Shown here: positions 1 to 64,000 of the stretch, piece after piece
Layout: each line of letters begins with the position of its first letter
How positions within the stretch are numbered: the stretch's first letter is position 1
From: Candidatus Zixiibacteriota bacterium
Lineage (GTDB): Bacteria > Zixibacteria > MSB-5A5 > GN15 > FEB-12
Assembly (NCBI GenBank): GCA_024276275.1
Contig: JAJRXM010000006.1
Span: 1-64,000 of the forward strand
Length of the DNA: 64,000 nt
Direction: 5' to 3'
Program-made: the position numbers and the translations under genes
The notes under the pieces: model-generated
What the model saw: only the letters and a program-made list of their open reading frames with translations
Told to the model about the DNA's origin: nothing
Database searches by the model: none

Positions 1-85
1 GCGGAGCTTGATACACTTTTGAACAGAACTGATTCTTTCTTTTTCTCTGCATGTACAGATTCTGATAACATCTGATATTCTCCAT
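1..85 (-). CDS. Possible 5' end of an unidentified gene running off the left edge
   Basis: An open minus-strand frame begins at an ATG at 83-85 and stays open to the window edge (28 codons). The pattern MENIRxYxxLY...KVYQ faintly recalls the N terminus of four-helix-bundle proteins of the 23S rRNA-intervening-sequence (S23) family, but the conserved Trp of that family is not visible. Only a weak GGG precedes the ATG. It is too short for a firm call and could be chance. Confidence 0.22.
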   Translation of the reverse strand, partial: MENIRCYQNLYMQRKRKNQFCSKVYQAP

Positions 86-211
86 ACCGCCCTACTTACA
101 CGTTTCAACTTTCTGTCTCACTTATATTGGCACGGAGGGTAATTATAATTTCATTTTTTAATTTTCAAAAAAAACAGGCAGAACTAAAAGAACAAATAGT
201 AGTAAAGTAGT

Positions 212-474
212 TTAATCTTTTTTAATCGGGTTGCTATTTTCAATCAGCTCCAACTTCCAATCTCTTTTCCATTTCTTCAACTGCTTTTCTCTATGAAAGG
301 CTGAAATTCTGTCTTCATGTTTTTTAAAGTAAACCAACCGAGTAACATTATATTTACTCGTGAATCCTTGTGTAAGTTTATTCTTATGCTCATAATTAAA
401 TCTGATGCACAGCCGATGTATAGTGTTCCATTCATTTTACTGGCTAAGATATATACAAAGTATTCTTGATGCAT
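212..474 (-). pseudogene. GIY-YIG endonuclease-like gene, frameshifted
   Basis: The first frame, from the ATG at 474, encodes a GIY-YIG start (YFVYILAS...GTLYIG...SDLI) and then drifts into unrelated sequence. Shifting frame near 390 gives the rest of the family: YEHKNKL, then GFTSKYNVTRLVYF, then REKQLKKWKRDWK, ending at a TAA at 212-214. The two halves together match a normal small UvrC-like GIY-YIG protein of about 85-90 residues, with the usual RRI-type residues between SDLI and YEHKN missing. A small deletion of about 8 bases explains this. The intact family is a predicted nuclease domain of unclear role, common as solitary genes. A sequencing or assembly error would give the same picture. 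Confidence 0.72.
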
Positions 475-479
475 ACCGT

Positions 480-503
480 CTGGATCCCTGGTCAAGCCAG
501 GGA
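480..503. repeat. Dispersed hairpin element, copy 1
   Basis: Starts CTGGATCCCTGG, loop TCAAG, then CCAGGGA. The arms CCCTGG/CCAGGG pair perfectly over 6 bp. It matches the copy at 940-968 at 19 of 24 positions, and two stem pairs differ by compensating changes. Confidence 0.55.
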
Positions 504-871
504 AGGTGTTTTAGGTTTAATTTTCTTTAAGTTAGTATACGGACATGCACTGACATACTCTGTCAGTTTATCTTTCAATTTGTCTACAATCTTTTAGCAG
601 ATTATGATTTTAAATCATATATGAGAGACTTATTTAAAAGGAGAATTCGAACATACTCAAAAAGACTACAACTAGTATTAACAAAAATGGCTTAAGCCAT
701 TTATTGAGACAAAGCCATTTTGCCGTAACTCCCTGTTCAAATAGCTGTTATCTACAATATTAATGAGTTAGACGCAGTCTGTAGGTTCCCTTTATATGTG
801 AAACGAACCCATTTGAGAAAAATAAATCAGCCTTCAGGCTGTTTACATGGGACTGAACCCATTTTATCTGA

Positions 872-896
872 CCCTTCGACTCCGTTTCAGGGTGAC
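872..896. repeat. Small dispersed repeat with CCCT/AGGG arms
   Basis: CCCTTCGACTCC followed by GTTTCAGGGTGACA. The ends CCCT and AGGG can pair. The 3' end GGGTGACA resembles the GGGATGACA end of the element at 940-968. Similar CCCTTCGACTCC...CAGGGTGACA elements are, to my knowledge, scattered in many bacterial genomes. Whether it is multicopy here cannot be seen from one window. Confidence 0.4.
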
Positions 897-939
897 AGAT
901 TAAAAATAGAACAGGCGAGCCTGTTCCCTACAATTTTAC

Positions 940-968
940 TGGATACCAGATCAAGTCTGGGATGACAT
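940..968. repeat. Dispersed hairpin element, copy 2
   Basis: CTGGATACCAGA, loop TCAAG, then TCTGGGATGACA. The arms CCAGA/TCTGG pair over 5 bp. Compared with copy 1 (480-503), stem positions 10/20 and 12/18 change together (T-A to A-T and G-C to A-T), so pairing is kept while the bases differ. Confidence 0.55.
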
Positions 969-998
969 ATCTTTATGTTTTATAAACATAAAGATATA
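968..998 (-). terminator. AT-rich hairpin at the 3' end of gatD
   Basis: A perfect 14-bp inverted repeat (ATATCTTTATGTTT at 968-981, its complement at 985-998) with a 3-base loop directly abuts the gatD stop codon. It has little GC and no clean U tract, so it may be a weak terminator or an mRNA 3' end stabiliser. Confidence 0.45.
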
Positions 999-2381
999 TC
1001 ACTTATGAATGCGTTTGAGGTAGGCTTCCATTTCGGGGATACCGCCTTGGAAAATTAGATACCCGTTGTATGGTTCACGTTCGGTAATTTCATCGGAAAT
1101 AGGAGTCAGCATAATCTCTTTGACTTTTTCCAAATCATCGCTCTGCCCCAATGCCCATCCGAGTTTGATATAGGCAACCTCGGGAAGCATATTATCGGCC
1201 GGAATAATTCCCATCGCCATGAGGTCACGACCGGTATCATACACAAACATGTGGACATATCCCCACAATGTTTGGACAGTCATATAAATAGCGATACCTT
1301 TGGCAGTCGCCCGCTCAATAGCCGGATAGATTTCTTTGTTGACATGCCCCAGCCCTGTCCCTGCGATGACTATTCCCTTATAACCGTTCTCAATCAGGGA
1401 ATCAATAATATCCGGCTTCATGTTTGGATAATAATAAACAATTGCAACTTTTTCCTCAAAGTATGGGAGAATTTTCACATCTCTATCTTTGCGGCGAGGC
1501 TTAAAGTTATCCTTTATGTGAATGATACTATCCTTATCTATAGTAGCAATTGGCGTATCACCGATAGTTCTGAACGTAGAACGATATGATGAGTGCATTT
1601 TACGTACACGGCACCCTGAATGAAGCAGTCCGTATTCATCGGATGTCGGTCCGAACATACAGACCATAACCTCGGCTATATCTGACTCAGCTGCTGCTTT
1701 GGTGGCGTGAATTAGATTTAGGGTAGCATCGGATGACGGCCTGTCAGACGACCTTTGTGAACCGACTATTACAATCGGTACAGGTGAGTCCTGTATCATA
1801 AATGACAGAGCTGCTGCTGTATGATGCATAGTATCAGTACCATGCCCGACAACGATACCGTCGATACCTTTTTCAATCTCTTTGCCGATTGATTTAGCAA
1901 GAGTGATATATTCCTGCGGTCCCATATTTTCAGAGAATACAGCAAACAGTTTTTCAGTTGTCATATTACAAATATCAGCAAGCTCGGGAACTGCTCCGTA
2001 GAGTTCGCCCGGTGAAAATGCGGGAATAACTGCTCCGGTACGATAGTCAAGACGGGAAGCGATTGTTCCGCCGGTTCCGAACAGTTTAACATTGGGCTTA
2101 TCTTTAGAGTATGGAAATTCTTTTTCGGGAATTTTATAGTTAGCCTCTTTATATCCCTCTTCTTTCATATCGGTGATAGTATCAACCAAAATCCCAACAT
2201 TATAGCCGGTAATCATTTTAAGCACAATATGTAAGTCATCATCATTTTCAGAGCGTGGCAAGACAATACCTTTAAATTCACCGCGAGTAGTTTGTACGAC
2301 AGCATCGCTCCATACTCGTATTTTGTAAGACTTCAATACATCGAGAGCTTTTCCTTTGTATCCTTTAAACAAATCAGCCAT
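999..2381 (-). CDS. gatD: Glu-tRNA(Gln) amidotransferase subunit D (archaeal type)
   Basis: GatD is the asparaginase-like subunit that frees ammonia from amide donors. GatE uses that ammonia to turn Glu-tRNA(Gln) into Gln-tRNA(Gln). The 460-residue protein has the expected N-terminal domain (about 1-95) followed by an L-asparaginase fold. Active-site motifs are intact: GTGGTIAS with Thr106, GHGTDT with Thr182-Asp183, and a probable catalytic Lys in RVRKMH (about 261). The length and N-terminal domain fit GatD rather than a plain asparaginase. The start is an ATG behind AAAGGAG, which lies inside the end of gatE; one base separates the two genes, so translation is probably coupled. GatDE is regarded as the archaeal version of this enzyme, so its presence in a bacterium is notable. 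Confidence 0.93.
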   Translation of the reverse strand: MADLFKGYKGKALDVLKSYKIRVWSDAVVQTTRGEFKGIVLPRSENDDDLHIVLKMITGYNVGILVDTITDMKEEGYKEANYKIPEKEFPYSKDKPNVKLFGTGGTIASRLDYRTGAVIPAFSPGELYGAVPELADICNMTTEKLFAVFSENMGPQEYITLAKSIGKEIEKGIDGIVVGHGTDTMHHTAAALSFMIQDSPVPIVIVGSQRSSDRPSSDATLNLIHATKAAAESDIAEVMVCMFGPTSDEYGLLHSGCRVRKMHSSYRSTFRTIGDTPIATIDKDSIIHIKDNFKPRRKDRDVKILPYFEEKVAIVYYYPNMKPDIIDSLIENGYKGIVIAGTGLGHVNKEIYPAIERATAKGIAIYMTVQTLWGYVHMFVYDTGRDLMAMGIIPADNMLPEVAYIKLGWALGQSDDLEKVKEIMLTPISDEITEREPYNGYLIFQGGIPEMEAYLKRIHK

Positions 2382-2382
2382 T

Positions 2383-4353
2383 TTAGATGCTCTCCTTTAC
2401 TAAAACCGACAATTCAGAAAGAGGTATATTTCCCATTGCTTTGTTTCGTATCTGGCCCATAATCCAATCAAATTTGGCATTAGGATTTTTTGAACTGTTA
2501 ATCTGGTCAAACTTCTCAGACAACAACGGAATATAGGATTTCAATTTCTCTTTATCACGTCGTTTAAAGTTTAACTGTTCTAAGATAGATTCAAACCGCA
2601 TGTTAGGATGTTGATATAATTCCACGAGCATTAAACGGGAAATTTCTTGGTGTAAATTTTCTTCTTTTATAAAACGAAACATACCTAAAACTTTTGAATA
2701 TGTAAAATCGCCCGACGGTGTATGCTGTCCCTCCAGATGTTTTAAATCAAAGGCAAATAGTTTAGCAATAAATGACTGTGAAACATCTGTCTCATAGTTG
2801 ATACGGCGAATCATCATCATAAGATTATTTCTAAAAATATATGTCCATGTAGATTCAGGTACTTTCCATTCCGAAAGCGTCTTCATTTCATCGGAGATAT
2901 CGTGCGGTAAAGTTTGTCTGATCTCTTCTATCCATTTCTCAGGAATTTGAATCGGTGCTGAATCGGTATCGGGATACATACGGTCGGCACCAGGAAGAAC
3001 TCTTTCAAAAATCGTTGTACCGTCGGGCAGTCCTTTACGCGTTTCATTCGGAACACCCTCAAACGCCATCTGACAACGCTCTTCAATAGTTTCGACAGCA
3101 ATCTGTCTATCGTATTCATCAGTCCAGAAAACTATTTGGGCATCTTCTTCAGAGGCTCCAAGAGTTTCTCTGATATAGTCACCATCGGCAAAAAAGAATT
3201 CAGGTCTTGGTGTTTCCGATGAAATCATATTTGGATGCTCGAGGCATGCGATAACTTTCAGGCGGTCGGCGATTTCATTTGAGAACATCTGTCCCGGTTG
3301 TGTGAAATGGGAAAGAATTCCTTTGAAGTGAGGAAGATTAACCGCTATCAGTTTTTTATTTTCTTCTTGAGCTTTTAAGATAAAGTGTGTAGATGAATTC
3401 AGTTTATTGTAATCAAGTTCAACAACTTGCATTTTCCATTCAGTCGGTTTAATACGTTTGAGAAGTTGTTCCCTGATTTTCAAAAGAGCAACCTGACGAT
3501 ACGCTTCATTGTGTGTCAGGAGCGGTATCCATTTTATGTGAGCGACACCCTTGATTTCAACACGCGTTCCTCCCTCAGCCGAGACATTTACATCTTGCCT
3601 GGCAGCTCCGATGCCTGTAAAAACATTGCCTGTTGAACGGACAAGAAATCGGAGATACTGACATGCTTCTTCTGCTTCTGAAGGTGTCAGCATTTCGGGA
3701 TAAGTCACAGTTTCAATTAAAGGCATACCGAGACGGTCGGTGCGATAGACCCGCTCATGTCCGATGTCTGAAATCTCACGTGCGGAGTCTTCTTCGATTG
3801 AAAGCTGTATCAAGCGGATTGTTTTATTTTTGAGAGGTATCTCTCCCTCAATTCCAATTATACCTGTTCGTTGAAAACCGGCAGGAATTGAACCGTCGAG
3901 ATATTGTTTTCGAATAATATGTAATTCACCTACAACTGATTGTTTTGCCAAGAGTGATATTTGGATAGCAATTTTTAAAGCTTCGGTATTGATTTTAAAC
4001 GGCGGTGTGTCATCTATTTCGTAAGTACAAGTCGTTTCATTTTTCAGACGATAGGTAATATTTTTACGGGTACGAAACTCCATAAGAGCGGTACCGTCGT
4101 ATTCACCTAGTTCACTAAGAGTAGGACGCATGTGACGGATAACCTCGGCATCGTATTCATCAATTTTATTATAAACTGAGGCAGGGCAACGGCAGAATAG
4201 TTTTTTTTCTGTTTTGAGTTGCTGATGAACTTCGAGTCCGCATTTGAATCCGATTTTTGCGTAATCTTCTTCTTTTGCTATTTTAAAATCGACATAACCT
4301 GAGGCTATTTTTGTTTTCTGAAAATTATCTACTACATCAAATATATCGCTCAT
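2383..4353 (-). CDS. gatE: Glu-tRNA(Gln) amidotransferase subunit E (archaeal type)
   Basis: GatE binds Glu-tRNA(Gln), activates the glutamyl group with ATP and transfers ammonia supplied by GatD. The 656 residues are near the usual GatE length. The GatB/GatE cradle motif GLEVHQQL is at about 39-46, followed by FCRCP, then the PLIE and ATYPEM-like stretch (MPLIETVTYPEM), an AspRS-like inserted domain in the second half and a C-terminal helical tail of GatB/YqeY type. GatB proteins are about 480 residues and lack the insert, so this is GatE. It is first in a two-gene operon with gatD and diverges from the exported-protein gene at 4583; promoters for both must lie in the 229-base gap. Confidence 0.93.
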   Translation of the reverse strand: MSDIFDVVDNFQKTKIASGYVDFKIAKEEDYAKIGFKCGLEVHQQLKTEKKLFCRCPASVYNKIDEYDAEVIRHMRPTLSELGEYDGTALMEFRTRKNITYRLKNETTCTYEIDDTPPFKINTEALKIAIQISLLAKQSVVGELHIIRKQYLDGSIPAGFQRTGIIGIEGEIPLKNKTIRLIQLSIEEDSAREISDIGHERVYRTDRLGMPLIETVTYPEMLTPSEAEEACQYLRFLVRSTGNVFTGIGAARQDVNVSAEGGTRVEIKGVAHIKWIPLLTHNEAYRQVALLKIREQLLKRIKPTEWKMQVVELDYNKLNSSTHFILKAQEENKKLIAVNLPHFKGILSHFTQPGQMFSNEIADRLKVIACLEHPNMISSETPRPEFFFADGDYIRETLGASEEDAQIVFWTDEYDRQIAVETIEERCQMAFEGVPNETRKGLPDGTTIFERVLPGADRMYPDTDSAPIQIPEKWIEEIRQTLPHDISDEMKTLSEWKVPESTWTYIFRNNLMMMIRRINYETDVSQSFIAKLFAFDLKHLEGQHTPSGDFTYSKVLGMFRFIKEENLHQEISRLMLVELYQHPNMRFESILEQLNFKRRDKEKLKSYIPLLSEKFDQINSSKNPNAKFDWIMGQIRNKAMGNIPLSELSVLVKESI

Positions 4354-4582
4354 AACCTAAATCCCTGTACCCAAAACATTTTAAGTAAAACATATTATTG
4401 AACGAGAACATACACAACAATTGCTGTTTTCGCAATTTATTTAGAGAGATTTTACACTTAAAGTATCAATTCAACTCATAAGCCTAATCCTTTATTTATT
4501 ATAATACTATACAACCACTTGCGTCTTTAACGATTTTTGCCGATATTATTGATAACTACATAAGGTTGCCGATACTAACAAT

Positions 4583-5677
4583 ATGAGATATAAACAAATA
4601 CTGATAATTTTAATTCTCTTCTCAGTTTTGGGTAAACATACTGTTTCTCAAGCTGCGGAAAAACAGATAAGCTATCAAGGACAGCTGTTAGGTTCAAATG
4701 GAACTGCTGTTGTAGACGGGACATACTCTGTTGATTTTCTGCTCTATACTGATTCGGTAGACGGGTCAATTGTTTGGGCTGAAAATGCTGACATACAGAC
4801 TTTGGGAGGATTATTCTCATATCAAATCGGTTCCTTTAACAGCTTAACCAGTTCATTGTTTCAGCAGTATCCGATTCTGTATTTGGAACTCAGAATTAGC
4901 GGAACACCTATTCTCCCGCGTAGTCGATTGGGAGCATCAGCTTATGCATTTTCAGCGTCTGATATTAGCGGATATGACAGTAATGCAATCAAGTCTATAG
5001 AGACAGATTCTGAAAATCGCAGTTTGACTTTGTATGATTCACTAGGAAATAGCTACATTACTTTTCAGCAAAAGGCCGGAGACTCTGCTTTGATTATTCC
5101 TGATGCATCGATAAATGCTGATGAGTTACTAAATGAACCCGGCTTGACATCATCTATTGATATATCTCTCACAACTCTTACTAATAGTGAAATGATAGAT
5201 TTAACCAAGGTTACTATTGATATTCCCGATGACGGTTATATAGTCCTTTACGGGAAATGCTATCTATTGCTTTCGGGAACAACCGGAGCAAATTCGGCAA
5301 TTGTGCAGATTGATGCTACCGAAGGCGGCGGCACGCAGTTTCCTTACTATACTATTGCCGGGCTTTCCGGTTATACAAACTCCGGGACAAATTATTTTCC
5401 GGTATGTATCACCAGAACTTATTATAAATCTAAAGGTACTTATACATTTCGTCTAGAGGCAAAAGCTAACTACCCTCTCCCCGCTGTAGCACAAAGTTGG
5501 GATCATATATTATCAGCCTTCTATTATCCTACATCTTACCGAGGTGTTGAAGCAATAGTTTCAAGTCCCTTAAATTTCCGGCAAGCAGTTCCGATTTCTG
5601 CTGACAGTTTGAGAAGCACAAAAGGTTTTTATAAAGTTGATTTGCGAGAACTTGAAATCTTAGATAAAAAAGAATAG
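4583..5677 (+). CDS. Exported protein with N-terminal YQGxL domain, function unknown
   Basis: A signal peptide (about residues 1-24, ending near SQAA) is followed by ISYQGQLL...GTYSVDFLLY...GLFSYQIG...YLELRI...PRSRLGASAYAF. This domain is common at the N terminus of surface or exported proteins in FCB-type and related bacteria and resembles collar or tail-fibre modules. The remaining 200 or so residues are beta-rich, end with a short charged tail and match nothing I recognise. The gene ends exactly one base before the stop codon of the convergent gene at 5678, with no room for a terminator. No strong ribosome-binding site precedes the ATG. Confidence 0.7.
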   Translation: MRYKQILIILILFSVLGKHTVSQAAEKQISYQGQLLGSNGTAVVDGTYSVDFLLYTDSVDGSIVWAENADIQTLGGLFSYQIGSFNSLTSSLFQQYPILYLELRISGTPILPRSRLGASAYAFSASDISGYDSNAIKSIETDSENRSLTLYDSLGNSYITFQQKAGDSALIIPDASINADELLNEPGLTSSIDISLTTLTNSEMIDLTKVTIDIPDDGYIVLYGKCYLLLSGTTGANSAIVQIDATEGGGTQFPYYTIAGLSGYTNSGTNYFPVCITRTYYKSKGTYTFRLEAKANYPLPAVAQSWDHILSAFYYPTSYRGVEAIVSSPLNFRQAVPISADSLRSTKGFYKVDLRELEILDKKE

Positions 5678-7810
5678 TTATTTAATTAGTATCATTTTCT
5701 TTTTAGAAACCGCCTGCTCTGTTTCTAATTTATATAAATAAATTCCGGTAGCTATAACATTTCCACTAGAACTTGTACCATCCCAACTCACAGAATAATT
5801 CCCGGCATCTTGTTCGGTGTTTATCAAAGTTTTGACTTTCTGCCCTAAGATATTATAAATAGAAAGCTGTACTTTTGATTTTTCAGACATGCTGTAATTT
5901 ATTACCGTTTCCAAATTGAACGGGTTCGGGTAGTTCTGCCCTAAAGAAACAAAATTGTTTTCTTCGGTATACTGATTTTGTCCTGTCAGCGGAAGGTCGT
6001 GATAATACAGCATAACAGATTGATTGTCATGAACTACTATCAAATTATAGTCAACAACAATAGAGTTACCCGGTAAACCGCCTGCATCTATTACTATCGG
6101 TACACTACCTTTTAAATCAAATTTTGTAATTCCGCCACTACCGACAGTAAACAGATAATCTTCGGCGATAACAGCATCAACAACTTCATTTGGGATAGAA
6201 ATAACCGCTTGAATAGATATATTATTTCTATCACTAAAATCTAGGATATACATTTCATTTTCAACGAACAAATAGAGTAGGTCATTGTAAAAAATAGACT
6301 CAGTAGCGGTACCGCTTAAACTGAACGATGCGATAAATTTTCTAAATTCTGAAAACGGTTGATAGACAGTACATTCGTTTTTCCTATCAGTAACAACAAC
6401 AAATGAATCTATCGAGGCAAATGAAGTCATATCGGAAACAAATCTCCATTCTCCGACATACGACAAAAAGCCTGAATCCGAGGCTGCATATAGTTGGTAT
6501 TTAAACGGGTAATCTAAAAAAATAAGATTATTATTATCGAGCTGCTTAGGGACATAAGACATTTCTCTTGCAGGTGAGGATGATATAGTAATAGAGTTTT
6601 CCAGTAAAACAGAGTCCGGCTCATCGGCATTTACAATAACAGCCAGTTTATCTATATCCGGATAAATGACAAACACTGAGTCTCCGTTATTGATTAAATG
6701 TCCTGTATTTTTCAAATTTTCATAAACTGAAAAAGCGTAGGTAGTAAAACCGGTACTGTCTATAGCATAAAGTTGAATCGGTTCGGCACTGCTGCTTATA
6801 TATAATAATGAATTATAAATATAGATATCATTGATTTTGCCGTTATATGTTAATCCATTTCGAATACTCAACATTGTATCAATGTCTAGAATCGTAAGAC
6901 CTCCGCCGATAGTGGGAAGTAACAACGACAAATTACTATCGGTTCGGTTTAACAAGCCGAGCGGGTTTACATTGCTTATCGTATAAACTACCTTATCATC
7001 AAAATTCGATTTGTTTATAAGAGTAAGAAAGCGATCTTCTGTGATAATAAAAAGAGAATCATTATTATATAAATTTGCAACCTGGCTTAAGTCTAAAATA
7101 GAATCTATAATATTATTTCCCGAAGGCTGATTAAAATCCCCTACTAAAAGTCCACCTCGAATTAAATGCAGATAAAACAGTGAGTCTATTTTTGTGAAAG
7201 CGTTTGCTCTGAAAGGTACAAAAAGATAGTCATCAAATATACCGAATCCATTGCCTGTTATATCATACCTTAAGAGACCGTTGTACTCATCCAGAGCATA
7301 CAAATATTCTGAATCATGACTCAGTTGAGTTACTAAAATTCCGGTCATGCTTGAATCTACAAACTTAACCGTAGAATAATCCTGTAAAGAGTATCGTAAA
7401 ATCCCATCATAAAACCCGGCGATATACAGTGAATTCCCGATAAGTGTATAATCGGCAAACGGTCTGTTCAAATCGACAACACCAAGGTATTGCAATTCCG
7501 GAAGATTTTTGAGAAAAACAAAATGAAGTTTTTCATCGTGAGAATTGATTATAAGGATTGAATCTACTAATTTTGTTGTTACTGAATCAAGAGCCGATAT
7601 ATAATTTCTTGTGAGGAATCGGTATTGCTGCAATGAATCATCATAAACAAACAATGAGACTCCCCCTCTTGAAGCTGAGACTAAGAAACTATCAACTGAA
7701 TGCAGTGTACCGATAGCAGTTGATGTTAATGTTTGGTCCGGCAATTGTTTTATCTCTGCCTGAACTGCTGTAGTCAGCAAAATGAAAAAGAAGAAAGTAA
7801 TTTTTTTCAT
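5678..7810 (-). CDS. Secreted beta-propeller-like protein with type IX secretion (T9SS) C-terminal tail
   Basis: A short signal peptide (about 1-18, ending VQA) is followed by about 600 residues of repeated short strands with patterns such as LLYISSSAEPIQLYAID. These are typical of propeller or LVIVD-repeat proteins, with no catalytic motif. The last 85 residues form a T9SS type A sorting domain: LGQNYPNPFN, SIYNILGQKVKTL, SSGNVIATGIYLYKLET, KKMILIK. The protein is expected to be exported and released or anchored at the cell surface by a PorU-type system. The ATG overlaps the stop codon of the upstream subtilase gene as ATGA, so the two are co-transcribed and translationally coupled. The propeller may be a substrate, partner or regulator of the protease (inference). 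Confidence 0.78.
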   Translation of the reverse strand: MKKITFFFFILLTTAVQAEIKQLPDQTLTSTAIGTLHSVDSFLVSASRGGVSLFVYDDSLQQYRFLTRNYISALDSVTTKLVDSILIINSHDEKLHFVFLKNLPELQYLGVVDLNRPFADYTLIGNSLYIAGFYDGILRYSLQDYSTVKFVDSSMTGILVTQLSHDSEYLYALDEYNGLLRYDITGNGFGIFDDYLFVPFRANAFTKIDSLFYLHLIRGGLLVGDFNQPSGNNIIDSILDLSQVANLYNNDSLFIITEDRFLTLINKSNFDDKVVYTISNVNPLGLLNRTDSNLSLLLPTIGGGLTILDIDTMLSIRNGLTYNGKINDIYIYNSLLYISSSAEPIQLYAIDSTGFTTYAFSVYENLKNTGHLINNGDSVFVIYPDIDKLAVIVNADEPDSVLLENSITISSSPAREMSYVPKQLDNNNLIFLDYPFKYQLYAASDSGFLSYVGEWRFVSDMTSFASIDSFVVVTDRKNECTVYQPFSEFRKFIASFSLSGTATESIFYNDLLYLFVENEMYILDFSDRNNISIQAVISIPNEVVDAVIAEDYLFTVGSGGITKFDLKGSVPIVIDAGGLPGNSIVVDYNLIVVHDNQSVMLYYHDLPLTGQNQYTEENNFVSLGQNYPNPFNLETVINYSMSEKSKVQLSIYNILGQKVKTLINTEQDAGNYSVSWDGTSSSGNVIATGIYLYKLETEQAVSKKKMILIK

Positions 7811-10800
7811 TTTATCAGCACCATTTTTTTGGTTAAAGAGATATCGGTTGATTCAAGACGGTACAAATAAATTCCCGAGGCAAACTTGTCTCCATCAAAC
7901 TGAACTGTATGCAGTCCTGCCTCAAAAAGACCTTCGGCTAAACTTTGTACTTCCTGCCCAAGGATATTATAAACGGTCAATTTAATTTCATCTTTATTTG
8001 GCAGTTCAAAGGCGATTGTCGTAATCGGATTAAAAGGGTTCGGATAATTTTGGTTAAGACCAAACAATTTAGGAAGGTTGTTTATGTCATCACCTATATC
8101 AGTCGGTATACCTTTTGAATTATATTGATTAGAATTAAGATTATCCATTAAATACCGAGTTTTATTTTTCCCCTCTTTAAAAGATGCATCAAAATCCCAA
8201 ACTAAAACATCTGAATTGTCACTCATCAAAATCAGTTCAACAAGACCATCAGAATCGAGATCATCTACTAACGGAACAAATTGAGTTGAAAATACCTGAT
8301 TATATCTTGCAGGAGTTTCAGAGGGCCAGTTCGGTATCGGAGTAAGGTCATTACTTAAGATATGGACAATTTCCGGACCGGTACCGGGAAGTATGAAACC
8401 GGAACGAAAGATAATCTCCGGGAATTCATCTCCATAGAGATTTGCTGCTATAGGAATTCCTAATGTTCCAAAGACTGTATAAGCCGCACCAAATGGAGCG
8501 TTGATTTGCTGTTTATATGGAGTACCGTCTGAATTAAATATAAAGAGATGACCGATATCAAACCAGAAAGCAGTAAACATTATTTCGGGGTTACCGTCTA
8601 AATCCAAATCAGCTAAAGTCATTGCTGAAATTAGCCATCCCTCTATATCGTTAATCTGTATCGGCCACCCGGGATAGTCCTCGGTCATTTGAGTTTTGAC
8701 CCATAACGTCAGGTCTCCGGTTGTGTCTTTTCCGAGTGATATTATTTCGGAGCTGTTATTATTATCAAAATCGGCGATAGCGGTACTAAACACTTCCTGC
8801 TGTAAAATTATAACCGGATCAGTTTCAGAAAGAAGCGGCAGACCTGTTCTTCCGTTAAAAAGCCCAACGCCTGCATATGGTGGAGGTGCTGAATAAGAAG
8901 AAAGAACTTCGTAAAAGCCGTCATGGTTGAAATCTAAAGATGTAACAAACGGAGAGACCTTTCCCCCGTTGGAAACAAAATCGGATATCCGAGGATTAAG
9001 AACAGCGTAAAATCCTTCCAGAGAGTAAAAGTATGAATCACCGTTGAATTCATACGCTAAAATCTGACCGAGAGTATTGATAATAACAATAGCTGAATCT
9101 TCGGTTGCCCCCAGTTTGGTAATTGTTGGATTTGGGTAACCATGCCCTAATCGTATCATACCTGTTTCACAATACTGCGGCCAACCGTCAGCAATGGTTC
9201 CGTCGAATTTGACAACATAAATTCCTGTATCTGAAGTAATAATAATTTCATCGTTACCGTCGCGTGTAATATCATACACCGCAGGCATAGACCGAACATC
9301 TATACCCGGTAGAGCCGGGAATCCGTCAAGTATTTCGCCGTTTGCATTAAACCCGAAAAGACCGGCACCGGTAGGAATATAAATTTCTTTTAAATTATCA
9401 TGATTTAAGTCTGCTACAATTGGGCTTAAAGAACTTTTTGTACCTAAAGATTGTGGCCATCCATTTGCAAAAACAGAATTGATACGAAACGATACTGTAT
9501 CAACCAAAGTTTCTGCTTGATAATATCCGTGCAGAAACATTTTATAGTCTCCGGTATCAACACCGGAAATTTTCCAATTATAAATAAAAGAATCGTAAAA
9601 CTCTTTTGTATCGGTAAATATAGTCCCCTGACTTCCATTTTGTTTAAATGAAATTTTCAGGGAGTCAAAGTCCGGACCATAGGCAGCACCCGAGATAAGA
9701 ATATCAAAATTTACTATATCATTATTAGTAGGTGTAAAAAATTGTAGTTTTCTAACACGGGAGTAATAAAAATCTGTTTTTGTTTTGTTACCGAGAGCAT
9801 CAACAAGTTGTAAGAATATATGTCCGCTTGGGAATGTAGAATCAATTGTATAGAGTAAAGAATCAGACGGCAGCAATGTACCGCTCGCCAAAGGAAGCCA
9901 TGCACTGTCTTGTCCTACAGCATAAGATAAAACCCATAAATCGTTATATCCCCCTGACGGGATAATTTTAATAGGGATGTCACCTGTATATCTATCTTTC
10001 TGTTTTGGTGTTTCAAATGAAAGACCTTCAGGTGCTAATAATGAAAGAGAATTGTCAATATTTAACAATCCATGTCCTGAAAGAGTATCATAGCCAATCA
10101 GGTTATCCCCTTGACGAAGCGGATCAACCATATCTACAGCACCGCTTAGAAGTATCTCTTCAAGTTGATCAACCGATAGTTCCGGTTTCAGAGACCAAAT
10201 AAGAGCAGCTGCACCAGCCACGATAGGTGTTGCCATTGAGGTACCGTCAGCGAGGTAATAAAGGGAATCGTTCCCTATTATTCTTACGTTTGGTTCCGTC
10301 GGGGCATAGAGGTCTGTCTCGGCACCTCTGATAGATAGAATATCTTCACCGGGGGCAACAATATCAATATGTTCTCCGTAAGTTGTAAAGTATGTTAGAT
10401 AACCATCTGAATTACTTGCCGCAACGACAAAAGTAGAATCAAATGCAGCAGGGAAAAATCGTTCTGTTCCACCGGTATTCCCGGGAGCAATACAGACAAA
10501 AACATCATTAGCTCTGGCGTATGAGAGTGCATCTTTTAAAACAGCAGATTCAAACGGTGTTCCCCAACTGAGATAAATAATATCGGCACCGTTGTTGACC
10601 GCATAGATAATCCCTTCGGCAGCTACAGCAATTGTAAAGTTCGGAAATATCTTCAAAGGCATTATAAGAGAATTGGGGGCAACCCCGACAACACCGATAG
10701 AATCATTTTTAGCAGCAACAATACCGGCAAGATGAGAACCGTGCCCTACCATATCAGTCGGGTCGTTGTCACCTACCTGATTAAAAAATGTCAGATTGTC

Positions 10801-11484
10801 TCCTGAAATATCAAAACCAAGTGTATCATCTACATATCCGTTATGGTCATCATCAATACCGTTTAAAGGAATTTCATCTTGATTTATCCAAAACTGTCCC
10901 TGTAATTCAGGATGAGTAAGATCAACACCTGAATCAATAATTGCTACAACGATTTTTGTTTTATCGGCAGGTTTGTTTGTATAGTAATCTTGCAAGCCAA
11001 CATCAAAACCGGCAAAGCCTGATTTCATTACGAGTTTGTCATTAAAAGAACCTGGGTTTCTATGGATACCATAATACATCTGACCTGTGTTTTGTAAATA
11101 CCACTGATGCTTGAATAGAGAATCTTGGGGAAATTCGAACATTTCTAAATAATAATTAGGTTCTATATATGCTATATTCTGGTCACCTAAAATTGTAGCA
11201 ACATCGGAAATTGTCAGAGTTGTATCAGATGACGCAAAAAGAAAATATCTTTGAATTAGGTTTTCTTGAGATGAAAAATTTTGACTATTGCCCGAAAGAT
11301 GTTTGAGTTGAGTATTTGTTGTAGAGGCAGATAGACTGTATGCAATTTTATCAATCTGTGCTGATTTTTTGAATTTTATAATATACTGGCCAGGTACTTT
11401 TCCTTTTGCAGTTAAATCAGAATTTATTACAAAAGTCAATCCTAAGATAATTAATATATATAATAACCGCTTTTGAACCATCAT
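7807..11484 (-). CDS. Secreted subtilisin-like (S8) serine peptidase with FG-GAP-like region and T9SS tail
   Basis: The 1225-residue protein has a signal peptide (1-27) and an I9-type propeptide-like segment (GQYIIKFKKS). The S8 catalytic domain carries the triad: Asp in AIIDSGVDLTHP (about 183), His in GHGSHLAGIVA (about 250) and Ser in DGTSMATPIVAGAAAL (about 420). A beta-sandwich follows, then a long region of FG-GAP/VCBS-like repeats (PIVADLNHDNLKEIYIP, DFDNNNSSEIISLG, LADLDLDGNPEIMF) that should bind calcium. It ends in a T9SS type A domain (NYPNPFNPITTIAFEL, ASGIYLYRLES). It is the first gene of an operon with the propeller protein at 5678 and probably digests extracellular protein. Confidence 0.9.
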   Translation of the reverse strand: MMVQKRLLYILIILGLTFVINSDLTAKGKVPGQYIIKFKKSAQIDKIAYSLSASTTNTQLKHLSGNSQNFSSQENLIQRYFLFASSDTTLTISDVATILGDQNIAYIEPNYYLEMFEFPQDSLFKHQWYLQNTGQMYYGIHRNPGSFNDKLVMKSGFAGFDVGLQDYYTNKPADKTKIVVAIIDSGVDLTHPELQGQFWINQDEIPLNGIDDDHNGYVDDTLGFDISGDNLTFFNQVGDNDPTDMVGHGSHLAGIVAAKNDSIGVVGVAPNSLIMPLKIFPNFTIAVAAEGIIYAVNNGADIIYLSWGTPFESAVLKDALSYARANDVFVCIAPGNTGGTERFFPAAFDSTFVVAASNSDGYLTYFTTYGEHIDIVAPGEDILSIRGAETDLYAPTEPNVRIIGNDSLYYLADGTSMATPIVAGAAALIWSLKPELSVDQLEEILLSGAVDMVDPLRQGDNLIGYDTLSGHGLLNIDNSLSLLAPEGLSFETPKQKDRYTGDIPIKIIPSGGYNDLWVLSYAVGQDSAWLPLASGTLLPSDSLLYTIDSTFPSGHIFLQLVDALGNKTKTDFYYSRVRKLQFFTPTNNDIVNFDILISGAAYGPDFDSLKISFKQNGSQGTIFTDTKEFYDSFIYNWKISGVDTGDYKMFLHGYYQAETLVDTVSFRINSVFANGWPQSLGTKSSLSPIVADLNHDNLKEIYIPTGAGLFGFNANGEILDGFPALPGIDVRSMPAVYDITRDGNDEIIITSDTGIYVVKFDGTIADGWPQYCETGMIRLGHGYPNPTITKLGATEDSAIVIINTLGQILAYEFNGDSYFYSLEGFYAVLNPRISDFVSNGGKVSPFVTSLDFNHDGFYEVLSSYSAPPPYAGVGLFNGRTGLPLLSETDPVIILQQEVFSTAIADFDNNNSSEIISLGKDTTGDLTLWVKTQMTEDYPGWPIQINDIEGWLISAMTLADLDLDGNPEIMFTAFWFDIGHLFIFNSDGTPYKQQINAPFGAAYTVFGTLGIPIAANLYGDEFPEIIFRSGFILPGTGPEIVHILSNDLTPIPNWPSETPARYNQVFSTQFVPLVDDLDSDGLVELILMSDNSDVLVWDFDASFKEGKNKTRYLMDNLNSNQYNSKGIPTDIGDDINNLPKLFGLNQNYPNPFNPITTIAFELPNKDEIKLTVYNILGQEVQSLAEGLFEAGLHTVQFDGDKFASGIYLYRLESTDISLTKKMVLIK

Positions 11485-11668
11485 ATTCCCGCTATATCAG
11501 AGATATTAAACATTTCGGTCAAACACTTGTAGTATAAACGAATTGTGAGTTAATTCTGTTTAGCCTTATTATCTATAAGATACTATCAATCAAAAAGTTG
11601 TCAAGGAATAGGTTTTTTGAGCAGTTATTGCTGATTATAGAGAATTTTAATAGGAAATATATATTATA

Positions 11669-13222
11669 TCAGGCTTTTTTTAGAGCTTTTTTATCAACTT
11701 TACCGGCTTGGGTCTTGGGCAGGATATCTGCGAAATGTATATATCTAGGGACTTTATATTCAGGAAGAAGAGTTCTAATATACTTCTGAATCTCTTTTTC
11801 ATCTGCTTTTTCCCTCTCACGCAAAACAATAACAGCCTTAACCGCCTCACCAAAGATATCATCATTGACTCCGAACACAGCGACCTCGTGAATTTTACTA
11901 TTTGTAAGTAAAGTGTCTTCTACTTCTTTTGCTGAAATCCTGTTTCCACCTGATTTGATAATTTCTTTTTTTCTACCTACAATAAATAAATATCCGTCTT
12001 CATCTCGTTTTGCTAAATCACCGGTAAATAATTTACCGTTTTTTAAAACATCTTTTTCTTCATCGGGTTGATTCCAATAACCAAGCATTACAGAATCTCC
12101 CCCGACAACGATTTCACCGACTTCACCATCGGGTACTTCATTGCCGTCTTCACCCATCAGTTTAACTTCGACACCGCTTACTTCAACACCGATAGACCCT
12201 ACTTTATCCTGTATTTTATCCGGTGGCAACCAAGTTATTCGCGGAGATGCTTCAGTTTGTCCATACATTATGTATAATTCTTTATCCGGGAAGGCATCTG
12301 TAATTCTGTTTATAACAGAAGGAGCCATCGCTCCGCCGGCTTGCGTGAAATATCTTAAATACGGAAATTTGCGGTCGGTAAATGTCGACTTGTTTAACAA
12401 AATAAGAAAATTTGACGGAACACCTGAAAGCCCTGTGACTTTTTCATTCTCTAAAGTATCAAGAACAGTTTCAGCATACATAAACCGATTATCTATTACA
12501 AGAGTCCCACCCGATGCAATATGAGTCAGCATGAGAGAGTTTCCGTAAATATAGTAGAACGGTAAGATAACAAGGAGAGAATCTATTTCTGATAGTTTCA
12601 GATATGCAACTGTTCCGACCGTATTTGAAATAAGGTTCTTATGAGACAGCATGACACCCTTTGCTTCCCCGGTTGAACCGGAAGTATAAAAAATCGCGGC
12701 AAGTTCATGGGGAGCTTTATTTACATCATCACGGTTAGTTAAAGTAGTCTTGCTAATTGCTTCTGTTTTCTGAACAGTTCCTAAAATATTCCGAAAATCA
12801 CTATACGATATTGACGGGGATTTCAGTTTAAAATCTTTTTCTGAAATTATATGAGTTATAGGATGGTTCATATCATACAATTTTTTAAATGTACGTTGGA
12901 ATTTAAAATGAGCAAAAAGAACTGCTATATCGGAATCTTGTAGAATAGTCACCAGTTTTTCAGGGTGTAGCGAAGTGTCCAAAGGAACTATAGTATATCC
13001 TGCTTTTGAGATAGCAAAATAAGCTGTAATATAATCTATGGAATTTTCCAGAAAAATTCCTATACGAGAATCTTTCGGTAGTTGTAGAGTTAAAATATAA
13101 TCGGATAAAGTAGATACATTGTCATATAATTCTTGATATGTTATTTTGTTATCATAATAAATAACCGCTCTATTTGCAGGAAACAGAGCGGTTGTTTTTT
13201 CTAAAATTTGAAAGAGATTCAT
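11669..13222 (-). CDS. AMP-forming acyl-CoA/acyl-ACP ligase (ANL superfamily)
   Basis: The 517 residues carry all core motifs of adenylate-forming enzymes: FYTSGSTGEAKGV (phosphate loop, about 182-194), MYGQTEASPR, the hinge region FTGDLAKRDEDGYLFIVGRKKEIIKSGG, and a terminal catalytic Lys in PKTQAGKVDKKAL. It activates a carboxylic acid with ATP and passes it to a thiol. The gene directly upstream (13238) is a free carrier protein, so acyl-ACP rather than acyl-CoA is the likely product (inference). It is last in the three-gene run with the NadE-like and ACP genes; 15 bases separate it from the ACP. The acid substrate cannot be read from sequence. Confidence 0.9.
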   Translation of the reverse strand: MNLFQILEKTTALFPANRAVIYYDNKITYQELYDNVSTLSDYILTLQLPKDSRIGIFLENSIDYITAYFAISKAGYTIVPLDTSLHPEKLVTILQDSDIAVLFAHFKFQRTFKKLYDMNHPITHIISEKDFKLKSPSISYSDFRNILGTVQKTEAISKTTLTNRDDVNKAPHELAAIFYTSGSTGEAKGVMLSHKNLISNTVGTVAYLKLSEIDSLLVILPFYYIYGNSLMLTHIASGGTLVIDNRFMYAETVLDTLENEKVTGLSGVPSNFLILLNKSTFTDRKFPYLRYFTQAGGAMAPSVINRITDAFPDKELYIMYGQTEASPRITWLPPDKIQDKVGSIGVEVSGVEVKLMGEDGNEVPDGEVGEIVVGGDSVMLGYWNQPDEEKDVLKNGKLFTGDLAKRDEDGYLFIVGRKKEIIKSGGNRISAKEVEDTLLTNSKIHEVAVFGVNDDIFGEAVKAVIVLREREKADEKEIQKYIRTLLPEYKVPRYIHFADILPKTQAGKVDKKALKKA

Positions 13223-13237
13223 TGTATCAATACAAGA

Positions 13238-13495
13238 TTATCCGTTTACTTTTTTGCTGATAAATGTGACTAAGTTATCAACCGAATCTAAATTCACCGG
13301 AGTCATTTCTTCATTTTCTATAGAAAAGTTAAATTTCTCTTCTATAAAACCGGTTACTTCTAAAATCCCTGTCGAGTCAACAATTCCAGTCTGCATAAAT
13401 GAATCGGTGTCAGTAAAACTATCGGCACCTTCACCAAACAAAAACGTATCTACTATAAATTCTCTGATTTCTTTTTTTAGTGTATCTTTGTCCAT
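13238..13495 (-). CDS. Acyl carrier protein
   Basis: An 85-residue four-helix carrier protein. The phosphopantetheine site is the Ser in GIVDSTGILE (about 41), where most ACPs have DSL, so this is not the housekeeping fatty-acid AcpP. The FIEEKFNFSIENEEMTP stretch matches helix 2-3 of dedicated carrier proteins found with stand-alone ligases. The start ATG follows AGGAATTTAGA. It sits between a NadE-like gene (9 bases upstream) and an acyl-AMP ligase, and is probably loaded by that ligase. Confidence 0.88.
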   Translation of the reverse strand: MDKDTLKKEIREFIVDTFLFGEGADSFTDTDSFMQTGIVDSTGILEVTGFIEEKFNFSIENEEMTPVNLDSVDNLVTFISKKVNG

Positions 13496-13504
13496 TCTAA
13501 ATTC

Positions 13505-14473
13505 CTATCCCTTGATTTCCAAAGGCTCCATGCGTAAATATTCAGTTGCTGTAATTTTTCTTTGAATGTTATAAAATGCTCTTTCAACCTGTTCAACAGT
13601 AAGGTCAAGAACTTCTGCCGCTTTTTCTTTTGGCACATTGTTTTCCATGGCATGCCATAACATATCCATGCGGTAGAAATCAAGCCCATAGAAAAATTCT
13701 TCTTGTGTTACTTCTGAGCTATATGTATCGGTTGTCGGAATACGATCTACGATTTCTTTCGGCACTCCGAGATACCTTGCAAGTTGGAAAACTTGAATTT
13801 TATACAAATGAGCTATAGGTTTTAAATCGGTACCGCCGTCGCCGTATTTCACAAAGAATCCTTGCATGTGTTCATCTTTGTTTCCCGTTCCCATGACTGC
13901 CCAATTTCTTTTTTCAGCATGGTAATAGAGTGTTGTCATTCTCAAACGTTGTTTATAGTTTGTGGCAGCTACAATTTGCAAATATGGTTTTAACGGTAGG
14001 CGTTCTTCTCTAATTTCACCTGTATCTGTTTCTACAACTACAGTAAAGAAATTAAATGTTTCTTTTTCTAAGAGATTTGTCGGAGTTATAATTTTTGATT
14101 TCCAGGTTGGTTGATAATCAGGGAAAACTTGTTTGATTGCTTCATCACGTTTATTATAGACCCCTAAACCCTCACAACCGTCATAGATTGATTCAAGAGT
14201 TGTATCAAAACCAAAATGCTCTGCTAAAACTTCTGCCAAAGATTTGCTTTCATCGGCTGAATCTTTTTCAGGCATCATAACACCAAAAACTCTTTTTGGT
14301 CCGAGAGCTTTAACGCAGAGAGCGGCGACTACCGATGAGTCGATTCCTCCGGAAATACCGACAACTGCACCAGTTTTGTGCATGTCATTTTTTAACTGAG
14401 AACGGATTTGTGTACAAATAGTATCACAAACTTTTTCCGCATCAATATTTAAAACATCTTTATGAAATTCCAA
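13505..14473 (-). CDS. nadE: NAD synthetase family protein (NadE-like), probably linked to the carrier-protein pathway
   Basis: The 322-residue N-type ATP pyrophosphatase has a PP-loop GISGGIDSSVVAAL near residue 40 and the NAD-synthetase signatures GTGNKDE and YGDGGTDLKPIAHLYK. There is no glutaminase domain, so it would use free ammonia. The IPTTDTYSSEVTQEEFFYG segment replaces the usual PTADL...QTDE motif and is typical of NadE homologues in carrier-protein gene clusters. Start: a TTG behind AAAGGG with 8 bases between; no ATG is available upstream in frame. It leads the operon with the ACP and acyl ligase. It may supply NAD or amidate a carrier-bound acid; sequence alone does not decide. 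Confidence 0.82.
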   Translation of the reverse strand: MEFHKDVLNIDAEKVCDTICTQIRSQLKNDMHKTGAVVGISGGIDSSVVAALCVKALGPKRVFGVMMPEKDSADESKSLAEVLAEHFGFDTTLESIYDGCEGLGVYNKRDEAIKQVFPDYQPTWKSKIITPTNLLEKETFNFFTVVVETDTGEIREERLPLKPYLQIVAATNYKQRLRMTTLYYHAEKRNWAVMGTGNKDEHMQGFFVKYGDGGTDLKPIAHLYKIQVFQLARYLGVPKEIVDRIPTTDTYSSEVTQEEFFYGLDFYRMDMLWHAMENNVPKEKAAEVLDLTVEQVERAFYNIQRKITATEYLRMEPLEIKG

Positions 14474-14583
14474 AATATATGCCCTTTGTTCCGTGTCGTT
14501 AGAATTTGTTTTTATTCTTTATATAAAACATACTATATACAACTAGTATCGGTCATTATAAATGTTTCTTGATTTGAGAACAA

Positions 14584-15393
14584 TTAAAAAATCAACTCAT
14601 TTGCAAGAGGAGAATATGCTACAAACAGCTTGATTTTTCTATTCTCTCCGGTGCCGGAAAAGCCTTTTATCTTCAGTAAGGCATTTTTATTATCTGCTGT
14701 TTTCAGCTGTATCCAGTCATTTTTAACAACCTGCAATTTATCTTCTGAAGCTGTTTTTGTATACTTTTTTATTCTCTTTCTCAAGTCATTAAATTCACCT
14801 TTAAAAGCTAATTTCACCAGTTTATTGACTCTTAAAAAACCGTCTAATTTATGAGGAGAGGCAATATAATCAACACCGTTTTTTGAATAGAAATACAGGT
14901 CATTTGCCACATTATCGGCTCTGACATAACTATTTTTATCAAAAGAATAACCGTCTTTTTCAGATTTATATCTTATAGATAGTTCGATATTTTCTCTTGG
15001 GCCACAGACCGCCACAACTTCATCTGACCTCTTTGATTCAGTTTGACCGGGGTTTACAATCGCAACAGAGACATAATATTTTTTACCGTTTTCAAGATGA
15101 TCAGCTTGGTAATTTTCGATACCGTCTTCAGGATTTGTATCACCGTCAAACGGTGTTTGATTAAACGGTTTATCATCAGAATTTTGGTTTTCAGAAATAT
15201 AGATATTGTATCCTGCAATAGTTTTTTCACAGCCGTTCACCCAACTAACATTCATCATCTTGTCATTGACTTCAACACGAACATTTGATACAGCACAATC
15301 TACTTGTTCGACTACATTTGGTTTAGGTGGCGGACAACCAAATAAGAGAAGTCCTGATAAGATAGAGCTTATGGCTAGTAATTTTTTATTCAT
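14584..15393 (-). CDS. Lipoprotein with fibronectin type III-like domain, function unknown
   Basis: An N-terminal lipobox LLLFGC with Cys20 is followed by proline-rich PPPKP, so the mature protein is lipid-anchored. Residues about 32-130 form one FN3-like domain (VRVEVNDKMMNVSWVNGCEKTIAGYNIYIS...GKKYYVSVAIVN). The C-terminal half (about 135-269) is lysine-rich with short beta strands and no recognised motif. It is last in a run with the MBL-fold and M24 peptidase genes; the M24 stop lies 7 bases upstream of its ATG. Its role is unknown. Confidence 0.75.
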   Translation of the reverse strand: MNKKLLAISSILSGLLLFGCPPPKPNVVEQVDCAVSNVRVEVNDKMMNVSWVNGCEKTIAGYNIYISENQNSDDKPFNQTPFDGDTNPEDGIENYQADHLENGKKYYVSVAIVNPGQTESKRSDEVVAVCGPRENIELSIRYKSEKDGYSFDKNSYVRADNVANDLYFYSKNGVDYIASPHKLDGFLRVNKLVKLAFKGEFNDLRKRIKKYTKTASEDKLQVVKNDWIQLKTADNKNALLKIKGFSGTGENRKIKLFVAYSPLANELIF

Positions 15394-15400
15394 AAAACGA

Positions 15401-16558
15401 TTAACTCCGTTTGTCTGGGGCAGAGAAACTCTCCGCCGTTTTTGTTATGACAATATCTTCCTCAAGTCCGACACAACCGATACCCGGAAGTAAAATTTCT
15501 AATTCAAGTGTAAATACATTGTTTTCTTCTAAAGGAATAGAAGTTGACTGACCGTACCTTTCCCATTTAGGTCCGATAAGTGCCGCTCCATCATGAACAT
15601 CTCTTCCCAGTTGATGCCCTAAGGCATGTTCATAAGCATTATATCCGTTATCAGCTAAAATTTTTCTGGCTTCGGCATCAATTTCAAAGCCTTTTACACC
15701 CGGTTTACATATTTTTGAAGTCGTTGTAATAATATCGACAACTGTTTGAAATGCATCTAAAAGCTCAGGTGGTGCTTCGTTTTCATTCGGTCGTTTAAAA
15801 TATGCTAATCGTTGAATATCAGAGCAGAACTCTTTATACTTTATACCAAAATCAACATGTAAAAGATCCCCACCGGTTAAAGTAGCTTTGGTAGGTAGAG
15901 AATGTCCGGGCTTTGTCTTATCACCTGCATTTACAATAGTTGGGAAAGATAGTTTATTTTTCCCTGATAAAATATAATAATTAATAACTGCCGCAACCTG
16001 CTCCTCAGACATACCGTTTCTAATATCCTCAACTGTCTTCTTCCAGACATCGTCTGCTAATTCAGCAGCTATTCTAAGGTTTTCTATCTCCAGAGGTAGT
16101 TTTCTGCTTCTTAGTTTTGCAAGAAGATTATCAGAAGAAACTAACCTTTCTACGAACGGTGTGTTTGACAGATATTTTTGTAATAACAAATACATGCCGT
16201 GTGATAAACCGTCAGCAGCAACATTGTCGGTTGAGTAATTGATAGCTATTTTTTTTGGGTTTAATTTTTTTAGGATTTTTTGAATTTCCTCAGATGCATC
16301 GGCTGTATACGATTTCACTTCTGAAAAACAGCCCGACCTTATAAACTTTTCCTGATCACAATTACCGACTAAAGCAATTGCATCTTTTTGTCTGGTGTAG
16401 ATGAAAAATGACTGCCAGGTAACATCATGTCCGACAACTAAAGGCATCGACGGGTCAGGTGCCATAGTGCTTTCACGGACAAAGATAATCCAGCAATCAA
16501 GAGTCAGCTCATCCAGAATCTGAAATGTCTGAGCAATTTTGTCTTTTAACAGGTTCAT
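15401..16558 (-). CDS. M24 family metallopeptidase (Xaa-Pro aminopeptidase/dipeptidase-like)
   Basis: This enzyme removes or cleaves residues next to proline using two metal ions. From the ATG at 16558 it has 385 residues: an N-terminal creatinase-like domain (about 1-160) and a C-terminal pita-bread domain. Metal ligands are visible: Asp in LLHVDFGIK, Asp in FCSDIQRLAY, His in HALGHQLGRDVHDG, Glu in FTLELEILLPG and Glu in GLEEDIVIT. The frame is open further upstream to 16654, but that part overlaps the MBL-fold gene and reads as unrelated basic residues, so the later ATG is preferred. No signal peptide, so it is probably cytoplasmic. Confidence 0.87.
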   Translation of the reverse strand: MNLLKDKIAQTFQILDELTLDCWIIFVRESTMAPDPSMPLVVGHDVTWQSFFIYTRQKDAIALVGNCDQEKFIRSGCFSEVKSYTADASEEIQKILKKLNPKKIAINYSTDNVAADGLSHGMYLLLQKYLSNTPFVERLVSSDNLLAKLRSRKLPLEIENLRIAAELADDVWKKTVEDIRNGMSEEQVAAVINYYILSGKNKLSFPTIVNAGDKTKPGHSLPTKATLTGGDLLHVDFGIKYKEFCSDIQRLAYFKRPNENEAPPELLDAFQTVVDIITTTSKICKPGVKGFEIDAEARKILADNGYNAYEHALGHQLGRDVHDGAALIGPKWERYGQSTSIPLEENNVFTLELEILLPGIGCVGLEEDIVITKTAESFSAPDKRS

Positions 16559-16622
16559 AAGAAGTGATAATACTTTAAAAAAGATGCTGAAACAAGGTCT
16601 TTTTCTGTCTCTGTTGTACCTC

Positions 16623-17396
16623 TCACAACGGTATTTCCATCCCATCCATAGCAACGATTAAATTCTGAAGCCCTAATTGATTTGCTCTTTCTACATATTG
16701 ACGGATTTCATCATTTTTGCCTAAATGTGTAGCTATTATTTGATTGATACTTTTCCCCTGAGCAGCTGCATGTACATCTTCGATTTTGATATGAGTTGTT
16801 TCTATTATAAGATAGTCTAAATTATGTAAATAATTATCTATAGGTGTTATTGTAGCAAGGTCGGATGAATATAATAATGTTTTCTGACCTGTATTTATAA
16901 GAAAAGAGAAAGACTGCATTTTATTAGGTAAATCAAGTTTTTCAATCAACTCTTTATAGCCAGATAGATGATCGGTAAGAATAGCTTTTATCTCAAAACC
17001 TTCATTATTCAAAACAAAATTATTAGTAATCGGATGAAAATTCAACTTAAACGGCAACTTCTCTTCCATTAAATAAACAGCCTGTAAGTAATTTCGAAAG
17101 GGAGAAATAAACTCTTCGGGTAGGTATAAATCGAGCGGTTTTGTACGTTTATGAAGATAAATGAGTTGTAAAAATAGCGTTAATTCACATACATGGTCTG
17201 AATGAGTATGACTTATACAAATCCTGTCGATTTCCAGGGGGTTAAATCCTCTTTTGAGAAAAGACTGGGTAACACCACCTCCGCAATCAATCAGAGTTAA
17301 GCTGTCCCCTGTTTTGAGCAAATAGCCTGAGGTTGCTTTATCGGCAACAGGTAATCCCCCTGAGGATGTTCCTAAGATATAAAATGAGTTTGCCAA
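16623..17396 (-). CDS. Metallo-beta-lactamase fold hydrolase, RNase Z-like
   Basis: The 257 residues begin with the FYILGTSSGG strand typical of RNase Z/phosphodiesterase-type MBL proteins. They carry the metal motif SHTHSDHVCEL (about residues 61-71), a later DHLSGYK, the Asp of LLYSSDLA, and the terminal His in ATHLGK. It lacks the long exosite arm of true RNase Z, so a phosphodiesterase or general hydrolase role is equally possible. It is first in the run with the M24 peptidase and lipoprotein, and divergent from the hemerythrin gene at 17522 with about 125 bases between. Confidence 0.82.
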   Translation of the reverse strand: MANSFYILGTSSGGLPVADKATSGYLLKTGDSLTLIDCGGGVTQSFLKRGFNPLEIDRICISHTHSDHVCELTLFLQLIYLHKRTKPLDLYLPEEFISPFRNYLQAVYLMEEKLPFKLNFHPITNNFVLNNEGFEIKAILTDHLSGYKELIEKLDLPNKMQSFSFLINTGQKTLLYSSDLATITPIDNYLHNLDYLIIETTHIKIEDVHAAAQGKSINQIIATHLGKNDEIRQYVERANQLGLQNLIVAMDGMEIPL

Positions 17397-17521
17397 TTTA
17401 TAAATCCTTACGTGTTTCTATTTTCATTATCTTATTATTCACATTTTTCTCTATAAATCTACTTAAAAATTTGCCGATAATTAATATAAATGCTGGATAG
17501 TAATATAGTTAAAGGGAACAA

Positions 17522-18376
17522 ATGCCTCTCATAGATTGGATTCCGTCCTATAATATCGGAATACCTGAAATAGATACAGATAATCAACAGTTAGTAGGAA
17601 TGATAAATCTCCTTCATGATTCGATTTCAAAAAAAGATAATCATGAAATAGTCAATCATGTGATATATCAATTAGTGCAAAATTATCAAGATCATTGTAC
17701 ATTAACTTTGCAGGTTTTGCAAAATATACAGTATACAAACTTAACCCAGCAGCAAGAGTCACACAAAAAATTCGGAAGAGTTATTTCAGGATATTTACAT
17801 CGGTTAAAAAAAGATGAAAAAGTATCAATAATGGAGCTAATAGGTTTTTTACGAAACTGGTTTGATAAACATGTCTTACTGGAAGATCAAAAAATAAAAG
17901 CCTTTTTAAAACAAATAAATAACACTCAAACTGAGACTGATATTACTAAATCTCACGTTAAAACTATCAAAGATTCTGACATCTTTCAACTACATAACAA
18001 TAAAATGGATGGGCAGCACAAAGATTTAGCCAACATATATAATAAACTTTACCATGCGGTTGAGCTAAAGATGAGTAAGAAAATAATTTTGAAAATTATT
18101 GACACTTTTAAACATTACGCTGAGATACATTTTAAAGATGAAGAACAGCTTATGATTGATGTCGGCTATGATCAATACAAAGAACATCTTATCTTGCATA
18201 ATAAGCTACTGAAAGAATTTGACAAGTTCCTGATAAAAATAAACGAGGACGAGACTATTTCACATATTAAGATATTAGGGTATATCAGAAATTGGCTCTT
18301 AAATCATATAGCAATCGAAGATAAAAAAGTGTTTGCATTTATATCCTCCCAAAAGAAAGAAAATTCTCACGCGTAA
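17522..18376 (+). CDS. Tandem two-domain bacteriohemerythrin
   Basis: Two hemerythrin-like four-helix domains are joined. The second (about 155-280) keeps all di-iron ligands: MDGQHKDL, HFKDEEQLM, EHLILHNKLL and WLLNHIAIEDKK. The first (about 1-140) keeps WFDKHVLLEDQK and the fold but has lost several ligands. IDTDNQQL replaces IDxQHxxL, HCTLTL replaces HFxxEE, and the first His of the HxxxH pair is Gln. So domain 2 should bind O2 through two irons and domain 1 is probably structural. A clear AAAGGGA lies 5 bases before the ATG. Likely cytoplasmic oxygen storage or sensing. The 3' end overlaps the convergent threonine aldolase gene by 10 bases. Confidence 0.87.
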   Translation: MPLIDWIPSYNIGIPEIDTDNQQLVGMINLLHDSISKKDNHEIVNHVIYQLVQNYQDHCTLTLQVLQNIQYTNLTQQQESHKKFGRVISGYLHRLKKDEKVSIMELIGFLRNWFDKHVLLEDQKIKAFLKQINNTQTETDITKSHVKTIKDSDIFQLHNNKMDGQHKDLANIYNKLYHAVELKMSKKIILKIIDTFKHYAEIHFKDEEQLMIDVGYDQYKEHLILHNKLLKEFDKFLIKINEDETISHIKILGYIRNWLLNHIAIEDKKVFAFISSQKKENSHA

Positions 18377-19395
18377 ATTGAGTCTATCCTATCAACAACT
18401 TCACTGATATCTTCTTTAGAAACATCCAAATGAGTTACAAACCGAATCTTCGTAGGAGATGTCGGAATCGCTCCAATTTGCGATTCGGATAATTTTTCAT
18501 GTACAGTTTGTGAATCTTCTTTGCCGACTATATTGGCAATAACAATATTTGTTTGTATCCAATTTAAATCAATGTCAAAATTATCTAGTCGGTTAAGTCT
18601 TTCAGCTAAGTAATAAGCATTTTCATGGTCAGCTTGTAATTTTTTTAAATTATGTTCAATAGCATACAATCCGGCGGCAGCAAGCATACCGGACTGACGC
18701 ATCCCACCACCAAACAGTTTTCTTTCACGACGGCATTTTTCTATAAAATTATGTGAACCTAAGGCAAGTGAACCGACCGGGGCTCCCAGACCTTTTGACA
18801 AACAAACTGAGATTGAATCAAACGGAGCCGATAATTCAGCCAGGGAAATTCCGGTAGCAATATGTGCATTCCATATTCTGGCACCGTCAAGATGATATAT
18901 AAGAGAAAACTGATCACAAACTTTTTTTACTTTCAGCACCTCATCTTGTGGAAGAATAGTACCACCGTGCCGATTATGTGTATTTTCTAATGCTACAATT
19001 TTTGTAAGAGGACAATGTATATTAAGAGGACGTACAGAATTTTTAATCAGCTCTGCTGAAATCATTCCATGTTCAGTAGTAAGTAAATTAACAAGTAATT
19101 GTGAATGTACGGCCGGTCCACCGACTTCATAGTTTACAATATGACATTCACGTTCACACAGCAATTCCCACCCCGGTTCACTATGTGCTTTTAGACAAAT
19201 TTGATTTCCCATAGTACCCGATGGAACAAACAGAGCTGCCTCTTTTTGAAACAATTCGGCGGTATATTTCTCGAGTTTCGTAACTGTAGGGTCATCACCT
19301 AAGACATCATCACCTAACTCGGCACAACACATAGCTTGTCTCATTGCATCGGAGGGCTTGGTGACGGTATCAGAACGTAAATCAATAACTTTCAT
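18367..19395 (-). CDS. ltaE: Low-specificity L-threonine aldolase
   Basis: A pyridoxal-phosphate enzyme that splits L-threonine or L-allo-threonine into glycine and acetaldehyde. The N terminus IDLRSDTVTKPS and ELGDDVLGDDPTVTKLE are family signatures. The PLP lysine is in SVCLSKGLGAPVGS (about 197), preceded by HLDGARIWNAH. The 342 residues are the normal length. It is a single gene downstream of the cold-shock gene and its terminator. Confidence 0.92.
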   Translation of the reverse strand: MKVIDLRSDTVTKPSDAMRQAMCCAELGDDVLGDDPTVTKLEKYTAELFQKEAALFVPSGTMGNQICLKAHSEPGWELLCERECHIVNYEVGGPAVHSQLLVNLLTTEHGMISAELIKNSVRPLNIHCPLTKIVALENTHNRHGGTILPQDEVLKVKKVCDQFSLIYHLDGARIWNAHIATGISLAELSAPFDSISVCLSKGLGAPVGSLALGSHNFIEKCRRERKLFGGGMRQSGMLAAAGLYAIEHNLKKLQADHENAYYLAERLNRLDNFDIDLNWIQTNIVIANIVGKEDSQTVHEKLSESQIGAIPTSPTKIRFVTHLDVSKEDISEVVDRIDSIYA

Positions 19396-19442
19396 AGGTG
19401 TAGTATAGTATAAAACTGTTTAATTGACAACTCTGAGACATA

Positions 19443-19478
19443 AAAAAAGCTGACGAAGAATGGCAGCTTTTTTTATAA
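19443..19478 (-). terminator. Rho-independent terminator after the cold-shock gene
   Basis: The arms AAAAAGCTG and CAGCTTTTT pair around a short loop, with runs of T on both strands. On the minus strand it follows the cold-shock gene and separates it from ltaE. Confidence 0.8.
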
Positions 19479-19511
19479 AATTTTAGATGTAAGACAAGGA
19501 GTACGTGTGTG

Positions 19512-19718
19512 TTATTGATCCACCATAACATTTTGTGCTTTGTATCCGCCGACAGTATCAGCAAGTTCATAAATAACTTCCTGGCCTTCCTTCAAGGTCT
19601 TATAACCATCCATGTTAATCTGGGTGTAATGGACATAAACATCCTTGTCCAACCCATCACTGGAAATAAACCCCCAGCCTTTTCTGTCGTTGAAATACTT
19701 AACTTTACCTTTAGACAT
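19512..19718 (-). CDS. Cold-shock domain protein (CspA family)
   Basis: A 68-residue single OB-fold RNA chaperone. RNP1 is GKVKYFNDRKGWGFIS (residues 4-19) and RNP2 is DVYVHYTQI. RNP2 has Tyr (VYVHY) where many homologues have Phe (VFVHF), still aromatic. The length is normal. The start ATG sits 6 bases after GGAGG. The mRNA has a leader of about 40 bases from the predicted promoter at 19764-19792 and ends at the hairpin at 19443-19478, so it is a single-gene unit. Confidence 0.95.
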   Translation of the reverse strand: MSKGKVKYFNDRKGWGFISSDGLDKDVYVHYTQINMDGYKTLKEGQEVIYELADTVGGYKAQNVMVDQ

Positions 19719-19763
19719 GTAAATCCTCCATATTGAAGATTAACTGTTCCCACACTCATATTG

Positions 19764-19792
19764 AGTATAACAGTTATACGCAAAAGACACAA
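19764..19792 (-). promoter_or_regulatory. Predicted sigma-70-type promoter of the cold-shock gene
   Basis: On the minus strand: TTGTGT, 17 bases, then TATACT preceded by TG (an extended -10, TGTTATACT). It lies about 45 bases upstream of the start codon. Consensus match only. Confidence 0.5.
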
Positions 19793-19808
19793 GAAAGAAC
19801 TAAAAAAT

Positions 19809-20465
19809 TTACAAATTTTGTGATATTTTTATTAATAAAGTCATGAATAAACCAGAGAGAATCGGTACCGTAACATTGTCATCTATACCGAAAGAAAACG
19901 CTTCAAAAAACGTTCCGACAAACGCCCCTAAAAGCAGAATCGGCAATGTTACCTCAGGAACAGCTAACCCCATATAAAACACTAACATAGAGACGATTGC
20001 CATACCGACATAACACCCTATTGAACCGGCAATAGATTTGTTCTTATAGAATTTTGGAGATTTGATTTTACGACCAATTAATGCGGCAAAAGTATCCCCG
20101 ACAATGATAAAACTAATTGCTGTAATGGCTACCGACTTCTCATATAAAGCGATAGTTAAACAGAACGACATAAGTATATATGATGCACCGGTAAAGTCTC
20201 CTTTTGCCTCATGAGACCGTACCATCGGAGATAAAACTTTACGGATAATCTCTTGTCTCCAAAACCACCAATTTCTTAATCGAGAGACATCGGCAAATAA
20301 AATCAGAATAGCAAAAGGTATCATAATTGATAACATTTGTACTTTACTCAATTCTAAAAGATAATAAGTACCGGGAACAACTAAGGCACCCATGTGTGTA
20401 CTTTTTCTAATTATCTCGTAAAAAAAACTAATTTGAGCAGGTTGCTCCTCTGCTGATTTCCCCAT
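19809..20465 (-). CDS. Dolichol kinase/phytol kinase (SEC59) family membrane protein
   Basis: The 218 residues have about six hydrophobic segments. The family motifs are present: EIIRKSTHM at the N terminus, SFIIVGDTFAALIGRKIK and KSIAGSIGCYVG, as in CTP-dependent polyprenol or phytol kinases and related cytidylyltransferases. It should phosphorylate an isoprenoid alcohol or a similar lipid in the inner membrane; the exact substrate cannot be told. AAGGAAAT precedes the ATG. It follows the PPIase lipoprotein gene by 6 bases and is probably co-transcribed with it. Confidence 0.75.
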   Translation of the reverse strand: MGKSAEEQPAQISFFYEIIRKSTHMGALVVPGTYYLLELSKVQMLSIMIPFAILILFADVSRLRNWWFWRQEIIRKVLSPMVRSHEAKGDFTGASYILMSFCLTIALYEKSVAITAISFIIVGDTFAALIGRKIKSPKFYKNKSIAGSIGCYVGMAIVSMLVFYMGLAVPEVTLPILLLGAFVGTFFEAFSFGIDDNVTVPILSGLFMTLLIKISQNL

Positions 20466-20471
20466 TAAGCT

Positions 20472-22217
20472 TTATTTCCTTAAAGATTTCGGCTTCAGAT
20501 GAACAGGATATAAAGTACCTTTGGATTGCACATGATATTTAGTGAACAATCGATCTTTAAAGTTTTTAAATACATTTTCTTTGTGTTCTTTTTTAAGAAT
20601 AGGAATAATCGTTCGTTTTGCTTCATCTAAAGTTTGTTCTTTTGCTATCTCTAAAACTTTAATCAAGTGATACCCAAATTCAGTTTTCACCGGATGAGAC
20701 ACTTCACCGATTCGAGTCATTAAAGCAGCATTATAAAACTCTTTTGAAACATCATTTTCTCCGATATATCCCAAATTAGCCAAATCTTCTCTGATTGATT
20801 CTTCACCCGGATAATGTTCTTTTGCCAACTGCATAAAATCAATCCCGGACATAGCTTGATCTCTTAAAAATTCACCAAAAACAGAATCCTCAACAATGAT
20901 ATGCTGTACTTTTAAAGGTTTTAAAACTTCAAAGTCAGCTGTATGACTGTTGTAATAATCCTCAATCATACTATCAGAAGGAGCCCATTGAGCATCAACC
21001 ATTTGTTTGCTGACAACGGTTCTCGCATACTTATGATTTAGTTTTTCTCTTTGGTCTGTTAGAGCAGAATCTTTTTCAATACCTATTGCACGACCAGCCT
21101 GAACAAGTACATATCTTTCGCCAATTTGCCTGAACATCGCTTCTTTCATTTCAGCAGTAGTATTATCTACTTGGTACTTTTCTCTGAAAGTTAGTTCTAA
21201 AGACCGAGCTTCATTACAGTCAATTGTATCTATCCCGTTTATAATAGCTCCCCAAGTCCTACCTTTAATAACATAAATATTTCCATCTACAATCTCAGGA
21301 TTCAGTTGTACATCAAAATCAGATAGTAAAGAATCTATCAGCTTATTACCTATCTCATTTGTTTTAACAGTTTGGAGTGTGGTTTTTGCGGCGATATATA
21401 AATTTTCATTTAGTTCCGGTAGACCGGCAGGATAGTACTCATTTGCCATAATAATATGCCAACCATTATTATCGCGATATGGTTCGGCTATATCACCGGC
21501 TCTTAGTTCAAACGCAATCGAATCAAAAGGATACGGATGTACTCCTTTTTTAGTCCAGCCAAGATACCCGCCTGTTCGTGCTGCGACTTCATCTTCTGTA
21601 AATTGTTTCGCTATTTCAGGGAATTTATCAGGTGAAGTAATAAGAGATTTAATAGAGTCGGCAAATTTAAACAATGCATCTTCCAAATCAACTTTGCTAA
21701 ATTTTCTATACCGAAGAGAATCGGGACCAAATAATAATGTGTTTTTAGTTATAGCGATGTGATATAAATCAATCTGTTCTTCTATCGCGAATTTATCTTC
21801 ATTGGCATAATAATAGTCAACAATTTCCAGAGAGTCAGATTCAGCTTTATCATATACCATTTTTTTCAAATAGAGTCTGAGTAATATATCATAGTAACGG
21901 AGTTTAAACATTCTATACTGGCTATAATAGTCCGATAAATTAACTTCTGATGCTTCAAATCCCATCATCGAATCTAAAACTAATGAGTCTATAAATCCTC
22001 TTACCCGAGCTGTATCCAATACTCCACCCAGATTGAGTATTTTACTTTTATAAAGAGCATCGTATACTGTGTTCATTTCCAGACTATATCCATTATCTGC
22101 CGTAGCTACTAAAAACGGATAATCTTGATAATTTTTTTGAGAGATATTAAACGACGGTTTACATCCTAAAACTGCAATTAGAAGTAAAGCTGTTATTATT
22201 AGTTGTAACTTTTTCAA
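20472..22217 (-). CDS. Peptidyl-prolyl cis-trans isomerase lipoprotein (parvulin/SurA-like)
   Basis: The lipobox LIAVLGC with Cys19 predicts a lipid-anchored periplasmic protein. There are two parvulin-like segments. The first (about 150-265) has YHIAI, then FPEIAKQFTEDE, ARTGGYLGW, FELRAGDIAEPY and GWHIIMA. The second (about 415-540) has VQHIIVED, then LANLGYIGENDV, ALMTRIGEVSHPV and GYHLIKVLE. A SurA/PrsA-like role in folding exported or outer-membrane proteins is likely. The start is read as TTG, 7 bases after GGAG; no better ATG is near and it gives a normal signal sequence (MKKLQLIITALLL). Confidence 0.85.
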   Translation of the reverse strand: MKKLQLIITALLLIAVLGCKPSFNISQKNYQDYPFLVATADNGYSLEMNTVYDALYKSKILNLGGVLDTARVRGFIDSLVLDSMMGFEASEVNLSDYYSQYRMFKLRYYDILLRLYLKKMVYDKAESDSLEIVDYYYANEDKFAIEEQIDLYHIAITKNTLLFGPDSLRYRKFSKVDLEDALFKFADSIKSLITSPDKFPEIAKQFTEDEVAARTGGYLGWTKKGVHPYPFDSIAFELRAGDIAEPYRDNNGWHIIMANEYYPAGLPELNENLYIAAKTTLQTVKTNEIGNKLIDSLLSDFDVQLNPEIVDGNIYVIKGRTWGAIINGIDTIDCNEARSLELTFREKYQVDNTTAEMKEAMFRQIGERYVLVQAGRAIGIEKDSALTDQREKLNHKYARTVVSKQMVDAQWAPSDSMIEDYYNSHTADFEVLKPLKVQHIIVEDSVFGEFLRDQAMSGIDFMQLAKEHYPGEESIREDLANLGYIGENDVSKEFYNAALMTRIGEVSHPVKTEFGYHLIKVLEIAKEQTLDEAKRTIIPILKKEHKENVFKNFKDRLFTKYHVQSKGTLYPVHLKPKSLRK

Positions 22218-22309
22218 TCTGAAACTCCATATTTATTTTATTGTTTTGCACAATAAATTATACACATTAATAGAAAAAACAAGGAGAATTCATTGAAAAA
22301 AATGAAAAA

Positions 22310-23995
22310 TTAGGCGTTTTGCGTAACGGGTAAAGTTGCCGAGTTGTTTTGAGGAATATATTTATTCAATTCTACCATAAATGTAGTACCTTCTCCCATT
22401 TGAGAGCTAATACTGATCGAGAGGTTTTGTGCTGAGCAAATTCTATGTACTATAGCTAACCCAAGTCCGGTACCTTCTTTTTTAGTAGAATAAAAGGGCT
22501 GGTATATATGCTTCAGATGATGACTTTCAATTCCCGGGCCGTTATCTTGAATATACAATTCTACAATATCAGTAGAATCATGGACTGCTAATCTGAAAGT
22601 TAATTCACCGCCTTTCTCCCCCATTGCTTCACAAGCATTCATAGCTAAGTTCAAGAGAAGCTGCTTGAAAAGGCTTTCATCCCCAATTACATACATCATC
22701 GATTCATCTGATTCTATATTTATTTTAATACCGGAATGAAAAGACTTATGGTGATATAGTATCTCGATTACTTCCGATATAAGATGCAGAAGTTCTACTT
22801 TATTATATGACGGTCTATCTATTCTGGCATAAACTAAAAACTCGTTTAAAATATGGGACAACCTATCGGATTCTTTCACAATCAAAGACATAAGTTTAGC
22901 GTTTTCTTCAGATACATCTAGCTCGCTTTTTAGCACTTCAACCGAACCGGAAATAGCAGCTAATGGGTTTCGAATTTCATGAGCAATAGATGCTGACAGT
23001 TCTCCGACAGCTGCCAGTTGGTCTGACATCCGTACTTTTTCCTCCAGCACTTTAGCATCAGTTAAATCCGAAAAAATTGCTATCACCCCACGAATCTGAT
23101 TATTTTTTTCGGTTAAAACCGATGTAGATAACCCGACCGGTTTGCTTTGATTTTTATTATTAACAACAAATATTTCTTTTCTCGGATATGCAACATGGTT
23201 TTGAATCCCCTGCATTAATATCTCAGCAAGGTCCGGCATTCTCTCGGAGAAAACTGTTGTGCAGGCAACTCCTTTTATATTTTCCTCTTTATAGTCCAGA
23301 ATTCTTTCAGCTGCTTTGTTGAAATAAATTATTGCTCCGGTACTATCTATAGATAAAAGTCCTGAGTTTAAATGCTTTAAAATATCATCGGTCTCCAGTT
23401 TAGCTTTTTGCAATGCTAATGAAGCATCGGCAAGTTCTATATCTCTTTTTCGCAATCTTTCCGCCAAGTAACCCGAGATAAATGCTATCAGATAAAAAAT
23501 AAGTATATGCATGAAAATCGGATAGAATATTGAATCACCGACAGAAAAAATTGTTTGTAGTGATTTCATAGAGAGATGCTGTACATTGTCTCCCCCAAAC
23601 CCAAACCAGATAATTAGTGCATAGGCTGCTGAAACAGTTGATGCTAAGAGTAAAGTACCGATTAGTCTAAAGACTAAAGAAGCTGAAATAATTGTTAAAA
23701 TTAAGAGTATAGAATATTGAGAGTTGATATTTCCGGTAGTATATATAATACTTGATTCAATAAAAATTTCTAGAATAAATTGACAGCCGATTAAAAAGGA
23801 TGTCAGGTTTTGTAAATTGTGACGTTTGTCCGTTGCTAGAAGAATTGAAAATCCAAGCGTTGCTATTGAATACAGTACAAATTGAAAATGCATAAAGTCG
23901 GGGAATTCCATCGAGACACCGACAATAGCTGTCAATATTATATATTGTGCTAGTCGAAACGGAAGAAATAAGTTTTGTACTTTTAAGGTATTCAT
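22310..23995 (-). CDS. Membrane sensor histidine kinase, PilS/NtrB-like
   Basis: Order: about six membrane segments (1-180), a linker helix, a PAS domain (about 205-310: LNSGLLSIDSTGAIIYFNKA), HisKA with the phospho-acceptor in SIAHEIRNPLAAI (about 337), and a complete HATPase_c domain (NLAMNACEAMGE, DNGPGIE, GTGLGLAIVHR). This architecture and the PAS start match PilS, which senses pilin in the membrane and controls pilin transcription. The pilus motor genes lie directly upstream, separated by a hairpin. No NtrC/PilR-type regulator is in the window, so its partner must be elsewhere. Confidence 0.88.
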   Translation of the reverse strand: MNTLKVQNLFLPFRLAQYIILTAIVGVSMEFPDFMHFQFVLYSIATLGFSILLATDKRHNLQNLTSFLIGCQFILEIFIESSIIYTTGNINSQYSILLILTIISASLVFRLIGTLLLASTVSAAYALIIWFGFGGDNVQHLSMKSLQTIFSVGDSIFYPIFMHILIFYLIAFISGYLAERLRKRDIELADASLALQKAKLETDDILKHLNSGLLSIDSTGAIIYFNKAAERILDYKEENIKGVACTTVFSERMPDLAEILMQGIQNHVAYPRKEIFVVNNKNQSKPVGLSTSVLTEKNNQIRGVIAIFSDLTDAKVLEEKVRMSDQLAAVGELSASIAHEIRNPLAAISGSVEVLKSELDVSEENAKLMSLIVKESDRLSHILNEFLVYARIDRPSYNKVELLHLISEVIEILYHHKSFHSGIKINIESDESMMYVIGDESLFKQLLLNLAMNACEAMGEKGGELTFRLAVHDSTDIVELYIQDNGPGIESHHLKHIYQPFYSTKKEGTGLGLAIVHRICSAQNLSISISSQMGEGTTFMVELNKYIPQNNSATLPVTQNA

Positions 23996-24004
23996 GTAAT
24001 AAAG

Positions 24005-24033
24005 AAGCGGTGCTTATTAGGCACCGCTTTTTA
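24005..24033. terminator. Hairpin between pilC and the histidine kinase gene
   Basis: A perfect 9-bp stem, AAGCGGTGC (24005-24013) and GCACCGCTT (24021-24029), with a 7-base loop and a run of T on the plus side. The minus-strand run is interrupted (CTTCTTT), so on the coding strand of the pil operon it may terminate only partly, letting some transcription reach the kinase gene whose ATG is 10 bases further on. Confidence 0.7.
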
Positions 24034-24056
24034 CAATCGTTTGTTTATTAATATTT

Positions 24057-25253
24057 TTATATTTTTCCAATAATATCAAACATTGGAAGATACATAGCTA
24101 TCAAGATACCACCGATAACAACACCCATGAACACAATAATAATCGGTTCAATAACTGATGTTAAGGCAGTCACTGCTTCATCTACTTCTTCGTCGTAGAA
24201 GTCAGCAATTTTGTTAAGCATTTCATCAAGCCCACCTGTTTTTTCACCTACGGCAATCATCTGAGTTACCATTGGAGGGAATACCCCGGTTTCTTTTAAC
24301 GGAGCAGTAATAGTATCACCCTCGGCAATAGCAAGAACCGATTTGTTAATAGCATTTGCTATTACCAAGTTACCCGCTGTTTTCGCAGTAATTTCCAGAG
24401 CTTCTAAAATTGATACACCTGAAGCCAACAGAGTACCGAGAGTTCTTGTAAACCGGGCAACAGATGACTTTCTTACTAACGTACCGATAACCGGCATGTG
24501 CAGTAAGATTTTATCCCACATCAAAGCACCTTGAGGTGTTTTTTTCCACCATATAAACAACGCTCCTAAACCGATTCCACCCAAAGTGAGATACATCATA
24601 TTATCTTGTAAGAAATTCGATATTATTAAAACGACTTGTGTAGGCATCGGAAGCTCAGCATTCAAACCTCCAAACATCTTTGCAAATACAGGTACAATAA
24701 AGGCTAACATACCGATAGTTACACCGGCGGCAACGACAACAATAACAGCCGGGTAAATCATGGCACCCTTTACTTTTCGAATCAATTGATCAGCTTTTTC
24801 ACGATAGACAGCTAGTCTGTTTAGAATAGCATCTAAAGCACCACCGACTTCACCCGCTTCAACCATGTTGGTATATAATGTATCAAAAATTTTCGGATGA
24901 CGAGCCAATGCTTCTGATAAAGTTGCACCGCCTTGTACTGAATCTTTTACTTGCACAACGATTTTTGCCAGTTCTTTATTTTCCATCTGAGAAGATAGAA
25001 TATCTAAACATTGTACCATCGGTAAACCTGCACCGATCATAGTAGCAAATTGTCTTGTAAATCTTGATACATCAAGCCTTGCAACACCAGTACCGAATTT
25101 AATTTCGATATTAGCAGCTTTTTTTGATATAGATTTTACAATAATTCTATTCTGTCTGAGAATCCGCTCTAGGTCAGCTTTATTATCTGCTTTAATTTCG
25201 CCTGAAACAGCAGCTCCTGCGAGAGTTTTTCCTTTATATTCAAATACCGGCAC
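24057..25253 (-). CDS. pilC: Type IV pilus inner-membrane platform protein PilC
   Basis: A GspF/PilC-family polytopic protein that couples the PilB/PilT ATPases to the growing pilus. The 398 residues hold two repeated T2SSF domains: one near 65-190 (VARLDVSRFTRQFATMIGAGLPMVQ) and one near 270-390 (SSVARFTRTLGTLLASGVSILEAL), each followed by membrane helices, with GEVGGALD and GEKTGGLDEML signatures. The start is GTG, preceded by AAGGAAT. It is third in the B-T-C order, 26 bases after pilT. Confidence 0.94.
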   Translation of the reverse strand: MPVFEYKGKTLAGAAVSGEIKADNKADLERILRQNRIIVKSISKKAANIEIKFGTGVARLDVSRFTRQFATMIGAGLPMVQCLDILSSQMENKELAKIVVQVKDSVQGGATLSEALARHPKIFDTLYTNMVEAGEVGGALDAILNRLAVYREKADQLIRKVKGAMIYPAVIVVVAAGVTIGMLAFIVPVFAKMFGGLNAELPMPTQVVLIISNFLQDNMMYLTLGGIGLGALFIWWKKTPQGALMWDKILLHMPVIGTLVRKSSVARFTRTLGTLLASGVSILEALEITAKTAGNLVIANAINKSVLAIAEGDTITAPLKETGVFPPMVTQMIAVGEKTGGLDEMLNKIADFYDEEVDEAVTALTSVIEPIIIVFMGVVIGGILIAMYLPMFDIIGKI

Positions 25254-25279
25254 AGCTTATTCCTTTCCTTAAACTTTCT

Positions 25280-26356
25280 TTAGAAAGCAGGTGCTTTCTG
25301 ATGTTTAGACATCATCTCACCCAATTCCTGTGCATTATGACTATAGTTCATCGCGTCATTTATTGTTATTTTATTATTTGTATATGATTCAAGTAATGAT
25401 TGATTCATTGTTCTCATACCGTATTTTTGTCCACCTTGCAGCATTGAATAAATTTGGTGTACTTTGTCATCACGAATTAAAGCACGAATAGCCGGAGTTA
25501 CGACCATTATCTCCATAGCCATCACACGTCCGCCACCTATTTTGGGAATCAAGGTTTGAGAAATTATCGCTTGTAAACTAAATGAAAGTGAAACGCGTAT
25601 CTGTGCTTGTTGGTTAGCCGGAAAAGCATCGATAATTCTGTTGATAGATTCTGCTGCCGAGTTTGTATGCAAGGTTGCAAATGCCAAGTGACCTGTTTCG
25701 GCAATTGACAAGGCTGATTCAATTGTTTCTAAATCCCTCATCTCACCAATTAGGACTACATCGGGGTCTTCGCGAAGTGCGTACTTTAATGCCGATGCAA
25801 ATGAAGGTGTATCTGAAAATACCTCGCGTTGATTTATGATAGCGGTTTGATGCCTGTGCAGATACTCAATAGGGTCCTCAACAGTAATAATATGAACCGG
25901 ACGTTCACGATTTACTTTATCAATAATTGATGCAAGCGTAGTTGATTTACCAGAGCCTGTCGGTCCTGTTACTAATACTAATCCACGTGGTAGCTTTGAA
26001 AGGTCTGCAATTACTTTAGGCAGGCCTAACTCTTCAAATGACTTTATCTCGTACGGAATCTGCCTGATAGCAATAGCCATGTTCCCTCGTTGCATAAACA
26101 CATTACAGCGAAAGCGACTCATTTGTTCAATACCAAAAGAGAAATCTAATTCTGAATTCTGTTCAAATTTCAGTTTTTGTTTTTCATTTAACATTGAATA
26201 ACCAATTTTTTTTGTTTGGTCAGATGTTAGAGCATCAAAATTTAACCGTTGTAACTTCCCGTCTACTCTTACAACAGGAGGGATACCTACTGTAATATGC
26301 AAATCAGAGGCGTTCATTTTAACCATTAATTCAAGTAATTCACGTAAAGAAACCAT
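25280..26356 (-). CDS. pilT: Type IV pilus retraction ATPase PilT
   Basis: A hexameric motor that depolymerises the pilus, driving twitching and DNA uptake. The 358 residues include the N-terminal MNASDLHITVG, Walker A GPTGSGKSTT, the Asp box and Walker B (DPDVVLIGEMRD), the His box (GHLAFATLHTNSA) and the C-terminal QSLLESYTNNKIT segment. The usual AIRNLIRE is changed to AIRALIRD. Length is normal for PilT. The ATG lies 8 bases after GGAG. A gap of 145 bases separates it from pilB. Confidence 0.95.
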   Translation of the reverse strand: MVSLRELLELMVKMNASDLHITVGIPPVVRVDGKLQRLNFDALTSDQTKKIGYSMLNEKQKLKFEQNSELDFSFGIEQMSRFRCNVFMQRGNMAIAIRQIPYEIKSFEELGLPKVIADLSKLPRGLVLVTGPTGSGKSTTLASIIDKVNRERPVHIITVEDPIEYLHRHQTAIINQREVFSDTPSFASALKYALREDPDVVLIGEMRDLETIESALSIAETGHLAFATLHTNSAAESINRIIDAFPANQQAQIRVSLSFSLQAIISQTLIPKIGGGRVMAMEIMVVTPAIRALIRDDKVHQIYSMLQGGQKYGMRTMNQSLLESYTNNKITINDAMNYSHNAQELGEMMSKHQKAPAF

Positions 26357-26501
26357 ACTTATATCTCCAGATAGATTTATAGTCGTAAGTAAAATTTGTA
26401 TTTCTCTACTATTATCGGTAAAAAAGCCGAATTCTTGAAAGAAAAATAGACGTTTTTTGAATGATAAGTGGTTGAAAGACAGTTAATTTAGAATAGTGCA
26501 G

Positions 26502-28202
26502 CTAACTTGAGACAGAAGTTGTAGAAACGACTTCCTCAAGTGCAACATCGCCGTTTTTCATTTTCTCAACAGCGCACATACGTAAAGAGAACATACCCTC
26601 ACTTAAAGCACATTTACGTATATCAGAATCAGGTGCTTTTTTAAGTATCAAATGTTCGATATCGCTGGAAATAGGCATTACTTCATAAATACCGGTACGC
26701 CCCGCTTTTCCGGTTTGATTGCAGTCAGAACAGCCTTTCCCCTTAAATGCTCGAATTCCTTTTAATACATCATCCGGTACTTTAAGGTTTTTTACCTGTT
26801 CTTCAGTAAGATTTATTTCTTCTTTGCAGTTTTTACAAATCTTTTTCATCATTCTCTGAGCCATAATAAGTTTTGTGGCAGATGCAACCAGATAAAAAGG
26901 AACATCCATATCAATCAGACGATTTATAGACGATGGAGCATCGTTGGTATGTAGAGTCGAGAAAACTAAGTGACCTGTAAGAGCAGCACGAATAGCAATC
27001 TCGGCAGTTTCACCGTCACGAATCTCACCGACCATGATTACATCAGGATCCTGACGAAGGAACGATCTTAAGGCAGCTGCGAAAGTCATACCGATTTCCG
27101 ATTTCACCGCAACCTGATTGATTCCATCAAAGTTAAACTCAACAGGATCTTCCGCAGTCATAATATTAATATCAATAGTATTGATTTGCTTTAATGCCGA
27201 ATACAATGTTGTAGTTTTACCCGAACCGGTTGGCCCTGTTACTAAGATTATTCCGTAAGGTAAATGTATTTTATCTTCAAACTTTTTTAAATCTTCTTTT
27301 CTGAACCCCAGTATAGTCATATCGACCATGAGTGCCATCGGGTCTAAAATACGCATTACGACTTTTTCACCGAAGATTGTAGGAAGAACAGAGACACGCA
27401 AATCAACAGTACGCCCTGAAATTTTAATTTTAATACGTCCATCCTGCGGTAATCGTCGTTCGGAGATATCAAGTTCTGACATGATTTTAATACGAGAAAC
27501 TATGGCAGCTCGGTATTTAAACGGAAGAGGTGCCATCTCACGAAGTTCCCCATCAATTCTGTAACGCACTCGAATACGTTTCTCATACATTTCAAAGTGA
27601 ATATCAGATGCGCCCATACGAATAGCATCAGAAATAATTGAGTCAACTAATTTAACAAGAGGTTTATCTTGAATTTGCGAAAGTAAATCAGATTCAGACG
27701 GACCGTCATCTTCTGAAACAACTTCTAAATCAGAATCTTCTTCAAGCCCTTTCACTATTTCAGATAATGCTCCTGCGTCGACATAATAAGTATCAATTGC
27801 CTTTTCAATAGCTTTCTCGGGAGAGATAACCGGTTGAACAGTACAGCCGGTAATAAATTTAATCGCATCTAAAACATAGATGTTATTAGGGTCAGAAATA
27901 GCGACTAATAAATTTTTATTTAATTTAGTAATTGCAATTACTTTAAATTTACGGGCAATATCAAGAGGGATAAGTTTAACTACAGAGGGATTGAGTTCAA
28001 TATCGTTGAGACGTAATGTACCGATTTTAAGGTTTTTTCCAACTAACTTTGCAATTTCATCCTGCGATGCAATAGCACCGATACTAACTAAGGCATCCTG
28101 AAAGTTTTCTTTATTCTTCGTAGCATGTGCTTTAGCTTTTTCAGCTTGTTCTGTTGTTATTTTACCGGCTTGCACCAGCATGGTGCTTAAATCTGATGAC
28201 AT
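26502..28202 (-). CDS. pilB: Type IV pilus assembly ATPase PilB
   Basis: A hexameric ATPase that drives pilin polymerisation. The N-terminal MshEN/GSPII_E_N domain (about 1-150) is a known site for c-di-GMP in some homologues. The motor carries GPTGSGKTTTLYSAL (Walker A), DPDVIMVGEIRDGETA (Walker B) and GHLVFSTLHTNDA. A tetracysteine zinc site (CKNC and CSDC) lies near 450-490. The 566 residues are typical. It lies 43 bases downstream of a roadblock/LC7 gene, at the 3' side of the GTPase/roadblock genes on the same strand. Confidence 0.95.
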   Translation of the reverse strand: MSSDLSTMLVQAGKITTEQAEKAKAHATKNKENFQDALVSIGAIASQDEIAKLVGKNLKIGTLRLNDIELNPSVVKLIPLDIARKFKVIAITKLNKNLLVAISDPNNIYVLDAIKFITGCTVQPVISPEKAIEKAIDTYYVDAGALSEIVKGLEEDSDLEVVSEDDGPSESDLLSQIQDKPLVKLVDSIISDAIRMGASDIHFEMYEKRIRVRYRIDGELREMAPLPFKYRAAIVSRIKIMSELDISERRLPQDGRIKIKISGRTVDLRVSVLPTIFGEKVVMRILDPMALMVDMTILGFRKEDLKKFEDKIHLPYGIILVTGPTGSGKTTTLYSALKQINTIDINIMTAEDPVEFNFDGINQVAVKSEIGMTFAAALRSFLRQDPDVIMVGEIRDGETAEIAIRAALTGHLVFSTLHTNDAPSSINRLIDMDVPFYLVASATKLIMAQRMMKKICKNCKEEINLTEEQVKNLKVPDDVLKGIRAFKGKGCSDCNQTGKAGRTGIYEVMPISSDIEHLILKKAPDSDIRKCALSEGMFSLRMCAVEKMKNGDVALEEVVSTTSVSS

Positions 28203-28245
28203 TACTTACATTCTCTTTTTTATATTTTTACAACTGTCTTTTAAG

Positions 28246-28734
28246 TTAATCCTGAAAAATATCATCAAGTTTATCTTCTGCTTGAGCAGCAAAATCTGAA
28301 TCAATTCCGGATTGTTTATCCCGATCAGAATTTTGAATATCTGTAAAAACTTTTCTGAGTTCGGCACTAGTTTCTTTTGCATACAAACGTACCATACCGA
28401 TTGTAGTTCTGTCATCAAAGATTACAACTAGAATTGACCTTTCTCCAACAATAGACATGTGGATATGATCTTTTTTTCCCTGATGAAACAAAACAGAGAA
28501 CTCGGGTTCGCCGACTAATTTGGCAATTTCTTTTGTTGAAGCAAATGACCCTGCCAACAAAGCTGCCAAGGCAGTTGTATCTAATGAGTGCGTAAATCCC
28601 TGACGAGTTATCAGATGTCCGTCTTTATCAACTAAAAGAGCACATTTTGCTTCAGCACCTTTTAACATTTTTGAAATCAACGCATCAATCTTGTTAATCT
28701 CTTCTTCGTAGAAAATTAAATTATCTTCAGCCAT
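28246..28734 (-). CDS. Roadblock/LC7 domain protein (MglB-like)
   Basis: The 162 residues contain one roadblock/LC7 domain (about 10-130; CALLVDKDGHLITRQG, then DTTALAALLAGSFASTKEIAKLV). This matches MglB-type GTPase-activating partners. The C-terminal 30 residues are acidic and probably disordered (AEDKLDDIFQD). A strong GGAGGT precedes the ATG. It is 17 bases downstream of the MglA-like GTPase gene, the usual MglA/MglB pairing, so it is the best candidate for the cognate GAP. Confidence 0.85.
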   Translation of the reverse strand: MAEDNLIFYEEEINKIDALISKMLKGAEAKCALLVDKDGHLITRQGFTHSLDTTALAALLAGSFASTKEIAKLVGEPEFSVLFHQGKKDHIHMSIVGERSILVVIFDDRTTIGMVRLYAKETSAELRKVFTDIQNSDRDKQSGIDSDFAAQAEDKLDDIFQD

Positions 28735-28751
28735 TTTGACCTCCGTGAGGA

Positions 28752-29738
28752 CTATTTTAAACCGAACAATCTTTTAAAGAATCCTCGTTTTTTCTCCTTA
28801 CGTGTTTTCATAGAAGGAGCCATCGAGGGAACATGCACTGATGTATCATCGGCATTATTCTTCGCAGGTTGTTCAATATTTTTTACTTGTTGAGTAGAAG
28901 CACCGTCAGTCGCTGATTGTTGCGATTGGGATGGTTCCGTTTTAACTTGTTTTATTTTTTGAGACATACTTCCCGGATACGGTCTGTGTTGTTCGTCAAC
29001 ATCAGAAACCGCAGTTGCGGTAGCCGAGGAAACAGGTTGCATCGGTTCATTTGGTTGTTGTAAGACCGGAGGAACTGAATCTTGTATACCTTGTTGAGCA
29101 GGTTGTACATCATCCGGTTGTTCAAGTACAACAGCTTTCTTAGCAGCAGGTGAAGCAGTATCTTTTGCTTTGTTCAAAACAATTTTGATAATACCTTTTA
29201 GAGTATCAAAGACTCCGTTACCAACTGTAGCAGATGCGACAAAGAATGGACGTCCTTTAGGGTTCAATTGTGGATTTAGTTGCTCAGGTCCTAAGACACC
29301 CGGTAAATCACATTTGTTATATTGAATCACAAAAGGGAGCTCATCTATATCATATCCGTATTCAACGAGGTTATCTTCTAAGTTAGAAAGAGATTCAATA
29401 TTTTCATCCATTTTATCAGGTTGACTATCAGCCACAAATACAACACCGTCAACACCACGTAAAACTAATTTACGTGTAGCATTATAATACACCTGTCCCG
29501 GAACAGTATAGAGTTGAAATTTTGCCGCAAATCCATTTATAGAACCGATATTTATCGGCAGGAAGTCAAAATACAACGTTCGGTCAGCTTCAGTCGCCAG
29601 CGAAATCATTTTTCCGCGAGTATTAGACGGTACTTTGGAATGTACATAGAGCAAGTTTGTGGTCTTGCCTGACAAACCGGGACCGTAATACACAATTTTG
29701 CAACAAACTTCTCTTGATGAATAGTTTATCGATACCAT
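28752..29738 (-). CDS. mglA: MglA-like small GTPase with long C-terminal tail
   Basis: The first 195 or so residues are MglA: P-loop YYGPGLSGKTTNL (18-30), TEADRTLYFDFLP, TVPGQVYYNATRKLVLRG in place of the Ras DxxG box (as in MglA), and the NKCD base-recognition motif (about 138). Canonical MglA stops near 195. This protein continues for about 130 residues, rich in Gln, Pro and Ser, and ends in a basic, aromatic cluster KKRGFFKRLFGLK that could bind membrane or a partner. In Myxococcus and Thermus, MglA sets pole identity and activates type IV pili. It is flanked by roadblock genes on both sides. Confidence 0.9.
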   Translation of the reverse strand: MVSINYSSREVCCKIVYYGPGLSGKTTNLLYVHSKVPSNTRGKMISLATEADRTLYFDFLPINIGSINGFAAKFQLYTVPGQVYYNATRKLVLRGVDGVVFVADSQPDKMDENIESLSNLEDNLVEYGYDIDELPFVIQYNKCDLPGVLGPEQLNPQLNPKGRPFFVASATVGNGVFDTLKGIIKIVLNKAKDTASPAAKKAVVLEQPDDVQPAQQGIQDSVPPVLQQPNEPMQPVSSATATAVSDVDEQHRPYPGSMSQKIKQVKTEPSQSQQSATDGASTQQVKNIEQPAKNNADDTSVHVPSMAPSMKTRKEKKRGFFKRLFGLK

Positions 29739-29753
29739 AGTGATATTCCTGTT

Positions 29754-30095
29754 TTATGCATTCACTTTTAACTTACTGATTGCATTTTTAATCTCTAATC
29801 GGATCAATCCGATATTAACCGATTTTTCGGTTGTAACGACTAATATCCCTAAGCCGGCATCAGTAAAAAACAACTTACCTTCATCCGCTTCAATAGTAAC
29901 TTGTTTGAGCGGTGTAGTTTTTAATCTATCCAAAGATTTTTGGATGTTTGCGGTTATTGATGCCGCCAAAGCACCAATAGTATCGCCTTCAAATGATTCA
30001 TCGAGATCAGCGGCAATAACAATACCGTCGTGTCCGACAACCATAGAACCGGTAATACCGGTTGTTTTGTTTAGTTCATTTAATACATCATACAT
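29754..30095 (-). CDS. Roadblock/LC7 domain protein (single domain)
   Basis: A stand-alone roadblock/LC7 domain of 113 residues (MYDVLNELNKTTGITGSMVVG, then GDTIGALAASITANIQKSLDRL). A longer frame from 30131 exists, but the ATG at 30095 has GGAGAG 5 bases upstream and matches the usual start of the family, leaving only an 8-base overlap with the gene before it. It should dimerise and bind the GTPase or other roadblock proteins encoded alongside. Confidence 0.85.
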   Translation of the reverse strand: MYDVLNELNKTTGITGSMVVGHDGIVIAADLDESFEGDTIGALAASITANIQKSLDRLKTTPLKQVTIEADEGKLFFTDAGLGILVVTTEKSVNIGLIRLEIKNAISKLKVNA

Positions 30096-31074
30096 ATATT
30101 CTCTCCGCGTTCCCGATAAGTTTTTCATCATATCGTTCTGCTGTATAGATTCTTATCATTTCAAGAGCCTGGTTAATACGTATATTTAAAATGTCATCCA
30201 TGGAACGTTCCGAGATGACAACCAAGGTATAATAGTTTTCAGATGCGATAATCAATCTTTGATTTTCAAACATCATATCAGTTTTTTCAGGTACAGTCAG
30301 TTGCATTTTATGTAATGTCATTTTGTTTTGTTCAACAATCGGTAACACCAACGGTGCAATATCTTCCGCCTCAAACATTGCTCTTTGATAACTTGACAAC
30401 AACAGACCTTCATAGTCAACAACTGCCGCCATTAGTACGGTACCGTTTTCACCGATATAATTCACCGCTTTCTGAAATCCGATTTCATTTACCGAACTCT
30501 TTTGTGACGACCTAAACGGTTGGGATTCAGAAAGTTGCGAAGTAACTTGAGGTTGTTCTTTGTTGATGTTTTCTTTTGTAACAACAAACGATGACGCACC
30601 TGCTAAATGGCTTTTATCAACAGTTGGCTCATTGAGAGATGCCGCAGGTTTCGGAGTAGTCGCGTAGAATTTTTTTTGAGCGATAAATATCGGTTTTAAA
30701 ATAAAAGGTGTCGCTAAAACATGTGAACCGACTGCCGGCCAGAAAGATGATGTTCCAAACGATATAGTAACACCTAGATTCATGTCATACATTAAGGCAA
30801 TCAATCCTCCCAACATAACACCCAAAACATATCGAGCGACAAAACAAATAGTAGCATTTGTAAACAATCTTGCTAAAGTCGTCTCTTTGTTAAAGAAGAA
30901 GAGACAAAAACCGTAAAATACTATTTCCAATGCTATGGTAGTAAAAGAGGCATTCACCATAGATGACTGCATTAATTTTGTACCCAATAATACAGGGAAC
31001 AATACCATCGGTATAATTAATACAAACAACGCAAACAAAACCATTTGTCTTATAATACGTCCATCAATTTCCAT
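30088..31074 (-). CDS. Membrane protein with C-terminal roadblock/LC7-like domain
   Basis: Residues 1-150 hold about four hydrophobic helices (MVLFALFVLIIPMVLFPVLL, then IVFYGFCLFFF and YVLGVMLGGLIALMYD). A Ser/Gln-rich linker (about 155-200) leads to a roadblock/LC7-like domain (about 203-315: AVNYIGENGTVLMAAVVDYEGLLLSS). I know of no named family with this build. It may hold the GTPase/roadblock complex at the inner membrane near the pilus (inference). AAGGATAAAGT precedes the ATG. It follows the TPR-roadblock gene by 18 bases. Confidence 0.72.
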   Translation of the reverse strand: MEIDGRIIRQMVLFALFVLIIPMVLFPVLLGTKLMQSSMVNASFTTIALEIVFYGFCLFFFNKETTLARLFTNATICFVARYVLGVMLGGLIALMYDMNLGVTISFGTSSFWPAVGSHVLATPFILKPIFIAQKKFYATTPKPAASLNEPTVDKSHLAGASSFVVTKENINKEQPQVTSQLSESQPFRSSQKSSVNEIGFQKAVNYIGENGTVLMAAVVDYEGLLLSSYQRAMFEAEDIAPLVLPIVEQNKMTLHKMQLTVPEKTDMMFENQRLIIASENYYTLVVISERSMDDILNIRINQALEMIRIYTAERYDEKLIGNAERIYV

Positions 31075-31092
31075 ACTTTATCCTTCAACTAT

Positions 31093-31992
31093 TTACCGGT
31101 ACATACCGAGTAAACTTTCAATTTTCATTCGTAAACTACCGAGGTTCGATTTTTCACCTGCGACAAAAACAAATAGTCCGATATCAACCCGTTGTACATA
31201 GTAGGTATATCCGGTTGCTTCAATCAAAACAGTTTTAAAGTTCCCAAAAGATGATTCCATCAATTCCTGAGAAAGAAGTAAACTTAAGTCGCCGAGTGTA
31301 GCCCCACAAAGTTCTACCTCGGTTTTGAGTGTCCACTCAGACTCTAAGACCAGTCCTTCTTTGTTGACTAAAAAGAGTCCGTCAACACCAACAATTTTGA
31401 TTCCTTGTTCAATAACATCTTGTGCTGAAAGCTCTGTTTTTTCAACTACAGGTTGTGCAATAACAGGTGTTGGTATTTCAGCTTTTTCAAATTCCTTACT
31501 TGTCGTCATAATAGTTTTTTCTTCGCTTGCATTACTATTATAATTTTCAGTCTGAATTAGCACCTTCTGTTCTTCAGGTATTTTTTTGGCAATATCTAAA
31601 AGTCTATTTATTTGGGTATTATACGGGTCAGCGTTATGTAGTTTTTTCAACAATTTAATTGCTGTTTGAAATTCCCCCCGATAGATATAAATTTCAGATA
31701 ACAACAACTCAATAGTTCTACTTTTGCCGTCAATTTCGGCAGCTTTTTTCGCTTCAACCATAGCCCAATCATATAGACCTCTATCAAGGTTGATTTTAGC
31801 CATAACAACGTGAGCAGCTCCGTAAGACGGATGTATTTTTAACCCGCTTTGACAGACCCGAAAAGCGTTATCAAAATCGCCTTTTTTTCGGTAAGCATCT
31901 GCTAATGCGGCAAAAATCTGCGAATTAGGATCAACATCAAGAATCTTCCGACATTTATCAATCCGCTCATCTATTTCAATAGAACTTATCAT
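31093..31992 (-). CDS. TPR protein with C-terminal roadblock/LC7-like domain
   Basis: Residues about 1-135 form TPR repeats (ALADAYRKKGDFDNAFRVCQ, AAHVVMAKINLDRGLYDWA, LLSEIYIYRGEFQTAIKLL). A charged linker follows, then a roadblock-like domain (about 190-299: IKIVGVDGLFLVNKEGLVLES, ending in SLRMKIESLLGMYR). The TPR part suggests a scaffold that binds a partner peptide while the roadblock part joins the GTPase module. It is the first of the roadblock genes, with a 103-base gap upstream that could hold a promoter. Confidence 0.78.
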   Translation of the reverse strand: MISSIEIDERIDKCRKILDVDPNSQIFAALADAYRKKGDFDNAFRVCQSGLKIHPSYGAAHVVMAKINLDRGLYDWAMVEAKKAAEIDGKSRTIELLLSEIYIYRGEFQTAIKLLKKLHNADPYNTQINRLLDIAKKIPEEQKVLIQTENYNSNASEEKTIMTTSKEFEKAEIPTPVIAQPVVEKTELSAQDVIEQGIKIVGVDGLFLVNKEGLVLESEWTLKTEVELCGATLGDLSLLLSQELMESSFGNFKTVLIEATGYTYYVQRVDIGLFVFVAGEKSNLGSLRMKIESLLGMYR

Positions 31993-32095
31993 ATATCTTA
32001 TAACTGTTTTCCAATTAAAACGTTACGAAAATCTCATATTTCTCTAAAGGGTAAATATATACCATATAAAAACTTATGTCAACTTTATAATACTA

Positions 32096-32452
32096 TTATT
32101 CCAAAGTCTTTTTTGTCTCAAATACTCCAAACATAAACAAACCGAGTGCTAATAGTAAAAGAGCCGGAACGGCAAAAGAAGGCAACATAAAAATCTCAAA
32201 ATCGTGCAGTAAATTTGCAAGTTGAGAAATCATGAGTACAGCAAAAGCTGAAAGAAAGATTTGCCAACTTTTAAAAAGTAGCCCTCCTCGAAGAAGAGAC
32301 AATATCTTTACACTTCCGACCAAACAACCAAGTCCTACTAATAAAAGAACAGCACTTAACATTGTTGGAGGTTGAGTAATTACCGCAAAATTGGCAGCAT
32401 GTGCATCAGCACCAAGCAATAATAAACTAAATAGAACATAATTTTTTTTCAT
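32096..32452 (-). CDS. Small membrane protein of unknown function
   Basis: The 118 residues have an N-terminal signal-like helix (ending DAHAA), then three more hydrophobic segments (LSAVLLLVGLGCLVG, IFLSAFAVLMISQL, FAVPALLLLALGLFMFG). No motif is recognised. AGGATAAA precedes the ATG, and only one base separates it from the stop of the DUF4388 gene, so they are co-transcribed. Its place in the pilus/GTPase run suggests a membrane partner there (inference). Confidence 0.62.
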   Translation of the reverse strand: MKKNYVLFSLLLLGADAHAANFAVITQPPTMLSAVLLLVGLGCLVGSVKILSLLRGGLLFKSWQIFLSAFAVLMISQLANLLHDFEIFMLPSFAVPALLLLALGLFMFGVFETKKTLE

Positions 32453-32453
32453 T

Positions 32454-33659
32454 TTATCCTCGAACCATTTTTATGACTTTATCGGCACGTTTAATTGATT
32501 TATAAAAGTTTTCGTCTATTGCATATCGTTTTACTAGTTCTCTCCGAAAAGCGATAGGTTCAGCTATCTCTTTTTTCACTTTACTCACCGCATGATGATA
32601 AACCCCGTCACCCAATAGTTGAAAGACAAATTCCAATTGTTCCGACAGCATTGATTCAAGACCGGACATTAATTTATGATATCTGTTTTCTTTCGGAAGT
32701 GCATGTACAGCCTCGATAAATTTATCTAGTTTAGGTCCAAGTTCAGAATTTGGATCGGTTCCGGGAAAGTATGCAAAAATTGAGCTCCTGTATTGCGAGA
32801 CAAAGTCGTTAAAGCGTCTGTTTTCCATCCCCAAAATAGAGTCTACCGAATTTCTAATACGGTAAAAGCAGTTATTATACAGATTAAAAATTATCCCTAA
32901 GACAACCTCTTCCTCATTTACTTTTATCTCTTCTTGGGCACTTTCAACTTTTCCGTTTGATTCAATCAGCTTGCTTAATATAAGTTTATAAACTGCCCGA
33001 CAAGTTACAAATTCACCTAATGGAGAGATACTCATTAAATCGGTCAAGGTTCTTTCACCGTTTATAAGTGTAACAACTCGGTACTCTTCCATACTAAAAC
33101 GAACTTCTTCATTTTTAGTTTTTGGAGATGTTGCCAAGGCTAAACGAACATCATCGGGAGGGAGAACTTTTTGAATTTCAAGCCACTCATCAATACGACG
33201 AGTACCTTCCATAACAACATTCATCGTACTCAACTCTATCAGAAAAGGAGCATTTTTAGGTTTGCTACCTTCGTGAAAATAGAAATCACCCTCCTGCCAA
33301 GAAAAGAGATTATAGACGACCTCTTCAATTTGCAGTTTTAAACATTCGGCAATTTCTTCTTTATCAAAAAGATTCATATCAATAAGTGTAGTGCCTAATT
33401 GACGTCCGGTTTGTTTGTGCAACGTAATAGCTCTGTTGAGATCCTCTTTGGTTATTCTTCCACGATGTAGAAGCATATTCCCAAGTAAATCTTCAGAGGC
33501 GTTTACTGATGAGGCATAAATGATATTTCCGTTCTTAAAGGAAACTTCTTTTTGTCTCGTAGAGGTCTTCAGCTCCAGAATACCGGTCTTTTTACCGGTT
33601 GCCAATAGTTGTAAAATGTCTGGAAAAGATACTGTTTTTAAATTGCCCGCTAAACTCAT
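32454..33659 (-). CDS. DUF4388 (PATAN) domain protein
   Basis: The N-terminal 100 or so residues match the DUF4388/PATAN domain: LAGNLKTVSFPDILQLLATG, KTGILELK, VSFKNGNIIYASS. A second module (about 65-150) contains LGTTLIDMNLFDKEEI and FYFHEG. The C-terminal 200 residues are helical and unassigned. PATAN proteins are adaptors in two-component and motility systems of cyanobacteria, deltaproteobacteria and related groups, and interact with response regulators or type IV pilus proteins. It is the first gene of the co-directional run that leads to the roadblock, mglA and pil genes. Confidence 0.8.
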   Translation of the reverse strand: MSLAGNLKTVSFPDILQLLATGKKTGILELKTSTRQKEVSFKNGNIIYASSVNASEDLLGNMLLHRGRITKEDLNRAITLHKQTGRQLGTTLIDMNLFDKEEIAECLKLQIEEVVYNLFSWQEGDFYFHEGSKPKNAPFLIELSTMNVVMEGTRRIDEWLEIQKVLPPDDVRLALATSPKTKNEEVRFSMEEYRVVTLINGERTLTDLMSISPLGEFVTCRAVYKLILSKLIESNGKVESAQEEIKVNEEEVVLGIIFNLYNNCFYRIRNSVDSILGMENRRFNDFVSQYRSSIFAYFPGTDPNSELGPKLDKFIEAVHALPKENRYHKLMSGLESMLSEQLEFVFQLLGDGVYHHAVSKVKKEIAEPIAFRRELVKRYAIDENFYKSIKRADKVIKMVRG

Positions 33660-33778
33660 ATTATGCCCTCAAATGCATTAAATAGCGTTTTTATTCACTA
33701 TGGATATTTCTTAATATATATCGGGAAAAAAGAAGGATTTCTTAATTAATAAAGAAGAAAAAGAATAGTATTGTTGTC

Positions 33779-36040
33779 TTAAAACGGTATTTGAATAAGA
33801 TATTCCGAATGATTATATAAATCAACGAATAAGTCCTCTGCCAACAGGTCTACATCTTCATTACCGGGAATATTTGTCTGTGCAATTTTTGAACAAATGA
33901 CCTTTTCATATTGTAAATCTTTCAAAGTGAGATAGTCGTGTAGTGATATGTTCCAACTTGAACCAATTATTAAAATTCGTTTAAGCTTATCATTAAACGG
34001 TTGTAAATTCTTTTGGGAAATTTTATCTACAAAGGTAATTTCATAACCTGTTGTTTTGAGTGAAAAACTGTTTTCATACAGTGAATAACCTATATCAAAA
34101 TCCTCAGATTCAAGTTCTTGTAAAACTTCTAATTTTATTGCTAGTAATCCCTCGACAGTATTTTTTATTTTGTCGATAAAACTATTTTGAAGGCTCTTCG
34201 GCAGATAGATACTATTTACTTCATACCTCTCCGCAATTCTAAGTAAGTCATCAATAGCCGAATAATCTGATTTGAGTACAATCAGTTTATCAATTTTCTT
34301 AATTTTTCTACTTTCTAGTTTCGGTATAATGATTTTTTCATCAATCAGATATGACTTCCCTTTGATACCGTTGATAATAAGATCAACTTCATTGTTTTCT
34401 ATATTCACAATCGCCATATTCCCTCCCGGAACAGTTGTACAAAGTACACTAATGTAATCATAACGATTCAAAGCAGTTATAGCTTGATTAATGGCGAATA
34501 TGTTTAAAAACACCAACATGACAATCAAAGTTTTTCGACGGTTTGTTTTAGAGAGCAGAGCAAACGGAGCCATAAACAAGACTATATATAGACAAATAAC
34601 CCCTATGATTGTCCAATCATACACCTTTATCATCGGCATAGAACCTGCCCCGAAAATATCAACTATATAAACGGTAAAAGTAAGCAGCAGATTTAAAAAA
34701 GCTCCGACAAAAAGCCCTAATAAAGGCAAAATAAAATCTGCCACGAGCAGAACCAAAACCCCTATTACTGCTGCCGAGACTAACGGTACAACAAATAGAT
34801 TAGCTATCGGAGATAACAAAGGTATCTGTTTGAAATAAAGCCCTATTAAGCCGAATGAAAATATCTGAGCAGTTAAAGAAATAAGAAACGGAAATAATAG
34901 AAATTCATACCATTTTTTCAGGTGGTGTTTTTCAAGTAAGATATTCAACTTAGGAACAACTAAAATTAAACCCCAGGCAATTACAAATGAAAGCTGAAAA
35001 CCTAAATCAAATAGTTGGGACGGATCATACAAAAGGATCAGAAAGGCAGCAACAGCAATAAGGTTTTGCAGTTGATACCTTCTTTCTACCAAGCCTGCCC
35101 CTAAAACCAACCCTGCCATAAGCGATGCCCGCAACACCGAAGGTTCTCCATAAGATAATAAAGAGAAAAGTATAACAACAGCCATCAAAAACAGAGCCCT
35201 CTTTTTTGTGTTCTTAAGAAGAGGATTAAACAAAAAACTAAAAAAAGTAATGACCAAAATAACATTTGAACCGGAAACTGCCAATAAATGTAATGTTCCG
35301 GAATCTTTAAAGCGTGTATATAATTCCGGAGGGATATCGCGAGTTTCACCGATTAAAAACCCTGAAGCTAATGCCGCCGAAACAGGTGAAAGGTTCCTAT
35401 AAAGACTCTTTGTAATAGCATTTCGTAATTGTTCAACAAGTGGAATTAAGGAATATCGACCTACCTTGTCATGTAAAACATTTAGTGGTGTAGTTAGATA
35501 GACAACTCCACAAATTTCTTTGTATCGCAAAAACCGATTATAATTAAATTCCTTTGAAAAGCTTTTCCCCTCAACCGCATATATCCGACCTTCAAGAACA
35601 AGATTATCTCCTCGTTGAAAAGAAGTTGTAAGACTGTTTATTTTTAAAAGAATTTTACCACGTACTGATACAGTCTTTACGTTTTCTAACGAATCAACAT
35701 CTATGGTCAGTTCCGTTCTTTCTGATTTTAATTCCGGCCAATCAGCAACTTTGCCATAAATAACATAGGTCGATTTACTGTCAATATAGTTTGATATATG
35801 ATTAGGTCCTGACTCATAATACATAGATGCAAACCGGACTCCCACAAACGATAACAGCCCAAGACCTATAGATATCAGTAGAAGTTTTTCTTTTTGAGAT
35901 TTATAACAGAATAAAGAACCGACAACAAACAGAACCAAAGAAAGAAAAAAGTAAGAGATGTCAAAACGATAATAATCAGCAACAAGAATTCCGGTTACAA
36001 CAAAAATCAAAAGAAACAACGCCGGAGATTTCTTAAACAT
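33779..36040 (-). CDS. comEC: ComEC/Rec2 family DNA uptake channel with degenerate C-terminal domain
   Basis: The inner-membrane channel for transforming DNA. The 753 residues include the N-terminal DUF4131-like region and the Competence domain (about 225-500: GFLIGETRDIPPELYTRFKDSGTLHLLAVSGSN, LFDLGFQLSF) with many membrane helices. The C-terminal 230 residues are where a metallo-beta-lactamase nuclease normally sits, but the GQGD and HxHxDH motifs are missing (KIDKLIVLKSDYSAIDDLL in the equivalent place). So the channel looks intact and the nuclease looks lost. It lies next to the pilus genes that would feed it DNA; murJ is 6 bases upstream. Confidence 0.88.
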   Translation of the reverse strand: MFKKSPALFLLIFVVTGILVADYYRFDISYFFLSLVLFVVGSLFCYKSQKEKLLLISIGLGLLSFVGVRFASMYYESGPNHISNYIDSKSTYVIYGKVADWPELKSERTELTIDVDSLENVKTVSVRGKILLKINSLTTSFQRGDNLVLEGRIYAVEGKSFSKEFNYNRFLRYKEICGVVYLTTPLNVLHDKVGRYSLIPLVEQLRNAITKSLYRNLSPVSAALASGFLIGETRDIPPELYTRFKDSGTLHLLAVSGSNVILVITFFSFLFNPLLKNTKKRALFLMAVVILFSLLSYGEPSVLRASLMAGLVLGAGLVERRYQLQNLIAVAAFLILLYDPSQLFDLGFQLSFVIAWGLILVVPKLNILLEKHHLKKWYEFLLFPFLISLTAQIFSFGLIGLYFKQIPLLSPIANLFVVPLVSAAVIGVLVLLVADFILPLLGLFVGAFLNLLLTFTVYIVDIFGAGSMPMIKVYDWTIIGVICLYIVLFMAPFALLSKTNRRKTLIVMLVFLNIFAINQAITALNRYDYISVLCTTVPGGNMAIVNIENNEVDLIINGIKGKSYLIDEKIIIPKLESRKIKKIDKLIVLKSDYSAIDDLLRIAERYEVNSIYLPKSLQNSFIDKIKNTVEGLLAIKLEVLQELESEDFDIGYSLYENSFSLKTTGYEITFVDKISQKNLQPFNDKLKRILIIGSSWNISLHDYLTLKDLQYEKVICSKIAQTNIPGNEDVDLLAEDLFVDLYNHSEYLIQIPF

Positions 36041-36046
36041 AGTTTT

Positions 36047-37612
36047 TTATTTTCTTTTAAACCGTGCTAAGAAATCGATTAAGATAGGTACTCGGAATAT
36101 AAATACAAAAATCAGATATAACAGGATTGCTGAAATAAGAGGTACAACGAGAACCTCGATTCTTATAAGAAGCTCTTGGGAACCGTCATACAATCTAAAC
36201 GGATTCAATTTTGCTATATAAAAAGCTAAAAATGATGCAATTGTTATTCTAAAAACAGAAAGAAACAATTTGCCAAAACCACAATTAATTCCTTTTTTAG
36301 GTAAATAATAAAGCAAAACAGCAAGGTTAGCTAATCCGGCAAACGATGTTGCCGCAGCTAATCCGGCAAAATTGAGCATTTTCACAAAAGGATAATAAAG
36401 AGCGATATTCACCACAACAGCAGTAAGAGATGCTCTCATAGGGATTTTTGAATCAGAATGAGCATAGAAAAACGGTACAACCACCCGTACTGCCGCAAAA
36501 GCTACCAGGCCATAAGAATAATGTAATAATGCAAGGGAAGTATTTTGTACATCAGTTGCTGTAAAAGCTCCCCAGGCAAATATCAATTCGACAATTTCTT
36601 TTCCCATAAAAGCTAAAAACATCGCCGAAGGAATTACTATAAACAGATTAAGACCAAACGTTTTTTCAAAAGTTGTATCTAACTTTTCCTTTTCACCTTT
36701 TGCCACCATTTCGGTAACATTTGGAAGAGCTACTGTTCCCAGAGCAACCGCAAACACACCGAGAGGAAAATGCATCAGCCGATAAGAGTAGCTTAAGAAT
36801 GAAATAGATCCTTCAATTAAAAATGATGCTACCAATGTATTTATCAGGATATTTATTCTTGATGCCGAAAGTCCGATTATCATCGGACCAAGTAATCTTG
36901 TTATTTTTTTGAAGTTTTCATCTAAAAAGTCAATTGTCGGTTTAAACCGATATCCGATTTTTAGTAAAACCGGTAATTGTATAACCAGCTGCCCTACCCC
37001 CCCGATTAACACCCCGACTGCCAAAGAATATATCGGTTGTGGAAAATAGGAATGAAACCCGATGACTGTTACTATAATCCCGAGATTAAAAAGAGCCGGT
37101 GATAATGCCGGTATTCCGAATTTTCCGAACGAGTTTAACATCTCCATCACAATAGCTGATAAATAGACTAAAAGCAGATAGACCATCATAATTCGGGTTA
37201 ATTCTACTGTCAGGTCAAATTTATCGGGAGTATCCACAAAGCCGTTGGCAAACATAAAAATCAACACAGGAGCAGCTATAATCCCCAGTAAAACAATTAA
37301 ACCGACCACCAGCAGAAGTGCGGTAAAGACAATATCGGCGATTCTAAATGCTTCCTTGTTGGAACCGTTTATGATTTTTTCTTTAAAAATAGGTATAAAT
37401 GCTTGTGAGAGAGCACCTTCGGCAAACATATCTCTCAGTAAATTCGGGATACGAAATGCTGTCACAAAAGCATCGGTAGCCATTGAAGCACCAAAATAAT
37501 ACGCCATAACCTGTTCTCTCACAAGTCCTAGGACACGTGAAAAGGCTGTTGATGAGGCAACCACCGAGGCTGAGCCGAGAATTGAATTTTTCTTTTCTTT
37601 ATTTATTGACAA
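36047..37612 (-). CDS. murJ: Lipid II flippase MurJ (MviN)
   Basis: Moves the peptidoglycan precursor lipid II across the inner membrane. The 521 residues have about 14 hydrophobic helices and the family hallmarks: FSRVLGLVREQVMAYYFGAS, DAFVTAFRIPNLLRDMFAEG, LSQAFIPIF. The start is probably TTG (TTGTCAATA) at 37610-37612, with a GGA about 10 bases upstream. This start overlaps the -35 box of the divergent rpsT promoter. comEC follows by 6 bases. Confidence 0.93.
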   Translation of the reverse strand: MSINKEKKNSILGSASVVASSTAFSRVLGLVREQVMAYYFGASMATDAFVTAFRIPNLLRDMFAEGALSQAFIPIFKEKIINGSNKEAFRIADIVFTALLLVVGLIVLLGIIAAPVLIFMFANGFVDTPDKFDLTVELTRIMMVYLLLVYLSAIVMEMLNSFGKFGIPALSPALFNLGIIVTVIGFHSYFPQPIYSLAVGVLIGGVGQLVIQLPVLLKIGYRFKPTIDFLDENFKKITRLLGPMIIGLSASRINILINTLVASFLIEGSISFLSYSYRLMHFPLGVFAVALGTVALPNVTEMVAKGEKEKLDTTFEKTFGLNLFIVIPSAMFLAFMGKEIVELIFAWGAFTATDVQNTSLALLHYSYGLVAFAAVRVVVPFFYAHSDSKIPMRASLTAVVVNIALYYPFVKMLNFAGLAAATSFAGLANLAVLLYYLPKKGINCGFGKLFLSVFRITIASFLAFYIAKLNPFRLYDGSQELLIRIEVLVVPLISAILLYLIFVFIFRVPILIDFLARFKRK

Positions 37613-37633
37613 ATTATTAATTCCGTGTATTTT
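37606..37633 (+). promoter_or_regulatory. Predicted sigma-70-type promoter of rpsT
   Basis: TTGACA (37606-37611), 16 bases, TATTTT (37628-37633), about 45 bases before the rpsT start codon. The -35 box covers the first bases of murJ on the other strand. Confidence 0.5.
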
Positions 37634-37677
37634 AATGGACTGAAATATTTTAACAAACCGACTTGAAAGGGTTTAGA

Positions 37678-37932
37678 TTGCCACAACACAAATCTTGTAA
37701 GAAACGGATGAAAACTTCTGAAAAAGAACGTCTCCGCAACCGCGGTTACCGTACGACTCTTCGTCATGCTATCCGTGATCTTCACAATGAAACAAACAAA
37801 GACGAAGCATTGAAACAATACAAACAAGTTTCTATACTTTTTGATAAGGCTGCTTCTTACGGTCTGCTTCACAAGAAAAACGCCGCTCGTAATAAATCTC
37901 GTTTGGCTAAATTCGTACAGACTATCTCTTAG
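37678..37932 (+). CDS. rpsT: 30S ribosomal protein bS20
   Basis: An 84-residue basic helical protein that binds 16S rRNA early in 30S assembly. It shows the S20 pattern PQHKSCKKRMKTSEKERLRN and DKAASYGLLHKKNAARNKSR. The frame also allows a TTG start at 37663. The TTG at 37678 is preferred because it gives the normal MPxHKS start and has GAAAGGG 6 bases upstream. E. coli rpsT also starts with UUG and is autoregulated by S20, so weak initiation may serve the same purpose here. Confidence 0.95.
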   Translation: MPQHKSCKKRMKTSEKERLRNRGYRTTLRHAIRDLHNETNKDEALKQYKQVSILFDKAASYGLLHKKNAARNKSRLAKFVQTIS

Positions 37933-37982
37933 TTCCATTGTGACTTATACCTCAAGCATAAATTGGGGTTGATATAAATACA

Positions 37983-38015
37983 AAAAGCTACATTAGATTT
38001 CTAATGTAGCTTTTC
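37983..38015. terminator. Bidirectional terminator between rpsT and the gene at 38039
   Basis: A perfect 14-bp stem, AAAAGCTACATTAG and CTAATGTAGCTTTT, with an ATTT loop. T runs on both strands serve the two converging genes. Confidence 0.88.
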
Positions 38016-38038
38016 TGATTTTAACTATCAACTATAAT

Positions 38039-38842
38039 TTATCGATTGAGTAAGTAGACTTTCCCCTGATAAATAGATGTTTTTTCCGCTTGTTCTCTTA
38101 ATAGTATTAATTCTCTCAAAAATACTTCTTTTTCAGCAGAAGAATTCTCGGCAATTAATGTAGAAACAGGAAAATCAATATAGAGAATTCTAACATCAGC
38201 ACCTACTTTTAGAATAGACGGCGGGAATAAGCAATTTTTCTGAGCTGCCAGCATTAAATCATCAATCGTAACTTCAGGTAATTCTATTGAAGCAGCAAAT
38301 TGATGAATTTTCATCAGGCTTTCAGAAAGCTCTTCTTTCTGATTAATCATTCGATAGCCACCGTTTTTTTCGATATATTCGAATAATTTTGAAACAGCTG
38401 TCGGGCATCCTTCACGAGTGGTAGGTATTGAATTCAGGAGATATTTTTTCTCCGACATCAACAAACGAACTGAATCTTTTTCGTTTGTATCGGAAGTTAC
38501 AGTCTGACACAAAACCTGACCAGAGTTACCGGTTAGAATTTCACCGAGATCATTTTCATCAAATGAATGTAATCCGATTACCTTCTGATAGATTTGTATT
38601 TGTTTTTTCTGAATAATCTGAACCGGAAGCAGTCTGATACCTGCCTGTAGGAGGGTATAAAATTCGGCCGATTCTTCTAAAAGCAAATAGGTACCGTCAG
38701 CTAAAGGTGTTACCAAAAAAGGGTGTCTTATATGTTGAATATCTTCAAACTCAACAGTATCAGTCGGAAATGCATTCCACTCGAAAGGACAAATAAGGTC
38801 AATCGGTAGAATTTTCATTGTTTGTATTAATTGTTTGTTCAT
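38039..38842 (-). CDS. ParB/SbnI-like protein, catalytic motif degenerate
   Basis: The N-terminal part (LPIDLICPFEW, then HPFLVTPLADGTYLLLEESAEFYTLLQAGIRLLPVQII) resembles the ParB/sulfiredoxin-fold family that includes the serine kinases SbnI and SerK. The C-terminal end (FPPSILKVGADVRILYIDFPVSTL, then YQGKVYLLNR) also fits a subgroup of that family. The usual DGxxR catalytic loop reads LEESAEF, so activity is doubtful. The start is taken as the ATG at 38842; an ATG at 38818 is also possible, and the longer frame to 38866 begins with GTG without a ribosome-binding site. It is a single gene between two terminator regions. Confidence 0.5.
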   Translation of the reverse strand: MNKQLIQTMKILPIDLICPFEWNAFPTDTVEFEDIQHIRHPFLVTPLADGTYLLLEESAEFYTLLQAGIRLLPVQIIQKKQIQIYQKVIGLHSFDENDLGEILTGNSGQVLCQTVTSDTNEKDSVRLLMSEKKYLLNSIPTTREGCPTAVSKLFEYIEKNGGYRMINQKEELSESLMKIHQFAASIELPEVTIDDLMLAAQKNCLFPPSILKVGADVRILYIDFPVSTLIAENSSAEKEVFLRELILLREQAEKTSIYQGKVYLLNR

Positions 38843-39006
38843 GATAGAAAATGTAAAAGCAAGCACCGTGCCGTAATAAAATGCGTTTGTTATCTAACTG
38901 AACAACATCAAGATAGAGATGTCTTGAGCTTATGTAACATCTACGATACTTTAGTAATTGTGAAGTACATTTCTATTTAGAAGTATAAAATGTGCAATAT
39001 ATTTCT

Positions 39007-41748
39007 TTAACGTACACAACCTGCCACAGGATTTGGACCGGCAGGTGCACCGAAGAGATAGCTGACATAATATACTAAGTCTGAGATATTGATTTCGCAC
39101 GACCCGTCTACATCAGCAGTATTAATATCCAGTGGTGAGATATTTGTAATAAAGAAATAATCGACAAGAGCTACAAGGTCGGCAATATTTAATACTCCAG
39201 AATTATCCAAATCTCCCGGTAACAGAGTTACAGTTTCACCGAAAAGAGAAGTCACATGATTTATAATATTCGCTGCTGATTCAGCAGTTAAAAAATAGAG
39301 TGGGAAAGCTAATAAGACTCTTTTTCCATTTGCTGTTTCATACATAATACCGCACGGTTCTCCCTCAACACTTGGGTCATCGGTTGCCGAGTCATATCGA
39401 TAGATTACTGTCGCTCCGCTTTTTGGTTGCAACTTCAGAATGTAAGGCAAATTACCTAATGGATTTGCAGAGTCTACTTGAACAGACGGGAACCCGTTCT
39501 CGCCAACTGCTCCTGCAAAGTCAAACGGATCATATTCTTCATAAGAAAGAAGTCCGAACTCTTGATTCAAAAAATGATTTTGAGGTATATTAGAGTTCAT
39601 CCAAAAACTCAGAGTTCTAAATCCTGACAAAAACATATTGTTATTATATGAAGTGTACCAAGTTAATGGAGTTTCATTGATAGGTATATACTTGATACTA
39701 AAATCATCATCAAAATAGAACATAGAGGAATATCTTCCTAAATTACTTTCTTGTAATTGGTCCGAAATTCCATTCATCTCGATAAGACTATACGGTTGTC
39801 CTCCGAAGATAGAATCAAAATATGCTACCTGTTCATCTTGTTGTGGAAAAGCCCCACCCGCAGCAATTTCATCAACAACTAAAATACCTCCATCAAAAGT
39901 AGCCGGGTATGATGAACTTTTATTTGAGAAATTAGATTCATACAAATCATTATCAACCGCTGTCACAAGATATTCATACTTTTTTTGACTGAAGGTATTC
40001 GTATCTACAAAAAATGTATCAGCAATATTATCAGCATATAGCTCCAAAAAAGAACCGTCGTTTCTGTATACACGGTAGCCAGCTAAGTCCCCCTCATTGT
40101 TTTTTTGCCATGTGACTAATATTGCATTTAATTCAGGATTAGCATTCATATTTCGAGGAGTACGTGGAACAATGTAAGGAGTGCCGTTTGATACAACAGA
40201 GTAAACAGCAGGATACCCATCAGGTATAGAACCGGTAACCGAGAAATAATATCTTTGCCCTTCAATAAGTCCATTAACTTTATAAGAACAATTACCTGAT
40301 GGAACAACAACAGAATCTGTTAGGGCATCAACAGCAGTACCATAGTAAATAACATAATCATACGCAGAGTTACAATCAGACCAAATAATTTCAAGTGATT
40401 GTCCGTCACCTACATCAACGACAGATTCGATAGCAGTCGGAAAAGCTGAATTTGCAACTACTCCGATAGCAGCAGCAGACATTCTTACAATATCGGTAAT
40501 ATATGGGAAATCCATTCGGGATGTTAAATCTAAATTAGTATGCCAACCTAAAGTATTAAAATCACTCTCCGCAGTATAACAAATATTAAATCCTTGCTGA
40601 TAAAATGACCAATGATCCGAAGAACCTCTTAGGGCGGCATCAACCGGAATTAGGCTAGTTACACGAGCGGCGGCATCTTTTGAGGCTTGTACATACCCGT
40701 CAATAGAACCACTCATTAGGTTTACATCCCAATAGGAATCATCTGTAAAACCGACCATATCAAAATTATACATAACCTCTATTTTTGTCGAATCGGCAAC
40801 AAATGCCGATGCTGCTGCATTTGAACCGACTAAACCTACTTCTTCAGCAGAAAAAGGCATAAAGATAATTGTTTTTCGAAGCGGGACTCCCGCCAGAATT
40901 CTTGCCAGCTCTAAAGTAACAGTAGTACCTGAACCGTTATCATCAGAACCGGGGGCAAAAACTAAAGGACTTTGAGGTTGTCCGTATACTATAGAATCGT
41001 AATGCCCACCGATTACTATTACTTTATCAGGTTCAGCATAGCCAAGTTTGACTGCCATGACATTATAATGAGTGCCGTCTCCCCAACTAAACGAAGGTGT
41101 CGTAATATCGGTATAACCCCAGTCTGTCAATTTTTGTACAATCCAATCTCTGACAGCAATTATTGAATCGCTCCAAATATACCGAGTTTGAAACCCTTCC
41201 AAACGAGTATTAATTGCTATAATAGAATCTAATGAGACTTTATCAGCGAGAGAATCAGTAGGAAAATCTAAGAGTTGAAGATAGGTAGAAACTGTTGGAG
41301 GAATATATGAAAACCTTATTTGTGTTTCATCGAGCTTTCTAAAAACATAACCGGATTGTTCTGCGGTGGCTTTTGATGTCGTTTGAGTTAAGTCTGTAAG
41401 ATTTAAATCATTTACGAGAGGGATAAAGTTCCCAAGTTTTTCTAATCGCAGAAAAGATTCCGTCGGTTTATCGGGAGGAAAGACAAGAGAGTAATCCGAT
41501 ATATTAACATCTTCTAAGAAAACTTCAAACTCAATACCTGCTCTTTGTAAGGTCTGTTGCTGTGATGTATTTAAGGATACTAAAAATTTATTTTCAGACC
41601 TTGAATGGGCGTTAGGCACAATTTGGTTTACTACCTGCACCTGGAAATTATTTTTGATTGTAAGATATGCTAAATCATCTGCTGAAACAGTTGATACTAT
41701 GAATAAAACAGCAAAACCTATATATTTTATTTTTATTAAAAGTGACAT
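39007..41748 (-). CDS. Secreted M28 family zinc peptidase with FN3 domains and dockerin-like tail
   Basis: The 913-residue exported protein has a signal peptide (about 1-23 from MSLLIKIKYIGFAVLF). The M28 domain (about 215-430) has all zinc ligands: IGGHYDS, GSDDNGSG, FSAEEVGL, YNFDMVG and LGWHTNLD. Two FN3-like modules (about 435-640) and a further beta-rich region follow. The C terminus is a pair of dockerin-like calcium loops: GDLDNSGVLNIADLVALVDYF and DVDGSCEINISDLVYYVSYLF. The ATG at 41748 has GGAG 5 bases upstream and is preferred over 41763. Probably an extracellular aminopeptidase. No cohesin is seen in the window. Confidence 0.88.
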   Translation of the reverse strand: MSLLIKIKYIGFAVLFIVSTVSADDLAYLTIKNNFQVQVVNQIVPNAHSRSENKFLVSLNTSQQQTLQRAGIEFEVFLEDVNISDYSLVFPPDKPTESFLRLEKLGNFIPLVNDLNLTDLTQTTSKATAEQSGYVFRKLDETQIRFSYIPPTVSTYLQLLDFPTDSLADKVSLDSIIAINTRLEGFQTRYIWSDSIIAVRDWIVQKLTDWGYTDITTPSFSWGDGTHYNVMAVKLGYAEPDKVIVIGGHYDSIVYGQPQSPLVFAPGSDDNGSGTTVTLELARILAGVPLRKTIIFMPFSAEEVGLVGSNAAASAFVADSTKIEVMYNFDMVGFTDDSYWDVNLMSGSIDGYVQASKDAAARVTSLIPVDAALRGSSDHWSFYQQGFNICYTAESDFNTLGWHTNLDLTSRMDFPYITDIVRMSAAAIGVVANSAFPTAIESVVDVGDGQSLEIIWSDCNSAYDYVIYYGTAVDALTDSVVVPSGNCSYKVNGLIEGQRYYFSVTGSIPDGYPAVYSVVSNGTPYIVPRTPRNMNANPELNAILVTWQKNNEGDLAGYRVYRNDGSFLELYADNIADTFFVDTNTFSQKKYEYLVTAVDNDLYESNFSNKSSSYPATFDGGILVVDEIAAGGAFPQQDEQVAYFDSIFGGQPYSLIEMNGISDQLQESNLGRYSSMFYFDDDFSIKYIPINETPLTWYTSYNNNMFLSGFRTLSFWMNSNIPQNHFLNQEFGLLSYEEYDPFDFAGAVGENGFPSVQVDSANPLGNLPYILKLQPKSGATVIYRYDSATDDPSVEGEPCGIMYETANGKRVLLAFPLYFLTAESAANIINHVTSLFGETVTLLPGDLDNSGVLNIADLVALVDYFFITNISPLDINTADVDGSCEINISDLVYYVSYLFGAPAGPNPVAGCVR

Positions 41749-41857
41749 GTTGACTCCAATCATATTCTTTTCGAATAGACGAAAATTCGAAGTAATTTGT
41801 TGTACAAACTATAATGTAATAAGAATATGTGGAAAAGCAAGGAGTGGAATTTAAAAC

Positions 41858-42370
41858 CTACAACTTTATCCCTTTTTGAAGGGACTTAAATTCAGCTTTT
41901 AATAGCTCATCCCGACTGAGGTTTAAGTCAACCGTTTTATCTTTAGGAATAGAAGGACAGTCAATTGTAGAATAGAGAGCTTGATTACTTTTCGGTTTAA
42001 TATAGCCAACCTGTATTGACATATTTTTCATATAGGAATCAAGCAGTTGTCTATAGGCAGTACCTTTTCTTAAAGAATCTGAATAAGATGTAAACGAGAC
42101 AACAAAGTGAGGATTTGAAGATAAGACTTGAACAGTTTTAATTTGTTCATCTACTAATTTCGTTTGCAAAAATTCAAGCAATGAGAAGAAAGTAGAAAAC
42201 TCCATCGTAAGAGCATTCCCCTCACCGATACAGCGAAAGATAACTCCCAGGTTTGGAATAGCAAAAGATATCAATCCATTAGCTACCCCATGTTTTTGCA
42301 AAACTAAATCTTGTTTTGGATATGTAAAAGAAGCAATAAAACACTTTGTAATTTTGTTTTGTTTGGTCAT
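41858..42370 (-). CDS. Conserved-looking hypothetical protein
   Basis: 170 residues, no signal peptide and no motif I recognise. The middle (IRCIGEGNALTMEFSTFFSL-like strands and helix, then IKTVQVLSSNPHFVVSF) looks like a small mixed alpha/beta domain, and the C-terminal 25 residues are charged. Codon use and composition match neighbours, so it is probably a real gene. It stands alone between the M28 peptidase and thioesterase genes. Confidence 0.5.
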   Translation of the reverse strand: MTKQNKITKCFIASFTYPKQDLVLQKHGVANGLISFAIPNLGVIFRCIGEGNALTMEFSTFFSLLEFLQTKLVDEQIKTVQVLSSNPHFVVSFTSYSDSLRKGTAYRQLLDSYMKNMSIQVGYIKPKSNQALYSTIDCPSIPKDKTVDLNLSRDELLKAEFKSLQKGIKL

Positions 42371-42489
42371 AGAGATATATAAAGCAATCTATATGCCAAT
42401 ATAATGTCGTTACTTAAGCACTCTTATTTCAACAAGTTATAGACTACGAATCTACTACACATTTACAACCATGAAACAGACTGTCAATA

Positions 42490-42921
42490 TTAGTCTATTG
42501 ATTTCATCAATTGTGCTTTAAAAGTATCATTTGCCTTGATATATTTTCCTGTAGCGGAAGCATATAAAACATTGTCATCATCTCTGAGTTCACCTTCGGT
42601 ATAATACAGTTTCCCTTTTTGATTAATCAGAGACCCGGTAAATCTTAATTTTGTACCTATTTGTACAGGACGTTTATATTTAATTGTCATCTCAGCAGTA
42701 ACTGCAATAATTTCTTGTGCTAATAATACTTTTATCATGACCTCATCTAATAAAGATGCAATCACTCCCCCGTGATATATGTTATTATATCCTTCAAAAT
42801 TATCTGTAGCGACAACATCGGTGAAGGCATTTTCTCCATCAAAGAAAAATTTTGCCTTTAATCCTCCAATATTTTTTTCACCGCAAACAAAACAATTTTT
42901 ATATCTCAATATTTCTTTCAT
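42490..42921 (-). CDS. PaaI-type hotdog thioesterase
   Basis: A 143-residue hotdog-fold protein with the PaaI pattern: CFVCGEKNIGGLKAKF, NIYHGGVIASLLDEVM (helix with the catalytic Asp/Glu region) and AEMTIKYKRPVQIGTKLRFTG. It hydrolyses acyl-CoA or acyl-ACP; the substrate is unknown. The open frame runs upstream to 43065, but that part overlaps the terminator and the end of the lipoprotein gene and does not read as protein. The ATG at 42921 gives the family's usual start. Confidence 0.82.
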   Translation of the reverse strand: MKEILRYKNCFVCGEKNIGGLKAKFFFDGENAFTDVVATDNFEGYNNIYHGGVIASLLDEVMIKVLLAQEIIAVTAEMTIKYKRPVQIGTKLRFTGSLINQKGKLYYTEGELRDDDNVLYASATGKYIKANDTFKAQLMKSID

Positions 42922-42970
42922 GATATAAAGTAACAGAAGAGACTCTAAAGAGTCAACAATTAGGCAAAAA

Positions 42971-43003
42971 AAAGTCCGCCTATTATAAAAATAGTCGGAC
43001 TTT
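42971..43003 (-). terminator. Rho-independent terminator after the lipoprotein gene at 43026
   Basis: A 13-bp stem with one mismatch, AAAGTCCGCCTAT and ATAGTCGGACTTT, loop of 7. On the minus strand it is followed by a run of seven T. It separates the lipoprotein gene from the thioesterase gene. Confidence 0.88.
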
Positions 43004-43025
43004 ATAATATATAATATTTTATTTT

Positions 43026-43868
43026 TTAATTGATAGCGATACAAACATCTGAATTGTATTGCCATACAACATCACCACTTCTGACGGAAATAGCAGCGGC
43101 ACCGTCAGTAAATGTCATTGTTACTGTCCAGTTTGATACTACAGCAGCAGCCTCATCTTTGGTATAACTCATACTTACCGTTGATGTAATTGTACCACCG
43201 TTCGGACAAGCTTGATCCCAACCGGTAGGTGTACTATTTATTGTCAGGTTTGTTACTTCTGTACTGAAAATAAATTGTCTTGTTACTGTTGAATCTACTG
43301 AGATGAATTTATCATTTACTGTTAAATCATTAGTTCCGTCAATAGTTGCTTGATTTGCATTTAACCCTCTATAATCAAATCCTGCTGAACCGTCAAAAGT
43401 AGTATATGAAACGGCTTTGTCAGCAACGTCATATGTCCAATTATGTCTATACCACATAGAGTCAGAACCGACTCCTGTTTGCGATAGAGCATCATTGCTA
43501 TAAAATTGTACTGAGTCATAAATATTTAATGCATAATCAGCAGTACTTTTGGTAAGGCTTACAATATGCCAGCCGTTTACATACGAAATAGTAACTTGAT
43601 CGCTGTCTGAAAAAACCGGACCGTATAGAATAGGGTCTACGTTACCACCTGATGAAATTGAACTTAATGAATTCATACCGGTTAAAACAAAACCTAAAGT
43701 AGAATCGACAAGTGATTCAATTTGACCTTGTACAGCTACAAATTCCGGGTCAGTTAAAGAACCGGCAAGACTTGTAGTACCTTTATCAGAACCACAACCG
43801 ACAACGAGTAAACTCAAACTTAAAAGAAGTACTAAACCTAAAACTGTAAAAAATTTTGCAGAGCGCAT
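43026..43868 (-). CDS. Lipoprotein of unknown function
   Basis: The ATG at 43868 has AAAGGAG 8 bases upstream and gives a clean lipoprotein signal (AKFFTVLGLVLLLSLSLLVVGC; lipobox LVVGC). Upstream residues to 43916 lack a ribosome-binding site. The 250-residue mature part is rich in Ser, Thr, Asp and Asn with alternating short strands, and probably folds as a beta-sandwich or lipocalin-like barrel. No enzyme motif is seen. argF ends about 50 bases upstream and its own terminator lies downstream. Confidence 0.75.
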   Translation of the reverse strand: MRSAKFFTVLGLVLLLSLSLLVVGCGSDKGTTSLAGSLTDPEFVAVQGQIESLVDSTLGFVLTGMNSLSSISSGGNVDPILYGPVFSDSDQVTISYVNGWHIVSLTKSTADYALNIYDSVQFYSNDALSQTGVGSDSMWYRHNWTYDVADKAVSYTTFDGSAGFDYRGLNANQATIDGTNDLTVNDKFISVDSTVTRQFIFSTEVTNLTINSTPTGWDQACPNGGTITSTVSMSYTKDEAAAVVSNWTVTMTFTDGAAAISVRSGDVVWQYNSDVCIAIN

Positions 43869-43921
43869 TATGCGTCTCCTTTCCTTTTCTGTTGCTACCG
43901 TTTTAGGTTTATTCAAAAGTT

Positions 43922-44824
43922 TTATTGTAACAGATATGCCATGATGGCTTTCTGAATATGCAGCCTGTTTTCCGCTTCATCGAAAACTACTGATTGCGGT
44001 CCATCCATTACCTCTTCAGTAATTTCTTTTCCTCTTTCAGCCGGTAAACAGTGCATCACAATTGCTTTTGAGTTGGCAACCTCCAACAGCGAGCTATTGA
44101 GTTGATATTTTTGTAATTTACTTTCTTTTTCTTCTTTTAAATGTTTCTGCCCCATAGAGGCCCAAACATCTGTATAAATTACATCGGCATCTGCACATGC
44201 TTCTTTAGGGTCGGAAGTTACAAGAATTTTACTGTTAGGATTAGACTTAGCTTTTTCCATGATTTCAGCATCAGGATGGCAATCTTCGGCTGTTCCGATT
44301 CTAAAATCAATAGGAATTAAAGAGGCTAAATTGAGCCAGGAAGTGGTAATATTGTTTCCGTCACCGACATAAGCAACTTTATATCTCTCTTTTTTCTCTA
44401 AATGCTCTGTCATAGTAAAATAATCACCTAAAATCTGACAAGGATGTACTAAATCTGTTAAGCCGTTTACAATAGGGACAGAGGCATATTTGGCTAACTC
44501 TTCAACATCAGATTGTTCAAAAGTACGAATCATTATAAGACCGACATACCTGGAAAGCACTTGAGCAGCATCGGAAACAGTTTCTCTTTGCCCTAACTTT
44601 ATCTCTCCTCCGGTGACATAAATCGGCGTACCGCCCAGTTCCGAAATTCCGACTTCAAAAGAGATACGGGTTCTGAGCGATTCTTTGGCAAAAATGCAGG
44701 CAACAGACTTATCGGCAAGTGGTTTCGGTGCAATTTCACCGGATTTCATTTTTTTACAAAGGTCGAAAATTTCTTGAATTTCTTTTGCGGTAAAATCTGT
44801 TATTTGACAGAGAGAACGAGGCAT
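43922..44824 (-). CDS. argF: Ornithine carbamoyltransferase
   Basis: Makes citrulline from ornithine and carbamoyl phosphate in arginine synthesis. The 300 residues carry the carbamoyl-phosphate loop FAKESLRTRISFEVG, then DLVHPCQILGD and MHCLPAERGKEI, which place it with OTC. The loop has Leu where E. coli has Thr (STRTR). SLRTR is also seen in acetyl- and succinylornithine transcarbamylases, but the HCLPA motif and overall length favour the ornithine enzyme. AAGGAG lies before the ATG. No other arg gene is adjacent. Confidence 0.9.
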   Translation of the reverse strand: MPRSLCQITDFTAKEIQEIFDLCKKMKSGEIAPKPLADKSVACIFAKESLRTRISFEVGISELGGTPIYVTGGEIKLGQRETVSDAAQVLSRYVGLIMIRTFEQSDVEELAKYASVPIVNGLTDLVHPCQILGDYFTMTEHLEKKERYKVAYVGDGNNITTSWLNLASLIPIDFRIGTAEDCHPDAEIMEKAKSNPNSKILVTSDPKEACADADVIYTDVWASMGQKHLKEEKESKLQKYQLNSSLLEVANSKAIVMHCLPAERGKEITEEVMDGPQSVVFDEAENRLHIQKAIMAYLLQ

Positions 44825-45084
44825 GTGAACTCCTTTATTAAAATTGGTTTCTTTTTTATTTAAAATTCGTGTGAAATAAATCTCTTTTTACCTTATTGTC
44901 AAGTAGGAATATACTTCTATTCAATACAAAAATGACGCAAGTTTAACCCTTTTTTTTATATTGCTTAACAAAAGTCAAATCATTAGATATAAAACAGAAT
45001 TTATTAGCAGGAGATGAAAATAAAGTATACAAATGAAAATAAAACTAATAAACCTTTAAAGAAAGTTTAACCAGGAGGTAAAAC

Positions 45085-46395
45085 TTGAAAAAACTGTTAA
45101 TTTTAACCGTCTCTGCTTTACTTGTATTTGCTTTTGCTTTTACCGCTTATGCTGAAACAAAAATTACAGTCACCGGACAACTTCGTTCAAGAGGTGAAGG
45201 TACACAAAAATCTTTTGATGCCGCCAACGAACATATCGGAACAATCGGTTATTTACGTACACGTATCAATATTAATGCTGAAGTAGCTGAAAACGCTTCT
45301 GCATTTGTTCAGTTACAAGATTCTCGCATGTATGGTGTTGCCGGGCAATCCGGATCACTAAATAATGACACTAACGTAGGAGTTCATCAAGCATTCATTA
45401 AATACAATCTTTGGACAAAAGAAAACTGGTCAATCGGGGTTTTAGCCGGTCGGTTTGAATTTAACTGGGGTAACCAAAGATTATTAGGTGCTGTCGGCTG
45501 GAGTAATGTCGGTCGTTCATGGGAAGGTGAACTAGCTTGGTATGACGCTAAAAAATTCTCTATTACTTTAGGAGTATTAAAAATAGCTGAGAAATCAAAA
45601 GCCGGATATGACGGTGATTTTGACGCATATGTTTTAGCGGCCAGTATCAAAGATATAGGTCTTGATCTTCTTGCTTTTACTGAAGACAATAAAGATACAT
45701 CATTTGCTACAGTACAGCCTTTGAAAAGAACTACATTAGCTGCTTATTATAAAAGAAGAATGGAACAGGTAGATGTTGAATTTAATGTAGCTGCTCAAAC
45801 CGGTACAATAGCAAATAGCGATTCAACAGAGTTAGACATCTCCGCAATGCTGTTTGCCGGTGAAATCGGTTATTCTTTTGAAGGTGAAAGAAATGCTCGC
45901 TTGGCAATCGCAATCGATTATGCCTCAGGTAACGACGGTTCCGATCCTACCAAATTTAAAAGATTTAATAACTTATATTGGACAGGTCATAAGTTTAACG
46001 GTTATATGGATTACTTCACCGGTGCCGGTTCAAATGTAAGCCCGAACGGCTTAGTTGATATGATATTTAGAGGTAAAATTGATATTACAAACGGCTGGAC
46101 ACTTGGTGCTGATGTTCACATCTTCTCAGCAGCTCAAGAATATTCGTTTATAGATTATTCTACAGCTACTCCGACCAATATAACAACAAAGGATATTGGT
46201 TCAGAAGTAGATTTTACAGTAAAAACAAAAAGAGTTAAAGGTATTGCTTTACAATGGGGTGTTTCTGTATTTACTGCTAAAGATAATTTTTCTCTATATA
46301 AAGAAATGCCTATTTTTGATATTACTCCGGGGGCAAAACAATTTTCATCACAATCCGGCACCTGGGTTTATAGTCAGGCAACAATGAATTTCTAA
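45085..46395 (+). CDS. Outer-membrane porin, alginate-export family type
   Basis: A signal peptide (1-23, ending AYAE) is followed by a beta-barrel of 410 residues with alternating strands such as TKITVTGQLRSRGEG, YLRTRININAEV, AFIKYNLWTKENWSIGVLAGRFEFNWGNQRLLG. It ends in an aromatic residue (MNF), as barrel proteins do for BAM recognition. The pattern fits the alginate_exp porin group, often found near respiratory cytochromes. Start: a TTG, 5 bases after a perfect AGGAGGT. A terminator follows, then the octahaem cytochrome gene, so the two are neighbours but have separate promoters. Confidence 0.8.
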   Translation: MKKLLILTVSALLVFAFAFTAYAETKITVTGQLRSRGEGTQKSFDAANEHIGTIGYLRTRININAEVAENASAFVQLQDSRMYGVAGQSGSLNNDTNVGVHQAFIKYNLWTKENWSIGVLAGRFEFNWGNQRLLGAVGWSNVGRSWEGELAWYDAKKFSITLGVLKIAEKSKAGYDGDFDAYVLAASIKDIGLDLLAFTEDNKDTSFATVQPLKRTTLAAYYKRRMEQVDVEFNVAAQTGTIANSDSTELDISAMLFAGEIGYSFEGERNARLAIAIDYASGNDGSDPTKFKRFNNLYWTGHKFNGYMDYFTGAGSNVSPNGLVDMIFRGKIDITNGWTLGADVHIFSAAQEYSFIDYSTATPTNITTKDIGSEVDFTVKTKRVKGIALQWGVSVFTAKDNFSLYKEMPIFDITPGAKQFSSQSGTWVYSQATMNF

Positions 46396-46413
46396 TTATC
46401 ATTACAGAATAAT

Positions 46414-46443
46414 AAAAAAGCCCGCTTCATGCGGGTTTTTTTA
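46414..46443 (+). terminator. Rho-independent terminator after the porin gene
   Basis: CCCGC, loop TTCAT, GCGGG, flanked by A and T runs (AAAAAG before, TTTTTTT after). Confidence 0.92.
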
Positions 46444-46470
46444 TTGACATTTCTGTGATAAATCAAACAT

Positions 46471-46488
46471 CTTTGACTAATGTCAAAG
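46471..46488. promoter_or_regulatory. Palindrome resembling a CRP/FNR-family operator
   Basis: CTTTGAC, four bases, GTCAAAG is a perfect 7-bp inverted repeat. The core TTGAC-N4-GTCAA has the layout of FNR/DNR sites (TTGAT-N4-ATCAA). It lies about 10 bases upstream of the predicted -35 box of the octahaem cytochrome gene and is the only such site seen in this intergenic region. Confidence 0.5.
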
Positions 46489-46498
46489 TTATTAACTA

Positions 46499-46526
46499 TT
46501 GAAATAACGATACTTATTACTATAAA
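46499..46526 (+). promoter_or_regulatory. Predicted promoter of the octahaem cytochrome gene
   Basis: TTGAAA (46499-46504), 16 bases, TATAAA (46521-46526), 44 bases before the start codon. Consensus match only. Confidence 0.4.
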
Positions 46527-46570
46527 ACTTAGTGATTTTTTTCACCAACTTTTTAGAGGAGAAATAAGGT

Positions 46571-47980
46571 ATGAAAGGGTTTAAAATCTTTTTCATCGTT
46601 GTGGCCGTACTTCTACTGGCAGCAATGGTAATCGCAAAGCAGGAATATCGCTCTATTCCATCAACATTGACTGAAGAGTCAAAAGCATGTTTGGAATGTC
46701 ATGAGACTGAAATACCTGCCATGGTTAAAGAATGGCGTTACAGTCGTCATTATGGTGCAAACGTAGGTTGTTACGAATGTCATGCGGCTGACCCAAAAGA
46801 TGTCGATGCGTTCGAACATAACGGGTTTAACATTGCTACTATTGTTTCTCCAAAAGATTGTTCAAAATGTCATCAAACTGAATATCAAGAATTTCAAGAC
46901 TCGCATCACGCTGATGCCGGAAATATTCTCGGCTCACTTGATAATGTATTAGGTGAAGTTGTAGAGGGTCCTATGGCAGCTGTAAACGGATGTAAACAAT
47001 GTCACGGTTCAATTGTTGAAGTAAATGATGACGGCACACTCACTCCCGAAACATGGCCAAATACAGGAATCGGTCGTATTAATCCGGATGGGTCAAAGGG
47101 TGCATGCTCTGCCTGTCACTCCCGTCATTCATTTGAAGCTGCCTTGGCACGGCAACCTGAAAACTGTGGAAAATGTCATTTAGGCCCTGATCATCCACAA
47201 AAAGAAATCTACGAAGAATCAAAACATGGTATAGCATATTACGCAAACATTGACCGGATGAATTTAAATAGCTCTTCATGGGTAGTCGGTGTTGATTATT
47301 CGGCCGCCCCGACTTGTGCGACCTGTCATATGTCTGCTACAAGAGACCTTCCTCTTACTCACGATGTCGGCTCCCGTATCAGTTGGACTCTTCGTCCTCC
47401 TGTATCCCAAAAAATTGATGCTGCCGCTAAAGCAAAAGGCAAAGTTGTAAAGTCATGGGAAGACCGTCGAGATGATATGAAAAATGTTTGTTCTGCTTGC
47501 CATACATCAAATTATGTCGATAATTTTTATGTCCAGTTTGACGGTGCAATTGATTTATACAATAACAAATTCGGTAAGCCTGCAACTGCTATTTACAAAA
47601 AAGTACGCGGAAGCGGATTAATTACCAACGATACAAACTTTGATGATGAATTAGAATGGACTTATTTCTATCTCTGGCATCATGAAGGTCGTCGTGCCAG
47701 AATGGGAGCCGCTATGTTTGCTCCGGACTACACTCAATGGCACGGATTTTATGAAATTGCCGAAAGATTCTATATGGAATTTATTCCACAGGTTAATGAG
47801 ATTTTAGAACATGCTAAAGCTGAAGGTATAAACCCGACTGCTGTTGCTGAAGTCGAAGCATTAATTAAAAAGACTTTTGAAATGGATGAACATAAATGGT
47901 TCACCGGTGATGTTTCTGCCGAAGATAAAGCTGCCCGCAAAAAAGCTCGTGAAGAGTTTAAAAAACGGTACGCAAAATAG
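46571..47980 (+). CDS. Octahaem cytochrome c, hydroxylamine oxidoreductase (HAO) family
   Basis: A signal peptide or anchor (about 1-22) precedes eight CxxCH haem sites at residues 40, 67, 97, 141, 179, 199, 249 and 307. The C-terminal part has the HAO-family stretch YLWHHEGRRARMGAAM and PDYTQWHGFYE. The 469 residues are shorter than ammonia-oxidiser HAO (about 550-570) and resemble the HaoA-like octahaem cytochromes of epsilonproteobacteria and other non-nitrifiers, which are thought to reduce nitrite or hydroxylamine. Location is periplasmic. AGAGGAG and AAGGT precede the ATG. No NapC/NrfH-type partner is adjacent, so its electron donor is unknown. Confidence 0.88.
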   Translation: MKGFKIFFIVVAVLLLAAMVIAKQEYRSIPSTLTEESKACLECHETEIPAMVKEWRYSRHYGANVGCYECHAADPKDVDAFEHNGFNIATIVSPKDCSKCHQTEYQEFQDSHHADAGNILGSLDNVLGEVVEGPMAAVNGCKQCHGSIVEVNDDGTLTPETWPNTGIGRINPDGSKGACSACHSRHSFEAALARQPENCGKCHLGPDHPQKEIYEESKHGIAYYANIDRMNLNSSSWVVGVDYSAAPTCATCHMSATRDLPLTHDVGSRISWTLRPPVSQKIDAAAKAKGKVVKSWEDRRDDMKNVCSACHTSNYVDNFYVQFDGAIDLYNNKFGKPATAIYKKVRGSGLITNDTNFDDELEWTYFYLWHHEGRRARMGAAMFAPDYTQWHGFYEIAERFYMEFIPQVNEILEHAKAEGINPTAVAEVEALIKKTFEMDEHKWFTGDVSAEDKAARKKAREEFKKRYAK

Positions 47981-48006
47981 TATCTTTGCTTAAAACAATA
48001 CTTTTG

Positions 48007-48033
48007 AAAAAGCCCGTCACCGACGGGTTTTTT
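48007..48033 (+). terminator. Rho-independent terminator after the octahaem cytochrome gene
   Basis: CCCGTC, loop ACC, GACGGG, preceded by an A run and followed by six T. Confidence 0.92.
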
Positions 48034-48122
48034 CTTGTTTAAATTCTTAGGATTCATTACTTTAGGATTGATTGCGTAACAAAACAGAGCTCTCTGCGTA
48101 TAAGTTTAATATGGAGATTAAG

Positions 48123-48908
48123 TTGAAAAAGAATAATTCAGGAAAAGTCATAGTTGGAATAGTACTTATTTTTGTAGGACTATTACTACTAGAAGATACT
48201 TTTGGATTTGATTTTTCCGGCCAGATAATCCCGCTCGCATTAATCGGACTCGGTATAGCACACATGATACGTCGTCGTAACAAAGACTTAAAATCTCCGA
48301 CTGATAAATTTCATCAAAAAGTAAATGATTTTCAAACTAAAGTTGACGAATTTCAAACAAAAGTACATAAGAAATTTAACGAAACGAATTCTTCGTTAGA
48401 TCAAAAAATAAATCAGTTTGAACGGTCTATAGACAATTTAGATGAAAAATTAAGTAACTTTGATAGTGGTTTTAATGACGGTTTTAAAAATGATAAGAAT
48501 TCCGATAAAACGCATACCGGAGCTTCTCAGAAAAACGGTAAATTAAAATACGAAAAAGCATTCGGTGATTTGTTTGTCAACTTCAAAGCTGTTAATGTTG
48601 AGAATATTGAAGTATCTTCAGCTATTGGAGACATTGAACTACAAATGCGGGAAGCAGTATTTACTGACGGGCTTAATCGTTTGATAATATCAAGTTTCAT
48701 CGGTGATATAAAAATATATCTACCAAAAGATTTAGCTATTTTTGTCAACTGCTCAAGTTTCATCGGTGATACAGAAGCTTTAAATAAACGTACAAATGGT
48801 TTTGGTAATAAAGTTGAAGTCCATTCAACTGATTATGATTCAGCCACAAAAAAACTTTATATCGCATGTAGCTGCTTCATCGGTGATATTCATATTTATT
48901 CCGTATAA
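48123..48908 (+). CDS. LiaF-like membrane protein with coiled coil and SFIGD repeats
   Basis: The N-terminal part has two membrane helices (VIVGIVLIFVGLLLLED, then IIPLALIGLGIAHMIRRR) as in the LiaF/DUF5668 family. A heptad-like region (about 65-125: KVNDFQTKVDEFQTKVHK) probably forms a coiled coil. The C-terminal domain has four short repeats (SAIGDIEL, SSFIGDIKI, SSFIGDTEA, SCFIGDIHI) typical of the beta-solenoid end of LiaF/cell-wall-active antibiotic response proteins. LiaF represses an envelope-stress kinase in Firmicutes; no such kinase is nearby. The TTG at 48123 (6 bases after GGAG) is chosen; an ATG at 48111 or TTG at 48072 is possible. Confidence 0.75.
   Translation: MKKNNSGKVIVGIVLIFVGLLLLEDTFGFDFSGQIIPLALIGLGIAHMIRRRNKDLKSPTDKFHQKVNDFQTKVDEFQTKVHKKFNETNSSLDQKINQFERSIDNLDEKLSNFDSGFNDGFKNDKNSDKTHTGASQKNGKLKYEKAFGDLFVNFKAVNVENIEVSSAIGDIELQMREAVFTDGLNRLIISSFIGDIKIYLPKDLAIFVNCSSFIGDTEALNKRTNGFGNKVEVHSTDYDSATKKLYIACSCFIGDIHIYSV
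48689..48888 (+). repeat. Three near-identical DNA copies coding for the SFIGD repeat
   Basis: The string TTCATCGGTGATA occurs at about 48696, 48759 and 48876, inside the gene at 48123. They are internal repeats of the protein's solenoid, still very similar at the DNA level. Confidence 0.75.
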
Positions 48909-48911
48909 GCC

Positions 48912-50267
48912 TTACAAAATATATCTGCTTAAATCCTCATCCTCTATAATATCAGCCAGTTGTTTTTCAACAGTTTTTGCAGTGATAACTGCTTTTTTCT
49001 TTCTGACAGGCGGAGTAAACAATAAATCTTCCAACAATGTCGTCATAATTGTGTGCAGACGTCTAGCCCCGATATTTTCAGTATTTTTATTCACTTGTTC
49101 CGCATAAAAGGCTATTTTTTTTATAGCATCATCAGCAAATTCCAAAGTTACTTTTTCTGTAGCTAAAAGAGCCTGATATTGTTTCACAAGCGATGCTTCA
49201 GGTTCTACGAGAATTCTTTCTAAGTCTTTGCCGTCAAGAGAATCCAGCTCAACTCTGATAGGGAACCTTCCCTGAAGCTCAGGAATTAAATCAGACGGAG
49301 ACGATGTATGAAAAGCACCGGCTGCAATAAACAGGATATGATCGGTACGAACCATGCCATATTTTGTAGATACAGAACAACCCTCTACTATAGGTAAAAT
49401 ATCACGCTGAACACCCTCACGACTTACGTCAGGACCTGTTTTAGAGACATCCCCTACAATCTTATCTATTTCATCAATAAAGACAATGCCCGATTCCTGC
49501 ATGCGAAACATCGCTTCAGAAATAACATCATCCATATCAATTAGTTTGTTCATTTCTTCATTAAACAAAATTTTACGTGCTTCTTTGATAGATACTTTTC
49601 TCAATTTTGTTTTTTTAGGCATAAGTTCCGAGAACATTTCCTGGAAATTAGCACCGAGTTCTTCCATACCCATAGGAGACAAAATTTCGACAACCGGCAT
49701 CTGGCTTTGTGTTGTATTCAGTTCAACTTCTCTATCTTCCAGTTTCCCATCTTCAAGTCTTTTTCTGAATTTCTCACGGGTACGAGCAAATGATTCCGGT
49801 ATATCACTTAAATCCTTCTCTCCCTTTTTCGGTTGTTTTATCGGAGTAGGCATAAGAAGTAAATCAAGTAATCGTTCATGAGTATTCTGTTTTGCTTTTT
49901 TTTCATATCTTTCGGACATCTCTTTTTTTACCATGTTAACCGAGATGTCAGTCAAGTCACGTACCATCGCCTCAACATCCCGACCGACATAACCGACCTC
50001 GGTAAACTTTGATGCTTCCACTTTTATAAAAGGTGCCGCGGCTAAATCGGCAAGTCTTCGGGCAATTTCTGTTTTACCGACACCGGTCGGTCCCATCATG
50101 ATTATATTGTTCGGCATGATTTCCTGACGGATATTCTCAGGAGCGTTTTGACGTCTCCATCTGTTTCTCAAAGCTATCGCTACCGATTTTTTAGCATCTT
50201 CCTGACCTATAATATATTTATCTAAATGAGCTACTATCTCTTTAGGCATCAAATAATTCTTATTCAT
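48912..50267 (-). CDS. hslU: ATP-dependent protease ATPase subunit HslU
   Basis: The unfoldase of the HslUV (ClpYQ) protease. The 451 residues have [20 protein letters not shown] at the N terminus, Walker [16 protein letters not shown], the pore loop [11 protein letters not shown], the I domain (about 120-220), Walker [12 protein letters not shown] and the sensor-2 region [13 protein letters not shown]. The C-terminal DLSRYIL docks into HslV. It overlaps hslV by 4 bases (ATGA). Confidence 0.97.
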
Positions 50268-50803
50268 TTAAGACTTTCCACCGTTATGTTTTTGTTAGTG
50301 TAAATACAAATATCTGCAGCAACTTCAAGTGCTGTTTTCGCAATTTTTTCAGCTGTCATTTTTGGATTGGCAATAATCAATGCTCTGGCAGCAGCAAGAG
50401 CAAACTCACCTCCTGAACCGATTCCGATAATACCGTCATCCGGTTCGATAACATCACCGGTTCCACTAACTAGCAAAATATGTTTACCGTCAGTAACTCC
50501 GATAACAGCCTCAAGTTTCTGCAGTGACCTGTCCGTACGCCATTCTTTTGCAAGTTCGACACAGGCTTTCGGCAGGTTACCTTCGTACTCTTCTATTTTC
50601 TTTTCAAGCAGTTCATATAATGCTAACGCATCAGCAGCAGTTCCGGCAAAACCGGTCAGAATTTTTCCGTCATACATAGTACGAATTTTCTTCGCTGTTG
50701 ACTTCAAAACTGTCTCGCCGTAGGTAACCTGACCGTCACCGGCAAAAGCTGCTTTTCCTTTATGTATCAAACCGACAATAGTCGTTGCTTTGGTAGTTTT
50801 CAT
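50264..50803 (-). CDS. hslV: ATP-dependent protease proteolytic subunit HslV
   Basis: The peptidase of HslUV. The mature N terminus should be Thr in the TKATTIVG stretch, the first of the TT pair; Lys at [13 protein letters not shown] and [14 protein letters not shown] match the proteasome-beta-like fold. The 179 residues are normal. GAGG precedes the ATG. It lies 10 bases after xerC in the order xerC-hslV-hslU, which is also common in Firmicutes. Confidence 0.97.
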
Positions 50804-50813
50804 CTAATCCTCT

Positions 50814-51728
50814 TTATTTTTTCGCACCCGAACGGGGATGTGCCCGGTTATAAACTTTTTTCATGGCCTCTGCCGTAACATGAGTATATTTTTGCGTTGT
50901 CGAAAGCGAGGCGTGTCCTAGTATTTCTTTTATCAAAAGTAAGTCGGCACCGTTTTCTAACAGATGCGTCGCAAATGAATGTCTGAGAGTATGCGGAGTA
51001 AAATCCATTCCTTCTTTTTGGGCAAACTTTTTCACTATCCTATTTACGGAACGAACAGATAAAGGTTTACCGAATTTATTCAAGAGCAAATACGGAGATT
51101 TCATATTTTTTTTCAGAAGAAAATCTTCTCTAACAGATAGATAACTCGATAACTCCTCAAATGTATTTTCTCCGGTGGGAACTATCCGAACTTTGTTCCC
51201 TTTTCCAAGTACTGTAATGGTCTGAACCGACTTGTCAATATCAGAAAGTTTAATATTGGCAAGCTCTTCTCTTCTCATACCGGTAGCATATAAAAGAGCA
51301 ATCATAATATAGTCACGATGGAAAAAATACTTTTCTGACTGAGTTATTTTTTTATCTGTTGCAAAAAGCTTCTCAATTTCACCCATCGGAATAAAATCGG
51401 GGATTTTAGAACTGAATTTCATTTTAGGGAGCTTGAACAAGTAATAGAGATTAGCATCGTTTCTTGACAAAAACTGCTGAAAGGTTGACAATACAGACAA
51501 AAAACGTGCGAGTGAACGGTTAGAGATATTTGCCTCGACCCGTCCCTGTAAATATAGTCTTAGATATAACGGATCATTTTTCTTATTACCTGAAAATTCC
51601 TTATGCTTTATTTCCAAAAACTGTATCCATGGTTTTAAATCTCTTGCATAAGCTGTAATTGTATTTACGGAGTATGATTTCTGTTCGCTAATATCTGTGA
51701 TAAATTTTTCAAATAGTTTTGCTATCAT
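50814..51728 (-). CDS. xerC: Site-specific tyrosine recombinase XerC/XerD type
   Basis: Resolves chromosome dimers at dif. The 304 residues have an N-terminal SAM-like core-binding domain (1-105) and a catalytic domain with Arg in YATGMRREELANI, Lys in VLGKGNKVRIVP, HTLRHSFATHLLENG, LGHASLSTTQKYTH (His and Tyr nucleophile). The length and context (upstream of hslVU) favour the chromosomal Xer protein over a mobile integrase. No dif site is identified. Confidence 0.9.
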   Translation of the reverse strand: MIAKLFEKFITDISEQKSYSVNTITAYARDLKPWIQFLEIKHKEFSGNKKNDPLYLRLYLQGRVEANISNRSLARFLSVLSTFQQFLSRNDANLYYLFKLPKMKFSSKIPDFIPMGEIEKLFATDKKITQSEKYFFHRDYIMIALLYATGMRREELANIKLSDIDKSVQTITVLGKGNKVRIVPTGENTFEELSSYLSVREDFLLKKNMKSPYLLLNKFGKPLSVRSVNRIVKKFAQKEGMDFTPHTLRHSFATHLLENGADLLLIKEILGHASLSTTQKYTHVTAEAMKKVYNRAHPRSGAKK

Positions 51729-51779
51729 AAATATAAGATATTTAATAAAAAGAAGTTAATCAATAAAATTAGGAATAAA

Positions 51780-51804
51780 AAAACCGGGCGTGTAACCCGG
51801 TTTT
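51780..51804 (-). terminator. Rho-independent terminator after topA
   Basis: A perfect 9-bp stem, AAAACCGGG and CCCGGTTTT, loop of 7, with seven T on the minus strand. It lies between topA and xerC. Confidence 0.93.
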
Positions 51805-51821
51805 CTTCATCATATATAAGT

Positions 51822-54104
51822 CTAGGCAGAAGCTGATTCTTCGGTCTGAGGCGGAGTAACTTCGTGCTTGCACTCCGGACAGCGGTGGAATTCACCTTTT
51901 GCTTTGGTAACTTTAAGAACCATAAACGGGTTTTTGCAAGCCGGACAAGCTTCTTTGACTGGCATATCCCAACTGGCAAAATCGCATTTAGGGTATTTTG
52001 AACAACCGTAAAATAGCCTGCGTCCTTTGGTCTGTTTTTCAACAAGATCGCCGGTGCATCCTTCTTTTGTGCATTTAATACCGAGAGTAACCGGTTTTGT
52101 ATTTTTACAATCAGGATAACCCGAGCAAGCCAAAAATCTGCCAAACCGACCGGTCTTAATAACCATATCGGATCCGCATTTTTCACATTTTTGGTCTGTT
52201 TTCGAACGGGCTTCTTCTTCAGGTAACGGTTTTGTTGATTTACATTCAGGATATGAGGAGCAAGCCAAGAAACGACCGTTACGACCCCATTTAATAATCA
52301 TATGGGAACCGCATTTTTCACATTTTTGGTCGGTCTTTTCTTCCATCGATTCTTTGATCGCTTTTTCTTTACCTTTTAAACCATCAATAGTTTTTATAAA
52401 AGGAGTATAGAAATCAGAAAGAACTTTTTTCCAATCATCGGTACCGTCTTCAATCAAATCAAGATCTTTTTCCATCTCGGCAGTAAATTTCACATTAATA
52501 ATATTCGGGAAATTTTCTACCAAAATTTTACTGACTGTTGTACCGAGTTCCGTCGGATGTAATCGCCGTTCGTTTATTTCAACATATTTGCGGTCTTTTA
52601 AAGTAGAAATAATTGATGCGTACGTTGATGGTCGTCCTATGCCTTCTGCTTCCAGTTCTTTCACAAGCATTGCCTCAGAGAACCGTGCAGGTGGTTTTGT
52701 AAATGATTGTGTCTTTTCTAATTTCTTAAGTTCAATAGCTTGGTCTTTTGAAAGATTAGGAAGTTTGACAACGTTATCACCGTTTCCGGTATCATCTTCT
52801 TCTTTCTCGATATGATACACTTTTAGAAAACCGTCAAAAGTAATCTTTTGCGAGGAGACTCTAAAGAGGTAATCTCCTGCATCTATATCAACTGAAGTAA
52901 GTTTATATTTTGCCGGATTCATTTGAGATGCAACAAAGCGGTTCCATATCAATGAATAGAGTTTTAACTGACGAGGTGTAAGTTTCTTTTTTAAGGCTTC
53001 AGGTGAATGATCCATATAGGTAGGACGAATAGCTTCATGAGCATCCTGAGCAGCTTTTTTCTTACCGTACGGTATCGGTTTATTAGGTAGATAGTCATCG
53101 CCAAATTCTTTTTTAATATAATCCCGTACATTTGTCATCGCTTCAACAGAAATACGTGTTGAATCAGTACGCATATAAGTAATCAAACCAACTTGTCCTT
53201 CATTACCCAATTCAATTCCTTCATATAATTGCTGAGCAATCGACATAGTAACTTTGGCAGTAAAGCCGAATTTCTTAGCAGCTTCCTGTTGAAGTGTCGA
53301 TGTAATAAAAGGAGCGTTTGATTTTTTAGTTTTTGAAGTTTCTTTGATTTCAGAAACAACAAAGTTTTCTTTTTTTATAGCAGTAAGATGTTTTTTAACT
53401 TCAGCTTCTGATTTAATAAAAGTTTTTTTAGCACCTTTTTCATTAGGACTTGATAAAGTTTTATCTTTAATCCGTACTAATCTTGCTACAAACTTTTCAT
53501 TTTTTTCAGTTTCAAGATTAGCGGCAATCTGCCAATATTCCTGAGGCTTAAATGCTAATACCGCAACTTCTCTTTCACATATTAAACGGAGAGCCACAGA
53601 CTGCACTCTACCTGCTGAAAGATTACGGGCTACAGTTTTCCATAAAAATGGAGATACTTTGTATCCTACTATACGGTCAAGTACTCGTCGTGCCTGTTGA
53701 GCATTCACAAGATTCATATTGATTGTACGAGGATTGTTGATAGCTTCTGTTACAGCTGATTTTGTAATTTCATTAAATGTAACTCGAACAATTTCAGCCT
53801 TAGTACCTTGGATTGCTGTGGCAACATGCCAGGCGATAGCTTCACCTTCACGATCCGGATCGGGTGCCAGAAACACTTTGTCAGCTTTTTTACATGCTTT
53901 TTTTAGTTCGTTGAGGATTTTTTCTTTGCCTTTAATCGCTGTATAATCTATTTCAAAATTATTTTCAGGGTCAACCCCAAGTTTGGATTTTGGCAAATCC
54001 ATTAAATGTCCAATGGTCGCTTTAATATCAAAATCTTTACCTAAAAAGCGGGCAAGAGTTTTTGTCTTTGCAGGGGACTCAACAATAAGAAGATTTTTTG
54101 CCAT
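51822..54104 (-). CDS. topA: DNA topoisomerase I with four C-terminal zinc fingers
   Basis: Relaxes negative supercoils (type IA). The 760 residues start with the Toprim domain (LLIVESPAKTKTLARFLG, then APDPDREGEAIAWH). The catalytic Tyr is in GLITYMRTDSTRIS (about 302). Four Cys4 zinc modules lie at about 600-745: CEKCG...CSSYPEC, CEKCG...CSGYPDC, CTKEGC...CSKYPKC and CPAC...CPEC. AAGGAAAAA precedes the ATG. It ends at its own terminator. Confidence 0.96.
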   Translation of the reverse strand: MAKNLLIVESPAKTKTLARFLGKDFDIKATIGHLMDLPKSKLGVDPENNFEIDYTAIKGKEKILNELKKACKKADKVFLAPDPDREGEAIAWHVATAIQGTKAEIVRVTFNEITKSAVTEAINNPRTINMNLVNAQQARRVLDRIVGYKVSPFLWKTVARNLSAGRVQSVALRLICEREVAVLAFKPQEYWQIAANLETEKNEKFVARLVRIKDKTLSSPNEKGAKKTFIKSEAEVKKHLTAIKKENFVVSEIKETSKTKKSNAPFITSTLQQEAAKKFGFTAKVTMSIAQQLYEGIELGNEGQVGLITYMRTDSTRISVEAMTNVRDYIKKEFGDDYLPNKPIPYGKKKAAQDAHEAIRPTYMDHSPEALKKKLTPRQLKLYSLIWNRFVASQMNPAKYKLTSVDIDAGDYLFRVSSQKITFDGFLKVYHIEKEEDDTGNGDNVVKLPNLSKDQAIELKKLEKTQSFTKPPARFSEAMLVKELEAEGIGRPSTYASIISTLKDRKYVEINERRLHPTELGTTVSKILVENFPNIINVKFTAEMEKDLDLIEDGTDDWKKVLSDFYTPFIKTIDGLKGKEKAIKESMEEKTDQKCEKCGSHMIIKWGRNGRFLACSSYPECKSTKPLPEEEARSKTDQKCEKCGSDMVIKTGRFGRFLACSGYPDCKNTKPVTLGIKCTKEGCTGDLVEKQTKGRRLFYGCSKYPKCDFASWDMPVKEACPACKNPFMVLKVTKAKGEFHRCPECKHEVTPPQTEESASA

Positions 54105-54146
54105 TTTTTTCCTTATAATCTTTCGCAGATAAATCTACTTGTCGTG

Positions 54147-54374
54147 TTATACCGAATCAGGTCTGGTAAACTTCACATTTCCTGCTAATAAATCCCGAAG
54201 TGCACACATGGTCATCTTACGTGATTCAATTTCTAAGTCCGGGTTTTCTTCCATTTGCTCAAGAGTTTTGAGTCTCAAGTTATTTAAATGTCTTGCGTGT
54301 TGTGATGCTACAATTATAGCCTCATAACGATTTAGTCCAAATTTTTCAAATTCTTCAATTGGTAGAGAATGCAT
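54147..54374 (-). CDS. rpoZ: RNA polymerase omega subunit
   Basis: A 75-residue omega subunit, with RYEAIIVASQHARHLN and the later KMTMCALRDLLAGNVKF as in RpoK/omega proteins. It helps fold beta'. GGAGG lies before the ATG. It follows gmk by 24 bases in the common order yicC-gmk-rpoZ, which supports the call. It is short but full length. Confidence 0.88.
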   Translation of the reverse strand: MHSLPIEEFEKFGLNRYEAIIVASQHARHLNNLRLKTLEQMEENPDLEIESRKMTMCALRDLLAGNVKFTRPDSV

Positions 54375-54398
54375 ACTGCCTCCAGTGATTTATTATAT

Positions 54399-55019
54399 TT
54401 AAACGCCTATTTTCTTAATTTGTTCCGCACTCATTTTATCGGTCCGACAATGATGACACTGTATAATTGCCAGAACTTCCGACACTGCTGTCTTTAGCTC
54501 ATTATTGACGACGGCATAGTCAAATTTGTTGAATAATTTCATTTCATCTCTTGCATTTTTAAATCTCACTGCAAGTTGTTTTTTTGTTTCGGTACCTCGC
54601 TGAATCAATCTTTTCCGAAGTTCTTTTACCGAGGGAGGAAGAATAAAAATAGTAATCGCTTCGGGATATTCTTTTTTCAATTTTTTGGCACCTTGTACAT
54701 CAACATCCAAAAGCATCACTCCGCCTTTTTGCAGCACTTTCTCCAAAGGTTTACGTGGGGTTCCATAGCTATATAAATGTACTTTAAAATACTCGGCATA
54801 ATAGTTCGCAGCAATTTTTTGTTCAAATTCTTTTTCTGTTTTAAAATTGTATTCCCTACCATCTTTTTCACCGGTTCGTATTTGACGAGTAGTATCAGAA
54901 AGCGAAAATTGCCATCCTGCTTTTCTTCTAGTCGGTGATAGCAGTTTTCGACAAATTGAAGTTTTCCCGCCGCCGGATGGTGATGATATGATAACTATTT
55001 TTCCTTTATGAGCACTCAT
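54399..55019 (-). CDS. gmk: Guanylate kinase
   Basis: Phosphorylates GMP to GDP. P-loop IISSPSGGGKTSICRKLL (about 10-27), GMP-binding segment SLSDTTRQIRTGEKDGREYNF, and DVDVQGAKKLKKEYPEAITIFI. The 206 residues are normal. Central gene of yicC-gmk-rpoZ; three bases separate it from yicC. Confidence 0.96.
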   Translation of the reverse strand: MSAHKGKIVIISSPSGGGKTSICRKLLSPTRRKAGWQFSLSDTTRQIRTGEKDGREYNFKTEKEFEQKIAANYYAEYFKVHLYSYGTPRKPLEKVLQKGGVMLLDVDVQGAKKLKKEYPEAITIFILPPSVKELRKRLIQRGTETKKQLAVRFKNARDEMKLFNKFDYAVVNNELKTAVSEVLAIIQCHHCRTDKMSAEQIKKIGV

Positions 55020-55022
55020 CTA

Positions 55023-55898
55023 TTATTCAATATTCTGTACTTGTTCACGTAATTTTTCGATCTCTTCTTTCATTTGAATAACTGTAGATGAGATAGAAAT
55101 ATCAGAACATTTAGATGCTATCGTATTTACTTCACGGTTTAGTTCTTGTAAGATAAAATTCATTTTTTTTCCAACCGGATTTTTATCTTCCAATGCCGAC
55201 TTATATTGTTTCAAGTGCGAATATGTACGGATGCACTCTTCGGCAATATCAGTTCTTTCGGCTAAAATTGCAATCTCTTCTTCAATGCGAACTGAGTTAT
55301 CATGTGAGTCTTTTAATATATCTTGCAGTTTCTGAGTTACTTTTTCACGTCGACTGTTTACACACTGTGCCGAGAGTTTCTCTATTTCTTTGATGTTTGT
55401 AGAAAGTATCTTGAGTCTCTTTTTCATGTCATTCTTTAACTCTTGTCCCTCTTTTTTACGCATCACTATTAATTCTGCCAATGCTTTCCGAAGAGTCTTT
55501 TCTAATGCTGCCCAGATTGCTTTTTCATCAAAAGTAGCAGTTTCCGGTTTGGTGATTTCAGGAATTAAAAGAAGGTCATGTATTGTAATCTCGGATGTAA
55601 TCTTCAATTCTTTTTTCAATTTAGTCAACTGATTAAAAAGTACTTTTGACAAATCTTTATTTATATAATTTTTTGATGAATCATCAATTTTTTCTTCAAA
55701 TGAAATATATAGATTTATTTTCCCTCTGCTGATCATTTGGGAAATAACATCTTTAATTTTAGGGTCAAACCCAAAAAATGATCTTGGTGTTCTGGGAGAT
55801 ATTTCAAGGTATCTGTTATTTACAGAAGAAATTTCTACTCTTATTTTACCTAATTTTGTCTTTAATTCCGCTTTACCAAATCCGGTCATCGAATTCAT
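55023..55898 (-). CDS. yicC: YicC family endoribonuclease
   Basis: A 291-residue YicC protein with the N-terminal MNSMTGFGKAE and SSVNNRYLEI and the C-terminal DUF1732 part ending in SDISISSTVIQMKEEIEKLREQVQN. Members act as RNA endonucleases and are often encoded before gmk. First gene of the three-gene housekeeping operon. Confidence 0.95.
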   Translation of the reverse strand: MNSMTGFGKAELKTKLGKIRVEISSVNNRYLEISPRTPRSFFGFDPKIKDVISQMISRGKINLYISFEEKIDDSSKNYINKDLSKVLFNQLTKLKKELKITSEITIHDLLLIPEITKPETATFDEKAIWAALEKTLRKALAELIVMRKKEGQELKNDMKKRLKILSTNIKEIEKLSAQCVNSRREKVTQKLQDILKDSHDNSVRIEEEIAILAERTDIAEECIRTYSHLKQYKSALEDKNPVGKKMNFILQELNREVNTIASKCSDISISSTVIQMKEEIEKLREQVQNIE

Positions 55899-55958
55899 AT
55901 ATTGTTATCCTCAATTAATAGGCTGAAAAATAGAAATAAACGGCGAATTGTCAACAAA

Positions 55959-56678
55959 TTATTCAGTTTCGCTCAATTTAACCTTTGTTTTTGTATAAAT
56001 TCTTGATTTTAGAGGGTCAATCATCACCCCGACAGGAGTTTTATGATAAACAGGGGTTGATATATGAGACATACGGTGAGTACTTTTTTGAATCCGAAGA
56101 GCTGATTTTTGAATTGTTTTAATCTTTTTTATCAAATCTTTATCAATTCCCAACTGATCATCCAGAATAAGTTCTGTAATACCCAAAATAGTCATAAGTG
56201 GATTATTAATTTCATGTGAAAGAGTTCTGGATGTCAACTTTAGAAGTTCCGATTGCTTACTGTTCCTTTTTGATGACTGTACTTCTCTAGACTTAACCTC
56301 TCGAGATAAAACTTCTTTTAGAAGCTGTGGTACTACGACATAAAAAGTCTCGTTCTTTTGTAATAATTCAGTTACTCCAATCTCAAGCATTTCCTTTGAG
56401 AATTTATCGGAAGTATCGTCCACAAATGCAATTATCGGCATATCAGTGTTAGCAAAGTGAAGGTGATGAACATTACAAATATCTTCTTGTTCGCTAGAAT
56501 TAATATCAACTAATACAGCTTGTATTAATTCTGAAGCTATAACTTTGATTGCCTCTGATTTAGTTTGTACAGAAATTATATTATACTCAGGTAATCGTAA
56601 CTGTATCTCTTTTATTAGCAATAATTCATGAAAGTTATTTTGAACAAATAAGAGAATGTTTATTTTTTTTATTTTCAT
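55959..56678 (-). CDS. Degenerate receiver plus HisKA protein without ATPase domain
   Basis: Residues about 6-120 look like a receiver domain: a phospho-acceptor-like Asp58 in AVLVDIN and Lys108 are present, but the acidic pocket near residue 13 reads QNN instead of DD. Residues about 145-205 form a HisKA helix pair with the H box TLSHEINNPLMTI (His155). The protein then ends at residue 239 with no N, G1 or G2 box of a kinase ATPase domain, and none follows downstream before yicC. It could be a phosphotransfer or dimerising partner for a kinase encoded elsewhere. It lies 122 bases downstream of the PAS-GAF-PAS gene. Confidence 0.7.
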   Translation of the reverse strand: MKIKKINILLFVQNNFHELLLIKEIQLRLPEYNIISVQTKSEAIKVIASELIQAVLVDINSSEQEDICNVHHLHFANTDMPIIAFVDDTSDKFSKEMLEIGVTELLQKNETFYVVVPQLLKEVLSREVKSREVQSSKRNSKQSELLKLTSRTLSHEINNPLMTILGITELILDDQLGIDKDLIKKIKTIQKSALRIQKSTHRMSHISTPVYHKTPVGVMIDPLKSRIYTKTKVKLSETE

Positions 56679-56800
56679 AATTCTGAGCCATATAAATATA
56701 TGTATTCTATATATAGTATCGGCCGAGTACGCACGAACTACACACTGCGGGCTAACCGCATTGAATTCACTGACTTAACGAGGATTAGAGATTACTGTTT

Positions 56801-57997
56801 TTAGACAAGAACAAAGCAGGCGGAACGGTCTGTTTCTTTATCGCCTATTTTTAACACAGTCAATTTTTTAACTTTGGTTTTGCTTAAAAATAACTCAAAC
56901 TGTTTATCGGAGGATTGTGATGGGTCAAACGGTGAATTGACATAATCTGAAATTGAATCTATTAGATTTTTTTTGTTATGTTTTGTTAATGATTTAAAAA
57001 GATTAAAATAACTACCGTTTAAAATATTTTCAGAGAAATATTCTCTCATAGATGGATTATAACCGATTATATCTCCTTCAGGATTTGTTAAAAAAGCAGG
57101 GATATTAATAGATTCTAAAAAACCGATTGTAAACTTTATATCGACTGAATCTTCAGCAGAGCCGTATTCGTTTTGCAAAGTTAGAATTTTTTCAACTACT
57201 GATGATGCTAAAAGAAGTTTCTTATAAATTTTTTCAAGTCGGGTGATATTATACGTCGACGGATAATTCATCCGCATCAGACATCTGAAGCCGTCTGAGA
57301 TAATTAACGGCAAAAGAAATTCGTTCGGAGCTTTTTGATATTTTTCAATTGCTAAACTGACATCTTTGTCATTGAGAAATGAATATCTCTTTCCGGATTC
57401 AGCATAATCAAAATGAATTTGAGATGTTTCGGTCAAAGTTTTTTCTATGATATTTTCAATATTTGAACCTTCTGATGTAGCTACCAACTCAAGTTGATTT
57501 TCATTGGATAAATACATTGCGGTACTGTCAGCATTTGATAGTTCATGAAAAAATTTGATTAAAATATTTGTGTCCGATAAAGTCTCAGTACTTAAAGAAG
57601 AAATAATATCCAGTATCTCTTTTTCATCAATTGTATCTCTTGAAACAGTTTGCGTAGTTATATTTTCAGTATCAATTATCAATTGAAAATTCACCGGATT
57701 TCCGGCAATAAAATTTAAAGAGGTAACGACTTTGAGACAGAATGATTTATTATTTTTATTAATGAAATGCAGTATTGTTGTGTCGTAAAATGATTCATAA
57801 TTGTTTCTGACATTCAGGATATCATCTAACACTGCAGCAGATTTTTTATCTAAAAAGTCATGGAGGGGTTTACCAAAAAGATTTTCTTTTGAATACCCAA
57901 GTAGCTGCTCTACCAGGTCATCGATAAATACAAATTTTCCTTTTAGGTCAATTTTGCATACCGCACAACGAGTAATAACTTGTTTTGTTTGCGGCAT
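56801..57997 (-). CDS. PAS-GAF-PAS sensory protein without output domain
   Basis: Three sensory modules: PAS (about 8-112; KFVFIDDLVEQLLGYSKENLFGKPLHDFLD), a GAF-like domain (about 130-265) and a second PAS (about 290-398; FLESINIPAFLTNPEGDIIGYNPSMREYF). The frame stops right after the last PAS strand (SACFVLV), so no kinase, cyclase or DNA-binding output follows. No signal peptide or membrane helix. It probably senses a small molecule or redox state and acts through a partner, possibly the HisKA protein at 55959 (inference). It follows the subtilase gene by 17 bases. Confidence 0.72.
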   Translation of the reverse strand: MPQTKQVITRCAVCKIDLKGKFVFIDDLVEQLLGYSKENLFGKPLHDFLDKKSAAVLDDILNVRNNYESFYDTTILHFINKNNKSFCLKVVTSLNFIAGNPVNFQLIIDTENITTQTVSRDTIDEKEILDIISSLSTETLSDTNILIKFFHELSNADSTAMYLSNENQLELVATSEGSNIENIIEKTLTETSQIHFDYAESGKRYSFLNDKDVSLAIEKYQKAPNEFLLPLIISDGFRCLMRMNYPSTYNITRLEKIYKKLLLASSVVEKILTLQNEYGSAEDSVDIKFTIGFLESINIPAFLTNPEGDIIGYNPSMREYFSENILNGSYFNLFKSLTKHNKKNLIDSISDYVNSPFDPSQSSDKQFELFLSKTKVKKLTVLKIGDKETDRSACFVLV

Positions 57998-58014
57998 CTT
58001 TTTTTCGACCTCTT

Positions 58015-59991
58015 TTATTTAATCTTTAACACGTTTTGATGAAACTGCTTTCCCCCTGCTGAAACGACAATAACATACACACCGTCAGCAACAACCGCAC
58101 CTGTTTGGTTGTCACAATTCCATCTTGCTTCTATTCTATTAATGTCGGCATCGACAGTGTAATTATTGAATAATTCCCATATTTTTTCACCGGAAATCGC
58201 ATGAATTGTTAGTGACTCAAAATTTAATGCATCATAAAAATAGATATTGAGAAAATCAGAACACGGATTTGGACCGACAACTAACTTACTTTGCAGCAAT
58301 TCTTTGGAAAATAAGACAAAGTCTGCTGTATCAGCAAAATACCCGACATCTGCAGCAAGCCTTATGAGTTTGGTTGATTTTAAATTAACAGATGAGTTAA
58401 TATCTAAATAGCCTGTACCGTCATTATTGTCAGAAAATGATACTCCGAATACTGTATCGATAAGGGTTAAAGTAGGAATTACACCTGTTCGACCTCCGGT
58501 TTCAATTAAAAACCTATTAACTCCTTCAATGCTTAATACAAGAGAGTACGGTTTCAGAAACCGAATAATATCAGCTGTTTTTAATGCATCAAATAATCCA
58601 TAACCGAAGTCATTATCAGGATTTTCATACCTGTCGCCTGATTGTCTAATCAGGTCTCTTAGTTCATCGGCAGTAAGGGTTGAATCATGTTCAATTGCCA
58701 ATGCGGCACTACCTGCGACTAACGGTGCCGAAAATGATGTTCCACCGATACCGGTTACATATCCACCCACAAAATTAGGAGCAGATATTGCCGTTCCCAA
58801 TGCTACAATATCTGGTTTAATTCTTCCGTCAGCACTTGGACCCGGAGAAGAAAAACCCGCCAAGCTTGAGTCTAAATTTACTGCTCCTACAGCAATTACT
58901 GAATCTCCATCGGCAGGAGTGACAATATGGTTCCAGTCACTTCCCCGCTCGTTTCCTGCCGAATTGATAACTAGTATATTTTTTGAGGCGGCAATATCGG
59001 CCGCAGTTGTTATTCGAGGAATATCACCGTCTAAATCAGCAAAAGTATATCCGACCGAATCCTGAAATGTTATATACCCTAGAGATGAGCTGATAATATC
59101 GGCACCCTGCTGATCTGCCCATTGAGCAGCTGCAATCCAGTTATCTTCTTCTTGGAAAATTTCTATATTGCCGCAGGTAATTTCTGTTTTTGCCAATAAA
59201 TACTCGGCATTATACGCTACACCTATTAATGAATCAGGAACATAGCTTCCTATAACTCCTAAAGTAAAAGTACCGTGACGTAATTGCGATAAAAGCCCTG
59301 AGCATTCGGCTTGGGTTACATCTGAGATATTATCAATAAAATTATATGTATTTATTATATTTAGTGAGTCAAAAGCAGGATGATTAGTATTACATCCTGA
59401 ATCAAACATGGCTATTCGGATACCTCTTCCGCTCAAACCTGAGGCATGCAATTTATCTGCTTTGATAAATCTATTTTGAGAATATGAAAGACCATAAGAA
59501 AGTGCTGATGATTTACTTCGAGAACTTTTTGTTTCAAAGAGAGAATCGTTATCAAATTTTCTTTGAGATGAAAACTTTCGTATTAAATCTATCTCTAGTA
59601 TAGTTGAAAACGATGATAAAGAAGATAAATCATTAGCAGAGATATCAACTGTAACAGCGTTTAACCAATACAAAACGTGTCGTATCTCGGCACCTAATTG
59701 AATCAGAGAATCTATAACAGATTGTGAAAAGGTCGAGTCTGAACTAGTAATTAAATTGTTGAATAGATCGACTTTTTTTCTTCTCTGTATAGATTTTTCA
59801 GAAAGAACTATCGGGATTTTATCAACTTTGTTCACATCAAGAGTCAGCCATAATGAAAGAGTACTGTCAGATGATATTGATAAAGAAGCTATCTTATTTT
59901 GTAGTTCAGGTGTTAATTTATCTATCTGAAATTCAGTCGCCGTGACATTTGTGCTGATAAGAGTTGCGAGTATATAGCAAATAATCCGCAT
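58015..59991 (-). CDS. Secreted subtilisin-like (S8) serine peptidase
   Basis: A 658-residue exported protease with a signal peptide (MRIICYILATLISTNVTA) and a propeptide-like region (to about 175). The catalytic domain has Asp in IAMFDSGCNTNHP, His in LRHGTFTLGVIG, the oxyanion Asn in INSAGNERG and Ser in GGTSFSAPLVAGSAAL. The C-terminal 90 residues (VVGPNPCSDFLNIYF, ISGEKIWEL, GVYVIVVSAGG) resemble a T9SS sorting domain. The ATG at 59991 lies one base after the ABC ATPase stop; an upstream start at 60024 would overlap that gene. It is co-directional with the transporter genes, suggesting peptide or amino-acid scavenging. Confidence 0.88.
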   Translation of the reverse strand: MRIICYILATLISTNVTATEFQIDKLTPELQNKIASLSISSDSTLSLWLTLDVNKVDKIPIVLSEKSIQRRKKVDLFNNLITSSDSTFSQSVIDSLIQLGAEIRHVLYWLNAVTVDISANDLSSLSSFSTILEIDLIRKFSSQRKFDNDSLFETKSSRSKSSALSYGLSYSQNRFIKADKLHASGLSGRGIRIAMFDSGCNTNHPAFDSLNIINTYNFIDNISDVTQAECSGLLSQLRHGTFTLGVIGSYVPDSLIGVAYNAEYLLAKTEITCGNIEIFQEEDNWIAAAQWADQQGADIISSSLGYITFQDSVGYTFADLDGDIPRITTAADIAASKNILVINSAGNERGSDWNHIVTPADGDSVIAVGAVNLDSSLAGFSSPGPSADGRIKPDIVALGTAISAPNFVGGYVTGIGGTSFSAPLVAGSAALAIEHDSTLTADELRDLIRQSGDRYENPDNDFGYGLFDALKTADIIRFLKPYSLVLSIEGVNRFLIETGGRTGVIPTLTLIDTVFGVSFSDNNDGTGYLDINSSVNLKSTKLIRLAADVGYFADTADFVLFSKELLQSKLVVGPNPCSDFLNIYFYDALNFESLTIHAISGEKIWELFNNYTVDADINRIEARWNCDNQTGAVVADGVYVIVVSAGGKQFHQNVLKIK

Positions 59992-59992
59992 A

Positions 59993-60718
59993 TTAGAGAA
60001 CTTTAGCCAAAAATTCTTTTGCACGTTCAGTTTTGGGGAAGCTGAAAAAATCAGTCGGATTATTATCTTCCACTATCTTACCCTCATCAAGAAAGACAAT
60101 ACGGTCGGCTACCTCTTTGGCGAAACCGATTTCATGAGTTACAACAAGCATTGTCATACCTTCAGATGCTAACTGTTTCATAACATCCAACACCTCTCCT
60201 ATCATCTCAGGGTCCAAGGCGGAGGTTACCTCATCAAATAACATTATTTTCGGATTCATTGCTAGCGCTCGTGAAATAGCAACTCTTTGTTTTTGTCCGC
60301 CTGATAACTGCCCGGGAAATACATCTAATTTGTCATCCATCTCTACTTTATTAAGCAGTTCTATAGAAATTTTTCTCGCTTCTTGGTCAGTACGTTTTCT
60401 GACAATTTTTTGAGCAATGTTTACATTTTCTATGACCGTAAGATGTGGAAATAAATTAAACTGCTGGAAAACCATCCCGACCTCTAAACGAATTTCATGG
60501 ATTTGGAGATGCTCTTTATCAATTCGAAACCCGTCAATATTCAATTCGCCCGACTGAATTTCTTCCAACGCATTGAGACATCTTAAAAGTGTCGACTTAC
60601 CTGAACCGGAAGGTCCAAGTATTACTACAACTTCACCGCTGTCTACAGTAAGAGAGACATCTTTGAGTGCCTGAACATTTCCAAAACGACAGGAAATATT
60701 TTTTATATCAATTAGCAT
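59993..60718 (-). CDS. Polar amino-acid ABC transporter ATPase (GlnQ/HisP family)
   Basis: A 241-residue ATP-binding subunit with Walker [17 protein letters not shown] loop [13 protein letters not shown], signature [16 protein letters not shown] and Walker [15 protein letters not shown]. The family pairs with HisM-type permeases for glutamine, histidine, arginine or other polar amino acids. The ATG at 60718 starts inside the permease 3' end and gives the usual MLIDIKNIS start; the 60748 frame adds non-conserved residues. Translational coupling is likely. Confidence 0.93.
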
Positions 60719-61394
60719 TCTTTTTAACTCCATAACCGTGTATCGCAAATTTCTTTTCTATCACTTTCACAACCCGTGAAAGTGATATAGTCATTATCAA
60801 ATATAAAAGTCCTACAACCAACCATGTATGAAAGTCCAAAAAATTCTGATTAGCATACTCACGTCCTGCTTGAGTAATTTCCCGTAACCCGATTATCATG
60901 ACTAAAGATGAATCTTTGAGACAGGCGATAAACTCATTGGCAGCCGGGGGTACTACAATTCGAAAAGATTGCGGAAGAATAATATGCCGCATCGCTTGCC
61001 ATTTTGTCATTCCTAACGACATTGCGGCTTCATGTTGTCCATAGTCTATAGCTAAAATTCCTGAACGAAGAATTTCGGCCATATAAGCACCGTAACATAC
61101 TCCTATAGCCAATACACCCGCAACAAAACGGTCGAGGTTGATAATTTTACCTAACCCAAAGTAAAAGAAAAAAATCAACACCAATAACGGAATGCCGCGA
61201 AAAACATTTATATAGGCACCCGATAATGCTTTGATAAATCTGTTTTGTGATATTCTGCCGAGACCAAAGATAAGGCCAAACAATAAAGCGACAACATAGG
61301 CACAGACCGAAATCAGAATAGTCCAATGCACTACCTGAATTAGATAGAAAAATATTTTAGATAAAATTGTAAATTGTTCGCTTAACCAATCCAT
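60708..61394 (-). CDS. Polar amino-acid ABC transporter permease (HisM/GlnP family)
   Basis: 228 residues with about five membrane helices and the family motifs [16 protein letters not shown] and the EAA loop region [23 protein letters not shown], which docks the ATPase. It is first of a run: permease, ATPase, subtilase, PAS-GAF-PAS. No substrate-binding protein is in the window, so the binding protein is either encoded apart or fused elsewhere. Confidence 0.93.
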
Positions 61395-61449
61395 AAGAAA
61401 TTAATGATACAACAGAACAAACTGTTTGTCACTCGGTTTTAATATATTT

Positions 61450-64000
61450 TTATTTTCGTAATTTATCGTATAAACTTTCTATCGAGTTTTTTAGAACAGA
61501 CTGTTTATCAATTTTAAGTTGAGGGTTATCAACTGTACCTGACACAGACCAAGACATGGAGGGAACGCTTAAGAGTCCCATCTTACTTTTAAGCTTCTTT
61601 GAAAATATTGTTTTTATATCGTAAGAAACAGTATTGTTAAAATTATAATAACCGTCAATCTCCAAATCACCAATACTTCCAAGCTGTGTCTTAAGTTTGT
61701 CAAATGATACGGTTCCATCCTTTACAATTATATTAGTAAAGAAATTTTGTATAGTCTGTTCTTTTTGTAAAGTTGAATCAAATGCTTTAAACAATTCATT
61801 TGCTTTTGTGTAAAATGCTCCTGACAGGGATATCTTACCCTGACGTAAACTTGAAGTTGAATTCATAGTCAAAGACTGCAAAAATTGTTTCGGCTCCCAA
61901 CCATTGGCAGAATACGTACCGTTCATGTCGACTTTGCCATAGACAATATCATGAAGTTTCGAAAAACGGTTAGCAAAATCGTTTACCTCTATTTGTATTG
62001 CATTAAAAGTTCCGACATACTGAGGATTATCAAAATCGGTAAGGTCTATGGTTGTATTACCCTCAATTTTACCTGAATACACATTACCGTTTACATCGTA
62101 GCATTCTATTTTTTTATCTTCTATAGTTACTTTACCGACTAATGATGTTAATTCCAGTTCCGCATAAATCAAAGTGTCTATTTCGAAAGTTCCTCTGCCG
62201 TCAATGTCAGGTAATATAATCGTGGAGATTGAATCAACCGATGCTGTCATGTTTTCATCTGCTACACCGAGAACAGCTTCGGGAAATAATTTGTCCGCAT
62301 CAAAACGATTTGACTTAAAGCTGAAAACAAACAATGGTTTTTTAGAACTATTTCTATTAATATTTTTTAGTGGCAAAAGATATGGGAAAGGATTTATCAG
62401 CTTGCCCTGAAAAAACGCATCACTTGTTTCAAACTCGGTCTTAAGATTTTCTACAATAATAGTGTCAGGTAAAATTGTTAGTTCCGCATCAAACTTTTCT
62501 ATTTTTTCGGGAAGCAAAGCATCTGAATATGAACCATTCGTTATTCTGACTTTTCCGAACGGTTTAAATAGAGATAGGTTATTAATCGATCCTGATAATT
62601 GCAAGTCTACTCTTAAATTCCCGTTTAAATCAGGCTTCCCTTTTGGAGGAAGAATTGTATTTAACAAAGACAGCTGCATTTCACCTAACAGGGTAGCATC
62701 AATTGTCGGATTAATTTTCTTATTTGAAATAGAATCAGCTAGAAAGTACTGCATCAAAGATGTAATCCTTCCATCCAAAGAAAAAGACCCTGACTGCATA
62801 GAAGCTGTTAATTTTTTAATCGAAATAATTTCATTATCAAAATAGATATCCAACATCAATGAATCTATCGGTTCCGGTATAAATGTAGAGTTATAAAAAA
62901 TATTATCTGAACGCAGTTTACCATTAAATTTTAAATCATTTATACTATTTATATTCCCGGATGTTTTTATATCAAAATCAGCACCCCCTGATATTGTATG
63001 CTTTTCGTTCGGTGGAAGAAACGGTTCCAGATATTTTAAATTTAACGTGCCTGCAAAAGCTGAATTTATAAAAGGGCTCTCAAAGTCATCAATAGTAAGA
63101 TGCCCCTTAATCGGCTTCCCGTCAAACTCACCTTCTTTTATATTAAACCTGAGATTATCATTTTTTATATCAACCAACGCCTCTTTACAAATCAATTTCC
63201 CCGGTAAATCTTTATGAGCAGCTGAAAAATCCTGCAGGATTAAATTACCGTAGTATAAAAACTGTTTTATAGAATACTCGATATCAAAATTAAAACTTAG
63301 GTTACCCTCTAAAACATAAGTCTCAAGAAAATCCTTTTTATCAGCAGGAATTAATGATGTAAGTTTTTTTATATTAGTCTGCTCGGATTGTATATTTATT
63401 TTTGTATGCATCTCAGTAAAAACATTTTCAACAGTTCCGGTTATCTGTGTAGGTATTCCATTAATGGAAAAATCCGCATGAGATATTGTAAGCAGGTTTT
63501 CTAATGTGTTAAACTTCGATTGATATTTTAGGACAAGATTTATATCAGGTAGATTTTTATTATCATTTATTGATATTGAATTAATCGACAAATCACCGTT
63601 AGATATATATTCATTTGCAAAGGGATGTGTCAGAGTTGATTGCAAATCAAGACCTGTTACTGATATAGTTAATTTAGTACTATCATCAATATACCCCAAA
63701 GTCCCATTCTGAATTTCAATATTTTCAAATGTAACAATCGCTGCAACCGCCTTGGTCTCCGGACTTACTTTTTCCGTTATATTTTGAGGAACATCTTTTT
63801 CAAGTCGTTTGAAAGTAAAGTTATTATTACCACTTTTCTGTTTATATAAATTTATTTTCGGTTCTTTTAAAATCAGTCGGTCAATAGCAACATCGCCTGA
63901 AATCAATGGCCAAAACTGCAGTTTCACATCAAGAGATTTTGCTGTCAAGAAATTTTCATTTGAAAAACCGTTTTGATTTTTAATCACGATATTATCAAGT
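61450..64000 (-). CDS. AsmA-like outer-membrane/lipid-transport protein, 5' end outside the window
   Basis: The frame is open to the right edge: codons before the GTG at 63987 continue as LDNI, which fits the family's start, so the true N terminus lies beyond 64000. The visible 845 or more residues are long beta-rich stretches with repeats of the AsmA/TamB kind (VAIDRLILKEPKINLYK, TFENIEIQNGTLGYID, LDINGNL-type strands) and end in the AsmA C-terminal pattern SVSGTVDNPQLKIDKQS. Such proteins are anchored in the inner membrane and reach towards the outer membrane to move phospholipids. A short gap precedes the ABC permease gene. Confidence 0.8.
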   Translation of the reverse strand, partial: LDNIVIKNQNGFSNENFLTAKSLDVKLQFWPLISGDVAIDRLILKEPKINLYKQKSGNNNFTFKRLEKDVPQNITEKVSPETKAVAAIVTFENIEIQNGTLGYIDDSTKLTISVTGLDLQSTLTHPFANEYISNGDLSINSISINDNKNLPDINLVLKYQSKFNTLENLLTISHADFSINGIPTQITGTVENVFTEMHTKINIQSEQTNIKKLTSLIPADKKDFLETYVLEGNLSFNFDIEYSIKQFLYYGNLILQDFSAAHKDLPGKLICKEALVDIKNDNLRFNIKEGEFDGKPIKGHLTIDDFESPFINSAFAGTLNLKYLEPFLPPNEKHTISGGADFDIKTSGNINSINDLKFNGKLRSDNIFYNSTFIPEPIDSLMLDIYFDNEIISIKKLTASMQSGSFSLDGRITSLMQYFLADSISNKKINPTIDATLLGEMQLSLLNTILPPKGKPDLNGNLRVDLQLSGSINNLSLFKPFGKVRITNGSYSDALLPEKIEKFDAELTILPDTIIVENLKTEFETSDAFFQGKLINPFPYLLPLKNINRNSSKKPLFVFSFKSNRFDADKLFPEAVLGVADENMTASVDSISTIILPDIDGRGTFEIDTLIYAELELTSLVGKVTIEDKKIECYDVNGNVYSGKIEGNTTIDLTDFDNPQYVGTFNAIQIEVNDFANRFSKLHDIVYGKVDMNGTYSANGWEPKQFLQSLTMNSTSSLRQGKISLSGAFYTKANELFKAFDSTLQKEQTIQNFFTNIIVKDGTVSFDKLKTQLGSIGDLEIDGYYNFNNTVSYDIKTIFSKKLKSKMGLLSVPSMSWSVSGTVDNPQLKIDKQSVLKNSIESLYDKLRK

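Follow-up and report, generated by a model that had tools for sequence, protein, structure and literature searches.

A GatDE pair of archaeal type in GlnRS-bearing Zixiibacteriota, and what it may do there

The window, the whole stretch of 64,000 nucleotides that was analysed, belongs to contig C42 of a 3.39 Mb MAG (95.4% complete, 0.3% contaminated) from Zixiibacteriota, a phylum of the FCB group. On its minus strand lies an operon in which gatE comes first and gatD follows (Table 1). Translational coupling from gatE to gatD is plausible, because the gatE stop falls one base ahead of the gatD ATG and AGGAGA lies in the end of gatE. An Rfam scan of the window gave no matches.

Table 1. Features of the gatDE locus, in positions of the window
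Feature	Position	Strand	Description
gatD	999..2381	-	460 aa; asparaginase-type subunit with GatD N-terminal domain
gatE	2383..4353	-	656 aa; subunit for activation and amidotransfer; domains: GatB/E cradle, insertion, helical, tail
gatE-gatD junction	2379..2395	-	AGGAGA (Shine-Dalgarno-like) within the gatE end, gatE stop, one base, gatD ATG; direct reading
Terminator-like hairpin	908..927	-	about 70 bases past gatD; pattern scan, consensus match only

Both subunits were scored against NCBI curated (NCBIfam equivalog) cut-offs, and both lie above them. GatD reaches 509.8 bits against TIGR02153 gatD_arch (cut-off 324), carries PF18195 (GatD_N) together with both asparaginase domains (PF00710 and PF17763), is 46% identical to GatD of M. 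thermautotrophicus and should release ammonia from Asn or Gln. GatE scores 489 bits against NF003107 (cut-off 456) and 414.7 bits against TIGR00134 (cut-off 319.6). At the same time, it scores only 130.8 bits against the gatB model TIGR00133, so far under the cut-off of 314.8 that GatE is to be kept distinct from GatB. Among solved structures, the best matches to the pair are the GatD and GatE chains of the archaeal entries 2d6f and 1zq1. In the nearest named relative, a Candidatus Zixiibacteriota MAG, GatE is 88% identical to that of the window; its gatE (L121:4644-6610) is interrupted by what looks like a frameshift around residue 530-540.

Other MAGs of the phylum, including the single-contig chromosome CP070777, carry the two genes together with the ORFs that flank them at 4583-11484, and because the same gene set recurs in independent MAGs the contig is not chimeric at gatDE. 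The preliminary description had called both subunits intact and archaeal-type, which the family models and the kept catalytic residues (see below) bear out; of its two reservations, a plain asparaginase with a GatB paralogue is at odds with the GatD_N domain and the GatE score under the GatB cut-off, and a chimeric contig with this synteny, which places GatDE in a real bacterium. It had also called the genes translationally coupled, and here the junction geometry was confirmed, with coupling itself only plausible. Next to gatE there is a divergent ORF of 364 aa, followed in the list of neighbours by two large ORFs whose C-terminal ends are FlgD-like and of sorting type; close relatives alone keep all three next to GatDE.

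GatD Thr106, Thr182, Asp183 and Lys261 are invariant among 26 bacterial GatD sequences compared, and GatE Glu41, His43, Glu187, Glu188, Asp254 and Asn256 among 40 GatE sequences; the Thr, Thr-Asp and Lys motifs of GatD and the GLExH, EE and RxDVN motifs of GatE are kept, with catalytic roles that we take to be those of the solved enzymes. An AlphaFold model of GatE (mean pLDDT 82) has as its top PDB matches 1zq1_C and 2d6f_C/D, before any GatB, over alignments of about 510-520 columns. The cradle, AspRS-like insertion, helical and tail domains are all kept in the model, the helical and tail domains being more variable than the cradle. Because the catalytic residues are invariant and the model matches archaeal GatE first, the chemistry is very likely that of GatDE. 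The loops modelled with low confidence (69-95, 110-116, 152-157 and 453-459) overlap highly invariant stretches and might be expected to belong to the active site or to the GatD interface. A 1,102-residue GatE frame in the genome G131 was considered as a fusion and rejected, since a separate GatD follows it and GatE of the sister genome G130 has 665 aa; the frame is probably over-long.

This conservation bears on whether the pair could be a leftover, with GatD serving chiefly as an asparaginase and GatE in drift since the lineage acquired GlnRS. GatD does have an asparaginase fold, and the cell does have GlnRS, but the first cradle segment of GatE holds 113 residues that are invariant across phyla, which speaks of constraint and not of drift, and the keeping together of gatE and gatD in many lineages likewise points to constraint on GatE. 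We therefore regard a leftover as very unlikely.

A different question is whether the substrate is still the archaeal one. At 35 positions bacterial GatE has a fixed residue unlike that of either archaeal structure, with clusters at 74-119 and 151-157, and the stretch 74-119, which holds many of them, is also the most conserved stretch of the protein; bacterial GatD has a conserved C-terminal tail extending past the archaeal end. The differences in GatE would suit an enzyme that was re-tooled, keeping its chemistry and acting on another aminoacyl-tRNA or carboxylate, hence its coexistence with GlnRS. On the other hand, the enzyme has lost none of its core catalytic residues and neither the helical nor the tail domain, and the equivalog models pass. 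We consider a changed substrate unlikely, though a serious contender, and it is the main rival to the corrective or second route that we favour below.

Searches of the window's own genome, covering named families only, gave no amidase-family (PF01425) match for GatA and no GatB, GatE being the sole PF02934 match. The same genome has a full GlnRS (573 aa, 699 bits), a bacterial GluRS (517 bits) and three class IIb synthetases, which were read from sequence motifs alone as LysRS, AsnRS and AspRS. It also has two bacterial-type tRNA-Gln genes (UUG and CUG), both with U1-A72 and G73. Going by these genes, direct routes to Gln-tRNA are encoded in the genome and, by our reading of the synthetases, one to Asn-tRNA too; that the genome shows no unmet need for Gln-tRNA(Gln) counts in favour of a changed substrate. 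A missing glutamine synthetase was ruled out as the reason for GatDE, the enzyme being found in 129 of the 133 genomes of the phylum, the window's included. The AspRS-like gene (L111:1190-3097, G000:C40) has one in-frame TAA, which is either a sequence error or the mark of a broken gene.

An Arg at the position of T. thermophilus GluRS Arg358 is usually read as discriminating. GluRS of the window's phylum has Arg there in all of about 90 sequences, including those from genomes without GlnRS, and with no variation in the phylum the position was set aside as uninformative about discrimination. In the window's genus the GluRS frame (L003:994-2973, G000:C89; also in G058 and G060) is about 660 aa long, with about 180 aa of membrane-like, proline-rich sequence ahead of a normal GluRS; this may be either a fusion or a frame drawn too long.

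GatE was found above cut-off in 69 of the 133 genomes of the phylum, with fragments in about 12 more; GlnRS is above cut-off in 92 and GatB in 63, and many Zixibacteria carry both GatCAB-type (GatB) and GatDE systems, or just one. Co-occurrence was counted in the 84 genomes that are at least 90% complete, where MAG incompleteness blurs absences and the Fisher p-value ignores ancestry: 54 have GlnRS and GatE, 13 GlnRS without GatE, 3 GatE without GlnRS and 14 neither, so that GlnRS is present in 54 of the 57 GatE genomes. The association follows ancestry in part. When it was tested on a GluRS tree, the independent pairs pointed in the same direction (about 2-3 for, 0-1 against), which is not significant. 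None of the 13 genomes at this completeness with GatB and without GlnRS has GatE, an exclusion that would again be in keeping with a changed substrate. One genome, G121 (94% complete; GatE at C57:24455-26314), is the only one at 90% or above with GatE and with neither GlnRS nor GatB; it is a candidate GatDE-dependent bacterium, or reflects a MAG gap.

GatD was found in 72 of the 86 loci holding GatE. In several deeper GatE lineages (f4, f9, f15 and f16) the stretches covered around gatE showed no GatD next to it (L306, L307, L308, L310, L117, L118 and L120). When gene neighbourhoods were compared, nothing beyond gatD was widely kept next to GatE, and the neighbourhood was accordingly rejected as a guide to function; the lack of conserved biosynthetic neighbours past gatD counts against a re-tooled enzyme. 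In two genomes of genus g84, GatE adjoins GlnRS, with GluRS a few kb off, and in two genomes of family f16 the distance between GluRS and GatE is 1.6-3 kb, one of these genomes having a second GluRS; such proximity is suggestive only as a functional hint. The genome G116 has two bacterial GluRS genes (C1:1515583-1517004 and 2815047-2816462), one of them 1.6 kb from GatE.

Outside the phylum, one genome per species was scanned with the patterns HMRPTLSE and [LM]GEYDGTA, both of which are missing from the two archaeal structures, so that the scan picks a bacterial subset by construction. It yielded at least 577 confirmed relatives. The best 80 of these are mostly labelled Bacteroidales, the others being Zixibacteria, Cloacimonadota, Aminicenantes, Ignavibacteriales, one Acidobacteria and Oceanirhabdus sp. 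W0125-5, where the phylum labels are taken from MAG record titles and may be wrong. A match labelled Calditrichota (L135) was rejected as another phylum, its contig coordinates being identical to those of G017 from the window's phylum, and it is left out of the 39 outside GatE genomes checked, among which GlnRS is above cut-off in 36 and GatB in 3. The clostridial chromosome of Oceanirhabdus sp. W0125-5 (G153) is complete and encodes GatE with GlnRS but without GatB, and MAG gaps are therefore no explanation for this combination there.

In a GatE tree of 120 rows, 117 bacterial rows are set apart by a long stem from 3 archaeal rows (M. thermautotrophicus, P. abyssi and a partial, very long-branched Natrinema row). 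When the tree was rooted with GatB and Natrinema was left out, bacterial GatE formed one group with support of 92/94, which is not decisive. A set of deep GatE lineages is confined, in this tree, to the window's phylum. The window itself, the other phyla and most remaining rows of the phylum fall in a compact group of 97 rows (support 100), whose presence across phyla at 56-60% identity suggests that it moved by transfer between bacteria. Because bacterial GatE stands apart from the three archaeal sequences on a long stem, an old bacterial family is favoured over a recent import. The same stem would also fit a change of substrate between the archaeal and bacterial enzymes.

A recent transfer from archaea, by which GatDE replaced GatCAB (or GlnRS) and became the sole source of Gln-tRNA(Gln), would account for the window genome lacking GatA and GatB and for G121 lacking GlnRS and GatB. 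It sits badly with the full GlnRS of the window genome and of nearly all GatE genomes, and with a window GatE that shares only 32% identity with the two archaeal structures and falls in a bacterial group of its own, and we hold it to be extremely unlikely. Several proposals of the preliminary description can be judged on the same evidence. It had sought support for replacement in the absence of both other routes from the genome: GatA and GatB are indeed absent, but GlnRS is present, and with an AsnRS-like gene also in the genome and GatE accompanying GlnRS inside and outside the phylum, simple replacement fails as a reading. Transfer from archaea finds no support in a tree with three archaeal rows, among which bacterial GatE is not nested. 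Its other option, an old alternative kept by the lineage, fits better with a deep bacterial group apart from the archaeal rows, and its thought that the pair might be lineage-wide agrees with the count of GatE genomes in the phylum.

The explanation that we favour, and consider rather probable, is that bacterial GatDE is a working Glu-tRNA(Gln) amidotransferase that provides a second or corrective route beside GlnRS. A relaxed GluRS would put Glu on tRNA(Gln), GatD would free ammonia from Asn or Gln at its Thr/Thr-Asp/Lys site, and GatE would activate the side-chain carboxyl of the tRNA(Gln)-borne Glu and amidate it to Gln; the pair would thus turn Glu-tRNA(Gln) into Gln-tRNA(Gln) alongside GlnRS and not as its stand-in. 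Glu-tRNA(Gln) as the substrate, its making by the local GluRS, and correction or backup as the reason for retention are parts of this explanation that we infer. The equivalog passes, the invariant residues, the GatE fold, the pairing of gatE with gatD, the gene content of the window's genome and the co-occurrence with GlnRS, also in Oceanirhabdus, argue for it, as does the proximity of GatE to GlnRS or GluRS in g84 and f16. Against it stand a mischarging of tRNA(Gln) by GluRS that it has to presume, the Arg358 marker being silent on it; the U1-A72 pair of tRNA-Gln in place of the A1-U72 that archaeal GatDE reads (PMC9499178); the 35 clade-fixed differences in GatE; and a GlnRS association that is partly ancestry, with 2-3 informative pairs.

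Reviews state that GatDE is restricted to archaea (PMC9499178, PMC8007984), and a genome survey knew of no bacterium in which the two Gln-tRNA(Gln) routes are both encoded (PMC4206432). A literature search, with most subscription journals outside its reach, found no paper on bacterial GatDE, and automatic annotation, whose NCBI models match such genes, may already be naming them. If the proteins act as their family does, both published statements need change, and some bacteria may have two routes to glutamine tRNA. The view of GatDE as an archaeal relic would then be open to question again, and bacteria in which the direct and the indirect Gln route coexist, one of them with a complete chromosome, would offer a natural setting for testing one route against the other. 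More tentatively, at a little under even chances, we propose an old bacterial GatDE, found in at least five phyla and linked to cells that have GlnRS, with a role apart from the supply of Gln-tRNA(Gln): it would either be the first bacterial clean-up of Glu-tRNA(Gln) working next to GlnRS or amidate some other substrate.

Compared with archaeal GatDE (M. thermautotrophicus 2d6f, P. abyssi 1zq1), the window pair has the same subunits, domain order, catalytic residues and GatE fold, at about 32% (GatE) and 46% (GatD) identity. At the same time, the bacterial proteins carry the signature RHMRPTLSELGEYDGTALME and the extra conserved GatD tail, and the window's host has GlnRS and a U1-A72 tRNA-Gln, whereas the archaeal host is without GlnRS. 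With bacterial GatCAB the pair shares the cradle fold and activation chemistry of GatB and GatE, but the window genome has no GatA-type amidase and its GatE lies far under the gatB cut-off. Bdellovibrio, Deinococcus and Thermus retain GatCAB although they have AsnRS and GlnRS (PMC4206432), likewise a case of an amidotransferase next to direct synthetases; the route proposed there is for Asn, whereas the window's enzyme is of the Gln-specific type, in a genome with glutamine synthetase.
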